Source: Clostridia bacterium
Lineage (GTDB): Bacteria > Bacillota > Clostridia > Oscillospirales > Acutalibacteraceae
DNA: 47,104 nt
Reading direction: 5' to 3'
Assembly: GCA_017439585.1 (NCBI GenBank)
Contig: JAFSIV010000019.1
Coordinates: 1 to 47,104, forward strand
The notes under the pieces are model-generated. The model was not told where the DNA came from and ran no database searches. It was given only the letters and a program-made list of their open reading frames with translations. Within the stretch, counting starts at the first letter, position 1. Each line of letters begins with the position of its first letter. Below are positions 1 to 47,104 of the stretch, in pieces. A program made the translations under genes and the position numbers.

Positions 1-825
1 AGTTTCGATATCCTTGTTTAAAACCTCTTTGAAAAGTCTTTTAATATAACCTTCTGCAATAGCGTAAACATCCTCAGGCTCAACGAAAGACATTTCAAGG
101 TCTATCTGAGTAAACTCAGGCTGACGGTCGGCACGCAAATCTTCATCGCGGTAGCAACGAGCAATCTGCATATAACGGTCAAATCCTGAAAGCATTAAAA
201 GTTGCTTATAAAGTTGAGGCGATTGCGGTAATGCAAAAAAACTACCCTTATGAATTCTCGACGGAACAAGATAATCTCTTGCGCCCTCGGGGGTTGATTT
301 AATAAGGGTTGGTGTTTCAATTTCAATAAATCCGTTTTCATCAAAATAATCTCTTGTAACCTTAGTAACCTTATGGCGAAGCAAAATATTACTTTGAATA
401 TCAGGACGTCTTAAATCTAAATAACGGTAGCGAAGTCTTAATTCCTCGTTTGCATTAGAATCGTTTAAAATCTCAAAAGGAGGGGTTTCGGAAAGACCTA
501 AAACCTTTAAAGAATCAACCTCAATTTCAATTTCGCCCGTCTTGATTTCGGTATTTATGGAAGAGCGAACTCTAACCTTGCCGCTCGCCATAACAACATA
601 TTCGCTGCGAAGAGTAGAAGCCTTTTCAAAAATAGCCTTATCAGTATTATCATCAAAAGCCAACTGAACAATACCTGTTCTGTCTCTAAGGTCGCAAAAT
701 ATAAGACCGCCCAAATCTCTTTGGCGCTGAATCCAACCGCAAACGGTAACATAATTACCTTCGTTTTCTCTGCTTAATGTTCCGCAATAATGAGTGCGCT
801 TAGCACCCTCTAATCTATCTAGCAT
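1..825 (-). CDS. aspS: Aspartyl-tRNA synthetase, N-terminal part (cut by window edge)
   Basis: Charges tRNA-Asp with aspartate in the cytoplasm. The frame is open from the ATG at 823-825 to the window edge, giving 275 residues of a protein usually near 590, so the C-terminal catalytic remainder lies outside. The start MLDRLEGAKRTHYCG leads into the OB-fold anticodon-binding domain (GWIQRQRDLGG, FCDLRDRTGIVQ). Near the edge, PEFTQIDLEMSF is class II motif 2 of bacterial AspRS. A GAGGTG ribosome binding site sits about seven bases before the ATG. It follows hisS on the same strand with a 31-base gap, an arrangement common in Firmicutes. It is last of the minD-mgsA-hisS-aspS group and probably transcribed from the promoter before minD. 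Discrimination between AspRS types (with or without Asn misacylation) cannot be made from this part. Confidence 0.96.
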   Translation of the reverse strand, partial: MLDRLEGAKRTHYCGTLSRENEGNYVTVCGWIQRQRDLGGLIFCDLRDRTGIVQLAFDDNTDKAIFEKASTLRSEYVVMASGKVRVRSSINTEIKTGEIEIEVDSLKVLGLSETPPFEILNDSNANEELRLRYRYLDLRRPDIQSNILLRHKVTKVTRDYFDENGFIEIETPTLIKSTPEGARDYLVPSRIHKGSFFALPQSPQLYKQLLMLSGFDRYMQIARCYRDEDLRADRQPEFTQIDLEMSFVEPEDVYAIAEGYIKRLFKEVLNKDIET

Positions 826-856
826 AGAATCACCTCGTAAATTCCAGGAATTAGCA

Positions 857-2158
857 TTAAAATATTTCTGCAATACTCTCGAATATAATCTTGCGAATTT
901 CCTCGCCCAATTCTTCAACAAGCTCTGAAAGTTTAATTTCCCTTTCCTCGCCGCTTGCCATATTTTTCAATTTAGCTTTACCGCTTTCAACCTCGCTATC
1001 ACCTAAAACTAAGGTGAACTTAGCTCCGATTTTATTTGCATATTTCATTTGAGCTTTAAGTCCGCGGGAGCAAATATCGGTTTCAACCTTATAGCCCTCT
1101 TTCCTCAATTCATTGCAAAGAGCGGATGCCTTAATAACCGCGTTATCACCCAAAGGAGCAATATAAAGCTCGGTTTTCTTAGCTTCCGGAAGCTCAACCT
1201 TTTGGCTTTCAAGCACCATCATCAAACGCTCAATTCCCATAGCAAAGCCGAGAGAAGCCATTGAAGGTCCTCCCATTTGAGCTATAAGACCGTCATACCG
1301 TCCGCCTCCGCAAACGGTTGACTGCGCGCCGATATCACCCGAAACGAACTCGAAGACAGTTCTGGTATAATAATCAAGACCTCTAACAATATGAGGATTA
1401 ACGGTATAACCTATATCCATTGCATCAAGGTTTTTCTTAACCTTTTCAAAATGGTCGCGGCAATCATCGCAAAGATAATCAAGCACAACCGGAGCCCTGC
1501 TTGCAATTTCTGAGCAAATCGGAGATTTGCAATCGAGAATTCTCATTGGGTTTCTATCAAGTCTGTCAAGACAAGTGCCGCAAAGCTCTGCCTTTTTACC
1601 CTCAAAATATTCCTTTAAAGCCTTATGATAATTCTTTCGGCATAGGGGGCAACCGATAGAGTTTATTTCAAGCGATATTTTCTTGATACCGATATTTTCT
1701 AAAACCTGACGAGCCAAGGAAATAACCTCAGCATCTGCATTCGGGCTTGCCGCACCGATACATTCAACACCAAATTGATGGAATTCTCTAAGTCTTCCCG
1801 CCTGAGGCTTTTCATAGCGGTAGCAACCACCGATATAACATACTTTAACCGGCAAAGCATTATTAACAAGACCTTTTTCGATAGCACTGCGGATAACACC
1901 AGCCGTAAGCTCAGGGCGAAGGGTTATCGACCTACCACCCTTATCATCAAAGGTATACATTTCTTTTTGAACAACATCAGTGGTATCACCAACACTGCGT
2001 AGAAAAACCTCCGTATGCTCAAAAACAGGCACACGAATTTCATTAAAGCCGTAATTATTAGCGGTTTCAAGCATTTTACCCTCAACAAATTGCCAATTAT
2101 GGCTGTTATCAGGCAAAATATCATTAGTTCCCTTTACGGCGCGATTTATTTCTGCCAT
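857..2158 (-). CDS. hisS: Histidyl-tRNA synthetase
   Basis: Class II synthetase that attaches histidine to tRNA-His; 433 residues, a normal length. Visible motifs: KGTNDILP near residue 9; class II motif 2 (RYEKPQAGRLREFHQFG, about 114-130); the HisRS signatures GLDYYTRTVFEF (260-271) and GGGRYDGL (284-291), which shape the histidine and ATP pocket. The insertion domain carries CxxC pairs at 170-173, 193-196 and 230-233, a pattern known from clostridial HisRS and perhaps metal-binding. The C-terminal anticodon-binding domain contains TELYIAPLGD. A GAGGAA ribosome binding site lies just before the ATG. Only 12 bases separate it from mgsA upstream, so co-transcription is likely. Confidence 0.97.
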   Translation of the reverse strand: MAEINRAVKGTNDILPDNSHNWQFVEGKMLETANNYGFNEIRVPVFEHTEVFLRSVGDTTDVVQKEMYTFDDKGGRSITLRPELTAGVIRSAIEKGLVNNALPVKVCYIGGCYRYEKPQAGRLREFHQFGVECIGAASPNADAEVISLARQVLENIGIKKISLEINSIGCPLCRKNYHKALKEYFEGKKAELCGTCLDRLDRNPMRILDCKSPICSEIASRAPVVLDYLCDDCRDHFEKVKKNLDAMDIGYTVNPHIVRGLDYYTRTVFEFVSGDIGAQSTVCGGGRYDGLIAQMGGPSMASLGFAMGIERLMMVLESQKVELPEAKKTELYIAPLGDNAVIKASALCNELRKEGYKVETDICSRGLKAQMKYANKIGAKFTLVLGDSEVESGKAKLKNMASGEEREIKLSELVEELGEEIRKIIFESIAEIF

Positions 2159-2170
2159 TTAAAATTCCTC

Positions 2171-2572
2171 TTATCCTTTTTTAACAATTTCACGCCAGTC
2201 GAGGTCGCCTCGCTCTAAGCCGTGAATAAGCATTTCTGCGGTTGCAATATTGGTTGCAACGGGTATATTATGAACATCGCAAAGACGAAGCAAAGAACGC
2301 TCATCAGGCTCGCCTGTTTTGGGGTCAAGCGGGTCGCGGAACATAAGCAAAAGGTCAATTTCATCGCAACCGATACGGGAAGCAATTTGCTGAGCACCGC
2401 CCTGATATCCACTTAAAAAGCAGGTTATATCAAGACCAGTGGCTTCTAATACAATTTTACCTGTTGAACCGGTTGCAACTAAATTATGCTTGCTTAAAAT
2501 ACCGCAATAAGCAATACAAAACTGAACCATAAGTTCTTTTTTGGCGTCATGAGCGATTAAGGCAATTGTCAT
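2171..2572 (-). CDS. mgsA: Methylglyoxal synthase
   Basis: Converts dihydroxyacetone phosphate to methylglyoxal and phosphate, a glycolytic bypass used under phosphate limitation or sugar-phosphate excess. The 133-residue length is normal. Family features seen are [10 protein letters not shown] at the start, the phosphate-binding GSTG loop, [12 protein letters not shown], and the [11 protein letters not shown] segment, followed by [13 protein letters not shown]. In many Clostridia mgsA sits at the end of the mre-min-rodA block; here it directly follows a minD-like gene, which matches that arrangement with rodA lost. The gap to minD is 13 bases. Confidence 0.95.
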
Positions 2573-2585
2573 TTTTTTAACCCCT

Positions 2586-3317
2586 TTATATAATTTTTAG
2601 TTTTGGTAGAAGTATTTTCTCACCCATAAGTCTTTTGGCTATTCTTTCAAAAGAAGCAGTTGCCTTAGACCGTTTATTAAGCTTATGATTTAGCGAAAGT
2701 CGGGAAATTTCCTCGCTTTCGGGGACTATACCGATAAGTCTTATAGAACAGGTATCAATCATACTATCTATATTTTTTATCTTTTCTTTCCTACTTTGCT
2801 TATAAACAAAGCGGTTAATAATAAGCCTTGAATTGATTTCCGATTTATAAAGCTCGCTACCAATAACCGAAGCATCTCTTATAGATACAGGGTCTGGCAC
2901 GGCAACGGTTAAAAACTGTGTTTTTTCGGGCAATGCTTTATATAAAGGCATATCCATACCGGCAGGAAAATCGAAAATTATAATATCAAATTTATCTTCA
3001 ATATCTTTTATGAAATTTGCGAGAGCAAAATGGTCGATAAGACCTTGCTTTGCGGGAGCGGGGATAAGCGAAAGCTTATCGTTTTTTTCATAAGTATAAA
3101 CTGCGGCTTCAAGCTCTTTTCCCATAAGAACATCCGAAAGGTCAAAAACCGCCTCTTTGTCCACCCCTAGCATAAGGTCAAGACATCTGAAACCCTCATC
3201 CATATCAATAAGCAATACCTTTTTATCCATTTCGCAAAACGCAAAGGCTAACCCAACGCAAAAGCTTGATTTACCAACTCCGCCCTTGCCTGAGGTTACA
3301 GCGAAAAAACTGCTCAT
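2586..3317 (-). CDS. minD: MinD/ParA-family P-loop ATPase
   Basis: A 243-residue deviant-Walker-A ATPase. KGGVGKSS (residues 11-18) is the signature of the MinD/ParA/Mrp group; [19 protein letters not shown] matches the MinD switch I region and [12 protein letters not shown] matches its Walker B (usually DSPAGIE). DPVSIRDA corresponds to the MinD segment that contacts MinC. MinD binds the membrane and recruits the division inhibitor MinC. The C-terminus ([21 protein letters not shown]) could serve as a membrane-targeting helix but is not the classical form. Position between PBP2 and mgsA is that of clostridial minD, yet no minC or minE flanks it. It has its own promoter. An alternative is a flagellar FlhG-type or orphan MinD-like protein. 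Confidence 0.8.
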
Positions 3318-3354
3318 TTATTATACCTCGCAAAATTTTACACAATTTTAATAC

Positions 3355-3383
3355 ATTTTATCATAATAGTTTTTTCTTGTCAA
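3355..3383 (-). promoter_or_regulatory. Sigma-A promoter for minD-mgsA-hisS-aspS
   Basis: On the minus strand a perfect TTGACA (3378-3383) and TAAAAT (3355-3360) are separated by exactly 17 bases, in the 100-base gap between PBP2 and minD. Transcription would start near 3348, about 30 bases before the minD ATG. This splits the block into two transcription units. Confidence 0.8.
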
Positions 3384-3417
3384 TTTAAAACAGACCTAAA
3401 ATCGACAAAAAATACCA

Positions 3418-5394
3418 TTATCCCAGCACCGTGAACGGCACATCCTCAGCAGGAGTGTTACTATCGGTAAAGAAATATGCATCAAGGATATTTCTAACAA
3501 TAGTACCTGCCGAATAACCTGAGTTTCCATGCTCTAAAACAACCGAAATAGCAATTTCGGGATTATCAAAGGGAGCAAATGCTATAAACACGCTGTGGTC
3601 AGGCTTTCCGGTTACCTGAGAAGTACCCGTTTTACCACCGATTTTAATGGGATAATCGCCGAGTGCGGCTCGGCCTGTACCGTCAACCGTAACCGAAAGC
3701 ATACCCTTTTTAACCGCTTCAAGATTACTTTCTTTAATAGAAACCTTATTCTTAACCTCAGGCTTAACGGTTGCAAAAGTATCTGCCATATTATATGAAA
3801 CAACCTTGTCAATTAAGCTTGCCCTATAATGAGTTCCGCCGTTTGCAAGGGTTGCAGTGTAATTAGCAAGCTGCAAAGGGGTAAATGCATTAAGCTGACC
3901 TATCGAAATCTGCAAGGTATCACCGCCAACTCCGTTAGATTTCGGTTCTAGGATAATACCTGCGGCGTCGTCAACCTCAACTCCTGTTTTAACACCAAGA
4001 CCAAATTGCTTATAATAATCGGTGAGCGAAATTGCACCGACTCGGCGTCCTAGCTCAAAGAAGAAATAGTTGCAGCTCTTAGACAAAGCATTAGTAAGAT
4101 TCATAGGTCCGTGATAATGCATACATTGAGGCTTGTAGTCCCCGAAAAGATTATAGGTCTGAACGCACTTAATGCTCTCGCCCTGAGTATATTTATTATT
4201 TTCCATTGCCGCAATTGCAACGATAGGTTTAATGGTTGAGCCAACCGGATAAACACCCTGAAAAGCACGGTCGGTTAGCGGCTTATATGGGTTTGAGGCT
4301 AATTGCTCGTAATTTTCGTTCATAGTTGCCGAGTCGTAAGTCGGATAGTTTGCCGCGCAGATAACCTTACCCGAATCAATATGAACTGCAACTGCCGCGC
4401 CTGCTTTAACCGTTCCACCCTCAGATTGCAATTTCTTTATGATTGTTTCGAGAGATTTTTGAGCCGTTTGCTGAATTTTTTTATCCATAGTAAGCATTAT
4501 GGTTTTGCCTGCTATCGGCTCTTTGGTGATTTCCTTTGAAATTATATTGCCCTCGGCATCAAGTTTATATGTTACCTCTCCGTCTATTCCGCGAAGATAT
4601 TCCTCGCCCCATTTTTCAATACCGCTTTTTCCAACCTTGTCGTTATAGGAATAACCCTTTTCTTTATAGGTTTCCCAGTCCTCCTTAAATATAGGACCCA
4701 CTGAGCCTATAAGATTTACCGCAAGGGTGGTATCGGTATATTCCCTGAAAGGAACAACCTCAACCGTAACCCCCGAAAGCCTGAACGAAGACTCCGAAAT
4801 TCTTCTCATAAGCTCGGTTGGTATATCCTCAGCAAAGGTATAAGGATAGGAAATCGAAAAATCGGAAATTTCCATACTGTATCTTATACCCATAATTTTG
4901 CGTTGCTCGTCTTTTTTGTAATCCTCTAATTTATACCTTAAAACCATTTCATCAAAACAGTTTTTTGCGGTGGCATAGTGAGCAAGCTCCAAGGTTTCAA
5001 TCAGCTTGTCCTTTTCTCCGTCCTTCTTAAAGGAATAGGGGGAAGTAAGCTCCATTGGAAGCTCGTCCACCCATTCGGCATTTGATTTTTGCATTTCGTT
5101 TACAAGGGTAAGGATTATATCGTTCAAATTATCTTTAACATAAGCTTTATTGAAAACTATGTTATACCCATCTCGGTTTATGGCAATCTGTCTTCCATAG
5201 CAATCAATAATTTCGCCTCGCGGCGCTTTTAAAACCGCTCTGAGCGCAGAGGATGAGCCATCGTCTTTATCGGTGTAATCAGCGGAATGAAGCACCTGAA
5301 TATCATAAACTCTGAACGAAAAAAGAATTATTGCAAGAACCAGCAAAATTGATAAAAAGGTTAGCTTTCCTTGACTTTTTTTCTGAAACGGCAC
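3418..5394 (-). CDS. mrdA: Penicillin-binding protein 2, elongation-specific transpeptidase
   Basis: Class B PBP that cross-links peptidoglycan during cylindrical elongation, partner of MreBCD and a RodA-type polymerase. 658 residues: one N-terminal membrane helix (about 11-28), PBP dimer domain (RGEIIDCYGRQIAIN), then the transpeptidase domain. All three active-site motifs are present: STIK (386-389, acylated serine S386), SCN (440-442) and KTG (588-590). The start is a GTG at 5392-5394, preceded by an AAGGAGG site; an ATG does not fit. It is last of the mreB-mreC-mreD-pbp chain, which supports an elongation role rather than division (FtsI). One oddity: the usual RGxIxDRNG of the dimer domain reads RGEIIDCYG. 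Confidence 0.93.
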   Translation of the reverse strand: MPFQKKSQGKLTFLSILLVLAIILFSFRVYDIQVLHSADYTDKDDGSSSALRAVLKAPRGEIIDCYGRQIAINRDGYNIVFNKAYVKDNLNDIILTLVNEMQKSNAEWVDELPMELTSPYSFKKDGEKDKLIETLELAHYATAKNCFDEMVLRYKLEDYKKDEQRKIMGIRYSMEISDFSISYPYTFAEDIPTELMRRISESSFRLSGVTVEVVPFREYTDTTLAVNLIGSVGPIFKEDWETYKEKGYSYNDKVGKSGIEKWGEEYLRGIDGEVTYKLDAEGNIISKEITKEPIAGKTIMLTMDKKIQQTAQKSLETIIKKLQSEGGTVKAGAAVAVHIDSGKVICAANYPTYDSATMNENYEQLASNPYKPLTDRAFQGVYPVGSTIKPIVAIAAMENNKYTQGESIKCVQTYNLFGDYKPQCMHYHGPMNLTNALSKSCNYFFFELGRRVGAISLTDYYKQFGLGVKTGVEVDDAAGIILEPKSNGVGGDTLQISIGQLNAFTPLQLANYTATLANGGTHYRASLIDKVVSYNMADTFATVKPEVKNKVSIKESNLEAVKKGMLSVTVDGTGRAALGDYPIKIGGKTGTSQVTGKPDHSVFIAFAPFDNPEIAISVVLEHGNSGYSAGTIVRNILDAYFFTDSNTPAEDVPFTVLG

Positions 5395-5418
5395 TTCTTT
5401 TCGCCTCCTTTTTATTTT

Positions 5419-5922
5419 TTAAATCTTTTTTGAAAAATATCTGCTAATAAAATAAAACGGGATAACTAAAACCGCAGTATATGTTGCAGAAGGAAGGGCA
5501 TATTTTAAAAGGTAACCCAAGCTACTGTCAAGCGAGGTTTTAGAATAAAATAAAATCCATAACAAAACAAAATAAACAACCGAGCATATAAGAGCCAACA
5601 CCAAGGCGGCTTTTAAGTTTTTGTTAAAAAGGTTGTTTGCAGCTAAATATACCGCAACTGCGATAAGCATAAAGGCTATCGCATTAAAGCAATAGCTTTT
5701 ATAAGCTATGCTGTCTATCATAATACCGCTTATAAGTCCCCCAATAATAGCGCTTTTTATACCACTAAAAAAGGAAAAACCAATAATTAATGATAATGGT
5801 AGCATCGGGGTTGCGGTCTTTATGCTGATATCTAAAATTTCAGAAGTTTGAAAAAATAAAACAACAATAAATATAAGTATATTGCTTAAAATTATAATGG
5901 GGTTTAGTTTTTTTCGTATCAT
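5419..5922 (-). CDS. mreD: Rod-shape-determining membrane protein MreD
   Basis: Small polytopic membrane protein of the elongasome, linking MreC to the membrane complex. With the start chosen here it has 167 residues and about five hydrophobic segments; MLPLSLIIGFSFFSGIKSAIIGGLISGIMID resembles the MreD core but family identity rests largely on position. The ATG at 5920-5922 (MIRKKLNPI) is preferred because GGGGGAAG lies at ribosome-binding distance; a TTG six codons earlier (5940) would overlap mreC by 17 bases. The ATG begins one base after the mreC stop, so translation is likely coupled. Confidence 0.85.
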   Translation of the reverse strand: MIRKKLNPIIILSNILIFIVVLFFQTSEILDISIKTATPMLPLSLIIGFSFFSGIKSAIIGGLISGIMIDSIAYKSYCFNAIAFMLIAVAVYLAANNLFNKNLKAALVLALICSVVYFVLLWILFYSKTSLDSSLGYLLKYALPSATYTAVLVIPFYFISRYFSKKI

Positions 5923-5923
5923 A

Positions 5924-6784
5924 CTATTTACTTCCCCCAACCTCTAAACCGCCCTTGCCGTCAAAATTGGTTATAACCATAACACTGCGAATTTCCGCAA
6001 TATCAACAAATGGTTTAACCGAGGCATAAATAGAGGTGTTATATTTATCGCTACCGATTGACTGAACCGTACCAATAAGCAATCCCGAAGGGAAAATCCC
6101 TTCACCCGAGGTTACAACAAAATCTCCGATAGCAACATTGCAGGAACGGGAAAGATTATAAAAACGGGTGTTGCCCTCCTCGGCAAGCTCTAATGTTCCC
6201 GAAAGAACACCCGAATCGTCGGTTCTATCGTCAAGAGCGCCTAAGGTTATATCAGGGCTTAAAACGGTTACAACCTTAGAGGTTGTAAGCCCTACATCAG
6301 TTATATAACCAACAAGACCTGCATCGGTTATAACAGTATCATATTCCTTAATACCGCTCAATGAGCCTTTATTTATGGTAAAGCTCTTATAAGGGTCGTT
6401 TTTATCTCTTGCCACAAGGGTTGCAGGGCAAAACTTGAAATCGGGATTTTCGTCCTTTATTTCAAGATAATCCTCGTAAAACTCGTTTTGCTTTACCGCC
6501 TCATCATACTCAGAAAGTTTTTTTCTAAGCTCATTAAGCTCGTTTTCAAGCTCGGCATTTTTAATCTGAGCTTCGTTGCCGTCACTTATCATTTTAATAA
6601 AATCCGAAGTCCAACCCGAAACGGTGGTAAAGGCTGTTCGAAACGGCGCGGCAATAGTACCGAAAACATTGCTTTGAGGAGATAAATTGCCGCCTATTAA
6701 AAAGCTCATAATTGATAACGCAACCAAAGTAAGCGTTATACTTAATATAATTTTAAACTGCCTGCTGCGAAAGAAAAATCGCAT
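5924..6784 (-). CDS. mreC: Rod-shape-determining protein MreC
   Basis: Membrane-anchored periplasm-facing scaffold that activates PBP2 and connects it with MreB filaments. 286 residues: short basic N-terminus (MRFFFRSRQFK), one transmembrane helix (about 11-31), a coiled coil (about 70-105, NAELENELNELRKKLSEYDE), then the double beta-barrel domain with family features PYKSFTINKGSLSGI, DAGLVGYI and VVTSGEGIFPSGLLIGTV. An AGGAGG site precedes the ATG. It follows mreB by 17 bases. Confidence 0.94.
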   Translation of the reverse strand: MRFFFRSRQFKIILSITLTLVALSIMSFLIGGNLSPQSNVFGTIAAPFRTAFTTVSGWTSDFIKMISDGNEAQIKNAELENELNELRKKLSEYDEAVKQNEFYEDYLEIKDENPDFKFCPATLVARDKNDPYKSFTINKGSLSGIKEYDTVITDAGLVGYITDVGLTTSKVVTVLSPDITLGALDDRTDDSGVLSGTLELAEEGNTRFYNLSRSCNVAIGDFVVTSGEGIFPSGLLIGTVQSIGSDKYNTSIYASVKPFVDIAEIRSVMVITNFDGKGGLEVGGSK

Positions 6785-6801
6785 TTTTATCCTCCTAGAT
6801 G

Positions 6802-7821
6802 TTATCTAAAACGCTTTCCTCTGCGGAATACATAATTTGCAAAGCCTGCATCACCTTCAAGACGCTTTGCAGTACCCAAAACAACGCAATCGAGCGGATT
6901 TGCCGCAACAGTTACGGGTATTCCGGTTTCCTCTGCGATAAGCTCGGCTAAGCCTCTTAAAAGCGCGCCGCCACCTGTCATAGTTATACCTCGGTCAATA
7001 ATATCCGCCGCAAGCTCCGGTGGAGTTTTTTCGAGGGTTAAACGAATGGTATCTATTATTTGAGAAATTGGGTCGGCAAAGGCATCTCTAACCTCTTCGG
7101 AGGTTAAAGTTATATTCTTAGGTAAACCGTCAACCTGATTTCTACCCTTGATTTCAATGCTCGTCTCATTTTCATAAGGCTTTGCAGAGCCGATTTCTAT
7201 TTTAATCTGCTCGGCGGTGCGTTCGCCGATTAAAAGATTATATTTTCTTCTAACATAATTGATAATAGCTTCGTCAAGATCGTCGCCCGCAATTCTGATT
7301 GACTGAGCAGTTACTATATCTCCAAGTGAAATAACCGCAACCTCGCTAGTTCCTCCGCCAATATCAACAATCATACTTCCCGAAGCATCCCAAACAGGAA
7401 GCCCTGCGCCAACAGCCGCCGCCATTGGTTCTTCTATTAAATCAACATCAGCAGCGCCTGCCTGCTTAGCGGCATCATAAACCGCATGGCTTTCAACCTC
7501 GGTTATACCTGCGGGTATACAAATAACCATACGAACTCTTGAAAACAAAGAGCCTCTGAGCGACTGATTTATAAATCTTTTAAGCATAGCGGCAGTAACA
7601 TCAAAGTCGGCAATAACACCGTCTTTCAAAGGACGAACTGCAACTATCGAGCCTGGGGTTCTGCCTATCATTTCCTTAGCCTCGCGACCAACCGCGCGAA
7701 CGGCATCGTTTCTTATATCATAAGCCACAACCGAAGGCTCTCGCATTATTATTCCTTTGCCTTTTAAACAAACCAAGGTATTTGCAGTACCTAAGTCAAC
7801 ACCAATATCTCTTGTAAACAT
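6802..7821 (-). CDS. mreB: Actin-like rod-shape protein MreB
   Basis: Forms membrane-bound ATP-dependent filaments that direct lateral wall synthesis. 339 residues, normal for MreB. Actin-fold nucleotide-binding elements are clear: phosphate 1 GVDLGTANT near residue 7, phosphate 2 [12 protein letters not shown], and adenosine motif [24 protein letters not shown] is a strong MreB signature. The start [11 protein letters not shown] is typical of clostridial MreB. A GAGGAA site lies before the ATG. It heads mreB-mreC-mreD-pbp2 and is preceded by a lipid kinase gene, probably in the same long transcript. Confidence 0.97.
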
Positions 7822-7839
7822 ATTTTTCCTCTTTCTATT

Positions 7840-8742
7840 TTACTTTTTAATCGGAAGTATAAAATTAATCGCGTTATGAACATTTGAAACCTTGATTTTA
7901 CCGTCGCTTTCGGCAAATTCACCGTCCAAAGTCCAAGAAACCGATTGTTCTGTTTTTATTGTTATCTGTCTTGCGTGTAAAAATTCCATTCCCTCGCGGT
8001 CGAGGTCTTTTCTTAAAATTCCCTCTGCTAAGGGAGGAAGTTTTAAAACATTATCAAAATTTCTTATTAAAAACATTTCAAAATAACCGTCATTCAAAGC
8101 AACGGTTGAATCGTCATACTTAACAATACCGCCAACCGACATTGAGTTCGATATTGCTCCAAACAAAAAATCGCCCTCAATTTCGCGTTCATCAGCAGTA
8201 ATTTTCATGTGTATCGGTTTTATCTGACCAACACTTCTTATACCCTCTAAAACATAAGCCGCCTGACCTAAAACATTTTTAAACTCCTGAGCGGTTGAAT
8301 ATGAAGCCGAGGTAAACGCGCCGAAGGAAGCGGTATATGAAAAATATTTATGACCGAATTTTCCTATATCAAGCGCTGTAACCTTACCGTTTACAATATC
8401 CTTAGCCGCATCGGGTATTATTTTTGAAATGCCGAGTCCCGTTGACCATTCGTTTAAAGTGCCCGACGGGATATAACCTAATCGGCATTCGACCTTAGAC
8501 GCCATAAGTCCTGTTATAACCTCGTTTAAAGTTCCGTCTCCTCCGCAAGCTACAATAACATCATAAGCGTGCTTCGAAAGATTTGAAACGAACACGGTTG
8601 CATCGCCTTGATGCTTGGTTGGATAAACCGTTACAATATATCCCGCATCTGAAAAAATCTCAATAACCTTTAAAAGCTGCGGTCTCATTTTTGCTCTGCC
8701 TGAGCAAGGGTTAACAATAAGCAAAAGTTTTTCATTAGCCAT
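7840..8742 (-). CDS. Diacylglycerol kinase family lipid kinase (YegS/DagK type)
   Basis: Phosphorylates a lipid such as diacylglycerol, returning it to phospholipid synthesis; exact substrate unknown. 300 residues. N-terminal catalytic domain: LLIVNPCSGRAK (phosphate loop), CGGDGTLNEVITGL (GGDGT nucleotide motif, about residues 63-70) and GYIPSGTLNEWSTGLGI (usual form PxGTxNDFAR). C-terminal beta-sandwich ends with WTLDGEF, matching the family LDGE motif. The N in GTLNEW where most members have ND is a slight departure. It lies between tsaD and mreB with short gaps. DagK of Bacillus is the nearest functional guess, recycling diacylglycerol from lipoteichoic acid synthesis. Confidence 0.88.
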   Translation of the reverse strand: MANEKLLLIVNPCSGRAKMRPQLLKVIEIFSDAGYIVTVYPTKHQGDATVFVSNLSKHAYDVIVACGGDGTLNEVITGLMASKVECRLGYIPSGTLNEWSTGLGISKIIPDAAKDIVNGKVTALDIGKFGHKYFSYTASFGAFTSASYSTAQEFKNVLGQAAYVLEGIRSVGQIKPIHMKITADEREIEGDFLFGAISNSMSVGGIVKYDDSTVALNDGYFEMFLIRNFDNVLKLPPLAEGILRKDLDREGMEFLHARQITIKTEQSVSWTLDGEFAESDGKIKVSNVHNAINFILPIKK

Positions 8743-8777
8743 AAATTCAACCTCTAATCTTTAACTTATTTAAATTT

Positions 8778-9782
8778 CTACCTGTAATTAATATCAAGGG
8801 TTGCCAAAGCATTAAGCGAGCTATCGGAAATATTACCTGATAGATATTCATAATATCCCTGAACTCCAACCATTGCCGCATTATCGCCGCAATATTTAAG
8901 CGGTGGGAAATATAACTCTAAACCATTTTCCTTGCATTCGGTTTCCATTATGCTTCTAAGCTCGCTGTTAGCCGAAACACCGCCTGCTAAAACGATTTTT
9001 TTGTATCCCAAACCCTTTGAAGCTTTAATTGTTTTCGAAATTAGTATATCGCAAACTCGCTCTCTAATCGTTGCCGAAAGAACAGGAACATCTATTTCCT
9101 CGCCCTTTTGGGATTTGTTATGCACTAAATTTATAACTGCGGTTTTAAGACCTGAAAAGCTAAAATCATATTCGCCTATGGTTTTCGGTGTTGGAAGCGG
9201 ATACTTGATAAAATCCGATTTGGTAGCAATTTTATCGAGGGTGACACCGCCGGGGTATTCAAGCCCCATACATCTCGCGGTTTTATCAAAGCATTCCCCT
9301 GCGGCATCATCAGTTGTTTGACCGATTATTTTAAAAGAGGTATAATCGCAAACCTCTGCAATAACCGTATTTCCGCCCGAAACTAAAAGACATAAAAATG
9401 GCGGCTTTAAATCTAAATGGTCGATATAATTTGCCGCAATATGCGAGCGCAAATGGTGAACAGGAATAAGCGGAACACCTAGACTTAGCGCCAATCCTTT
9501 TGCAAAATTAACGCCAACCAATAGTGCACCGATAAGTCCTGGTGCAAAGGTAACTGCAATAGCATCAATATCCACATAAGTAATCCCTGCGGTTTTTATA
9601 GCCTCATCGCAAACGGCGGAAATCGCCTCAGTATGCCTGCGAGATGCTATTTCAGGAACAACACCGCCGTAAATTCTATGTTCTGCAATCTGGGTTGCAA
9701 CTATGTTCGAAAGAACCTCGCGTTCTCTGACTATCGCGACCGAAGTTTCGTCGCAAGAGCTTTCAATACTTAAAATTATCAT
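8778..9782 (-). CDS. tsaD: tRNA N6-threonylcarbamoyladenosine transferase TsaD
   Basis: Transfers threonylcarbamoyl from TC-AMP to A37 of ANN-decoding tRNAs, together with TsaB and TsaE. 334 residues, normal length. ESSCDETS (7-14) opens the ASKHA fold. The metal ligands are H110 and H114 in VHHLRSHIAA (the family usually has HxEGH). LVSGGNT is a nucleotide-binding loop and VLAGGVSANSELR lies in the second ATPase half. Upstream is a RimI-containing fusion gene; tsaB and tsaE, which commonly sit beside rimI-tsaD, are not in this window. Confidence 0.96.
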   Translation of the reverse strand: MIILSIESSCDETSVAIVREREVLSNIVATQIAEHRIYGGVVPEIASRRHTEAISAVCDEAIKTAGITYVDIDAIAVTFAPGLIGALLVGVNFAKGLALSLGVPLIPVHHLRSHIAANYIDHLDLKPPFLCLLVSGGNTVIAEVCDYTSFKIIGQTTDDAAGECFDKTARCMGLEYPGGVTLDKIATKSDFIKYPLPTPKTIGEYDFSFSGLKTAVINLVHNKSQKGEEIDVPVLSATIRERVCDILISKTIKASKGLGYKKIVLAGGVSANSELRSIMETECKENGLELYFPPLKYCGDNAAMVGVQGYYEYLSGNISDSSLNALATLDINYR

Positions 9783-9801
9783 TATTTAAAAACCTCGGGT
9801 T

Positions 9802-10644
9802 TTAAAATTCTTTTGTCATAATAATTGCGGTTTCTTCAGGGTTTGTGTAAAATCGCGGTCGGCGCCCTTTCTCTTTAAAGCCGTTTTTTTCATAAAGAGA
9901 AATAGCCGAAAAATTACTTTCTCTGACCTCTAAGGAAACAAAAGAAAGTCCTAAATCAGAAGCCTCTGAGAAAACGCGGCTTAATAGGGCAGTTCCAACC
10001 CCTTTGCCCCTGTATTCAGGGAATACTGCAATATTGGTGATATATCCCTCGTCTAAAATACAGTTTATGCCGATATATCCTAAAATCTTTTTGCCTAAAA
10101 CAGCAACGAAAAATTTCGTCCCCTTAGAATAGGCATCTAAAAGCACTTCCTCGCTCCAAGGTGAAGTAAAGCATATTTTTTCAAGTTTGGCTATTTGAGA
10201 AATATGTTCTCTTTCGATTTTTGTTATATAAAGTTCCTCAAACTCGCCGTTTTCTATGAGTAAATCAATAGCGTTTATAATTTCATCTCTGCATTTGCGG
10301 TAGGTTTCCAAATCACTGCCAAAGGGGTCTGATATTCCGTTTCCCAGAACAAAAACTTTATTTTTATCCGCAAACATAGAAACGGCGGTTTTATGAGACA
10401 GAGACATACAGTAAATCTTATCCGCCCAAAGCAAATCAGATTGGGTTAAGCTTTCTGATACATATCCCGACAAATCAATACCGATTTCAGCCAAAACCGC
10501 CTTTGAGTTTTCGCTTATATCCTCACCGTTTGCCGCAAGCCCTCGGCTTCTGACACTTAAACCGTCTATATTTTTAGATTCAAGATAACCCTCTGCCATA
10601 GGACTTCGGCAGGTGTTACCCGTGCAAACAAATAAAATATTCAT
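9802..10644 (-). CDS. Fusion: low-molecular-weight protein phosphatase + RimI-type N-acetyltransferase
   Basis: One 280-residue frame carries two enzymes. Residues 1 to about 135 are an LMW protein phosphatase (tyrosine/arginine type): the P-loop CTGNTCRS has nucleophile C7 and R13, and the general acid lies in SDPFGS (D106). Residues about 138-280 are a GNAT acetyltransferase of RimI type: ICFTSPWSEE, the acetyl-CoA loop YRGKGVGTALL (211-221), LEVRESN and the RimI-like end RPRFYTNPEETAIIM. RimI acetylates the N-terminus of ribosomal protein S18. No stop or frameshift lies at the joint, and both catalytic motif sets are intact. The ATG begins three bases after the polA stop, with AAGGGA overlapping the polA end. 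Next downstream is tsaD, the usual neighbour of rimI. Whether the two activities are related is unknown. Confidence 0.9.
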   Translation of the reverse strand: MNILFVCTGNTCRSPMAEGYLESKNIDGLSVRSRGLAANGEDISENSKAVLAEIGIDLSGYVSESLTQSDLLWADKIYCMSLSHKTAVSMFADKNKVFVLGNGISDPFGSDLETYRKCRDEIINAIDLLIENGEFEELYITKIEREHISQIAKLEKICFTSPWSEEVLLDAYSKGTKFFVAVLGKKILGYIGINCILDEGYITNIAVFPEYRGKGVGTALLSRVFSEASDLGLSFVSLEVRESNFSAISLYEKNGFKEKGRRPRFYTNPEETAIIMTKEF

Positions 10645-10647
10645 AAA

Positions 10648-13173
10648 CTATCCCTTGGCTATAAGCCAGTTTTTGCCAACATTTGCGTCCGCCGTAAGCT
10701 TAACCGCCATAGACACGGCATTTTCCATTTCTTCTCTTAAAATATTGCAAGCCTTCTTACTATCTTCTTCAAAGCATTCAACTATCAGCTCATCGTGAAC
10801 TTGAAGAATAAGAGAAGCGGTTGGAAGCTCTTTTTTAAGTCGCTCCCAAACCTTTATCATAGCAATTTTTATAATATCTGCCGCCGTTCCTTGAATGGGG
10901 GCATTTCGAGCAACACGCTCGCCAAAGCTTCTAATCATACCGTTTGAATTAGAAAGCTCGGGTAAATATCTTCTTCTGCCGAAAAGGGTTTTAACATATC
11001 CGTCCGCCTTGGCGGTTTTTATGGTGTTTTCCATATATTCGGCAACACCGCTGTAACTTGCTAAATAACTCTTAATATAATTATCCGCCTCGGCGCGAGT
11101 AACCCCTATATCCTTTGATAAGGAAAAAGCACCGATACCGTAAACTATACCGAAATTAACCGCTTTTGCGCGGCTTCTCATTATGGGTGTTACCATATCA
11201 AGAGGCATCGAGAAAACCTGAGAAGCGGTTGCGGTATGAATATCTATCGAGTTTTCGAAAGCCGAAATCATATTTTTATCGCCCGCGATAGAGGCTAAAA
11301 CTCTAAGCTCAATTTGCGAATAATCGGCATCGCATAAAACCTTTTTTTCGCTTGCTATAAAATATTCTCTGAGCCTTTTGCCCTCGTCGGTCCTAACAGG
11401 AATATTTTGAAGATTAGGCTCTAATGAGCTGATTCTACCTGTTCTAGCTTCGGTTTGATTAAAGGTTGTGTGAATTCTGCCGTCAGCCGAAATGCAAGAA
11501 ACCAAACCGTCCGCATAGGTTGACTTTAATTTAGCCAATTTCCTGTATTCCAAAATAATATTTATAACAGGATGCTTATCTATAAGACCTTCCAAAACCT
11601 CAGCATTGGTACTGTATCCGCTTTTGGTTTTCTTTTTGGCGGGAAGCCCTAATTTTTCAAAAAGCGCCTCACCTAGTTGCTTTGGAGAATTGAGATTGAA
11701 ATTATATCCAACAAGAGAATAAACCTCGTTTTCCAAAACCGAAATTCGCTCGCCTAATTCTGCCGATAGTTTTTGAAGTCCCTCTTTGTCAACCAAAAAG
11801 CCTTTAACTTCCATATCGGCTAAAACGCGCGCCAGAGGAATTTCTATATCTTTTAAAAGCTCTAACTGAGCAGTTTTTCTAAGTTCTTCTTCAAGTTTAT
11901 CGCAAGTATCTGAAAAAAGACAAGCCGATTTCAAAAACTCATCCGCTTCACCTTTAAGCTCAGGCATTAAAGCCGAATATTCCTGAGCTAAACGGGAGGG
12001 CGAATAATCCGAAGACGAGGGATTGCATAAATATCCCGCAAGCTGAGAATCGAATACAACATTTTCTATGTTTTCATACTTTTTGCAAAGATTTTTATAA
12101 TCGTGCACCCTTTTTGCGATTTTTTCGTTTTTAAGAATTTCTATTAACTGAGCCTCATCGCAATAAGCCACCGTATCTCCTGAAACCACCGCAATATTAT
12201 CGTTTTCTATGAAAATATCGGCATTTCCCTTTGGCAAAACCTTTTCTGAAATGGTTAATTCCTTTTTATCGCTATCATCAAGCAAAGAAAATTGAGAATT
12301 TTCGGCTTCTAATCCCATCTTCTCCATAAGCTTAAAAAATTCAAGACGGGTCATAAGACGGATTAGCTCTTGCGAATTTTTTTCTCTTATTTTATAGCTT
12401 TCAATAGTAGTATCAATCGGCGCGGTTTTGCAGATAGTTCCGAGTCTTCGGCTTAAAAAAGCATTTTCCTTGCCCGCAATAAGTTTATTTTTTACACCCT
12501 CTTTAATATCAAGGGTATCAATATTTTCGTAAATATAATCTATTGTATGAAAACGGGTAATCAAATCGGTTGCAGTTTTTTCGCCAACCCCTGCAACACC
12601 GGGAATATTATCCGAGCTATCTCCCATAAGTGCTTTAAGCTCTATCATTTCGCAAGGGGTAAGACCGTATTTATCGAATAAAGCCTCTTTATCATAATTT
12701 ATAATTTCAGGTCTGCCCATTTTGGTGGCAGCAAGAAGCACGCGGGTTTTATCCGAGATTAACTGCAAGCTGTCACGGTCGCCGGTTGAGATAACGCATT
12801 CTTCACCCTTATCCTCGCAAATTCGAGCTAAGGTTCCTAAAATATCGTCTGCCTCAAAGCCCTCACATTCAACGCAGGTATATCCTGCAAGCGAAAGCCA
12901 TTCTTTTAAAATCGGCATTTGAGAACGAAGTTCCTCGGGCATACCCTTTCTGCCGGCTTTATAAAGCTCATATTCTTTATGGCGAAAGGTTGGAGCTTTC
13001 AGGTCGAAAGCAACAGCAACACCGTCAGGATTTTCATTTTCTATAAGGCGGTTTAAAATATTTATAAAACCGTAAACCGCATTTGTATAGACACCGTCCT
13101 TAGTGGAAAGCAGTTTAATACCGTAAAAAGCGCGGTTTATAATGCTGTTACCGTCAATCGCCAGAAGCTTCAA
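10648..13173 (-). CDS. polA: DNA polymerase I
   Basis: Repair and Okazaki-fragment polymerase with 5' nuclease. 841 residues, shorter than E. coli (928). Residues 1 to about 290 form the 5' nuclease/FEN domain (MKLLAIDGNSIINRAFYG; CEGFEADDILGTLA; STGDRDSLQL; GVAGVGEKTATDLI). The C-terminal half has polymerase motifs A (DADYSQIELRVLA), B (RSRAKAVNFGIVYG) and C (QVHDELIVE). The middle proofreading domain is degenerate: no DxE exonuclease I motif is visible where IFIENDNIAVVSGD lies. The start is TTG at 13171-13173 with AAGGGG upstream. It is first of a probable long operon ending with PBP2. Confidence 0.95.
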   Translation of the reverse strand: MKLLAIDGNSIINRAFYGIKLLSTKDGVYTNAVYGFINILNRLIENENPDGVAVAFDLKAPTFRHKEYELYKAGRKGMPEELRSQMPILKEWLSLAGYTCVECEGFEADDILGTLARICEDKGEECVISTGDRDSLQLISDKTRVLLAATKMGRPEIINYDKEALFDKYGLTPCEMIELKALMGDSSDNIPGVAGVGEKTATDLITRFHTIDYIYENIDTLDIKEGVKNKLIAGKENAFLSRRLGTICKTAPIDTTIESYKIREKNSQELIRLMTRLEFFKLMEKMGLEAENSQFSLLDDSDKKELTISEKVLPKGNADIFIENDNIAVVSGDTVAYCDEAQLIEILKNEKIAKRVHDYKNLCKKYENIENVVFDSQLAGYLCNPSSSDYSPSRLAQEYSALMPELKGEADEFLKSACLFSDTCDKLEEELRKTAQLELLKDIEIPLARVLADMEVKGFLVDKEGLQKLSAELGERISVLENEVYSLVGYNFNLNSPKQLGEALFEKLGLPAKKKTKSGYSTNAEVLEGLIDKHPVINIILEYRKLAKLKSTYADGLVSCISADGRIHTTFNQTEARTGRISSLEPNLQNIPVRTDEGKRLREYFIASEKKVLCDADYSQIELRVLASIAGDKNMISAFENSIDIHTATASQVFSMPLDMVTPIMRSRAKAVNFGIVYGIGAFSLSKDIGVTRAEADNYIKSYLASYSGVAEYMENTIKTAKADGYVKTLFGRRRYLPELSNSNGMIRSFGERVARNAPIQGTAADIIKIAMIKVWERLKKELPTASLILQVHDELIVECFEEDSKKACNILREEMENAVSMAVKLTADANVGKNWLIAKG

Positions 13174-13221
13174 AATCTCAACCCCTTAATAGAAATATAA
13201 AACTATATTATAATCTATAAT

Positions 13222-13250
13222 AGTATAACATATTTTTACCAATATGTCAT
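13222..13250 (-). promoter_or_regulatory. Promoter for polA operon
   Basis: Minus strand: ATGACA (13245-13250, five of six matches to the consensus -35), 17-base spacer, then TATACT (13222-13227) preceded by TG at the extended -10 position. It sits about 50 bases before the polA TTG start. Confidence 0.6.
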
Positions 13251-13303
13251 CATTATTTTTAATTTTTTTACAATGTTAATAGATATTTAAAATTTGAGGT
13301 CTA

Positions 13304-13330
13304 TTGACTTATTTTGTAAGATGTGATAAT
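13304..13330 (+). promoter_or_regulatory. Promoter candidate for dusB-yebC
   Basis: TTGACT (13304-13309) and an extended -10, TGTGATAAT (GATAAT at 13325-13330). The spacer is only 15 bases, but the TG extension may compensate. It lies about 30 bases before the dusB start, divergent from the polA promoter. Confidence 0.5.
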
Positions 13331-13361
13331 GTTAATTTGAAATAAAAATACAGGGTGTTTT

Positions 13362-14333
13362 ATGAAGATAGGAAATGTTGAAATTAAAGGCTTTGCGGCA
13401 TTAGCGCCTATGGCAGGAGTGGCAGATAGAGCTATGCGAGAAATCTGCATAAAAAACGGAGCCGCTTTTTGCGTTGGCGAGCTAACAAGCTCTAAGGGAA
13501 TAGCCCTTGGAGATAAAAAATCTAAAAAGCTTCTTTCCTTTGGCGAAAATGAGCGACCGATAGCCTCTCAAATATTCGGCAGAGAACCTGAAACTATGGC
13601 TGAAGCCGCAAAAACCGCCCTCGGATTTAAGCCCGATTTTATTGATATAAATATGGGTTGCCCTGCTCCAAAGGTCGCAGGAAACGGCGGCGGAAGTGCT
13701 TTAATGAAAACCCCAAAGCTTGCGGGCGAAATAGTTTCTGCTGTTGTAAATGCAGTTGATATTCCCGTAACGGTTAAAATCAGAGCAGGTTGGGATGAAA
13801 ACAGTAAAAATGCGGTAGAGCTTGCTAAAATTTGCGAAAATGCAGGTGCGCAGGCTTTAACTGTTCACGGGCGGACAAGAATGCAGATGTACGCTCCCCC
13901 TGTTGATTTGGATATTATAAAAAAGGTTAAAAAAGCGGTTAAAATCCCTGTTATCGCAAACGGTGATATTAAAGACGGAGAGACTGCTAAGAATATGTAC
14001 GAAAAGACCGAATGTGATTTCGTTATGGTGGGGCGTGCAGCTCAGGGTAACCCATTTGTTTTTGCCGAAATAAATGCATTTTTAAAGGGTGAGGATTACA
14101 TTTCGCCAACCTTAGAGCAAAAATTTAAAGTTTTAATGGAACAAATAGAATTAATGCAAAAATATAAAGACCCCCATATCGCAATTTTAGAAGCGAGAAA
14201 GCATACCGCTTGGTATATGCAAGGTCTTAAAGGAGCGGCGGCATTAAGAAGGCAATGCGGAGAAATCTCCTCTTTAAAGGATATAGAGCTTATTTGCGAA
14301 AAAGCACTTGAACAAAACCGCGAGTTGTGGTAA
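13362..14333 (+). CDS. dusB: tRNA-dihydrouridine synthase
   Basis: FMN- and NADPH-dependent reduction of uridine to dihydrouridine in tRNA. 323 residues: TIM-barrel with ALAPMAGVADRAMREIC (FMN-binding start), INMGCPAPKV containing the proton-donor Cys C100, VKIRAGWD, VHGRTRMQMY and IANGDIKD, then a helical tRNA-binding domain. The DusB/Nifj-R3 subgroup is common in Firmicutes. It is followed after 37 bases by yebC and shares a promoter region with polA on the other strand. Confidence 0.94.
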   Translation: MKIGNVEIKGFAALAPMAGVADRAMREICIKNGAAFCVGELTSSKGIALGDKKSKKLLSFGENERPIASQIFGREPETMAEAAKTALGFKPDFIDINMGCPAPKVAGNGGGSALMKTPKLAGEIVSAVVNAVDIPVTVKIRAGWDENSKNAVELAKICENAGAQALTVHGRTRMQMYAPPVDLDIIKKVKKAVKIPVIANGDIKDGETAKNMYEKTECDFVMVGRAAQGNPFVFAEINAFLKGEDYISPTLEQKFKVLMEQIELMQKYKDPHIAILEARKHTAWYMQGLKGAAALRRQCGEISSLKDIELICEKALEQNRELW

Positions 14334-14370
14334 AATTTAGTTTTGTAAGATACTGAAAGGATATGAAATT

Positions 14371-15105
14371 ATGTCAGGACATTCCAAATGGAACAATATA
14401 AAAAAGAAAAAAGAGAAAACCGATGCCGCAAAAGCAAAGATTTTCACCAAAATAGGCAGAGAAATCGCCGTTATAGTTAAAACGGGCGGCGCAAACCCCA
14501 ATGAAAACAGTAAACTTAAAGATGCTATTGCAAAAGCTAAGGCTGCCAATGTTCCAAACGAAAATATTGAAAGAATTATTAAAAAAGCCGCAGGAGACGG
14601 TGAAGCTAACAACTACGAGGAGTTAATCTACGAGGGTTACGGTCCTTCGGGTGTTGCTGTTGTGGTTGAAACCTTATCCGATAACCGCAACCGAACCGCA
14701 GGAGAAATGCGTCATTATTTCGATAAATGCGGAGGTAATTTAGGTCAATCAGGCTCGGTTATGTTTATGTTCGACCGCAAGGGAGTTATTGTAATCGAGG
14801 GCGAAGGCTTAGATGAGGATACCGTTATGGAAGCCGCTCTTGAAGCAGGTGCCGAGGATTTCAGCTTTAACGGTGATGTTTTCGAAATTTTAACCGGTCC
14901 AAACGATTTGGGTGCAGTTCGCGACGCTCTTGAAAACGCAGGTTATAGCTTCTTATCTGCGGAGGTTGCATACATACCTCAGACTATGACTGCTTTGACC
15001 GACGAGGAAGCTATCACTAAGATGGAAAAGCTTATTGATATGCTTGAAGAAAACGATGATGTTCAGGCAGTTTGGCATAACTGGGAAATGCCTGACGAAG
15101 AATAA
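14371..15105 (+). CDS. yebC: YebC/PmpR/TACO1 family regulator
   Basis: 244-residue conserved bacterial protein. The opening MSGHSKWNNIKKKKEKTDAAKAK is diagnostic, followed by KIGREIAVIVKTGG, YEGYGPSGVAVVVE and the acidic middle and C-terminal domains ending EENDDVQAVWHNWEM. Family members bind DNA in some bacteria, and recent work links YebC to relief of ribosome stalling at proline-rich stretches; the role in this organism is not shown by the sequence. GAAAGGA precedes the ATG. A strong hairpin follows. Confidence 0.96.
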   Translation: MSGHSKWNNIKKKKEKTDAAKAKIFTKIGREIAVIVKTGGANPNENSKLKDAIAKAKAANVPNENIERIIKKAAGDGEANNYEELIYEGYGPSGVAVVVETLSDNRNRTAGEMRHYFDKCGGNLGQSGSVMFMFDRKGVIVIEGEGLDEDTVMEAALEAGAEDFSFNGDVFEILTGPNDLGAVRDALENAGYSFLSAEVAYIPQTMTALTDEEAITKMEKLIDMLEENDDVQAVWHNWEMPDEE

Positions 15106-15131
15106 TTGAAAATATTAAATAAAACTAAAAA

Positions 15132-15168
15132 AATATCCACTAGCCAGGCTAGTGGATATTTCATTTTA
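15132..15168 (+). terminator. Rho-independent terminator after yebC
   Basis: Near-perfect palindrome: AATATCCACTAGCC (15132-15145) and GGCTAGTGGATATT (15147-15160), folding with a small CCAGG loop, followed by TTCATTTT. It starts 26 bases after the yebC stop. The outer arm AATATCCAC recurs in the terminator after iorB. Confidence 0.85.
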
Positions 15169-15215
15169 AGAACAACCTTAACCAACACCTCATGATTATT
15201 CTAAAAACCAAGTAT

Positions 15216-15430
15216 TGTTTGGGGGTTATGGCGACAGATATGAGACTATAAAATAAACATAAACTTGCCGCCAAATTGAAAACTTTGTTTTCACTCTTTG
15301 GCGGCGGTTTAGTTGAAACTCTTATTTCGTCGCCTAAGGGGGAAATCGAAATTCCCCCTCAGGCGAATCTTTTCGCCCTTTCTTTTCGCCCACATAAGAA
15401 AGGGCGTGCCCGTCGCGGCATGAGCGACAA
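15216..15430. repeat. Structured intergenic repeat, copy 1
   Basis: About 215 bases that recur at 20565-20775. Shared order: GTTTGGGGGT..ATGGCGACA; an AT-rich spacer; hairpin GCCGCCAAA (15267-15275) with TTTGGCGGC (15297-15305), enclosing GAAAAC/GTTTTC; hairpin AGGGGGAA/TTCCCCCT; hairpin GCCCTTTCTT/AAGAAAGGGC; and a final GTCGC/GCGAC hairpin ending in ACAA. No credible coding frame. This copy fills most of the 421-base gap between yebC and the aldo/keto reductase; the remaining bases hold only the two terminators. Confidence 0.85.
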
Positions 15431-15471
15431 AATAATTAATCAAAAACCTCATTAAACTATGCATATACATA

Positions 15472-15501
15472 AAAACGGCAGTTCGTTTGAACTGCCGTTT
15501 T
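15472..15501 (-). terminator. Terminator for the aldo/keto reductase gene
   Basis: AAAACGGCAGTTC (15472-15484) and GAACTGCCGTTTT (15489-15501) form a 13-base-pair stem with a four-base loop. Read on the minus strand it ends in a run of T, 26 bases after the stop of the reductase. It could also stop leftover transcription from the other side. Confidence 0.85.
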
Positions 15502-15526
15502 AGTTTTATATTATTCTCAAAACCCT

Positions 15527-16636
15527 TTATTCAAAGGCTTTTACCACTCTTTTGAGTTCTTCTGTAATCTTTATTTTCTGAGGGCAAACGCTTTCGCATT
15601 TTTTACAGGAAATGCAAGCGGAGGCTAAACCAAAATCTTCTTTTGTTGCATCCTTATAACGCCTTTTTGCGCCGTCTAAATTATTGAATTTATCAAAATA
15701 ATTTATTGCATCGAAAACCTTATTGATTTGAATATTCATAGGGCAGTCCTTAATGCAATATTTACAGCTCGTGCAAGGCACTTGGGGTATTTTTTCAAGT
15801 ATATTTCTAACCTTATGAACCGTTTCAAGCTCGCTATCATTTAAAGGCTTAAAATCGCTCATAAAGGAAAGATTATCCTCCATTTGCTCTATATTAGACA
15901 TACCTGATAAAACGGTTAAAACACCGTCTAGCGAGGCGGCAAAACGAAGCGCCCAAGAAGCTATCGACATATTGGGATTAGCATCACTAAAAAGCTTTGA
16001 GGCGCTATCGGGAAGGGTTGCCAAAGAGCCGCCGCGAACAGGCTCCATAATAATAATGGGTTTATTGTGTTTTCTTGCAACCTCATAACATTTGCGAGAC
16101 TGAATATCGGGGTGCTCCCAGTCGAAATAGTTTATTTGAAGCTGAACAAACTCTGCCTCAGGGTGTTTTATAAGAAGCTCGTCAAGAGCCTTTGCATTAT
16201 CGTGGAACGAAAAACCGTAATGCTTAATAAGTCCCTTTTCTTTAAGCTCTTTAACAAAATCCCACATACCGTATTCATCATAAATTTCAGAACGCTTACC
16301 GCCCAAATTATGCAATAAATAATAATCAAAATAGCCGGCAGCAGTTCTTTCAAGCGAGGTATAAAACCTTTGTTTAACCTCTTCTATACTGCAATTTCTA
16401 TCCCATAAAGGAAGCTTGGTTGTAAGCTGAAAGCTTTCTCTCGGATAGCGTTTAACAAGACATTCTCTTGCCGCTTCCTCGGATTTTCCGTTATCGTAAA
16501 CATAAGCGGTATCAAAATAAGTGAACCCGTTTTTAATAAAAGCATCCACCATTTTATTTGTATGTATAAGGTCGATTTCGCCGTCTTTTTTAGGAAGTCT
16601 CATAAGGCCAAAACCTAGTTTTTTAATTTCGGGCAT
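15527..16636 (-). CDS. Aldo/keto reductase with C-terminal 4Fe-4S ferredoxin domain
   Basis: 369 residues in two parts. Residues 1 to about 275 are an aldo/keto reductase TIM-barrel: LGFGLMRLP at the start, FDTAYVYDNGKSEEAA (catalytic D and Y), YYLLHNLGGK and HYGFSFHD. Residues about 290-369 hold two ferredoxin-type clusters: CTSCKYCIKDCP and CISCKKCESVCP. This oxidoreductase type is common in Clostridia and Bacteroidetes; substrates are mostly unknown and electrons may pass between NAD(P)H and the Fe-S centres. The start MPEIKKLGFG is preceded by AAAGGGGGA. It lies 30 bases downstream of RNase P RNA on the same strand with no obvious terminator between, so read-through is possible. Confidence 0.92.
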   Translation of the reverse strand: MPEIKKLGFGLMRLPKKDGEIDLIHTNKMVDAFIKNGFTYFDTAYVYDNGKSEEAARECLVKRYPRESFQLTTKLPLWDRNCSIEEVKQRFYTSLERTAAGYFDYYLLHNLGGKRSEIYDEYGMWDFVKELKEKGLIKHYGFSFHDNAKALDELLIKHPEAEFVQLQINYFDWEHPDIQSRKCYEVARKHNKPIIIMEPVRGGSLATLPDSASKLFSDANPNMSIASWALRFAASLDGVLTVLSGMSNIEQMEDNLSFMSDFKPLNDSELETVHKVRNILEKIPQVPCTSCKYCIKDCPMNIQINKVFDAINYFDKFNNLDGAKRRYKDATKEDFGLASACISCKKCESVCPQKIKITEELKRVVKAFE

Positions 16637-16666
16637 TGAAAATCCCCCTTTAAAAATATAAATTAG

Positions 16667-16994
16667 AGAGTCGGTCGATAAGCCGAGTTCTGTCTTGGAC
16701 GGTTATCTATCTCGACGCTAGATTGCTCTAAACGCTCAAGCCGCTTTTCGTGGCACATCGGGCAAATGTATAGCCACAGTTAGCGTTGCTCCGAATAGGG
16801 TTTACAGTATCGCGATGTTCCCATGCGATAGGTGAGCTCTTACCTCGCCTTTCCACCCTTACCCGAAAAATCGGGCGGTATATCTCTGTTGCACTTTCCC
16901 TAAGGTTACCCTCGGCGGCCGTTAGCCGCTATTCTGCCCTATGGGGCTCGGACTTTCCTCAGATATTTCTATCCGCAACCGCCTGACCGACTCT
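16667..16994 (-). ncRNA. rnpB: RNase P RNA (type A-like)
   Basis: Catalytic RNA that trims the 5' leader of precursor tRNAs. On the minus strand the 5' end AGAGTCGGTC (16994-16985) pairs with GACCGACTCT at the 3' end (16676-16667). After the 5' stem comes GAGGAAAGTCC (conserved region I, P4 5' strand); the 3' part contains ACAGAACTCGGCTTATCGACC, the usual P4 3' strand and tail region. Also visible: AGGGTAAGGGTGGAAAGG-like internal core and GAGCTCACC. Length about 328, in the normal range. A consensus promoter lies just upstream. Confidence 0.95.
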
Positions 16995-17000
16995 TTATAT

Positions 17001-17029
17001 ATTTTATCATATTTGACTTTCGGTGTCAA
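17001..17029 (-). promoter_or_regulatory. Consensus promoter for rnpB
   Basis: Minus strand TTGACA (17024-17029), 17-base spacer, TAAAAT (17001-17006), with the RNA start six bases further on. An opposing TTGACT (17013-17018) lies in the same segment, making a TTGAC/GTCAA inverted pair. Confidence 0.85.
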
Positions 17030-17082
17030 AACAAAATTATAGGAATAAAATATAATAAAATACCGAAATCAAGGGTGATTAT

Positions 17083-18150
17083 ATGAACGAAATAAACTTT
17101 TTTGCAGCGGCAAACTCTTTCGAGGGTTTTTATTCTGAATTTGAAGACATATATAAAACTGACGGCTATAAGCTATACATTATAAAAGGAGGAGCTGGAA
17201 CGGGTAAATCCTCTTTTATGAAAAAGATAAAAGCCTTAGCAGACGAAAAAAATATCCCCTATATACTTTTTCCTTGCAGTAGCGACCCGAATTCGCTAGA
17301 CGGTATAGCCTTGCCTTCCATTAAAACCGCTTTTGCAGACGGAACTGCACCCCACATTTTAGATCCCGAATATCCAGCTGTTAAGGAGGAAATACTAAAC
17401 TTTGGCGAATTTTGGGAAAGCGGAAAATTAGAAGAAAAAGCAGAGAAAATTATAACTGTTACAAACAAAAACAAAGCCTTACATAAAAAGGCTTCCGCCT
17501 ATTTAAAGGCGTTATATCCTATTGCTTTAAACAATTTAAATATTGCAAAAGCCTCTGTAAAATACGATAATTTAAATCGATACATTGCGCTTCTTATAAA
17601 GAAGCACATCCCCCCAAAAAAAGGTAGCGCAACCGAAACTGTAAGGTTTTTAAGCGGTGTAACCCCTGTTGGTGTTGTGTCATATTCTAATACACCTCTC
17701 ACCCTTTGCAAAAAAAGAATTATCATAAAAGACCGCTACGGTGCGGTTTCTGATTTTATAATGGAAAAGGTGCGCGAAAAAGCGATAAGCTATGGATATA
17801 ATATAATCATTGTTAAAAATCCGTTTATGCCGTCAACTATTACCGACCACATAATAATCCCCGAGCTTAGCTTATGCTTTTTGAGAGAATATGAATATAT
17901 AAATTTTGATTGTCCCGACCGCCGCATACACGCCGAAAGATTTATGGAAAAATCCTCTTTGAAAGAAAATAAGAACACCCTTAAATTCAATCGCAAGCTT
18001 CAAAAAGAGCTTATAAATACTGCGGTTGATACGCTAAGTGAAGCAAAAACGGTGCACGATAAACTCGAAAGCTTTTATATAAAGGCTATGGATTTTAAAG
18101 CACTCGATACCTTTACAAAACAATTTCTAAAAAAACTTGACATAAAGTAA
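17083..18150 (+). CDS. P-loop ATPase, PRK06851-like, with a degenerate second domain
   Basis: 355-residue protein of unknown role. The N-terminal half has a clear Walker A, KGGAGTGKSS (35-44), and the family phrase SSDPNSLDGIALPSIKTAFADGTAPH. The second half repeats the layout (SGVTPVGVVSYSNT as linker; PSTITDHIIIPELSLCF as counterpart of DPNSLDG..LP), but where a second Walker A is expected it reads IIIKDRYGAVSDFIMEK, lacking GxxxxGK. It therefore looks like a tandem NTPase with one active and one decayed site. Similar two-domain ATPases are widespread in spore-forming Firmicutes, with no function I can name. It is transcribed toward thrS, whose promoter overlaps its 3' end. RBS is weak (AAGGGTGA). 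Confidence 0.6.
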   Translation: MNEINFFAAANSFEGFYSEFEDIYKTDGYKLYIIKGGAGTGKSSFMKKIKALADEKNIPYILFPCSSDPNSLDGIALPSIKTAFADGTAPHILDPEYPAVKEEILNFGEFWESGKLEEKAEKIITVTNKNKALHKKASAYLKALYPIALNNLNIAKASVKYDNLNRYIALLIKKHIPPKKGSATETVRFLSGVTPVGVVSYSNTPLTLCKKRIIIKDRYGAVSDFIMEKVREKAISYGYNIIIVKNPFMPSTITDHIIIPELSLCFLREYEYINFDCPDRRIHAERFMEKSSLKENKNTLKFNRKLQKELINTAVDTLSEAKTVHDKLESFYIKAMDFKALDTFTKQFLKKLDIK

Positions 18151-18165
18151 AAATAGTTGTAAAAT
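18137..18165 (+). promoter_or_regulatory. Promoter for the thrS T-box leader
   Basis: Perfect TTGACA (18137-18142), 17-base spacer and TAAAAT (18160-18165). It overlaps the last codons of the upstream ATPase gene and would start a leader of about 265 bases before thrS. Confidence 0.8.
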
Positions 18166-18179
18166 TATTTTGTTAAAGC

Positions 18180-18416
18180 AATGATAAGGACAGTAGCTTT
18201 TTAAAAAGACGCTTTCAGGGAAAATCGGTCGTAGACTGCAAGCCGATTTATGCGTTTTAAAAAGTGAGACCACCTTTGAGTGCCGAGGGTAGCAACTCGC
18301 GCCGTATCGCCTGCGTTAAAGGCTTCGAGAGTTCGCAAAATGCGAAAAAACGGGTGGAACCGCGGAGATTTTTATGCTTCGTCCCGAAAGATTATTCTTT
18401 CAGGGCGAAGTTTTTT
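18180..18416 (+). promoter_or_regulatory. T-box riboswitch (threonine) controlling thrS
   Basis: Leader RNA that senses uncharged tRNA-Thr and chooses between terminator and antiterminator. The T-box sequence GGGTGGAACCGCGG is at 18352-18365. Stem I begins near GATAAGGACAGTAGC (18183 on). The probable specifier is ACC at 18269-18271 (context GTGAGACCACCTTTGAG); the next triplet is also ACC, so the reading is threonine in either register. The terminator has CTTCGTCCCGAAAG (18377-18390) pairing with CTTTCAGGGCGAAG (18397-18410), with one G-U pair and one mismatch, followed by six T. Confidence 0.93.
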
Positions 18417-18436
18417 ATTTTTTGGAGGTAAATTAT

Positions 18437-20380
18437 ATGATTAAGGTGACTTTGAAAGGCGATGTTATAAAGGAATTTGAAGCCGGCATAACCGCTTATG
18501 AAGTGGCAAAAGAAATTAGTATGGGCTTGGCAAGGGCTGCTTGCGCCGCTCGTATCAACGGCGAAAATGCAGACCTTCGCACCGTTTTAAACGAGGACTG
18601 CGCCTTAGAAATTTTAACCTTTGAGGATGATTACGGTAAATGGACCTTCCGCCATACCGCTTCTCATATTTTGGCTCAGGCAGTAAAACGCCTTTTCCCG
18701 AATGCAAAGCTTGCAATCGGTCCTGCTGTTGAGGATGGTTTTTATTATGACTTTGATGTTGAAACAAACTTCACTCCCGAAGATTTAGAAAAAATCGAGG
18801 CAGAAATGAAGAAAATCGTTAAAGAGGATTTAAAGCTTGAAAGATTTTCTATGCCAAAAGCTGAGGCGGTTAAATATTTCGCCGATTTGGACGAGCCTTA
18901 TAAAGTAGAGCTCGCCGAAGGTATTGCTGACGGTGAGGAAATAAGCTTTTATCGTCAAGGCGATTTTACCGACCTTTGCGCAGGCGCGCATCTTATGAGC
19001 ACTGCTCAGGTTAAAGCCTTTAAGTTAACCTCTGCAACAGGTGCTTATTGGAGAGGCGATTCCTCAAAGAAAATGCTCTGCCGTGTATACGGAACTGCTT
19101 TCCCGAAACAAAGCGAGCTCGAAGCTCATTTAACAATGCTTGAAGAGGCTAAAAAGCGCGACCATAATAAGCTCGGTAGAGAATTAGAATTGTTTACAAC
19201 GGTTGATGTTATCGGTCAGGGTCTTCCGATTATGCTTCCTAAGGGTGCTAAAATTATTCAAACCCTCCAACGCTTTGTTGAGGACGAGGAATATAAACGC
19301 GGTTGGCAATTAACCAAAACTCCCTATATGGCAAAACGCGAGCTTTATAAGTTATCGGGACACTGGGATCATTATTTAGACGGTATGTTTGTATTAGGCG
19401 ACCCTGCCGACGAAACCAAAGAATGCTTTGCGCTTCGTCCTATGACCTGCCCATTCCAATATCAAGCATATCTAAACCGCGCCCGTTCTTACAGGGATTT
19501 GCCCCTTCGCTATAACGAAACCTCAACCCTTTTCAGAAACGAAGAATCGGGCGAAATGCATGGACTTATCCGCGTTCGTCAGTTCACCATTTCTGAGGGA
19601 CATTTGATGTGTACCCCTGAGCAGTTGGAGGATGAGTTTAAGTCCTGCTTAGAGCTTGCAATTTATATGCTTAAAACCTTAGGTCTTTATGAGGATGTTT
19701 CTTACCGTTTCTCTCAGTGGGACCCTGCTGACACCGAGAAATATATCGGCACTCCTGAACAGTGGGACGAAGCTCAGGGTATGATGACCAAAATTTTAGA
19801 CCACCTCGAAATTCCTTATAAGGTTGGTATCGGCGAAGCCGCTTTCTACGGACCTAAGCTTGATATTCAAATTAAAAATGTTTACGGTAAAGAGGATACT
19901 CTTATCACCATTCAAATCGACCAGATGCTAGCTGAAAAATTTGGTATGGAATATGTTGATAAGGATGGTCAGAAGAAAAATCCTTATATTATTCACAGAA
20001 CCTCAATCGGTTGCTATGAAAGAACATTAGCTCTTCTCATTGAAAAATATGCAGGCGCTTTCCCGATGTGGTTAGCTCCCGTTCAGGTTAAAATCCTCCC
20101 TATTGCCGACCGTCATTTAGACTATGCTTATGATGTTAAGCGCAAGTTAGAGGCTAAGGGTATCAGAGTAGAGCTTGATGACCGCAACGAAAAAATCGGC
20201 TATAAAATCCGCGAAGCCAGACTTCAAAAGCTTCCTTATATGCTCATTATCGGCGATAATGAGGTTGAAAAGGGTGAGGTTTCGGTTCGCAAACGCGGTG
20301 AAGACGGCGACCTCGGTGCTATGCCGACCGACGCCTTTATCGAAAGAGCCGTTTCGGAAATTGAGAATAAGGTGATTTAA
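18437..20380 (+). CDS. thrS: Threonyl-tRNA synthetase
   Basis: Charges tRNA-Thr. With the start at 18437 (MIKVTLKGD) it has 647 residues. An in-frame ATG at 18374 lies inside the T-box terminator and is rejected; TTGGAGG precedes the chosen ATG. Domains: TGS (about 1-62), editing domain with HTASH (73-77) and CAGAH (181-185), class II catalytic core with RPMTCPFQYQ (zinc Cys), FRNEESGEMHGLIRVRQF (motif 2) and HRTSIGCYERTLALLIE (motif 3 region), and an anticodon domain starting WLAPVQVKILPI. Motif 2 reads QFTISEGHLMCTPEQ rather than the usual GFTQDDAHIFCT, a variant form. Expression should rise under threonine starvation through the T-box. Confidence 0.96.
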   Translation: MIKVTLKGDVIKEFEAGITAYEVAKEISMGLARAACAARINGENADLRTVLNEDCALEILTFEDDYGKWTFRHTASHILAQAVKRLFPNAKLAIGPAVEDGFYYDFDVETNFTPEDLEKIEAEMKKIVKEDLKLERFSMPKAEAVKYFADLDEPYKVELAEGIADGEEISFYRQGDFTDLCAGAHLMSTAQVKAFKLTSATGAYWRGDSSKKMLCRVYGTAFPKQSELEAHLTMLEEAKKRDHNKLGRELELFTTVDVIGQGLPIMLPKGAKIIQTLQRFVEDEEYKRGWQLTKTPYMAKRELYKLSGHWDHYLDGMFVLGDPADETKECFALRPMTCPFQYQAYLNRARSYRDLPLRYNETSTLFRNEESGEMHGLIRVRQFTISEGHLMCTPEQLEDEFKSCLELAIYMLKTLGLYEDVSYRFSQWDPADTEKYIGTPEQWDEAQGMMTKILDHLEIPYKVGIGEAAFYGPKLDIQIKNVYGKEDTLITIQIDQMLAEKFGMEYVDKDGQKKNPYIIHRTSIGCYERTLALLIEKYAGAFPMWLAPVQVKILPIADRHLDYAYDVKRKLEAKGIRVELDDRNEKIGYKIREARLQKLPYMLIIGDNEVEKGEVSVRKRGEDGDLGAMPTDAFIERAVSEIENKVI

Positions 20381-20402
20381 GTTATCTAATATAATTAATA
20401 TC

Positions 20403-20440
20403 AAAAACGGTATGCATAAAATCTTATGCATACCGTTTTT
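20403..20440 (+). terminator. Terminator after thrS
   Basis: Perfect 17-base-pair stem: AAAAACGGTATGCATAA (20403-20419) with TTATGCATACCGTTTTT (20424-20440), four-base loop, ending in five T. It begins 23 bases after the thrS stop. Confidence 0.95.
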
Positions 20441-20564
20441 GCTTATCCTTATATTCATTGAAAATTAATAATTTTCTTAACGATTAAATAAATTTTCAAC
20501 GCCATTATCACAATACGCAAAATTACCGGCTACTTGCAATCGGGTCAAGGGCAAAGCCCTTGTC

Positions 20565-20775
20565 GTTTGGGGGTATGGCGACAAAGATGCAAAAATAAAA
20601 TAAATCTAAACCTGCCGACAAATTGAAAACGAAGTTTTCATTCTTTGTCGGCTTTTTAATTAAAATTAAACCTTGTCGACTAGGGGGAAATCGAAATTCC
20701 CCCTCAGGCGAATCTTTCCGCCCTTTCTTTTCGCCCACATAAGAAAGGGCGTGCCCGTCGCGGCATGAGCGACAA
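20565..20775. repeat. Structured intergenic repeat, copy 2
   Basis: Second long copy of the element at 15216-15430, same orientation. The last 90 bases are almost identical (AGGGGGAA hairpin, GCCCTTTCTT hairpin, GTCGC end). The first hairpin differs by a compensatory pair: GCCGACAAA (20614-20622) with TTTGTCGGC (20644-20652). A separate hairpin CAAGGGCaaaGCCCTTG lies just before it at about 20546-20562. The 540-base gap between thrS and the CoA ligase otherwise holds the thrS terminator and a promoter. Confidence 0.85.
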
Positions 20776-20857
20776 TTTAATCTTATTAAATCGTATTCAC
20801 AAACAACCTAAACATCTAACTATATCTATATTATATAATTATCATATTATTATATGG

Positions 20858-20886
20858 TTGACTTTTTCGCTTTAAAAGAGTAAAAT
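20858..20886 (+). promoter_or_regulatory. Promoter for the CoA ligase-iorAB operon
   Basis: TTGACT (20858-20863), 17-base spacer, TAAAAT (20881-20886), 34 bases before the ligase ATG. Confidence 0.75.
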
Positions 20887-20920
20887 GTTATAGAATGAAA
20901 TTATTGTATGAGGTTATTTT

Positions 20921-22555
20921 ATGACTATTGTTCATCTTCTTGAAAGAAACGCTGAGGAATTTGCTCAGGATACCGCGTTGGTTGAGATAAATCCCGACCA
21001 ACCCGAAACCAGACATATTACCTGGAACGAGTTTGAGCTTGTTGAAGCCTCCGCTCGCAGACATTACCGCCGCGAGATTACCTGGGAGGTTTTTAACGAA
21101 AAAGCGAACCGATGCGCTAATATGCTTAAACAATGCGGAATAGGAAAGGGTAACAAGGTTGCTATTTTGCTTATGAACTGCATTGATTGGCTGCCGATTT
21201 ATTTCGGTATTTTAAAGGTTGGAGCTTTGGCAGTTCCTTTGAATTTCAGATATTCTTCCGATGAAATTGATTACTGCGTAGGTCTTGCCGAGGTAGATAT
21301 GATGATATTCGGTCCTGAATTTGTGGGAAGAGTTGAAGCTATTGCCGGCAAGCTTTCTAAAAGACTTTCACTTGTATATTTAGGCGCGGCTTGCCCCGTA
21401 TTCGCAGAGGATTACAACGATTTAATCTCCGAATGTTCAGGAAGCTTCCCTAAATGCGAATTAGAGGAAACTGACGATGCCGCAATTTATTTTTCCTCAG
21501 GAACAACCGGTTTTCCAAAAGCGATTTTACATAACCACGAAAGCTTGATTCATTCTAGTATTGTTGAGCAAAAGCACCATGGACAAACTAAGGACGATTG
21601 CTTCTTATGTATCCCTCCTCTTTATCATACCGGCGCTAAGATGCACTGGTTTGGAAGCCTCATTTCAGGCTCAAAGGCGGTTATTTTAAAGGGTACTCAG
21701 GCTAAAAACATTTTGGAAGCCGCAAGCAGTGAAAAATGCTCTATTGTTTGGCTTTTAGTTCCTTGGGCTCAGGATATTTTAAATGCATTAGACCGCGGAG
21801 AGCTTAGTTTAAAGGATTATGACCTTTCAAATTGGAGACTTATGCATATCGGCGCTCAGCCTGTTCCTCAAAGTCTAATTTGCAGATGGCTCGAATATTT
21901 CCCAAACCACCAGTATGACACAAATTACGGTTTATCCGAATCCATAGGACCTGGCGCTGTGCATTTAGGTATTGAAAACACCCATAAGGTTGGTGCAATC
22001 GGTATTGCGGGCTATGGCTGGGAGGTTAAAATCGTTGATACCGAGGGCAACGAGGTAGAAAAAGGCTCAGTTGGTGAGCTTTGTCTTAAAGGGCCTGGTG
22101 TTATGACCTGCTATTATCATGACGAAAAAGCAACCGCCGACACTTTAAAAGACGGTTGGCTATACACAGGCGATATGGCTATGACTGATGAGGACGGATT
22201 TATTTACCTTGTTGACCGTAAAAAAGATGTTATTATAACTGGCGGTGAAAATCTGTATCCCGTTCAGATAGAAAACTTCTTGGCATCTAACAGTAAAATT
22301 AAGGATGTTGCGGTTATTGGTCTGCCTGACACTCGTTTGGGAGAAATCGCAGCCGCGATTATCGAGCTTAAACCTGATGTTACTTGCGATGAGGCCGAAA
22401 TTAACGAATTTTGCGCCGCTTTGCCTCGCTATAAAAGACCTCGCAAAATCATTTTTGCCGATGTTCCAAGAAACCCAACAGGAAAGATAGAAAAACCAAA
22501 ACTCAGAAAAATTTATGGAGCTGAGGGCTTGGTTGATTCTCAAAATAAATCTTAG
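20921..22555 (+). CDS. AMP-forming acyl/aryl-CoA ligase
   Basis: Member of the adenylate-forming ANL superfamily; activates a carboxylic acid with ATP and CoA. 544 residues. AMP-binding motif YFSSGTTGFPKAIL (about 188-202), NYGLSES (A5 motif), TGDMAMTDEDGFIYLVDRKKDVIITGG (A7-A8, hinge) and the catalytic lysine region NPTGKIEKPKL. An N-terminal insertion repeats an ITW motif twice within 40 residues (HITWNEFE.., REITWEVFNEKAN), likely a small internal duplication. It is followed after 23 bases by iorA and iorB, which interconvert arylpyruvates and arylacetyl-CoA, so arylacetates (phenylacetate, indoleacetate) are plausible substrates. Medium-chain or branched fatty acids cannot be excluded. 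It is not a PaaK by sequence pattern. Confidence 0.85.
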   Translation: MTIVHLLERNAEEFAQDTALVEINPDQPETRHITWNEFELVEASARRHYRREITWEVFNEKANRCANMLKQCGIGKGNKVAILLMNCIDWLPIYFGILKVGALAVPLNFRYSSDEIDYCVGLAEVDMMIFGPEFVGRVEAIAGKLSKRLSLVYLGAACPVFAEDYNDLISECSGSFPKCELEETDDAAIYFSSGTTGFPKAILHNHESLIHSSIVEQKHHGQTKDDCFLCIPPLYHTGAKMHWFGSLISGSKAVILKGTQAKNILEAASSEKCSIVWLLVPWAQDILNALDRGELSLKDYDLSNWRLMHIGAQPVPQSLICRWLEYFPNHQYDTNYGLSESIGPGAVHLGIENTHKVGAIGIAGYGWEVKIVDTEGNEVEKGSVGELCLKGPGVMTCYYHDEKATADTLKDGWLYTGDMAMTDEDGFIYLVDRKKDVIITGGENLYPVQIENFLASNSKIKDVAVIGLPDTRLGEIAAAIIELKPDVTCDEAEINEFCAALPRYKRPRKIIFADVPRNPTGKIEKPKLRKIYGAEGLVDSQNKS

Positions 22556-22578
22556 TTCTAATATATAGGAGAATAAAA

Positions 22579-24303
22579 ATGAAAAAACTTATGATTGGTA
22601 ATGAAGCGGTAGCCGCAGGTCTTCATGACGGCGGTTTGGGTGTTGTTTCAAGCTACCCCGGAACTCCTTCAACCGAAATTACTGAATTTTTAGCAAAATA
22701 TGATGATATACATAGCGAATGGGCACCTAATGAAAAGGTTGCTTGCGAAGTAGCTTTCGGTGCAAGCCTTGCAGGTGCTCGCTCGGCTTGTGCTATGAAG
22801 CATGTTGGTCTTAATGTTGCGGCAGACCCGCTTTTCACCTTGTCTTACACAGGTGTTAACGGCGGTATGGTAATCTGCGTTGCGGATGACCCTGCAATGC
22901 ATTCCTCTCAAAACGAGCAGGATTCTCGCCATTATGCAATAGCCTCAAAGGTTCCAATGCTTGAACCTGCTGATTCTATGGAAGCTTATACCTTTGCAAA
23001 AACCGCTTTCGAGTTGTCTGAAAAATATGATACTCCTGTAATCTTGCGTATGTGCACCCGTATTGCTCATAGTCAGTCTATTGTTGAAACAGGCGAAAAA
23101 ACCGAAGCCGTTTTAAAGGATTATGAGAAAAACCCCGCTAAATATATTATGATGCCGGGTAACGCTATTAAGCGCCACCCGTTTGTTGAAGAGCGCACCT
23201 TGGCTTTGCAGGAGCTTGCAGAAAACTGCATTTATAATACAGTTGAATACAATTCGGACGAAATCGGTATTATAACCTCAGGTTGTTCTTATCTTTATGT
23301 TAAAGAGGTTTTGGGCAATAAGGCTAGTATCCTTAAAATCGGTATGCCAAATCCCCTCCCTGTTAAAACCATAAAAGATTTTGCAAGCAAGGTTAAGAAG
23401 CTTTATGTTATAGAAGAGCTAGACCCGATTATCGAAACCCATGTTAAATCCTTAGGTATCGAGGTTATCGGCAAGGATAAATTCTCTATCTTAGGCGAGT
23501 TTTCTCAAAAGACTATTGCCGAGGCTCTTGGCTTAGAGGTTTCAGAAGGCATTAAGGCAGATGCCGTTATTCCTAACCGACCTCCTATGATGTGCGCAGG
23601 CTGTCCACATAGAGGTATGTTCTATACCTTAGCTAAAAATAAAATCACTGTTCACGGTGATATCGGTTGCTATACCTTAGGCGCAGTTCCGCCCCTTAGC
23701 GCTCTCGATTCAACTCTTTGTATGGGCGCATCTGTTTCAGGACTTCACGGATTTAATGCCGCAAGAGGAGCTGACGCTGAGAAAAAATCAGTTGCGGTTA
23801 TTGGCGACTCAACCTTTATGCATTCGGGTATGACAGGTCTTGTTAATGTTGCATACAACGCAACAAACTCAACCGTTATTATTCTTGATAACTCGATTAC
23901 AGGTATGACAGGACATCAGCAAAACCCAACAACCGGTTATAATATTAAGGGCGACCCTGCCGCAAAGGTTAATCTCGAAGACTTGTGCAAGGCGCTCGGT
24001 ATAGGCCGCGTAAGAGTTGTTGACCCGTATAATTTAAAGGCTTGCGAAACCGCTGTTAAAGAGGAACTAGCTGCCGAGGAGCCTTCGGTTATTATTTCTC
24101 GCAGACCTTGTGTTTTGCTTAAATCGGTTAAGCTTGAAGCTCCTTTAAAGGTTGATAACGATAAATGTAAATCTTGTAAGCGCTGTATGGGACTAGGCTG
24201 CCCTGCAATCAGTCTTAAAGACGGCAAGGCAAAGATTGATGCCACTCTTTGTGTTGGCTGCGGTGTTTGTAAGCAGCTTTGCGCATTTGATGCTATCGTT
24301 TAA
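22579..24303 (+). CDS. iorA: Indolepyruvate ferredoxin oxidoreductase, alpha subunit
   Basis: Large, TPP-binding subunit that oxidatively decarboxylates aryl 2-oxoacids (indolepyruvate, phenylpyruvate) to aryl-acetyl-CoA with ferredoxin; reversible. 574 residues: N-terminal pyrimidine-binding domain (GNEAVAAGLHDGGLGVVSSYPGTPSTE), TPP domain (CAGCPHRGMFYTL; VIGDSTFMHSGMTGL; ILDNSITGMTGHQQNP), and a C-terminal ferredoxin domain with CKSCKRCMGLGCP and CVGCGVCKQLC. Start MKKLMIGNEAVA follows TAGGAG. Second gene of the ligase-iorA-iorB operon. Confidence 0.95.
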   Translation: MKKLMIGNEAVAAGLHDGGLGVVSSYPGTPSTEITEFLAKYDDIHSEWAPNEKVACEVAFGASLAGARSACAMKHVGLNVAADPLFTLSYTGVNGGMVICVADDPAMHSSQNEQDSRHYAIASKVPMLEPADSMEAYTFAKTAFELSEKYDTPVILRMCTRIAHSQSIVETGEKTEAVLKDYEKNPAKYIMMPGNAIKRHPFVEERTLALQELAENCIYNTVEYNSDEIGIITSGCSYLYVKEVLGNKASILKIGMPNPLPVKTIKDFASKVKKLYVIEELDPIIETHVKSLGIEVIGKDKFSILGEFSQKTIAEALGLEVSEGIKADAVIPNRPPMMCAGCPHRGMFYTLAKNKITVHGDIGCYTLGAVPPLSALDSTLCMGASVSGLHGFNAARGADAEKKSVAVIGDSTFMHSGMTGLVNVAYNATNSTVIILDNSITGMTGHQQNPTTGYNIKGDPAAKVNLEDLCKALGIGRVRVVDPYNLKACETAVKEELAAEEPSVIISRRPCVLLKSVKLEAPLKVDNDKCKSCKRCMGLGCPAISLKDGKAKIDATLCVGCGVCKQLCAFDAIV

Positions 24304-24317
24304 GGAGGACTAGACTT

Positions 24318-24890
24318 ATGAAAACAACAAGTGTTATGATAGTTGGCGTTGGCGGTCAGGGAAGTCTTTTAGCCTCCAAGCTTTTAGGCAGACTTCTTAT
24401 GGACGAGGGCTATGATGTTAAGGTTAGCGAGGTTCACGGTATGAGCCAGAGAGGTGGCTCGGTTGTAACCTATGTTCGTTTCGGAGACAAGGTTTATTCA
24501 CCTATTATCGCCGAGGGCGAAGCTGATATAATTATTTCTTTTGAGAAATTAGAGGCAGCAAGATATTCCTCTTATCTTAAAAAGGAAGGGTTAATTGTAG
24601 TTAATACTCAGCAAATCGACCCGATGCCTGTTATTATCGGAAATGCTGAATACCCCGAAAATGTTTTAGAGGAGCTTAAATATAAAGGTCTTAATATCTG
24701 GAAGCTTGATGCATTATCATTAGCCGAGCAAGCAGGCTCTTCAAAGGCAGTTAATATTGTGCTTATGGGCAAAGCCGCTAAGCAGTTTGATATTCCTTAT
24801 GAGCGCTGGATTAAAGCCATTGAAAATACCGTTGCTCCAAAATTTGTTGAAATGAATAAAAAGGCTTTTGATTTGGGTTATAATAATTAA
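24318..24890 (+). CDS. iorB: Indolepyruvate ferredoxin oxidoreductase, beta subunit
   Basis: Small gamma-type subunit that completes the IorAB enzyme. 190 residues. VMIVGVGGQGSLLASKLLG and VSEVHGMSQRGGSVVTYVRFG are the marks of the family. AGGAGG precedes the ATG, 14 bases after the iorA stop. A strong terminator follows, closing the operon. Confidence 0.94.
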   Translation: MKTTSVMIVGVGGQGSLLASKLLGRLLMDEGYDVKVSEVHGMSQRGGSVVTYVRFGDKVYSPIIAEGEADIIISFEKLEAARYSSYLKKEGLIVVNTQQIDPMPVIIGNAEYPENVLEELKYKGLNIWKLDALSLAEQAGSSKAVNIVLMGKAAKQFDIPYERWIKAIENTVAPKFVEMNKKAFDLGYNN

Positions 24891-24892
24891 AG

Positions 24893-24940
24893 AAATATCC
24901 ACCTGTGATGTTCGTCAGTGATACACAGGTGGATATTTTT
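24893..24940 (+). terminator. Terminator after iorB
   Basis: 15-base-pair stem AAATATCCACCTGTG (24893-24907) with CACAGGTGGATATTT (24924-24938), 16-base loop, ending in T. It starts two bases after the iorB stop. The outer stem AAATATCCAC is the same as in the yebC terminator. Confidence 0.9.
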
Positions 24941-25161
24941 ATATAATAAAAACAGGTGAAATTCGAGCGGTTTAATTATGGATATAAGTTAATACATCGT
25001 AGGGGAGGGTCTCTGTGCCCTCCCGATAAATTTATTTCGACTTTAATAAACAGGAGGGCACGGAGGTCTTGGCTGCCGCCTCGGTCGGCGTTTCTGCTTC
25101 GCAGAGGTGTCCACCGGACACCCACACCCTCCCATACACGAGATTATTGATTGGAATATGA
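24941..25161. repeat. Intergenic repeat-type DNA with GTAGGGG motif
   Basis: Non-coding segment between iorB and the uvrB operon. It contains CGTAGGGGAGGG..CCCTCCCG (24998-25025, stem GGGAGGG/CCCTCCC) and GGTGTCC/GGACACC further on, in DNA clearly more GC-rich than its surroundings. The GTAGGGG..CCCG form recurs at 40838-40906. A 64-codon frame here has no family resemblance. Confidence 0.6.
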
Positions 25162-25890
25162 TTATTTTATTTTCTTTTCAAGCTCAGTAAGGATTCTTTT
25201 GCCCTCTTTATAGGTCTGTTTTGCGTTTTTGCTTTTCTCTAAGGTGGTGCCTTTTATTCTTCGGCAAGAAATTTGAAGGTCTTTTGGCAAAGAGCCTAAT
25301 TTTTCGTCGGTTGTGGCTTTATAAAAATCGTCGCCAAACTTTACAGGCTCGCCCTCAAATATGCCCGTTTCACCTCCGATTTTATCGAAATATTTAATCG
25401 AAGCCTCGTCGGTTATATAAAGCATTGTATCGTCGCTTATTACCTTGGCTTGCAGGCTTTGAAACTGGGCTAAGCGATAATTGACATCCTGAGTCTGAAC
25501 ATTAACGCTTAAATTTACAACCTGAACATTAACCTCGCCGTCGCCATTTAAATCTTTGCCTATTTTCTCGAAATATTTAGCAATAGGAGCGGTTTGGGTA
25601 TCGATTGCGGGAGTATAAGAGAAATAGATAACACTAAAATCATATTTAGGTCGGGTTGCGCACTGAGTTATCAAAACTGCAAGCACAACAGCTATAAAAA
25701 TAGAAATTAAGGTTTGCCATTTATAATGATACCAAAAGTTTTCCCGTTTTTCCTTAAAGGTTTCAGGGGTGACAGCGGTTTCGCTGGGCTTAGGTTCGGG
25801 AGAAAGTTCTCCATGCTGCATTTGTTTTAGCTCCAAAAAGCTTTTTCTTGCCTTTCTTTGCTCCTCTAAAATTTTGTTTTTCTTTGCCAT
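25162..25890 (-). CDS. Single-pass membrane protein of unknown function
   Basis: 242 residues, not recognised as a named family. Residues 1-55 are charged and probably cytoplasmic (KKNKILEEQRKARKSFLELK; KRENFWYHYKW). One hydrophobic helix spans about 58-77 (TLISIFIAVVLAVLITQCA). Residues about 80-242 should be outside the membrane and contain a DLNGDGEVNVQV phrase resembling an EF-hand/dockerin-type calcium loop, then a lysine-rich tail. Proteins with a NFWYHYKW-type motif before one helix occur in many gut Clostridia without a known role. The ATG follows the uvrB stop by one base, with AAGGAA inside the uvrB end, so it is translated with uvrB. Confidence 0.7.
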   Translation of the reverse strand: MAKKNKILEEQRKARKSFLELKQMQHGELSPEPKPSETAVTPETFKEKRENFWYHYKWQTLISIFIAVVLAVLITQCATRPKYDFSVIYFSYTPAIDTQTAPIAKYFEKIGKDLNGDGEVNVQVVNLSVNVQTQDVNYRLAQFQSLQAKVISDDTMLYITDEASIKYFDKIGGETGIFEGEPVKFGDDFYKATTDEKLGSLPKDLQISCRRIKGTTLEKSKNAKQTYKEGKRILTELEKKIK

Positions 25891-25891
25891 T

Positions 25892-27850
25892 TTATTTTCC
25901 TTGCCTTAATTTATTTATTTTATCGCGAAGCATTGCGGCGTGTTCAAATTCGAGGATTTTTGCCGCTTGCTTCATTTCAAAGGTTAAACGCTTAATTTCC
26001 GCCTCGCGTTCAACACGGCTCATTCGGGATACAGGCTTATCCTCTTTCGGTTTTGCGCCGATTTCTATAATATCGCGAACATCTTTTATAATGGTTTTTG
26101 GAGTTATGCCGTTTTCCCTATTATATTTTTCTTGGATAGCGCGGCGGCGCTCGGTTTCGGTTATGGCTCTTTCCATAGACCGAGTAACGCTATCGGCATA
26201 CATTATAACCTCACCCTCGGCATTTCGGGCGGCTCTTCCTATGGTTTGAACAAGGGAGGTTTCGCTTCTGAGAAAGCCCTCTTTATCGGCATCTAAAATT
26301 GCCACAAGTGATACTTCGGGTATATCTAAGCCCTCGCGCAAGAGGTTGATACCAACCAAAACATCAAATTCGCCAAGACGCAAATCGCGGATAATCTCCA
26401 TTCTCTCAATGGTATCAATATCATAATGCATATAGCGGACCTTTATATTAAGCTCTTCAAGATATTCGGTTAAATCCTCTGCCATTTTCTTGGTTAGGGT
26501 TGTAATCAGAACACGCTCGTTTTTAGCGGTTCGAGAGTTGATTTCACTTATTAAATCATCAATCTGACCGTCAGACGGGCGGACCGAGACTTTGGGGTCT
26601 AAAAGACCTGTCGGCCGGATAACCTGCTCAACAATTTGAGCAGAGTGGTCCTTTTCAAAGTCGGCAGGGGTTGCCGAAACAAATATAGCCTGATTTACAT
26701 GCTTATAAAATTCCTCAAAGTTTAAAGGTCTATTATCAAAAGCAGAGGGAAGCCTGAAACCGTATTCAACAAGGTTTTCTTTTCTTGCTCGGTCTCCTGC
26801 ATACATTCCTCTAACCTGAGGGAGAGTTACATGGGATTCGTCAACAAAAAGTATAAAATCGTCGGGGAAATAGTCAAGCAGGGTAGAAGGAGTACTGCCC
26901 TTAGGTCTTCTTGCCATAACGCGTGAATAGTTTTCTATTCCCTTGCAGGTGCCGATTTCTCTTAGCATTTCAATATCGTATTCAGTTCGCTGACGGATTC
27001 GCTGAGCCTCGATTAACTGCTCATTTTCTATAAAAAATTTAACCCTTTCTTCCATTTCCTCCTTGATTTCGGCAAGCGCTTCCTCCAATTTATCCTGAGG
27101 AACAATATAGTGGGAAGCGGGGTAGATAGCGATATGCGAAAGAAAGGCTTTAACCTCGCCTGTCAGAGTATTTATTTCGGAAATACGGTCAATTTCGTCT
27201 CCAAAAAATTCAACTCTAACGGCATTTTCATGCGAATAAGCAGGAAAAATTTCAACCGTATCGCCACGAACTCTGAACTTGTTTCTAACAAAATTTATAT
27301 CGTTTCTCTCATATTGCAGGTCAACAAGCTTCATAATAAGCTCGTCGCGGCTTTTTTCCATACCCGCCCTTAAAGATATAACCATATTTCGATAATCAAT
27401 AGGGTTGCCGAGCGAATAAATGCAAGAAACCGATGCCACGATTATAACATCTCTGCGCTCTGATAAAGCGCAGGTGGCGCTATGGCGAAGCTTATCAATT
27501 TCGTCGTTTATAGCGGAATCTTTTTCAATATAAGTATCAGTTCCAGGAATATATGCCTCGGGCTGATAATAGTCGTAATAAGATACGAAATATTCCACCG
27601 CATTTTCGGGGAAGAATTCTTTAAATTCTGAGCACAACTGTGCGGCGAGGGTTTTATTATGAGCGAGAACGAGGGTCGGGCGGTTTACTTTTTCAATAAT
27701 ATTAGCCATTGTAAAGGTCTTACCTGAACCTGTAACACCTAAAAGGGTTTGCTCGCGGTCGCCACGGTTTAAACCCTCAACTAATTTCTCAATAGCTTCG
27801 GGTTGGTCGCCTGTTGGTTTATAATTTGAATGTAAAACAAACTTATCCAC
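25892..27850 (-). CDS. uvrB: Excinuclease ABC subunit B
   Basis: DNA damage verification helicase of nucleotide excision repair; works with UvrA and UvrC. 652 residues with the GTG start at 27848-27850 (product starts [19 protein letters not shown]), preceded by GAGGTGAGG; an upstream in-frame TTG (27880) is less likely. Motifs: Walker [15 protein letters not shown], beta-hairpin [11 protein letters not shown], helicase motif [48 protein letters not shown], and the C-terminal UVR/UvrC-binding helix region [18 protein letters not shown]-like. uvrA and uvrC are not in the window. Confidence 0.96.
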
Positions 27851-27884
27851 TTGCCTCACCTCACAGCATAAATGATACAAATAT

Positions 27885-27912
27885 ATTATAACATGAATTT
27901 TATTTATGTAAA
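27885..27912 (-). promoter_or_regulatory. Promoter for uvrB
   Basis: Minus strand TTTACA (27907-27912), 16-base spacer, TATAAT (27885-27890) with TG at the extended position. About 35 bases before the chosen GTG. No clear LexA-type box (GAAC-N4-GTTC) was seen. Confidence 0.65.
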
Positions 27913-28013
27913 TGAATTTTATGTAAATAAATTTAATATCGAAAAATAATATAGTTGTTATTTGGTTTACTGCAATATGCTAAATGATTTTATTAAAAAT
28001 TTTTTCTTAACCG

Positions 28014-28042
28014 TTGAAAAGTTTTTAAAAATATGTTATATT
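28014..28042 (+). promoter_or_regulatory. Promoter for ddh
   Basis: TTGAAA (28014-28019), 17-base spacer, TATATT (28037-28042), 30 bases before the ddh ATG. Confidence 0.6.
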
Positions 28043-28072
28043 TTTTTTATTAAGTTTAAAGAAGGTCTTTTA

Positions 28073-29059
28073 ATGAGTATAAGAATAGGAATTTACGGTT
28101 ACGGTAATTTAGGCAGAGGCATTGAAAATGCTATTAAACAAAACGAGGATATGTCACTCGTTGCGGTTTTTACAAGGCGCGACCCTGCAACCTTAAAAAT
28201 CAATACACCTGATGCTTTGGTTTTAAGGGCAGACGAGGTTGAAAAATTTAAAGGTAAGATAGATGTTTTAATTCTTTGCGGCGGTTCGGCTACCGATTTG
28301 CCGGTTCAAACACCTCAAATGGCTGAGATGTTTACAGTGGTGGACAGCTTTGATACACACGCTAAAATCCCTGAGCATTTTAAAAATGTTGACGAGGCTT
28401 CCAAAAAGGGTGGAAATGTTGCTCTTATTTCTGCCGGTTGGGACCCCGGTATGTTTTCGCTTAACCGCCTTTATGCTTCGGCAATACTTTCTGAGGGCAA
28501 GGATTACACTTTTTGGGGCAAGGGCATAAGCCAAGGTCATTCTGATGCTATCAGAAGAATTGAGGGTGTTAAAAACGCGAAGCAATATACTATCCCGATA
28601 GAAGCTGCATTAGAAGCGGTACGTTCGGGTGAGTGCCCTGAGTTTACAACCCGCGAGAAGCATTTGAGAGAATGTTTTGTTGTTGCAGAAGATGGGGCAG
28701 ACAAGGCTCGAATTGAAAAAGAAATCAAGGAAATGCCTAATTATTTTGCCGATTATGATACAACCGTTCATTTCATAACCGAGGAAGAATTAATCCGCGA
28801 CCATAGCGGTATTCCTCACGGCGGTTTTGTTATAAGAACAGGTAAAACAGGTGTTAACAAAGAGCATAACCATATTATTGAATACAGCTTGAAATTGGAT
28901 TCCAACCCTGAATTTACCGCAAGCGTAATTGTTTGCTTTGCGAGAGCGGTTAAAAGGCTTAAAGATGAGGGCGTTTCGGGTTGCAAGACAGTATTTGATA
29001 TTCCGCCTGCATATCTTTCGGCCAAATCTTATGAAGAGCTTATAAAGACTATGTTATAA
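28073..29059 (+). CDS. ddh: meso-Diaminopimelate dehydrogenase
   Basis: One-step NADPH-dependent reductive amination giving meso-diaminopimelate, for lysine and peptidoglycan. 328 residues with the ATG at 28073 (MSIRIGIYGYGNLGRGIE), preceded by GAAGG; an ATG 37 codons upstream would place the promoter inside the coding region and adds an unrelated hydrophobic stretch. Seen: Rossmann start IGIYGYGNLG, VDSFDTHAKIPEH, SAGWDPGMFSLNRLYA, GKGISQGHSDAIRRIEGV, and SGIPHGGFVIRTG. All are classical Ddh segments. Monocistronic, with its own promoter and terminator. Confidence 0.96.
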   Translation: MSIRIGIYGYGNLGRGIENAIKQNEDMSLVAVFTRRDPATLKINTPDALVLRADEVEKFKGKIDVLILCGGSATDLPVQTPQMAEMFTVVDSFDTHAKIPEHFKNVDEASKKGGNVALISAGWDPGMFSLNRLYASAILSEGKDYTFWGKGISQGHSDAIRRIEGVKNAKQYTIPIEAALEAVRSGECPEFTTREKHLRECFVVAEDGADKARIEKEIKEMPNYFADYDTTVHFITEEELIRDHSGIPHGGFVIRTGKTGVNKEHNHIIEYSLKLDSNPEFTASVIVCFARAVKRLKDEGVSGCKTVFDIPPAYLSAKSYEELIKTML

Positions 29060-29062
29060 TAG

Positions 29063-29093
29063 AAAAACCCCGATGAATTTCATCGGGGTTTTT
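29063..29093. terminator. Bidirectional terminator between ddh and the AEC permease
   Basis: AAAAACCCCGATGA (29063-29076) with TCATCGGGGTTTTT (29080-29093), three-base loop, A run on one side and T run on the other. It can end ddh from the left and the permease operon from the right. Confidence 0.9.
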
Positions 29094-29097
29094 AAAT

Positions 29098-30015
29098 TTA
29101 TGCCAAAGCCTGAGCTAAGGTTATAATAAGCGGCATGGTTAAGATTGAGAGTATTGTGCTTAAAGATACCATACTTACCGAAAGGGGAGTATCTGCCGAG
29201 AATTTTGCTGAAAACATTGTTGCCATTGCGGCGGTTGGTGCGCTGAAAGAAATAACCGAGGATACAAGCATATCTCCTCTAACGCCGCAAAGATAGATAA
29301 CACCCAAGGCAATAAGCGGAAACAAGACTAATTTTAAGAAAATTGCAAACATAAGTTTAAAGTTTTTGAAGCCGCCAAGCAGATTGCTTTTTGTTAAATG
29401 ATATCCGATTATAAGCATTGGAACAGGGGTATTGAGACCTGCCATATAGGTTACAGGTTCTAATATAATTTTTGGCATTGGGATAGAAAACAAAAATATG
29501 ATAAGACCTATTGAAATTCCGATTAATCCCGGATTTAAAATGAGCTTTTTAGGAGTCATATACTTTTTATCTCCGCTCATTGAGATAATACCGTAGCTCC
29601 AAATGAATAGGTTAAATATTGCTATGAAGGACGAGCCGTAGAATACGCCTGTGTCCCCTAAAAGTGCTTGCTGCAAGGGGATAGACATAAATCCGCAATT
29701 TGAAAAAATTGCCGAAAATCTAAGAACTCGCTCGCTAGTTGTCTTTTTTGAATGAATGAGAAGTCTCGCGAGTATTATAAACCCTAAATGAACTAAAAAT
29801 GCTATAAGAAAGCTGATAAGCAGATTTTTAAACACCGATTTATCGAATTCTCTTATAAAGGATTTTATAATAACGCAAGGGGTTACGATAAGCAAGACTA
29901 TATCGGTCATACCTTTAACGGTTGTTTCGTTTAAAAGCTTGCATTTGGTTAAAACAACACCTAAAAGTATAAGAATAAAAAGTATTAAAACTTGTACTAA
30001 AACATCTAAAAACAT
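29098..30015 (-). CDS. AEC family transporter (auxin efflux carrier type)
   Basis: 305-residue integral membrane protein with about ten hydrophobic segments in two halves. The opening VQVLILFILILLGVVLTKCKLLNE, the central NCGFMSIPLQQALLGDTGVFYGS and the closing FSAPTAAMATMFSAKF match bacterial AEC permeases, which move malate, other dicarboxylates or unknown compounds. Substrate cannot be told from sequence. It follows the RsmF-like gene by 14 bases, so it may be the third gene of rsmE-rsmF-permease. Confidence 0.85.
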   Translation of the reverse strand: MFLDVLVQVLILFILILLGVVLTKCKLLNETTVKGMTDIVLLIVTPCVIIKSFIREFDKSVFKNLLISFLIAFLVHLGFIILARLLIHSKKTTSERVLRFSAIFSNCGFMSIPLQQALLGDTGVFYGSSFIAIFNLFIWSYGIISMSGDKKYMTPKKLILNPGLIGISIGLIIFLFSIPMPKIILEPVTYMAGLNTPVPMLIIGYHLTKSNLLGGFKNFKLMFAIFLKLVLFPLIALGVIYLCGVRGDMLVSSVISFSAPTAAMATMFSAKFSADTPLSVSMVSLSTILSILTMPLIITLAQALA

Positions 30016-30029
30016 TTCATAAACACCTA

Positions 30030-31385
30030 TTAAAATTTTCTAAGCCCTTTGGGATAATGGTTTTTGATTTTTCCGTTCACGGCTTTACCCCCGCCTACTG
30101 CCGCACCGTTAAAGGTTATAACAACATATCCGTTTTCTATATCGGCAGAGATTTCCTCACCGTGAAGATATTTTTCTAATTTTTCTCTATCTCCGGATAA
30201 TTCAACCTTTCGGTTGAAGTTTTTGCCAAGCGAGGTAAAAAACTGATGGTGGGGCAGGATATAGTTTTTCTTGATTTCGCCTATTGTCACCCCAAAGCTA
30301 AACGCGATACTGTCGGGTATATAAAAATCGGGTGGGAAATAAACAGGTCTTCCGTTATATAGTTTAACCGCACTTTCGTCAAACTCGGTTAGAGTATCGT
30401 TTAAAAAATCCAAAAGAATTTTATCCGGCTTATAAATGGCTTGCGGTTTAGAGGGCGGGGTGTTGGTCTGCTCATTTTTATTATGAAGCAAAGCCACAAA
30501 TTGTCCCTCGCCCTTTATTTTATGGGGATAAGCTCTGCCGCAAAAGGCAATATTTTCACATTCGCATCCCTCGAATTTAATTCCGCGCGCGGTTGCTTTT
30601 TGAACTTTTTCGGTTAAAGGCATAAGCTCAAAATCGGGGTTTTCTTTTAAAAAATTATCAATAACCATTTCGTTTTCTTCGAGCGAAAAGGTGCAGGTTG
30701 CATATACTATATAGCCGTTAGGCTTCAAAGCTTTTACTGCGTTTCGAAGTATCTCTTTTTGCCTTTCGGCACATTTTTTAACATTATCTATGCTCCATTC
30801 TAAAATGGCGTTATCGTCTTTCCTGAACATTCCCTCGCCTGAGCAAGGGGCGTCTACCATAATTAAATCAAAGGTATTTGGAAAGGTTTTTGCAATTTTT
30901 TCGCTATCCAAACAGCAGGTTACTGTATTTAAAAATCCTAGACGCTCAATATTTCCCGTTAGTATTTTGCAACGAGAGGAAATTATTTCGTTAGATACTA
31001 AAATCCCCTTTTCGCCTAGCTTATTTTTGAGCTGACTACTTTTTCCTCCGGGGGCTGCGCACATATCAAGAACGCACCAATCAGGGTTTATTTCAAGACT
31101 TTCAGCAGGAAGCATTGCGGCAGGCTCTTGAACATAAATTAGACCTGCATGGTGAAACGGGTGGTTTCCGATTTTATCTTTTTCGAAATAAAATCCCGTA
31201 TCGACATAATCAATTTTTTCGGTTGATAAATCGTTTATTTTGATAAAATCCTCTAATGAGATTTTATCAGTATTAACCCTGAACGCTCTTTGAACAGGAG
31301 AATTAATAGCTTTTATGTAATTTTCTAAATCGTCTTTTAAAATAGATTTCATTCGGTATAGAAATTCGTCTGGCAAAGTTTTCAT
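30030..31385 (-). CDS. RsmF/NOL1-NOP2-Sun family rRNA m5C methyltransferase
   Basis: SAM-dependent RNA cytosine-5 methyltransferase, probably acting on 16S rRNA (Gram-positive RsmF/YebU relatives also modify neighbouring cytosines). 451 residues. N-terminal AFRVNT segment; SAM loop VLDMCAAPGGKSSQL (about 103-117); motif IV MVDAPCSGEGMFRKD and motif VI YATCTFSLEENE with the two catalytic cysteines; a C-terminal PUA-like region (about 330-451) ending NHYPKGLRKF. The ATG lies one base beyond the rsmE stop, and AGGAGAA in the rsmE end serves as RBS. Confidence 0.92.
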   Translation of the reverse strand: MKTLPDEFLYRMKSILKDDLENYIKAINSPVQRAFRVNTDKISLEDFIKINDLSTEKIDYVDTGFYFEKDKIGNHPFHHAGLIYVQEPAAMLPAESLEINPDWCVLDMCAAPGGKSSQLKNKLGEKGILVSNEIISSRCKILTGNIERLGFLNTVTCCLDSEKIAKTFPNTFDLIMVDAPCSGEGMFRKDDNAILEWSIDNVKKCAERQKEILRNAVKALKPNGYIVYATCTFSLEENEMVIDNFLKENPDFELMPLTEKVQKATARGIKFEGCECENIAFCGRAYPHKIKGEGQFVALLHNKNEQTNTPPSKPQAIYKPDKILLDFLNDTLTEFDESAVKLYNGRPVYFPPDFYIPDSIAFSFGVTIGEIKKNYILPHHQFFTSLGKNFNRKVELSGDREKLEKYLHGEEISADIENGYVVITFNGAAVGGGKAVNGKIKNHYPKGLRKF

Positions 31386-31386
31386 T

Positions 31387-32133
31387 TTATTCTCCTAAGG
31401 TAATTTCAGAGTATAGCATACACATACTAAGCGCAGTTATGGCGGCGGTTTCGGTGCGCAAAATCCGGCTTCCGAGCGATATTGCTTTTCCGCCTATTTC
31501 TACCGCTTTTTCAACCTCTTTTTCCTCAAAACCACCCTCGGCGCCGATTAAAATACCAATCTTCATACCGCTTTTAATCTGCTTTAAGGCTTCAAGAGTA
31601 TCACGCATACCATTTTTATTTTCGTAAGGAATAAGAAGCAAATCAAGGTCTTTTGCTATTTCTAAGGCCAAATTAAAGCTTTTAATATCTAAAACCTCAG
31701 GAATTGAATTTCTTTTGCTCTGCTTTGCGGCGGATTCGGCTATTGCCTGCCAACGCTCGCGCTTTGATTTCTTTTTCTTTTCTTCTATTTTAACAATTGA
31801 GCGACTAAGCTCGGTTGGAATTATTTTATCTACACCGAGTTCAACTGCTTTTTGTATTATAAGTTCCATTTTATCACTTTTCGGAAGTCCCTGAAAGAGA
31901 TAAAGTTTAATGGGTAAAGAGGTGCTTTGATAGTTTTCTTCTATGATTTTGGCGGTTATGGTATCGCTGTTAATTTCAGTAATTTCGCATAAATCACTTT
32001 TATTATCACAGCTCACCAAAAACTGCTCGCCTATTTTCATTCTGAGAACATTTTTTATATGGTTAAAATCGGTGCCGGTTATAAAATAACAGTCGCCGTT
32101 TTTTGATTTATTATCTGTGAAAAAATTATACAT
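31387..32133 (-). CDS. rsmE: 16S rRNA m3U1498 methyltransferase RsmE
   Basis: SPOUT-class enzyme methylating N3 of U1498 in 16S rRNA. 248 residues from ATG 32131-32133 (MYNFFTD); a TTG six codons upstream is in frame but overlaps the GGAGGGAG ribosome binding site. Features: N-terminal PUA-like domain (HIKNVLRMKIGEQF), KLYLFQGLPKSDKMELIIQKAVELGV, RSIVK, and the SPOUT knot ILIGAEGGFEEKEVE with LGSRILRTETAAI. First gene of a probable operon with the RsmF-like methyltransferase. Its leader overlaps a repeat-type hairpin. Confidence 0.95.
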   Translation of the reverse strand: MYNFFTDNKSKNGDCYFITGTDFNHIKNVLRMKIGEQFLVSCDNKSDLCEITEINSDTITAKIIEENYQSTSLPIKLYLFQGLPKSDKMELIIQKAVELGVDKIIPTELSRSIVKIEEKKKKSKRERWQAIAESAAKQSKRNSIPEVLDIKSFNLALEIAKDLDLLLIPYENKNGMRDTLEALKQIKSGMKIGILIGAEGGFEEKEVEKAVEIGGKAISLGSRILRTETAAITALSMCMLYSEITLGE

Positions 32134-32134
32134 T

Positions 32135-32192
32135 TTCTCTCCCTCCGGCAAAACAAAAGTTTTGCCACCTCCCTCGTCAGAGGAAGGCTGTT
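32135..32192. repeat. Repeat-like hairpin in the rsmE leader
   Basis: GGCAAAAC (32147-32154) and GTTTTGCC (32159-32166) form an eight-pair stem, flanked by CTCCCTCC and CACCTCCCTCGTCAGAGGAAGG. The flank CTCCCTCGTCAGAGG is the kind of short dispersed element often seen in gut Clostridia. The rsmE ribosome binding site comes from the outer edge. Only one copy is in the window. Confidence 0.45.
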
Positions 32193-32352
32193 ACAAATTT
32201 TGCTAAAATAAATATAACATTTTTTAGTAACACTTTCAAGTTATATATGCAGATAGATATATTATACAATTACAATTTTTTTATTGAAACTATTGAAAAA
32301 ACTGAAAAAATAATGTATCATTTAATTATAATGTTTAAGGAGGTAAACTTGT

Positions 32353-33030
32353 ATGGAAGAGATTATGGAAAGTATGATGGGCTCAGGAATGACCGAAAGT
32401 ATGGTAGCTATGGGAGTTTTTGCTCTCGTTATCGCTATTTACGGCGGTATATTTTTAATAGCAGGAATATCTTATTTGCTTGAATCCATAGCTTTTTTCA
32501 AAATCGGACAGAGAAGACTTATACCAAATTCTTGGCTTAGCTTTATTCCGATTGCAAATTATTGGGTTGTTGGAAAAATAGTTGAAGATTACGACCTAAA
32601 ACAGCAAAACATTAAGAGAAACTGGGCAAAGACCTTGCTTATTTTAGTTATTGCAGGTCCTGCTTTGGCTATTGTTTCATATATAGCTTTATTATTAACG
32701 GCTATGGGCATGGGTATTTTTGCTGACACTCTTGTGGACGAAAGCGCAATAATAGGGATTTTACCGATATTTATTTTATTTTACATAGTTTTTTTAGTAG
32801 CGGTTGTTATTATGTCGGCATTCAGCATTTTAACAGCGATTTGCGTTTTCAAAATATTTGAATCCTTAAAGCCTGAAAAAGCGATTAAATATATTCTTCT
32901 TTTTATGATAGTTCCGCTTGCAGGTCCTATTCTTTTATTTAAAAACCGAAATGAAGGATATGATTATCTGCCAATTGAGGAAGATGAAACAGAGGAAGCT
33001 CCTTTGTTTGAGGAAACCGAAGATTTATAA
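32353..33030 (+). CDS. Polytopic membrane protein of unknown function
   Basis: 225 residues, not recognised. Four main hydrophobic helices (about 17-44, 92-118, 128-163, 179-195), with a polar loop SFIPIANYWVVGKIVEDYDL after the first. This GQRRLIPNSWLSFIPIANYW phrase resembles small integral proteins of Firmicutes annotated only as hypothetical. A very acidic tail follows (LPIEEDETEEAPLFEETEDL). The Met-rich start MEEIMESMMGSGMTESM precedes the first helix. AGGAGG lies upstream of the ATG. It stands alone between divergent genes and has its own terminator. Confidence 0.75.
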   Translation: MEEIMESMMGSGMTESMVAMGVFALVIAIYGGIFLIAGISYLLESIAFFKIGQRRLIPNSWLSFIPIANYWVVGKIVEDYDLKQQNIKRNWAKTLLILVIAGPALAIVSYIALLLTAMGMGIFADTLVDESAIIGILPIFILFYIVFLVAVVIMSAFSILTAICVFKIFESLKPEKAIKYILLFMIVPLAGPILLFKNRNEGYDYLPIEEDETEEAPLFEETEDL

Positions 33031-33045
33031 TTTGAAAAATAAATT

Positions 33046-33078
33046 AAATAGCAGGGGTTAAGCCCCTGCTATTTTTTA
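33046..33078 (+). terminator. Terminator after the membrane protein gene
   Basis: AAATAGCAGGGG (33046-33057) with CCCCTGCTATTT (33063-33074), five-base loop and a T run. Sixteen bases after the stop. Confidence 0.9.
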
Positions 33079-33123
33079 TATAACGAGAATCGTGTGATAG
33101 TTATGATATGAAAAATATTATAA

Positions 33124-33154
33124 TTGTCGTTCATGCCGCGACGGGCACGCCCTT
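33124..33154 (-). repeat. Fragment of the structured intergenic repeat
   Basis: 31 bases that match, in reverse orientation, the last 31 bases of the repeats at 15216-15430 and 20565-20775, with one mismatch (GCATGAACGACAA instead of GCATGAGCGACAA). Only the end hairpin GTCGC.. remains. Confidence 0.75.
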
Positions 33155-33191
33155 GATTGTTTTCTAGACAGATATTTATTAAAAAATATTT

Positions 33192-34292
33192 TTATATTAA
33201 ATCTTTGGTATCGAAGTATCTTAGCATCAATTCAACCATTTCGTCATAGCTTAAAATTCCGTTTTCAACTCCGTTTACCTTTATAAAGGTATCGTTAACA
33301 TTTTGGGAATTATCCATAACCTCGCCTCTAAATTTATCCCAATATTCGTTTTTTGCGTTAAGGTCGCGAAGCATACCCTTAGAGCAGTTTGAAACGGCTT
33401 TTCTCCATAAATCCTTATCGGCTTTATAAAGCGCATTAGAACAGTGGATAAATGCTGATAAATTGCCTGAATAAACAAAATCGGGCATACCTGAGGTATC
33501 TGAGGCTAGCCAGGCTAAAAAATTGCATTCATTTTCTTTTGCAAAACCCATAGTGTGAGCAATTTCATGGGCGGCGGTTGAGGGGATAGAAAAGGACGGA
33601 ACATCGGTGTTAACACTGGTTTCCAGAGTCCAGGGACAGTAAACTCCCGTAGTTCCCGTATAAGACCATTTATGAGAAAGCATAACCGATTTCACTCTCT
33701 TTGTTCCCGTTATTAAAAAGGGATATTCTTTTTTTATGTTTTTATAACTATCGTCTGCCAAAAGAAGCATTTCGTTAAGCCCTAGATTTAGCACCGCAAC
33801 ACCGTTTTCGTCTTCTTTTAAGCTTTCGCGAGCGGCCGAAGCGTTTTTTGCGAGGGTAGAGGTTACCTTATATAAATCTTCGGCGGTATATTCTCTGGCT
33901 TCAAGGTGCATATTTTCGTATAAAGGAAGTCTCGAAAAATTTGCACCGTCGGTCACCATAAAAATAAATAAGAATAAGGAAAGGCACCAAGCTAGAAACC
34001 TTATACCCTTTTCGGCGGTGGATTTTTTGTTTTTTGAGCGGCAAAATTTTATGATAAATGTTATCATTAAGCCTACAATTATCGGAACAAGCGATAAAAC
34101 CAATATTTCGGTTACCGATACGGGAATCAGGGATACAAGCCACTGAAAAGGAAAGGTTATTCTGAAAATACCCCTTGTATATACATATTCTGTAAACTTC
34201 GGAAAGTATGGCATTATAAAATACATTACTGCCGCTAATGAAAGCGGAATTAAACAAAGTAACCATTTAAGCCATAACGGTTTATTTTTCAC
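33192..34292 (-). CDS. DUF3810 family membrane-anchored putative zinc metalloprotease
   Basis: About 366 residues. Three N-terminal membrane helices (roughly 10-30, 55-80 and 95-115) are followed by a large outer domain with a zinc-protease motif, AAHEIAHTMGFAKENECNFLAW (HExxH plus a downstream E), as in DUF3810 proteins; no substrate is known. A GTG at 34290-34292 (product starts KNKPLWLKW) is preferred since GAGGTG lies six bases before it; a GTG three codons earlier (34301) overlaps that site. It is divergent from cysK. A decayed repeat fragment lies downstream and no convincing terminator was seen. Confidence 0.85.
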   Translation of the reverse strand: MKNKPLWLKWLLCLIPLSLAAVMYFIMPYFPKFTEYVYTRGIFRITFPFQWLVSLIPVSVTEILVLSLVPIIVGLMITFIIKFCRSKNKKSTAEKGIRFLAWCLSLFLFIFMVTDGANFSRLPLYENMHLEAREYTAEDLYKVTSTLAKNASAARESLKEDENGVAVLNLGLNEMLLLADDSYKNIKKEYPFLITGTKRVKSVMLSHKWSYTGTTGVYCPWTLETSVNTDVPSFSIPSTAAHEIAHTMGFAKENECNFLAWLASDTSGMPDFVYSGNLSAFIHCSNALYKADKDLWRKAVSNCSKGMLRDLNAKNEYWDKFRGEVMDNSQNVNDTFIKVNGVENGILSYDEMVELMLRYFDTKDLI

Positions 34293-34321
34293 TAACTTCA
34301 CCTCGTTTTAAAATTTTTAAC

Positions 34322-34350
34322 TTGCTTTTTGTATGCATAGAACATATAAT
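34322..34350 (+). promoter_or_regulatory. Promoter for cysK
   Basis: TTGCTT (34322-34327), 17-base spacer, perfect TATAAT (34345-34350), 38 bases before the ATG. No S-box or T-box leader is present. Confidence 0.65.
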
Positions 34351-34387
34351 GAAATAAGTAATAAAATGAATTTATAAAGGTGTATAT

Positions 34388-35314
34388 ATGATTTGCGATT
34401 CTATTTTGGAAGCCTTGGGTAACACTCCGATTATAAGGCTTAACAATATGGTGGATTCTAATTCCGCCGAAATACTTGTTAAATTTGAGGGACTGAATGT
34501 CGGTGGGTCTATCAAAACCCGAACTGCCCTTAATATGATAAAGGACGCCGAGGAAAAAGGCCTTATAAATAAGGATACTATTATCGTTGAGCCAACGAGC
34601 GGAAATCAGGGTATAGGTCTTGCCTTAGTTGGCGCGGTTAAGGGTTTAAAAGTTAAGATTATTATGCCCGACTCGGTAAGCGAGGAAAGAAGAAAACTCG
34701 TCAAACATTACGGTGCTGAGGTTATTTTGGTGCACGATGCCGGCAATATCGGTCTTTGCATTGAAGAATGTTTAAACATAGCTCTTAAAATGAGGGAAGA
34801 GGATAAAAATGTTTTTGTTCCTCAGCAATTTGAAAACCCTGCAAATGTTGAAATTCAAAGAACCGCAACAGGCAGAGAAATTTTAGAGCAGGTCGGCGGT
34901 AGAATTGACGGTTTTTGCTCGGGTATCGGAACGGGCGGAACTATTACCGGTATCGGCGAAACCCTTAAAAAAGAAAATCCTGATATGACTATTTGGGCAG
35001 TTGAGCCTGAAAATGCTGCTATTTTATCGGGTGGTTCTATCGGAACTCATATTCAAATGGGTATTGGAGACGGCATTATCCCCGAAATACTTAACTGCAA
35101 TATTTATGATGATGTTTGCATTATAAAAGATGAGGAAGCTTTGCAGACCGCTAAGGATTTAGCCAGCAAAGAGGGAATAATGTGCGGTATAAGCAGCGGA
35201 ACTAATGTTGCCGCGGCTATAAAGCTTGCAAAGAAGCTTGGTAAAGGTAAAAGGGTTGTTACGGTTTTACCTGATACTGCCGAGAGATATTTCTCAACCG
35301 AATTATTTGAATAA
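34388..35314 (+). CDS. cysK: Cysteine synthase (O-acetylserine sulfhydrylase)
   Basis: PLP enzyme making cysteine from O-acetylserine and sulfide. 308 residues. The PLP lysine is K43 in VGGSIKTRTA (usual GGSVKDR), the substrate loop is PTSGNQGIGLA (69-79, usual PTSGNTG), the phosphate cup is GIGTGGTITGIG, and HIQMGIGDGIIP replaces the common HKIQGIGAGF. These shifts are typical of a clostridial branch; cystathionine beta-synthase-like use of other substrates cannot be excluded. No serine acetyltransferase gene is adjacent. Confidence 0.9.
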   Translation: MICDSILEALGNTPIIRLNNMVDSNSAEILVKFEGLNVGGSIKTRTALNMIKDAEEKGLINKDTIIVEPTSGNQGIGLALVGAVKGLKVKIIMPDSVSEERRKLVKHYGAEVILVHDAGNIGLCIEECLNIALKMREEDKNVFVPQQFENPANVEIQRTATGREILEQVGGRIDGFCSGIGTGGTITGIGETLKKENPDMTIWAVEPENAAILSGGSIGTHIQMGIGDGIIPEILNCNIYDDVCIIKDEEALQTAKDLASKEGIMCGISSGTNVAAAIKLAKKLGKGKRVVTVLPDTAERYFSTELFE

Positions 35315-35324
35315 TCTATATTTT

Positions 35325-35353
35325 AAAAGGTTGTCTTAAAGACAACCTTTTTG
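35325..35353. terminator. Terminator after cysK, also serving the opposite strand
   Basis: AAAAGGTTGTCTT (35325-35337) and AAGACAACCTTTT (35339-35351), T run after. It lies at the ends of both cysK and the converging radical SAM gene, whose stop is at 35355. Confidence 0.85.
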
Positions 35354-35354
35354 T

Positions 35355-35957
35355 TTACTCTAACGGTCTTATTCTAAGGGTTGCACCTAAATCCTCGCAA
35401 ATTTTCAGAGCTTTTTCCTGCTCTTGTTTAGAGGTTACGGTGTCCACCACAGTCATAACAACATTAGGAACGAATTTTACGCAGTCTCTTGTAAATTCAA
35501 GCATAGCATCGAAAGACTTAATGCCAAATTTTGATTTAACAACCGCGAGATAATCCTCTTTATTTGTAGCATTAAGGCTTATGGAAACAGTATCGATTAA
35601 GCCTTCAAGCTTTCCGGCGGTTTTTTCTCCGTTTATAAGGTCGGACAAACCGTTTGTATTAATTCTTATTGGAACAGAACTATTTTCTTTTATGAATTTT
35701 GCAACTTCTAATAGGTCGTTTAGTCTCTCAGTAGGCTCGCCGTATCCACAGAAAACAATTTCGCTGTATTTTTTATAATTGGCTGAAATTAAGCTTTCGC
35801 ATACTTCTTTTACGGTTGGCTCACGGTCTAGCCATAATGGGTCTGAGCCGTAAACCGAGTCTGCATTTTGCCTTAAACAAAAGGTGCAGGCGCAGGGGCA
35901 ACGGTTGGTCATATTAACATAAAGACCTGATTTAACGGGGTAGGTTATAGTCATCAT
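35355..35957 (-). CDS. Small radical SAM protein (TatD-associated type)
   Basis: 200-residue radical SAM enzyme with 4Fe-4S motif CPCACTFC (CxxxCxxC, about 19-26). FCGYGEPTERL is the GGE-like SAM motif, and RINTNGLSDLI and SISLNATNKEDY follow the barrel order. The length and the phrase NADSVYGSDPLWLDREPT fit a family described as TatD-associated radical SAM proteins, whose reaction is unknown. No tatD gene is beside it here. It follows the pyridoxamine kinase by 16 bases and probably shares its transcript. It has no SPASM or other C-terminal extension. Confidence 0.8.
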   Translation of the reverse strand: MMTITYPVKSGLYVNMTNRCPCACTFCLRQNADSVYGSDPLWLDREPTVKEVCESLISANYKKYSEIVFCGYGEPTERLNDLLEVAKFIKENSSVPIRINTNGLSDLINGEKTAGKLEGLIDTVSISLNATNKEDYLAVVKSKFGIKSFDAMLEFTRDCVKFVPNVVMTVVDTVTSKQEQEKALKICEDLGATLRIRPLE

Positions 35958-35973
35958 AAGTTAGTCACTCTCT

Positions 35974-36804
35974 TTAAATAGAATTAATTTCGGATAAAAA
36001 TTCTTCAAAGCAAACGCCGTCGGTCGTTGGTATATCGAGCTCAACTGTTCTTCGAAGCACCTTCCCGATAAAGCTTGAAGCGTGTTCAACCGATTCTGAA
36101 AAGTTTACACCGTTTACCGCATCTGCGGCGATCATAGAGGAAAAAACATCTCCCGTTCCCGAGCGGCAAATTCCAACCTTATGCTCGCGGATTACCTGAT
36201 AAGGCTTTCCTTTTTCAAATATAAAGTTTTCGAGGTCATCTCCTCGCTCAATTCCTGAAACTACTATTTTCTTAGGACCTTTTTCGGATAGTTTTTTGCA
36301 AATTTCAAAAATACTATCGTCATTCATAGTGTTATCAAAAGCAGTATCGGTCAAAATACAGGCTTCGGTTAAATTCGGGGTTATTATATCGGCGAATTTT
36401 AAAAGCTCGCGCATTTTTGAGGCAAGTTCCTCAGAATAGGTTGGGTAAAGCTTTCCGTTATCCCCCATAACAGGGTCAACAACAATAATAGTTTTATCGG
36501 TTTTAAACTTTTCGAAAAAGTTTTTAACTATGTCTATCTGGTTTACCGAACCTAAAAAGCCGGACAAAATACCTTCAAATTTAAGACCTAAATTTTCCCA
36601 TTCTGAAATATAGGCGGGCATATTCTCGGTGAAATCATTAAAATAAAAGCTTTCAAACCCTGTATGATTCGAGAAAACCGAGGTTGGCAGAGGGCAACAA
36701 TGGATTTTCATAGCCGAAATAATCGGTAAAGAGACAGCAATAGAGCATTTGCCGAAACCGCAAAAATCGTTAATAACCGCTATCTTTTTTTGATGGTTAT
36801 GCAT
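35974..36804 (-). CDS. Pyridoxamine/pyridoxal kinase
   Basis: ATP-dependent kinase for salvage of vitamin B6, PfkB/ribokinase fold (PdxY/PdxK group). 276 residues. The start IAVINDFCGFGKCSIAVSLPIISAMKI, the segment LPTSVFSNHTGFESF, VVDPVMGDNGKLY, DIITPNLTEACIL and the anion-hole motif RSGTGDVFSS with catalytic D are all seen. The variant CGFGKCS is typical of Clostridia. AGGAGG precedes the ATG. Divergent from the HAD phosphatase gene. Confidence 0.92.
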   Translation of the reverse strand: MHNHQKKIAVINDFCGFGKCSIAVSLPIISAMKIHCCPLPTSVFSNHTGFESFYFNDFTENMPAYISEWENLGLKFEGILSGFLGSVNQIDIVKNFFEKFKTDKTIIVVDPVMGDNGKLYPTYSEELASKMRELLKFADIITPNLTEACILTDTAFDNTMNDDSIFEICKKLSEKGPKKIVVSGIERGDDLENFIFEKGKPYQVIREHKVGICRSGTGDVFSSMIAADAVNGVNFSESVEHASSFIGKVLRRTVELDIPTTDGVCFEEFLSEINSI

Positions 36805-36903
36805 TTTTCACCCTCCTCTTGTTTTAACTTTTAAATTATATCACAAATCATATTGAACTTGCAAGTTTTAGTTTATTATGATATTATTTGTTTTGGTGAT
36901 GAT

Positions 36904-37542
36904 ATGTTTAGTGTTATTTTTGATATGGACGGAACTCTTTTAGATACCCAAAGAATATGTATTCCTGCTTGGGAATATGCGGGACTTTTGCAAGGAATAA
37001 AAGGAATGGGCAACCATATTGTTAATGTTTGCGGAGTAAACCACGAGGGCTCAAACAAATATTTAAAAGATAATTTTCCCACACTTGATATAGATAGGTT
37101 CCGCGCAGATTCACTGGATTACATAAATGAAAATATGATAGTTCGTTTTAAAAGCGGTGCAAAAGAGCTTTTGGATTATTTAAAATCCAGAAATATAAAG
37201 GTTGCTCTCGCAACCGGAACTTCTCGGAAATCGGTGGAACATCATTTAAAAGAGGTTGGGATAGAGGATTATTTTGATGCCTTAGTTTGCGGAACCGAAA
37301 TAGAAAACGGCAAGCCTGCGCCCGATATATTTTTGAAATGCGCCTCTCTTTTAGGGGTAAATCCCGAAGACTGTTTCGTTTTTGAGGATTCTCAAAACGG
37401 TATAAAAGGCGGATTTAAGGCTGGAATGAAATGTATTGGTGTTCCTGATGTGGTGGAATTTGATGAAGAAACCCGCAAAATGCTTTTCAGAGAAATGAAA
37501 ACGCTTAACGAGGCAATAGAGTTGTTCGAAAGCTTGGATTAA
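36904..37542 (+). CDS. HAD superfamily phosphatase (subfamily IA, beta-phosphoglucomutase-like)
   Basis: 212 residues from the ATG at 36904 (MFSVIFDMDGTLLDT); an earlier in-frame ATG at 36853 adds 17 unrelated residues. Motif I DMDGTLLD (nucleophile D8 and D10), motif II VALATGTSRKS, motif III K in NGKPAPDIFLK, motif IV VFEDSQNGIKGG. A helical cap lies between motifs I and II. Substrate is probably a small phosphorylated sugar or similar compound but cannot be set. GGTGATG serves as RBS. Confidence 0.9.
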   Translation: MFSVIFDMDGTLLDTQRICIPAWEYAGLLQGIKGMGNHIVNVCGVNHEGSNKYLKDNFPTLDIDRFRADSLDYINENMIVRFKSGAKELLDYLKSRNIKVALATGTSRKSVEHHLKEVGIEDYFDALVCGTEIENGKPAPDIFLKCASLLGVNPEDCFVFEDSQNGIKGGFKAGMKCIGVPDVVEFDEETRKMLFREMKTLNEAIELFESLD

Positions 37543-37545
37543 AAC

Positions 37546-37578
37546 AAAAACTGTGCAGTTTTTCTGCACAGTTTTTTA
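37546..37578. terminator. Bidirectional terminator, HAD gene and CNNM operon
   Basis: AAAAACTGTGCAG (37546-37558) with CTGCACAGTTTTT (37564-37576), five-base loop. It lies between converging genes. Confidence 0.9.
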
Positions 37579-37582
37579 AAAT

Positions 37583-38857
37583 TTAATCGTCTTCCTCGTC
37601 TTCGGTTTCAAGCTCTTCAACTAAAATCTTTTCAACTCGAACACCGTCGGCTTGTTTTACGGTTATTATAAGATTTTCAAAGGTAAAGCTTGCGTTTTCC
37701 TCAGGCTCGCCGTCAAGCATTGAAACAACCCAACCGCCTATTGTTGCGGTTTCGCCTTCAAAGCTTTCCTCGTCGTCAATATCAATATCGAACTCGTCAA
37801 AAAAGTCATAAATTCGCATATCACCGTCAGCTTCAAAATGGGTATCGTCTATGGCGATAAACTCGCGTTCAATTTCGTCGGTCTCGTCAAAAATTTCGCC
37901 AACCAACTGTTCGAGCACATCCTCCATTGTTATAATTCCCATTGTTCCGCCATACTCGTCCAAAACGATAACCAAATGGCTTTTGGTTTCTTTCATTTTA
38001 TCAAGAACATCGGGCAGAGGCATTGTTTTATGCACCGTAACCGCAGGAAGCATAAGCTCGCGGATATTAACCCTTTCTTTCTCAACAAAAGCTTTATAAA
38101 AATGGTTCAGGTGAAGAACACCGATAATTTCGTCAGGCGTGTCCTCATAAACCGGCATGCGCGAATATGTGCATTCGTGAATTTTCTTTAAGTTAATTTC
38201 ATAAGGGTCGCGAATATCAATGCTTTGCATATCAACTCTGGGAGTTATGATTTCGAAAGCCAAAACCTCGTCAAAATCAAGGGCGTTTTGAAGCAGGTCG
38301 CATTGTTCCTCGTCAAGAACACCTTCGTCTTCAACGATATCGATGATATTTTCGAAATCATCCTCGGAAACCGAATCGCTATCTGAAATATTTGATTTCC
38401 AGAAAAATGAACCGATTTTAACTATGCCCATTGTTAAAATTGTTATGGGCTTGAAAATCATATCTAAAATATGAATAGGTATTGCGGTTATATAGCAAAA
38501 CTGCTCGGGCATCTGTTTAGCTAAAACCTTGGGAATAATTTCGCCAAAGATTAAAACAATCAAGGTCATAGCAATGGTGGCTACCCAAGAGGGAAGCTTT
38601 AAATCTAAAACAATTAAGGTTGCTATTGCAGAAGAAGCGGTGTTTGCTAAATTGTTGCCGATTAGAATGGCGCTTAATGTTTTATTATAATTATCGGATA
38701 TTTTAGAGGCAAGTCTTAGAGCTAAATTATCTTTTTTCTCTCGTTTGGCTTTCAGTCTTGTGGTGTTAACGCTGGCATAGGCTATCTCGGTTGAAGAGAA
38801 AAATGCCGAGACTAAAACCAATAAAAATATGAGTATATAGCGGAGGTAATCATCCAT
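37583..38857 (-). CDS. CNNM/CorC-HlyC family membrane protein (full-length)
   Basis: 424 residues. DUF21/CNNM membrane domain (about 1-180; SAFFSSTEIAYASVNTTRLKAK; ILIGNNLANTASSAIATLI; FGEIIPKVLAKQ), paired CBS domains (about 200-325; TPRVDMQSIDI; HLVIVLDEYGGTMGIITMEDVLEQLVGEI) and a CorC_HlyC C-terminal domain (about 335-415; GDMRIYDFFDEF, ETATIGGWVVSMLDGEPE), then an acidic end. Such proteins are tied to magnesium export or cobalt/magnesium resistance. It begins inside the end of the preceding paralogue (8-base overlap, with GGAGGTGAG shared), so translation is coupled. Confidence 0.93.
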   Translation of the reverse strand: MDDYLRYILIFLLVLVSAFFSSTEIAYASVNTTRLKAKREKKDNLALRLASKISDNYNKTLSAILIGNNLANTASSAIATLIVLDLKLPSWVATIAMTLIVLIFGEIIPKVLAKQMPEQFCYITAIPIHILDMIFKPITILTMGIVKIGSFFWKSNISDSDSVSEDDFENIIDIVEDEGVLDEEQCDLLQNALDFDEVLAFEIITPRVDMQSIDIRDPYEINLKKIHECTYSRMPVYEDTPDEIIGVLHLNHFYKAFVEKERVNIRELMLPAVTVHKTMPLPDVLDKMKETKSHLVIVLDEYGGTMGIITMEDVLEQLVGEIFDETDEIEREFIAIDDTHFEADGDMRIYDFFDEFDIDIDDEESFEGETATIGGWVVSMLDGEPEENASFTFENLIITVKQADGVRVEKILVEELETEDEEDD

Positions 38858-39869
38858 TTAGCTCACCTCCCATATCATCCTCATCATAAATCTCGCCGAC
38901 TAGCTCCTCCAAAATATCCTCAACCGTTAAAATTCCTGCAACCTTACCGTCATTATCCCGAACAAAAGCGAGATTTCGGCGGTGGTTACTCATTTCGGTC
39001 AAGGCTTCGTCAATAGGAAGCTCGGCTTGAATGTAATACGGGTAATCAATAACCGAAGCCAGTATAACATTATGTTTGAGTCTGGCATAGGCTTTAAGGT
39101 ATTTTCTAATCTGCAAAATACCTTTAATGTTTCCCGAACGGTCAATAACGGGAATGCGGGAATGGTTGGAGGCTTTAACGATTTCAAGAATTTCCTTATG
39201 CTTTAAGGCTATGGAAATTTTTTGAACATCCTCCCAAGGAATCATAGCCTCCCTTACCTTTGCATTTGAAAAATGCAAAGCGGATTTAACGAGTTTTCCT
39301 GTGTCCTCGTCAAAATCGTCCTCCTCGGATATGTTTTCAACAATGTCAGTAAGCTCGTCCTCAGTCATAGTAACCTGATTTTCGGTATGCTTTTTAAAGG
39401 GCTTGGAAGCTAGCTTTGAAATACTTGTGAAAACCAAAGACAATGGCTTTAATATTTTCATAAGCACAAAAAGTATACCAGAGGAAACCTGAGCATAAGT
39501 CTCGTTGCAGGAATGTGCAAAGCTTTTAGGAAGCATTTCACCGAAAATGAAAATGATAGCAGTTGTAACAACCGTTGCGATAGAAACGGTTGCCGCGTCT
39601 TCCCCCCAGAGCTTAGTTGCAAGCACGGTTGCCAATGTACCGCAGGCAATGTTAACAATATTATTACCAATAAGCAATACCGACAAAGCCTCATCAAAAT
39701 TATCAAGAATTTTAAGCACTCGTTTAGCGCTTTTAATTCCTTTTGAGGACTTGCTCATCATGTGTATTCGGTTGACCGATGCTAAGGAAATTTCTGTTCC
39801 GGAAAAATAAGCACTGCAAATAATCAGCGCTATAAAGAGTATAATACTCCCCGCAGGACTATCGTCCAC
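38850..39869 (-). CDS. CNNM/CorC-HlyC family membrane protein (lacking C-terminal domain)
   Basis: 339 residues; paralogue of the next gene. CNNM membrane domain (CSAYFSGTEISLASVNRIHMM; VLLIGNNIVNIACGTLATVLA; FGEMLPKSFAHS) and CBS pair (AMIPWEDVQKISIAL; NLAFVRDNDGKVAGILTVEDILEELVGEIYDEDD), ending just after it. The CorC_HlyC domain present in the downstream gene is absent, with no frameshift remnant seen. Start is GTG at 39867-39869 with AGGAGATGG upstream. First of the pair, controlled by a consensus promoter with an overlapping palindrome. Confidence 0.9.
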   Translation of the reverse strand: MDDSPAGSIILFIALIICSAYFSGTEISLASVNRIHMMSKSSKGIKSAKRVLKILDNFDEALSVLLIGNNIVNIACGTLATVLATKLWGEDAATVSIATVVTTAIIFIFGEMLPKSFAHSCNETYAQVSSGILFVLMKILKPLSLVFTSISKLASKPFKKHTENQVTMTEDELTDIVENISEEDDFDEDTGKLVKSALHFSNAKVREAMIPWEDVQKISIALKHKEILEIVKASNHSRIPVIDRSGNIKGILQIRKYLKAYARLKHNVILASVIDYPYYIQAELPIDEALTEMSNHRRNLAFVRDNDGKVAGILTVEDILEELVGEIYDEDDMGGELNG

Positions 39870-39900
39870 GAAAAACCATCTCCTGTTATAGATAATATAG

Positions 39901-39950
39901 ATTAGATATCTAATCAGCTATATAATACATTATATATATGCGTTTGTCAA
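39901..39950 (-). promoter_or_regulatory. Promoter and operator-like palindrome for the CNNM pair
   Basis: Minus strand TTGACA (39945-39950), 17-base spacer, TATTAT (39922-39927). Right after it, at about +1 to +14, lies the perfect palindrome ATTAGATATCTAAT (39901-39914), a fitting operator position. The regulator is not known. Confidence 0.7.
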
Positions 39951-39957
39951 ATATTTG

Positions 39958-39986
39958 TTGATAAAGTTCGGTGGTTGGTGTATTAT
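39958..39986 (+). promoter_or_regulatory. Promoter for birA
   Basis: TTGATA (39958-39963), 17-base spacer, TATTAT (39981-39986), 30 bases before the ATG. The -35 boxes of the two divergent promoters are seven bases apart. Confidence 0.7.
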
Positions 39987-40015
39987 AAAAATAAATTATA
40001 AGAAAGGGGATTAAA

Positions 40016-40813
40016 ATGCCTATATATAATGTATATGATAATATAGATATATTAAATAATATTATAATTGCAGAAAAATCGGGCAAAAAGGCAGAGGATA
40101 TTATTTTGCTTGAAACGATAGATTCAACCAATAATTATATAAAACGAAATTTTAAATCGCTTTCTTATGGAACTGTTGTTATAGCCGAAAACCAAACCGC
40201 CGGCAAGGGCAGACTTGGCAGAAGCTTTTTAAGCTTTAATAACAGCGGTATATATATGAGCATATATTTGAAAGCTTTGGAAAACTCGGAAGCTTCCCTT
40301 AAAATAACTGCCGCTGCGGCGCTTATAGTAAGCCTGGCTATCGAAAAATGCGCGAAAAAGTCTCCCGAAATTAAATGGGTTAATGATTTGCTTTTAGAAA
40401 ACCGCAAAATTTGCGGAATTTTATGCGAGGGAATAGTGTCGCCCGAAAGTGCGAGACTCGAAGGAATTGTTTTAGGTATAGGGATAAATGTTTATAAGCC
40501 TCAAAATGATTTTGCGGAGGAAATAAAAGATATCGCGGGGCATATAGAGGATAAGCCTTGCGAGAATCTTAGAAACGATATAATTGCAGAAATTTTAAAA
40601 GGGTTAGATAATTTAGATTTGGAAGACGGTTCGGTTTTAGAGGAATACCGCCGCCGTTCATTTGTTTTGGAAAAAGAGATTTTGGTTTTAAAGAATGGTG
40701 AGAGCAAAAAAGCTAAGGCTTGCGAAATTGACGAGAATTTTCATTTAAAGGTTTTATATCCCAATGGCACTGCTGAGGCGCTTTCCTTTGGTGAGGTTAG
40801 TATTAGGATTTGA
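40016..40813 (+). CDS. birA: Biotin-[acetyl-CoA-carboxylase] ligase
   Basis: Activates biotin to biotinyl-AMP and attaches it to a biotin carboxyl carrier lysine. 265 residues. LETIDSTNNYIKR, ENQTAGKGRLGRSF (biotin/ATP loop, GRGRxGR-type), GIYMSIYLK, IKWVNDLLLENRKICGIL and a C-terminal domain (RRRSFVLEKEILVLKNGE) are seen. There is no N-terminal DNA-binding domain, only about 25 residues before the catalytic part, so it is a class I ligase without repressor function. RBS AAGGGGAT. Confidence 0.94.
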   Translation: MPIYNVYDNIDILNNIIIAEKSGKKAEDIILLETIDSTNNYIKRNFKSLSYGTVVIAENQTAGKGRLGRSFLSFNNSGIYMSIYLKALENSEASLKITAAAALIVSLAIEKCAKKSPEIKWVNDLLLENRKICGILCEGIVSPESARLEGIVLGIGINVYKPQNDFAEEIKDIAGHIEDKPCENLRNDIIAEILKGLDNLDLEDGSVLEEYRRRSFVLEKEILVLKNGESKKAKACEIDENFHLKVLYPNGTAEALSFGEVSIRI

Positions 40814-40837
40814 TATTTGTTTCTCCCTTCTGCCGAG

Positions 40838-40906
40838 CGGGCGGATGGTATCCGCCCCTACGAAAATGCAATTTGGTTTTATTGTAGGGGCGAGTATAAT
40901 TGCCCG
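40838..40906. repeat. Inverted GTAGGGG intergenic element
   Basis: CGGGCGGAT..ATCCGCCCCTACG (40838-40862) faces TGTAGGGGCGAG..TTGCCCG (40883-40906), giving two small hairpins in inverted orientation around a 20-base AT-rich centre. It resembles 24998-25025. The rest of the 371-base gap before the secreted protein shows no gene, only AT-rich DNA and the promoter below. Confidence 0.65.
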
Positions 40907-41061
40907 AAAAACGAAAATTAATTAACGGACCGTAAAAATGAGGGTGATTAATCTTTAAAATGCACCCATATATTTATCGGTAAAAATTGCATTTATACTT
41001 TTTGCACAAAAAGACGGGAGATTTTTTTATGCTTGCACTTCGAAAATGATAAAAAATGTAC

Positions 41062-41090
41062 TTGCATTTTCTAAAAAGTGTTGCTATAAT
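41062..41090 (+). promoter_or_regulatory. Promoter for the secreted repeat protein
   Basis: TTGCAT (41062-41067), 17-base spacer, perfect TATAAT (41085-41090). A leader of about 88 bases follows. Confidence 0.75.
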
Positions 41091-41100
41091 AAACTTAACC

Positions 41101-41152
41101 ATAGTACATACAATCCGTCTCTCTCTTTCTAAACTGTGGTACTATTTTATTT
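41101..41152 (+). promoter_or_regulatory. Terminator-like hairpin in the leader of the secreted protein
   Basis: ATAGTAC (41101-41107) pairs with GTACTAT (41139-41145), and TTTTATTTTTT follows, so transcription could be attenuated here. A smaller CGGC/GCCG hairpin (about 41157-41169) sits just before the AAGGAG ribosome binding site. The seven-pair stem is short and AT-rich; the role is uncertain. Confidence 0.4.
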
Positions 41153-41184
41153 TTTCGGCTATATGCCGGTAAGGAGTAATTTAT

Positions 41185-43566
41185 ATGAAAAAGATTCTCA
41201 AAAAGTCGCTTGCATGTATGCTAGCTGCTATCCTCTGCTTAACCGCATGTGTTGGCGCTATGGCATCTGTAGGCGCAGAAGGCGCAATCACCTATGCAAT
41301 TGCTGACGTTGCAATTGATCAGGGTGCAGAAGGCGTAATTGATGTTACTGTTAGCAATTTTGCTGATGTAGCAGGTCTTATCGCTGAGATTACACTTCCT
41401 GATGCTGTTGTTAGCATTGATGGTGTAAAACTCAATGACAGTGCTGAACTTGTTGAAATGACTGATGAAACTGCTGGTCATTATGTTGTTAATGGCAAAA
41501 CAGTTAAATTCGTTGGTTTATTCAATTCTCTCAATGAGTTCGGTGATGCTTTTGCAAATGTTGATACATTAGAAATCAACATCGCTGTAACTGTTGCAGA
41601 TGAAGCTAGCGTAACTGCTTTCGCTGCTCCTGTTTTCATGGCAGGTAATTTCAACGAGGAAATCCTCGACGTTACAGGTACTGTTGGTACTTTAACTGTT
41701 AACGCAGTTTGCAAGCATACAGAAACCGAAACTGTTGAAGAAAACAGAGTTGAAGCTGATTGCGTAAACGCTGGTTCTTATGATACAGTAGTTTACTGTA
41801 CTGTATGTAATGAAGAAATTTCTCGCGTAACAACAACAGTTGAAGCTCTCGGTCATACCGAGGTTATCGACGCTGCTGTTGCTCCTACTTGTACAGAAAC
41901 CGGTCTTACCGAAGGTTCACACTGCTCAGTTTGTGGCGAAGTTCTTGTTGCTCAAGAAGTAGTTGACGCTCTCGGTCATACCGAAGGCGAAGTTGTAATC
42001 GAAAATCAGGTTGAAGCTGATTGCGATACAGAAGGTTCTTATGACGAAGTTGTTTATTGTACAGTTTGTGGCGAAGAGATTTCTCGTGAAACAAAAATAG
42101 TTGACGCTCTCGGACACGAAGGAGCAGAAGCTGTTATTGAAAACATAGTTGAAGCTGATTGCGTAAACGCTGGTTCTTATGATACAGTAGTTTACTGTAC
42201 TGTATGTAATGAAGAAATTTCTCGCGTAACAACAACAGTTGAAGCTCTTGGTCATACCGAGGTTATCGACGCTGCTGTTGCTCCTACTTGTACAGAAACC
42301 GGTCTTACCGAAGGTTCACACTGCTCAGTTTGTGGCGAAGTTCTTGTTGCTCAGGAAGTAGTTGAAGCTCTCGGTCATACCCCCGCAGACGCTGTTGAAG
42401 AAAACAGAGTTGAAGCTCAGCCCGGCGTTGCTGGTTCTTATGATATGGTAGTTTACTGCTCAGTATGTAATGTAGAACTTTCCAGAACTTCTAATGAAAT
42501 CCCGGCTCTTCCTGATGAAGTTGTTGCTGAAGAAGATTCTTCTATCGTAGTTCATAATGTTGGTGCATCTATCACTGCTACATTGGATATGCGTGTTAGA
42601 GTTAGAAAGTCAGTTATCCCTGCTGACTGCGTAAGAGCTGAAGTCATTGTAACTCCTACTATTTATGATGGTAGCTACAATCCTACAGCTGGCGAATCTT
42701 TCGTAGAGTCTTTCAATATAGCAGACATCGGTACATATTTGACTATGTATCCTAAGAACTTTAGCCTCTTTGCATTAGATTTACCAATGTATATTCAGGT
42801 TAAATGCTATGATGCTAATGAAAATCTATATAAGTATTCACCTGTATATACATATTATCCTGCTGAAACTTTAAAGGCACAGTATAATGAATCTGCTTCA
42901 ACAAATTCTGCAAAGAAACTTAACGCAATTGTTACTGATATGCTTAATATGAGTGCCGCTGCTCAAGTTTACTTCGCATCACAAGCAGGTGCTACTTCTG
43001 CTCTTAAAGCAACTGTTGAAGCCGGCAACCTCGTAAATAAGGATTGGCCTCAGACTTTTGCTACAACTACAGAGCCTGAATACAATACTGTAAATAATTT
43101 AACTTACGGTGACGGATTTAATAGTACCAATAATCAGTTGAGACTAGGTGCTGACTTGTCAGGTGCTCCTATTCTTTCATACTCATTGCGTAAAGCTTCT
43201 ACTGCATATCCTGATACAAGCAAGCTTACAATGACTGTATCTTACACTTCTTACTATGGCAAAGCTGCCGGTGGCGAAGTTGTATCTGATACAATTTCTG
43301 GTGACGAATGGGCTCAATATGGTACCACACACTACACCTATAAGTTTAAAGATTGCGCTATGTATGATGGTAACAAAACTATTACCGTTGTTGTAAACTA
43401 TGATGGTGCAGAGGTTCTTCGTTCCGAGTATTCACTTGAAACTTACATTGCTGCTAATTCTACTGCTGATACAGCATTAGCTAAGTGCTTAAAAGCTATG
43501 GGTATTTTCGGAGCTTCGGCTCGCGCATATTTCACTGCTCTTGGTGGTACTGTTGATGCTGCTTAA
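41185..43566 (+). CDS. Large secreted surface protein with CxxC repeats
   Basis: 793 residues, exported. Signal sequence 1 to about 30 ([20 protein letters not shown]..); LTAC at 19-22 could be a lipobox, otherwise an AxA-type cut follows. Residues about 32-175 form a beta-rich domain of cohesin-like appearance ([20 protein letters not shown]). Residues 176 to about 445 are tandem units of the type [26 protein letters not shown] and [18 protein letters not shown], each with a CxxC pair and ending ALGH; the exact repeat period is 133 residues. The rest has two [12 protein letters not shown] / [12 protein letters not shown]-type motifs. Similar modular proteins are frequent in Ruminococcaceae and are thought to be on the surface. 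No sortase motif, S-layer domain or dockerin was seen. Codon choice (many GCT, GTT, GAA) differs from housekeeping genes nearby. Confidence 0.8.
41749..41982 (+). repeat. 399-base-period direct repeat, copy 1
   Basis: About 234 bases nearly identical to 42148-42381, inside the CxxC repeat region of the secreted protein. Differences are only single bases, e.g. GCTCAAGAA versus GCTCAGGAA. Confidence 0.9.
42148..42381 (+). repeat. 399-base-period direct repeat, copy 2
   Basis: Second copy of 41749-41982, offset exactly 399 bases (133 codons), in frame. Such DNA identity allows slippage or recombination that adds or removes whole units. Confidence 0.9.
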
Positions 43567-43641
43567 TAGTTATAAATAATATCTATATAAATTTTTATAA
43601 CGAAGTTTACTATTTATTTTATACATAGAGGTGAAATTTAG

Positions 43642-43764
43642 AATGGAAATCATTAAGTTTGCTAATGATGTTATTACTGCTTCTGGCAGCTTAGCTGAAA
43701 CTTGTCAGGGTGAGTGTTTTGATTCTACTTTTGTTGGCGTTCAAGATGCAGCTGACGAATGCTA
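43642..43764 (+). CDS. Candidate modified-peptide (RiPP) precursor, 40 residues
   Basis: Short frame between the secreted protein and a radical SAM maturase. The product starts MEIIKFANDVITASGS and ends ETCQGEC..DEC, with cysteines at 21, 25 and 40. GAGGTGA lies 9 bases before the ATG. The layout (N-terminal leader-like part with acidic/hydrophobic pattern, small G/S/A linker, Cys-containing end) suits a precursor whose second half is modified. A strong terminator follows, then the maturase with its own promoter. No promoter of its own was clear, so it may be read from the secreted-protein transcript 75 bases upstream. No known precursor family is recognised; assignment rests on position, size and composition. 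Confidence 0.65.
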
Positions 43765-43792
43765 ATTATTAAATTAGTATAACATTAATATG

Positions 43793-43823
43793 AAAAAGCC
43801 CGTGGTCACCTACGGGCTTTTTT
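43793..43823 (+). terminator. Terminator between precursor and maturase
   Basis: AAAAAGCCCGT (43793-43803) with ACGGGCTTTTT (43812-43822), eight-base loop, T run. Twenty-eight bases after the precursor stop. Confidence 0.9.
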
Positions 43824-43854
43824 ATCTATGCAATTAAAAAATATGATATATCTA

Positions 43855-43882
43855 TTGAAAAAAAATAAGAATCTGTTATAAT
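43855..43882 (+). promoter_or_regulatory. Promoter for the maturase operon
   Basis: TTGAAA (43855-43860), 16-base spacer, perfect TATAAT (43877-43882) with TG at the extended -10 position. An 80-base leader follows before the ATG at 43965. Confidence 0.75.
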
Positions 43883-43964
43883 ATATTTATAGGGTTGCAT
43901 TTTGTTAGTTCTTAATGTTATATGAATTGTTTTTTAAGAGTAAAAATATAATCGAGGAGTTTTT

Positions 43965-45341
43965 ATGGTTATAATAGATGAACAAACTCAACTTATTAAG
44001 GATACTTTAGGTATTCAAAAAATTAAAGAAAATACAGTTTACCGTCCGCTATCTTATGTGCGGGATGTTAAGGCTGAGGAAGGCAGAGTTTTGCTTAATC
44101 TTTTAACTGGCGAAATGATTTTGGTTGATGAAGAGGAATTTTCATTATTTTCTAAAACTGCCGATATGGAAAATGATACTGTTAAGGAATTAATAGAAAA
44201 GTGGTTTTTAGTGCCGGAAGATACAGTTGATGCAAATATTTCAAAACAGTTAGTAACAGTTATAAATGCTATAAACAATATTTATACTGCCCCTAAACTG
44301 ACAAGTTTTACAATATTACCTACGACTGATTGTAATGCCCGTTGCTTTTATTGTTATGAACTTGGTTGCGAAAAGAAAACAATGACCGAGCAAACTGCAA
44401 TGGATATTGTTGATTATATTATTGCAAAAAAACAAGATGGTGAAATAAAGCTTCGTTGGTTTGGCGGCGAACCGCTTTATAACAGCAAGGTAATTGATAT
44501 TATTTGTTCGGAACTCAACAAACGCGGTGTTAAATTTTATTCTAATATGATTTCTAATGCTTTTCTTTTTGATGATGAAATGATGGAGCGTGCTGTTGAT
44601 GTATGGCATCTTAATCGTATTCAAATAACTATTGACGGCCCGGAAGAGCAGTATAACCGTATTAAAGCTTATATTAACCCCAATTGCGAAAGCCCTTTTA
44701 AAAAGGTTATTTATAATGTTGAGTATCTTTTGAAGAAAAATGTTAATATAGCCGTAAGACTAAATGTAGATAAACATAATGTTGAGCAAATTTTCTCTTT
44801 GGCAGATTTTTTATTAGAAAAATTTAGCAAATACCCTAATTTTTTTGCTTATCCAAACCGTATATTCGATGATACTTGCAAAAATATGTTGAAAAAAACC
44901 GAAGATGAAGAAGCAGAATTAAACGATAAGATTTTTGAGTTAAAAGTCAAATTTCAAAATCTTCTTAATTATAGAGCGAAATACAGTAGACTTATAAGGT
45001 TTAAAAATCACTGTATGGCAGATTCGGATACCTCGGTAATGATTTTGCCCGATGGAAAACTCGGCAAGTGCGAACATTTTACTGATTCTAATTATATCGG
45101 CAGCATATATGAAGATAAACTGGATTTTAAAATGTTGAATTGGTTTAAACAAATGACTTCGGTAAAACCTGAATGTGATGAATGTGATTTAAGACCGGCA
45201 TGCATTTATGTTAAATGTTGCCCAGCAAAAAGAATTCGTTGCAATGCGAGTGAAAAAGCAATTAAAGAAAAAAACCTTGAGGGATATATATTAGAAACTT
45301 ATAAAATTAGGAAGAGTGGCAAAAATGAAATTGAGATATAA
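43965..45341 (+). CDS. Radical SAM/SPASM peptide maturase
   Basis: 458 residues. N-terminal region (about 25-85; YRPLSYVRDVKAEEGRVLLN, TGEMILVDEEEFSLF) resembles the small winged-helix-like segments of peptide maturases. The radical SAM cluster motif is C123-x3-C127-x2-C130 (CNARCFYC), the GGEP motif is 167-170, and MISNAF follows. The SPASM domain holds C350-x13-G-x4-C369, then C404-x2-C407-x5-C413-x4-C418 and C426, ligands for two more Fe-S clusters; the usual x3 spacing is x4 here. Such enzymes form thioether or C-C links on ribosomal peptides. The PqqD-like gene overlaps its 3' end, and the probable substrate is encoded just upstream. Confidence 0.9.
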   Translation: MVIIDEQTQLIKDTLGIQKIKENTVYRPLSYVRDVKAEEGRVLLNLLTGEMILVDEEEFSLFSKTADMENDTVKELIEKWFLVPEDTVDANISKQLVTVINAINNIYTAPKLTSFTILPTTDCNARCFYCYELGCEKKTMTEQTAMDIVDYIIAKKQDGEIKLRWFGGEPLYNSKVIDIICSELNKRGVKFYSNMISNAFLFDDEMMERAVDVWHLNRIQITIDGPEEQYNRIKAYINPNCESPFKKVIYNVEYLLKKNVNIAVRLNVDKHNVEQIFSLADFLLEKFSKYPNFFAYPNRIFDDTCKNMLKKTEDEEAELNDKIFELKVKFQNLLNYRAKYSRLIRFKNHCMADSDTSVMILPDGKLGKCEHFTDSNYIGSIYEDKLDFKMLNWFKQMTSVKPECDECDLRPACIYVKCCPAKRIRCNASEKAIKEKNLEGYILETYKIRKSGKNEIEI

Positions 45342-45588
45342 TTTTTTAATTAACGAAATGGGAGATTATTATATTGCAATCCCTACTAGTGAAGGTGTTG
45401 TTGAATTTAATGGTATTATAAAGCTTCAAGAAAAGGAAGCATTTATAATAGAAAAATTAAATGCTGATATCACCGAAGAAGAATTAGTAAAAGCGGTATG
45501 CGAAAAATTCGGCTGTGATGAGCAAGAAATGAAGGTAAGGGTTGGAGAAATTTTAGCTCAACTCAAAGCTGAAGATTTGTTGGTGTAA
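45325..45588 (+). CDS. PqqD-like peptide recognition protein
   Basis: 87 residues from ATG 45325 (MKLRYNFLINEMGDYYIAIP); AGGAAGAG lies seven bases before it. A GTG at 45316 is an alternative. The pattern is a beta-hairpin (YYIAIPTSEGVVEFNGIIKLQEKEAFIIEKL) followed by helices (TEEELVKAVCEKFGCDEQEMKVRVGEILAQLKAEDLL), that is the winged-helix PqqD/RRE fold that binds leader peptides and presents them to a radical SAM enzyme. It overlaps the end of the maturase gene by 17 bases, so the two are coupled. Confidence 0.8.
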   Translation: MKLRYNFLINEMGDYYIAIPTSEGVVEFNGIIKLQEKEAFIIEKLNADITEEELVKAVCEKFGCDEQEMKVRVGEILAQLKAEDLLV

Positions 45589-45591
45589 AAT

Positions 45592-46314
45592 ATGACTTGC
45601 AAATGTAGGATAGCCGATATTAAAGTTCAATTTGAACTTGAGTATGAAAGAACGGTAGATTCATTATCTGAATTTTGGGATAATTTTGAAAATCCTGATT
45701 TAAAATTACAAATCTCACCTGAAATGTTTGGGCTTGAAAGAAAACTGTTTTTTGGAGAGCACAATATAAATTATCACGATAAAACACTTGAAAATAATGC
45801 AGCTTTCAGAGTTCTTGCAGAAAAAACACCATCATACAATGCGGTTGTATTCCATTCCGCAACTTTCGATGTTGACGGTGTTGGGGTTGCGTTTGCGGCG
45901 CATAGCGGAACGGGTAAGACGACTCATATGATGCTATGGCAGAAGTTGTTGGGCGATAGAATGACGATTGTTAACGGAGACAAGCCTATTGTTCGTTTTT
46001 TTGAGGACGAGCCAGAGCAACCTTATGCATACGGAACGCCATGGAATGGCAAGGAAAAATTGGGTTGCAATATGCGCACACCCTTAAAGCATATTTGTTT
46101 TATTGAGCGAAGTGAAACCAATTATGTCGAAAAAATGGAGAAGAAAGAAGCCATTGATCGCATTTTTAATCAGGTTTACATGCCGAAAGACCCGATTGCT
46201 GTTATGAATACAATGCAGTTAATAGACCGTTTATTATCTTGCTGCAATTTATGGATTATTCATTGCAATATGGAGATGCAAGCGGCAAAAACCGCGTACG
46301 AGGCGGTTTTTTAA
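45592..46314 (+). CDS. HPr-kinase-like P-loop protein of the peptide cassette
   Basis: 240 residues. After an N-terminal domain of about 85 residues comes VVFHSATFDVDGVGVAFAAHSGTGKTTH with Walker A SGTGKTT (105-111), then VNGDKPIV (D130, Walker B-like) and AYGTPWNGKEKLG, an order typical of HPr kinase/PEP-carboxykinase-like small kinases. HPr-kinase homologues in lasso-peptide clusters phosphorylate their precursors, so a similar action on the peptide at 43642 is possible. A regulatory HPr kinase is less likely, as length and context differ. The ATG starts three bases after the PqqD-like stop. Last gene of the maturase operon; no terminator was seen. Confidence 0.8.
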   Translation: MTCKCRIADIKVQFELEYERTVDSLSEFWDNFENPDLKLQISPEMFGLERKLFFGEHNINYHDKTLENNAAFRVLAEKTPSYNAVVFHSATFDVDGVGVAFAAHSGTGKTTHMMLWQKLLGDRMTIVNGDKPIVRFFEDEPEQPYAYGTPWNGKEKLGCNMRTPLKHICFIERSETNYVEKMEKKEAIDRIFNQVYMPKDPIAVMNTMQLIDRLLSCCNLWIIHCNMEMQAAKTAYEAVF

Positions 46315-46318
46315 ATTC

Positions 46319-46480
46319 AAAATGCAAAAAGCAAAATGCAAAATTAAATGCAAAATGCAAAATTCAAAATGCAAAGTGCAAAGTGTAAAATGCAAAATTA
46401 TGGTGCGCCGTTAGGCGCGGATATATATGTCGCTTTGCGACACCGAAATTTTGCACTTATCATTTAGCATTTTGCATTAT
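46319..46480. repeat. TGCAAAA repeat tracts and hairpins before the four-helix-bundle gene
   Basis: Many near-copies of AAATGCAAAATGC and AAAGTGCAAAGTG (46319-46400) on one side, then hairpins GCGCC/GGCGC (46405-46418) and GTCGC/GCGAC (46429-46441), then the reverse complement of the tract (TTTTGCACTT..TTTTGCATT, 46449-46480). It looks like an inverted-repeat end. Confidence 0.8.
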
Positions 46481-46503
46481 TATTTACAGTGGGAGATATT
46501 TAA

Positions 46504-46857
46504 ATGAAAGATAATATTATCGAAACCAAAAGTTTTGATTTTGCTGTTAGAATTGTGAATTTATATAAGTATCTCACGGAAATAAATAAAGAATTTGTTT
46601 TGTCAAAACAGTTGCTCAGAAGTGGTACAAGTATTGGTGCAAATGTCTCGGAAGCCGAACGCGGACAGTCAAAAGCAGATTTTTATGCTAAAATGAGTAT
46701 TGCATTAAAAGAAGCAAATGAAACATATTATTGGATACGTTTGTTATATCAAACAGAGTATTTAAATCAAGAGCAGTTTGAGAGTATCGAAAATAGTATA
46801 AAAGAAATTATTGCTCTCTTAACTTCTATTTGCAAATCTACACAGAAATTTAAATAA
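46504..46857 (+). CDS. Four-helix-bundle protein (23S rRNA IVP family)
   Basis: 117 residues: MKDNIIETKSFDFAVRIVNLYKYL, then QLLRSGTSIGANVSEAERGQSKADFYAKMSIALKEANET, the signature of the family known as 23S rRNA-intervening-sequence proteins, with four predicted helices throughout. The same fold includes Avd of diversity-generating retroelements, but no reverse transcriptase lies here. Function is unknown. Such genes often lie in TGCAAAATGC-type repeats, as here on both sides. The RBS GGGAGATATTTAA is moderate. Confidence 0.88.
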   Translation: MKDNIIETKSFDFAVRIVNLYKYLTEINKEFVLSKQLLRSGTSIGANVSEAERGQSKADFYAKMSIALKEANETYYWIRLLYQTEYLNQEQFESIENSIKEIIALLTSICKSTQKFK

Positions 46858-46860
46858 ATG

Positions 46861-47104
46861 CAAAGTGCAAAATGCAAAATGCAGAATTATTTGTCATTCT
46901 GGAGCATTTGAAAAATGCGATAGAATTCCATTGAAAAACGGCAGACGACAATAGTTCAAGGGGATGCTATCACTCGCTATCGCTCGTTCCAGCATGACAG
47001 TTAATTGTAAAGTGCAAAATGCAGAATGATTTGTCATTCTGGAGTATACGCAGTATGCGATAGAATCCCCATGAAAAACGGCAGAAGTCAATAGTTCAAG
47101 GGGA
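46861..47104. repeat. Repeats after the four-helix-bundle gene
   Basis: A short TGCAAAATGC tract (46861-46883), then two copies of an 84-base direct repeat (46881-46964 and 47021-47104, offset 140) starting GCAGAAT.AT..TTGTCATTCTGGAG and ending AATAGTTCAAGGGGA. Between them, TTCCAGCATGACAG is an imperfect inverse of TGTCATTCTGGAG. The second copy reaches the window edge. No gene is visible. Confidence 0.8.

Follow-up and report, generated by a model that had tools for sequence, protein, structure and literature searches.

A probable RiPP-type cassette with a radical SAM/SPASM maturase, a PqqD-like protein and an upstream exported-protein gene in an Acutalibacteraceae genome

Gene content of the locus

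The stretch of DNA analysed here (the window, 47,104 nucleotides) is the whole of contig C15 in an assembly of 1.49 Mb and 23 contigs that is 87% complete. Towards its 3′ end, genes for an exported protein (SECR), a 40-residue peptide, a radical SAM/SPASM enzyme, a PqqD-like protein, an HPr-kinase-like (HPrK-like) protein and a four-helix 23S-IVP-type protein follow one another on the forward strand. The initial annotation had described a RiPP-like cassette consisting of the 40-residue frame, with a good ribosome-binding site and cysteines 21, 25 and 40, and the three enzyme-like genes behind it, overlapping or nearly so, with no exporter. All of these features are found: the maturase and PqqD-like genes overlap, the HPrK-like gene starts 3 nt past the PqqD-like stop, and no exporter gene is present in the cassette. 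SECR, whose gene lies directly upstream, had been omitted. The features are as follows.

41185-43566, forward strand: SECR, exported protein of 793 aa, with a signal-peptide-like start (by eye), Cys-containing repeats and a C-terminal domain common to relatives
43627-43633, forward strand: ribosome-binding site AGAGGTG of the precursor gene (sequence and RBS scan)
43643-43765, forward strand: precursor peptide gene, 40 aa, ATG at 43643, stop ending at 43765 (the feature in the initial annotation begins at 43642)
43643-43684, forward strand: leader MEIIKFANDVITAS, ending in an invariant T-x-S (alignments of 14 and 20 precursors)
43685-43762, forward strand: core GSLAETCQGECFDSTFVGVQDAADEC, three Cys, net charge -6, without Lys or Arg (predicted cleavage point)
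43794-43821, forward strand: terminator-like hairpin directly 3′ of the precursor gene (home-made scan)
43855-43882, forward strand: promoter-like TTGAAA-16-TATAAT ahead of the maturase gene (consensus match only, 11/12, TG before the -10)
43965-45341, forward strand: radical SAM/SPASM maturase, 458 aa (PF04055, 3.7e-14)
45325-45588, forward strand: predicted PqqD-like leader-binding protein, 87 aa (PF05402, 3.6e-7)
45592-46314, forward strand: HPrK-like P-loop protein, 240 aa, N-terminal half variable and C-terminal half conserved (weak profile matches, motifs)
46387-46483, forward strand: 97-bp stretch matching the start of contig C23, the contig with the S24/S26-type peptidase gene (99% identity)
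46504-46857, forward strand: four-helix 23S-IVP-type protein (PF05635, 5.7e-29)

Short dispersed repeats, of the AAATGCAAA type and as a 102-nt unit, surround the four-helix gene at the contig end (46313-47104). Among the best 80 of 333 relatives most are metagenome assemblies named Oscillospiraceae, Ruminococcaceae or Clostridia bacterium, many of them ruminant-derived. A single-sequence scan of the genome contigs gave zero confirmed relatives, and PADLOC returned only general viperin-type radical SAM matches and a weak PbeC match.

Precursor and enzymes in relatives

Homologues of the maturase (E ≤ 1e-30) occur in 15 of 70 genomes of the genus, and the enzyme is nearly confined to it: at E ≤ 1e-60 only 3 of 300 sampled family genomes carry it, namely our own, another of the genus and one of a different genus. 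All 18 homologues longer than 400 aa have the CX3CX2C motif and both SPASM motifs. A small frame (32-48 aa) bearing the leader is present in the cassette of every one of the 15 genus genomes with the maturase, which bears out the RiPP-like reading. The initial annotation had named retention of an upstream small frame in relatives as a check on that reading, and the frame lies 5′ of the maturase in 14 of the 15 loci and just 3′ of it in L028; another enzyme gene stands between the two in L022 and L030. Aligning the 14 upstream precursors gives the leader consensus MKAxLEIVxFxxNDVITxS, and in an alignment of 20 precursors the T and S of the leader-end T-x-S are the only invariant columns. A leader profile built from the 14 found 11 more non-duplicate frames (E < 1e-3) in fetched loci, these loci having themselves been fetched via the maturase or the HPrK-like gene. 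The cores of the maturase-linked precursors are variable, acidic and poorly conserved (13-31 aa, net charge -1 to -7, n = 19). What we find is thus the arrangement by which RiPPs are recognised, a conserved leader and a variable core in a ribosomal precursor beside modifying enzymes. The 20 precursors match no NCBIfam family and gave one chance-like Pfam match (0.018). In L025 (~1313-1440; G002:C67:5101-5175, minus strand) a second precursor-like copy has in-frame TGA codons in its core part and is probably decayed.

Cysteine in the core goes together with the maturase, as it is present in 19 of 19 maturase-linked and 3 of 9 maturase-free precursors (Fisher p = 2e-4, n = 28, indicative since the sets include related species). 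Two of the three exceptions (L035, L091) have another radical SAM gene nearby, called by Pfam in the former and by sequence reading alone in the latter. The core of L109 was left uncut in parsing, and since this precursor is without any Cys the count is unaffected; L183, from another genus and outside the 28-precursor test, likewise combines a Cys-bearing precursor with the maturase. The initial annotation had also proposed aligning for Cys spacing, and conserved spacing is not borne out: Cys is consistently present in maturase-linked cores, but its positions drift. Nor do acidic residues stand at a fixed offset from Cys clearly more often than in shuffles (at +3, 12 versus 7.05; the uncorrected p = 0.03 loses significance over the 13 offsets tried); L037 and L039, near-duplicates of L020, were left out of this test and of the Mantel tests below. 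The core cysteines are the likely target of the maturase, and their modification by the SPASM enzyme under guidance of the PqqD-like protein would be the best-supported step of the pathway.

The best NCBIfam matches of the maturase are to ranthipeptide/sactipeptide-type enzymes, TIGR04463 (7.8e-39), CefB (9.6e-35), Clo7bot (5.3e-31) and PapB (1.2e-27), all below the family cut-offs (133.6 versus 525, 120.2 versus 600, 107.7 versus 600 and, for the ranthipeptide family NF047865 of PapB, 97 versus 340 bits). These types share Cys-bearing cores with the present system, but the present cores have no conserved Cys repeat. It is this kinship of the maturase that makes thioether formation probable.

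The HPrK-like protein has no good Pfam match, and its NCBIfam matches are weak: hpr-ser (0.003; 16.9 bits versus a curated cut-off of 240), ScmC (0.008) and HprK_rel_B (0.03); that to 1ko7 is weak as well (E = 0.094). His88, the P-loop Lys109 and the following Asp130, which we take to be the catalytic residues, are invariant in 10 of 10 HPrK-like proteins. As fetched, with some loci cut by contig ends, 13 of the 15 genus maturase loci contain the HPrK-like gene and 11 the PqqD-like gene. A peptidase of the S24/S26 type is encoded within the fetched locus in 10 of them; it lies elsewhere in the genome for L023, L028 and L029, and in the genome of L032 it sits together with an HPrK-like gene on another contig. 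At E ≤ 1e-10 the HPrK-like gene is found in 59 and the peptidase in 62 of 70 genus genomes; both accompany the precursor (33 of 34 precursor-positive versus 26 of 36 remaining genomes, p = 0.007, and 34 of 34 versus 28 of 36, p = 0.005, respectively), these genome-level tests being confounded by incomplete assemblies and shared descent.

The initial annotation had remarked on the lack of a protease, which the contig end explains. The sole peptidase match of our genome at E ≤ 1e-10 is C23:326-772 (frame C23:284-781). The first 97 bases of C23 are those repeated near the end of the window, and behind them lie a second, truncated PqqD-like frame and that of the peptidase, followed by genes ordered as in the relative G036. 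Because C15 ends here, and C23 opens with the repeat from the window's end and carries the peptidase, the protease is probably not missing; the two contigs are probably neighbours, with the cassette split between them. After removal of ten loci duplicating genus loci, 85 loci were clustered, and 47 of these have S24/S26-type frames, 46 with G-x-S-M-x-P ... H-R ... G-D-N, which we take to be the Ser-His pattern of such peptidases. Pfam Peptidase_S24 matched 5 of 12 peptidases (best 4.7e-5) and neither the C23 nor the L183 copy. The HPrK-like and peptidase assignments are accordingly putative, being made from weak profile matches and motifs.

Around this shared set the loci vary. YcaO is encoded in L029 (PF02624, 1.7e-50) and, by clustering, in L031, ATP-grasp in L021 and L035 (by clustering), GT61 in L025, another radical SAM enzyme in L030 and L035, and NTP_transf_5 with an ABC exporter in L183. 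Compared with the DNA of G036, the window is 83-84% identical upstream to ~41.8 kb and 82% over 45865-46880, and C23 is 89-93% identical, with broken and lower identity from there through the remainder of SECR and across the peptide and maturase genes into the N-terminal half of the HPrK-like gene. The proteins mirror this pattern (maturase 40%, HPrK-like 55%, four-helix protein 96%, peptidase 93%), and across 16 loci the N-terminal half of the HPrK-like protein averages 27% identity and the C-terminal half 63%. As a divergent interior thus lies between conserved flanks, the cassette interior seems to have been exchanged, and enzyme sets seem to be swapped between loci.

The exported protein and the peptide gene

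All genus maturase loci but L028, 14 of 15, have a SECR homologue 5′ of the precursor gene (13 assigned by clustering, that of L032 by profile). The C-terminal part is single-copy in our genome and occurs in 24 of 70 genus genomes; against Pfam and NCBIfam, SECR gave one Cohesin match, the rest being chance-like. Repeated Cys-containing units of the EALGH type lie at 41700-42500. Divergence of the SECR C-terminus tracks that of the maturase (Mantel rho = 0.44, p = 0.0002, n = 14). In 17 of 18 maturase loci a home-made scan placed a hairpin with a T-rich tail behind the peptide gene, against 0.35 expected from mononucleotide shuffles; a stock scan did not list the hairpin at 43794-43821, probably since its Ts are part of the stem. 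Since the hairpin follows the peptide gene, the peptide is probably co-transcribed with the upstream SECR. Promoter-like sites such as that ahead of the maturase number 26 against 17.6 expected, so the evidence for a promoter is weak. Taken together, SECR looks like part of the peptide system.

The leader is more widespread than the maturase. Its profile matches 34 of 70 genus genomes (E ≤ 0.01), missing the G049 peptide seen in L021, and in the order sample 41 of 295 genomes and 28 of 148 genera (E ≤ 0.001). From the 63 + 63 leader-profile matches of the genus and order searches we chose 30 peptide loci, dropping L194 (internal stop); in 25 of these a frame on the same strand, 150 aa or longer, ends no more than 250 nt upstream of the peptide. 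By a crude rule, 16 of 22 complete upstream frames have a signal peptide and 6 do not, versus 11 of 59 other frames of the same loci (p = 1e-5, indicative because several loci are mutually homologous and the rule was tightened once, after a laxer one had accepted a dehydrogenase-like protein). In L186, L188, L190, L191 and L192, where the peptide gene stands behind one for a large exported protein, its end is directly followed or overlapped by a small frame that resembles a lipoprotein, judged by eye from a hydrophobic start containing Cys. At two sites of G033 (L195 and L196) lie very similar peptide genes, and the exported proteins encoded ahead of them resemble each other at the C-terminus.

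Proposed pathway, alternatives and relation to known systems

We consider it probable, from sequence comparison, that the cassette is a RiPP-type system, PqqD-guided, likely thioether-forming and cut after T-x-S, whose peptide is tied to an exported protein. In this model the PqqD-like protein would hold the leader, and the SPASM enzyme would join core Cys to a residue close by, most likely through a ranthipeptide- or sactipeptide-type thioether. The S24/S26-type peptidase would cut after T-x-S, a site proposed because invariant small residues suit such peptidases and the peptidase is present. The HPrK-like protein may phosphorylate the peptide, perhaps at the invariant leader Ser/Thr, or another protein of the cassette. 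The peptide would be made together with SECR, and the two probably act jointly at the cell surface; enzyme sets would be swapped, with YcaO, ATP-grasp, GT61 or a further radical SAM gene added in some loci.

The kinase leaves room for other readings. The system might be related to the phosphorylated lasso pathway without making a lasso: the HPrK-like protein would phosphorylate the peptide and a nucleotidyltransferase would decorate the phosphate, with the SPASM step as a local addition. PMC9266682 describes such a pair for pseudomycoidin, the HPrK-like kinase PsmK and the nucleotidyltransferase PsmN, which decorates the phosphate. HPrK-PqqD-peptidase modules without the maturase are indeed common among the 85 clustered loci, some with an ABC exporter or a nucleotidyltransferase-like gene (so labelled by eye; the L183 copy, when tested, matched PF14907 at 1e-40), and our genome has a single NTP_transf_5 gene, on C22. 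A PqqD-like gene directly 5′ of an ABC exporter also lies away from the cassette, on C13 (L001, G000:C13:84528), and this pair and the C22 gene could act in trans. However, a C-terminal Ser ends just 2 of 28 precursors (L023, L109). The cores of L032, L035 and L061 are without Ser or Thr, so a general core phosphate is doubtful and the peptide phosphate suggested in the initial annotation is weakened. The same paper gives the motif of lasso kinases as H-K-D-D; by contrast, the 79 HPrK-like proteins compared here all read N-G-D-K-P, although the pattern used to find them biases this set. With no match to the lasso B2 family (PF13471) in our genome (87% complete) either, this lasso-related alternative appears unlikely.

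Alternatively, the kinase may target the exported protein instead of the peptide, with the latter as a cofactor or regulator of its export or assembly. The peptide and exported-protein genes resemble a single transcription unit, and peptide genes elsewhere often sit behind large exported proteins, but SECR does not covary with the HPrK-like protein (rho = 0.06, -0.10; maturase versus HPrK-like -0.03, -0.13), and we regard this reading as rather improbable. That the small frame is untranslated or a remnant would fit its poorly conserved core; its ribosome-binding site, conserved leader, fixed position and 3′ hairpin in many loci make this highly improbable. We return to a RiPP-type system tied to an exported protein as the preferred reading.

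The combination resembles two known pathways and, by the profiles applied, falls under the tested definition of neither. SynChlorMet cassettes likewise unite HPrK-like and SPASM proteins (ScmC TIGR04249, ScmE TIGR04250), presumably with a PqqD-like protein and a small precursor as well, and are a precedent for the trio that the initial annotation had called unusual; scores here lie far below the cut-offs (ScmC 15.5 versus 125, ScmE 60.3 versus 400 bits), and the S24/S26-type peptidase and the exported partner protein further set the present system apart. Phosphorylated lasso pathways (paeninodin, pseudomycoidin) share the HPrK-like kinase, the PqqD-like protein (B1) and, in the relative L183, the nucleotidyltransferase, but the B2 family was not found in our genome, and a radical SAM enzyme is present instead. 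A lasso peptide proper is rejected for want of a B2 match in the 87%-complete genome; no Asn-synthetase-like cyclase is found in the cluster, the Asn_synthase matches being on C11, C22 and C10. The HPr-rel-A system (TIGR04352/TIGR04353) likewise pairs HPrK-like and PqqD-like proteins, but our PqqD-like protein scores 19.5 versus a cut-off of 35, and TIGR04352 matches 5 of 10 HPrK-like members (best 0.0048), that of the window excepted. The open-licence literature searched returned only papers on lasso peptides, general RiPP mining and PapB/ranthipeptide/thioether chemistry, and the present system was not found there.

Many relatives share the start of the peptide but differ in its end, which suggests a widespread, apparently undescribed peptide-modification system, and the order-wide leader family and its apparent tie to exported proteins would be the newest part. 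More tentatively, we can envisage a general system of the order. Behind each gene for a large exported protein would stand one for a short leader-type peptide; a common HPrK/PqqD/S24-S26 module, joined by SPASM, YcaO or other enzymes, would modify the acidic core of this peptide, which would then work with the exported protein or become attached to it. The precursor family itself, 20 members of which lie outside NCBIfam, comes with a testable enzyme set. If the order-wide reading is true, the modified peptide would be part of a surface protein and not a free antibiotic; and a genuine tie to exported proteins would mean that RiPP-type chemistry serves cell-surface proteins in gut bacteria, a role of which we know of no description.
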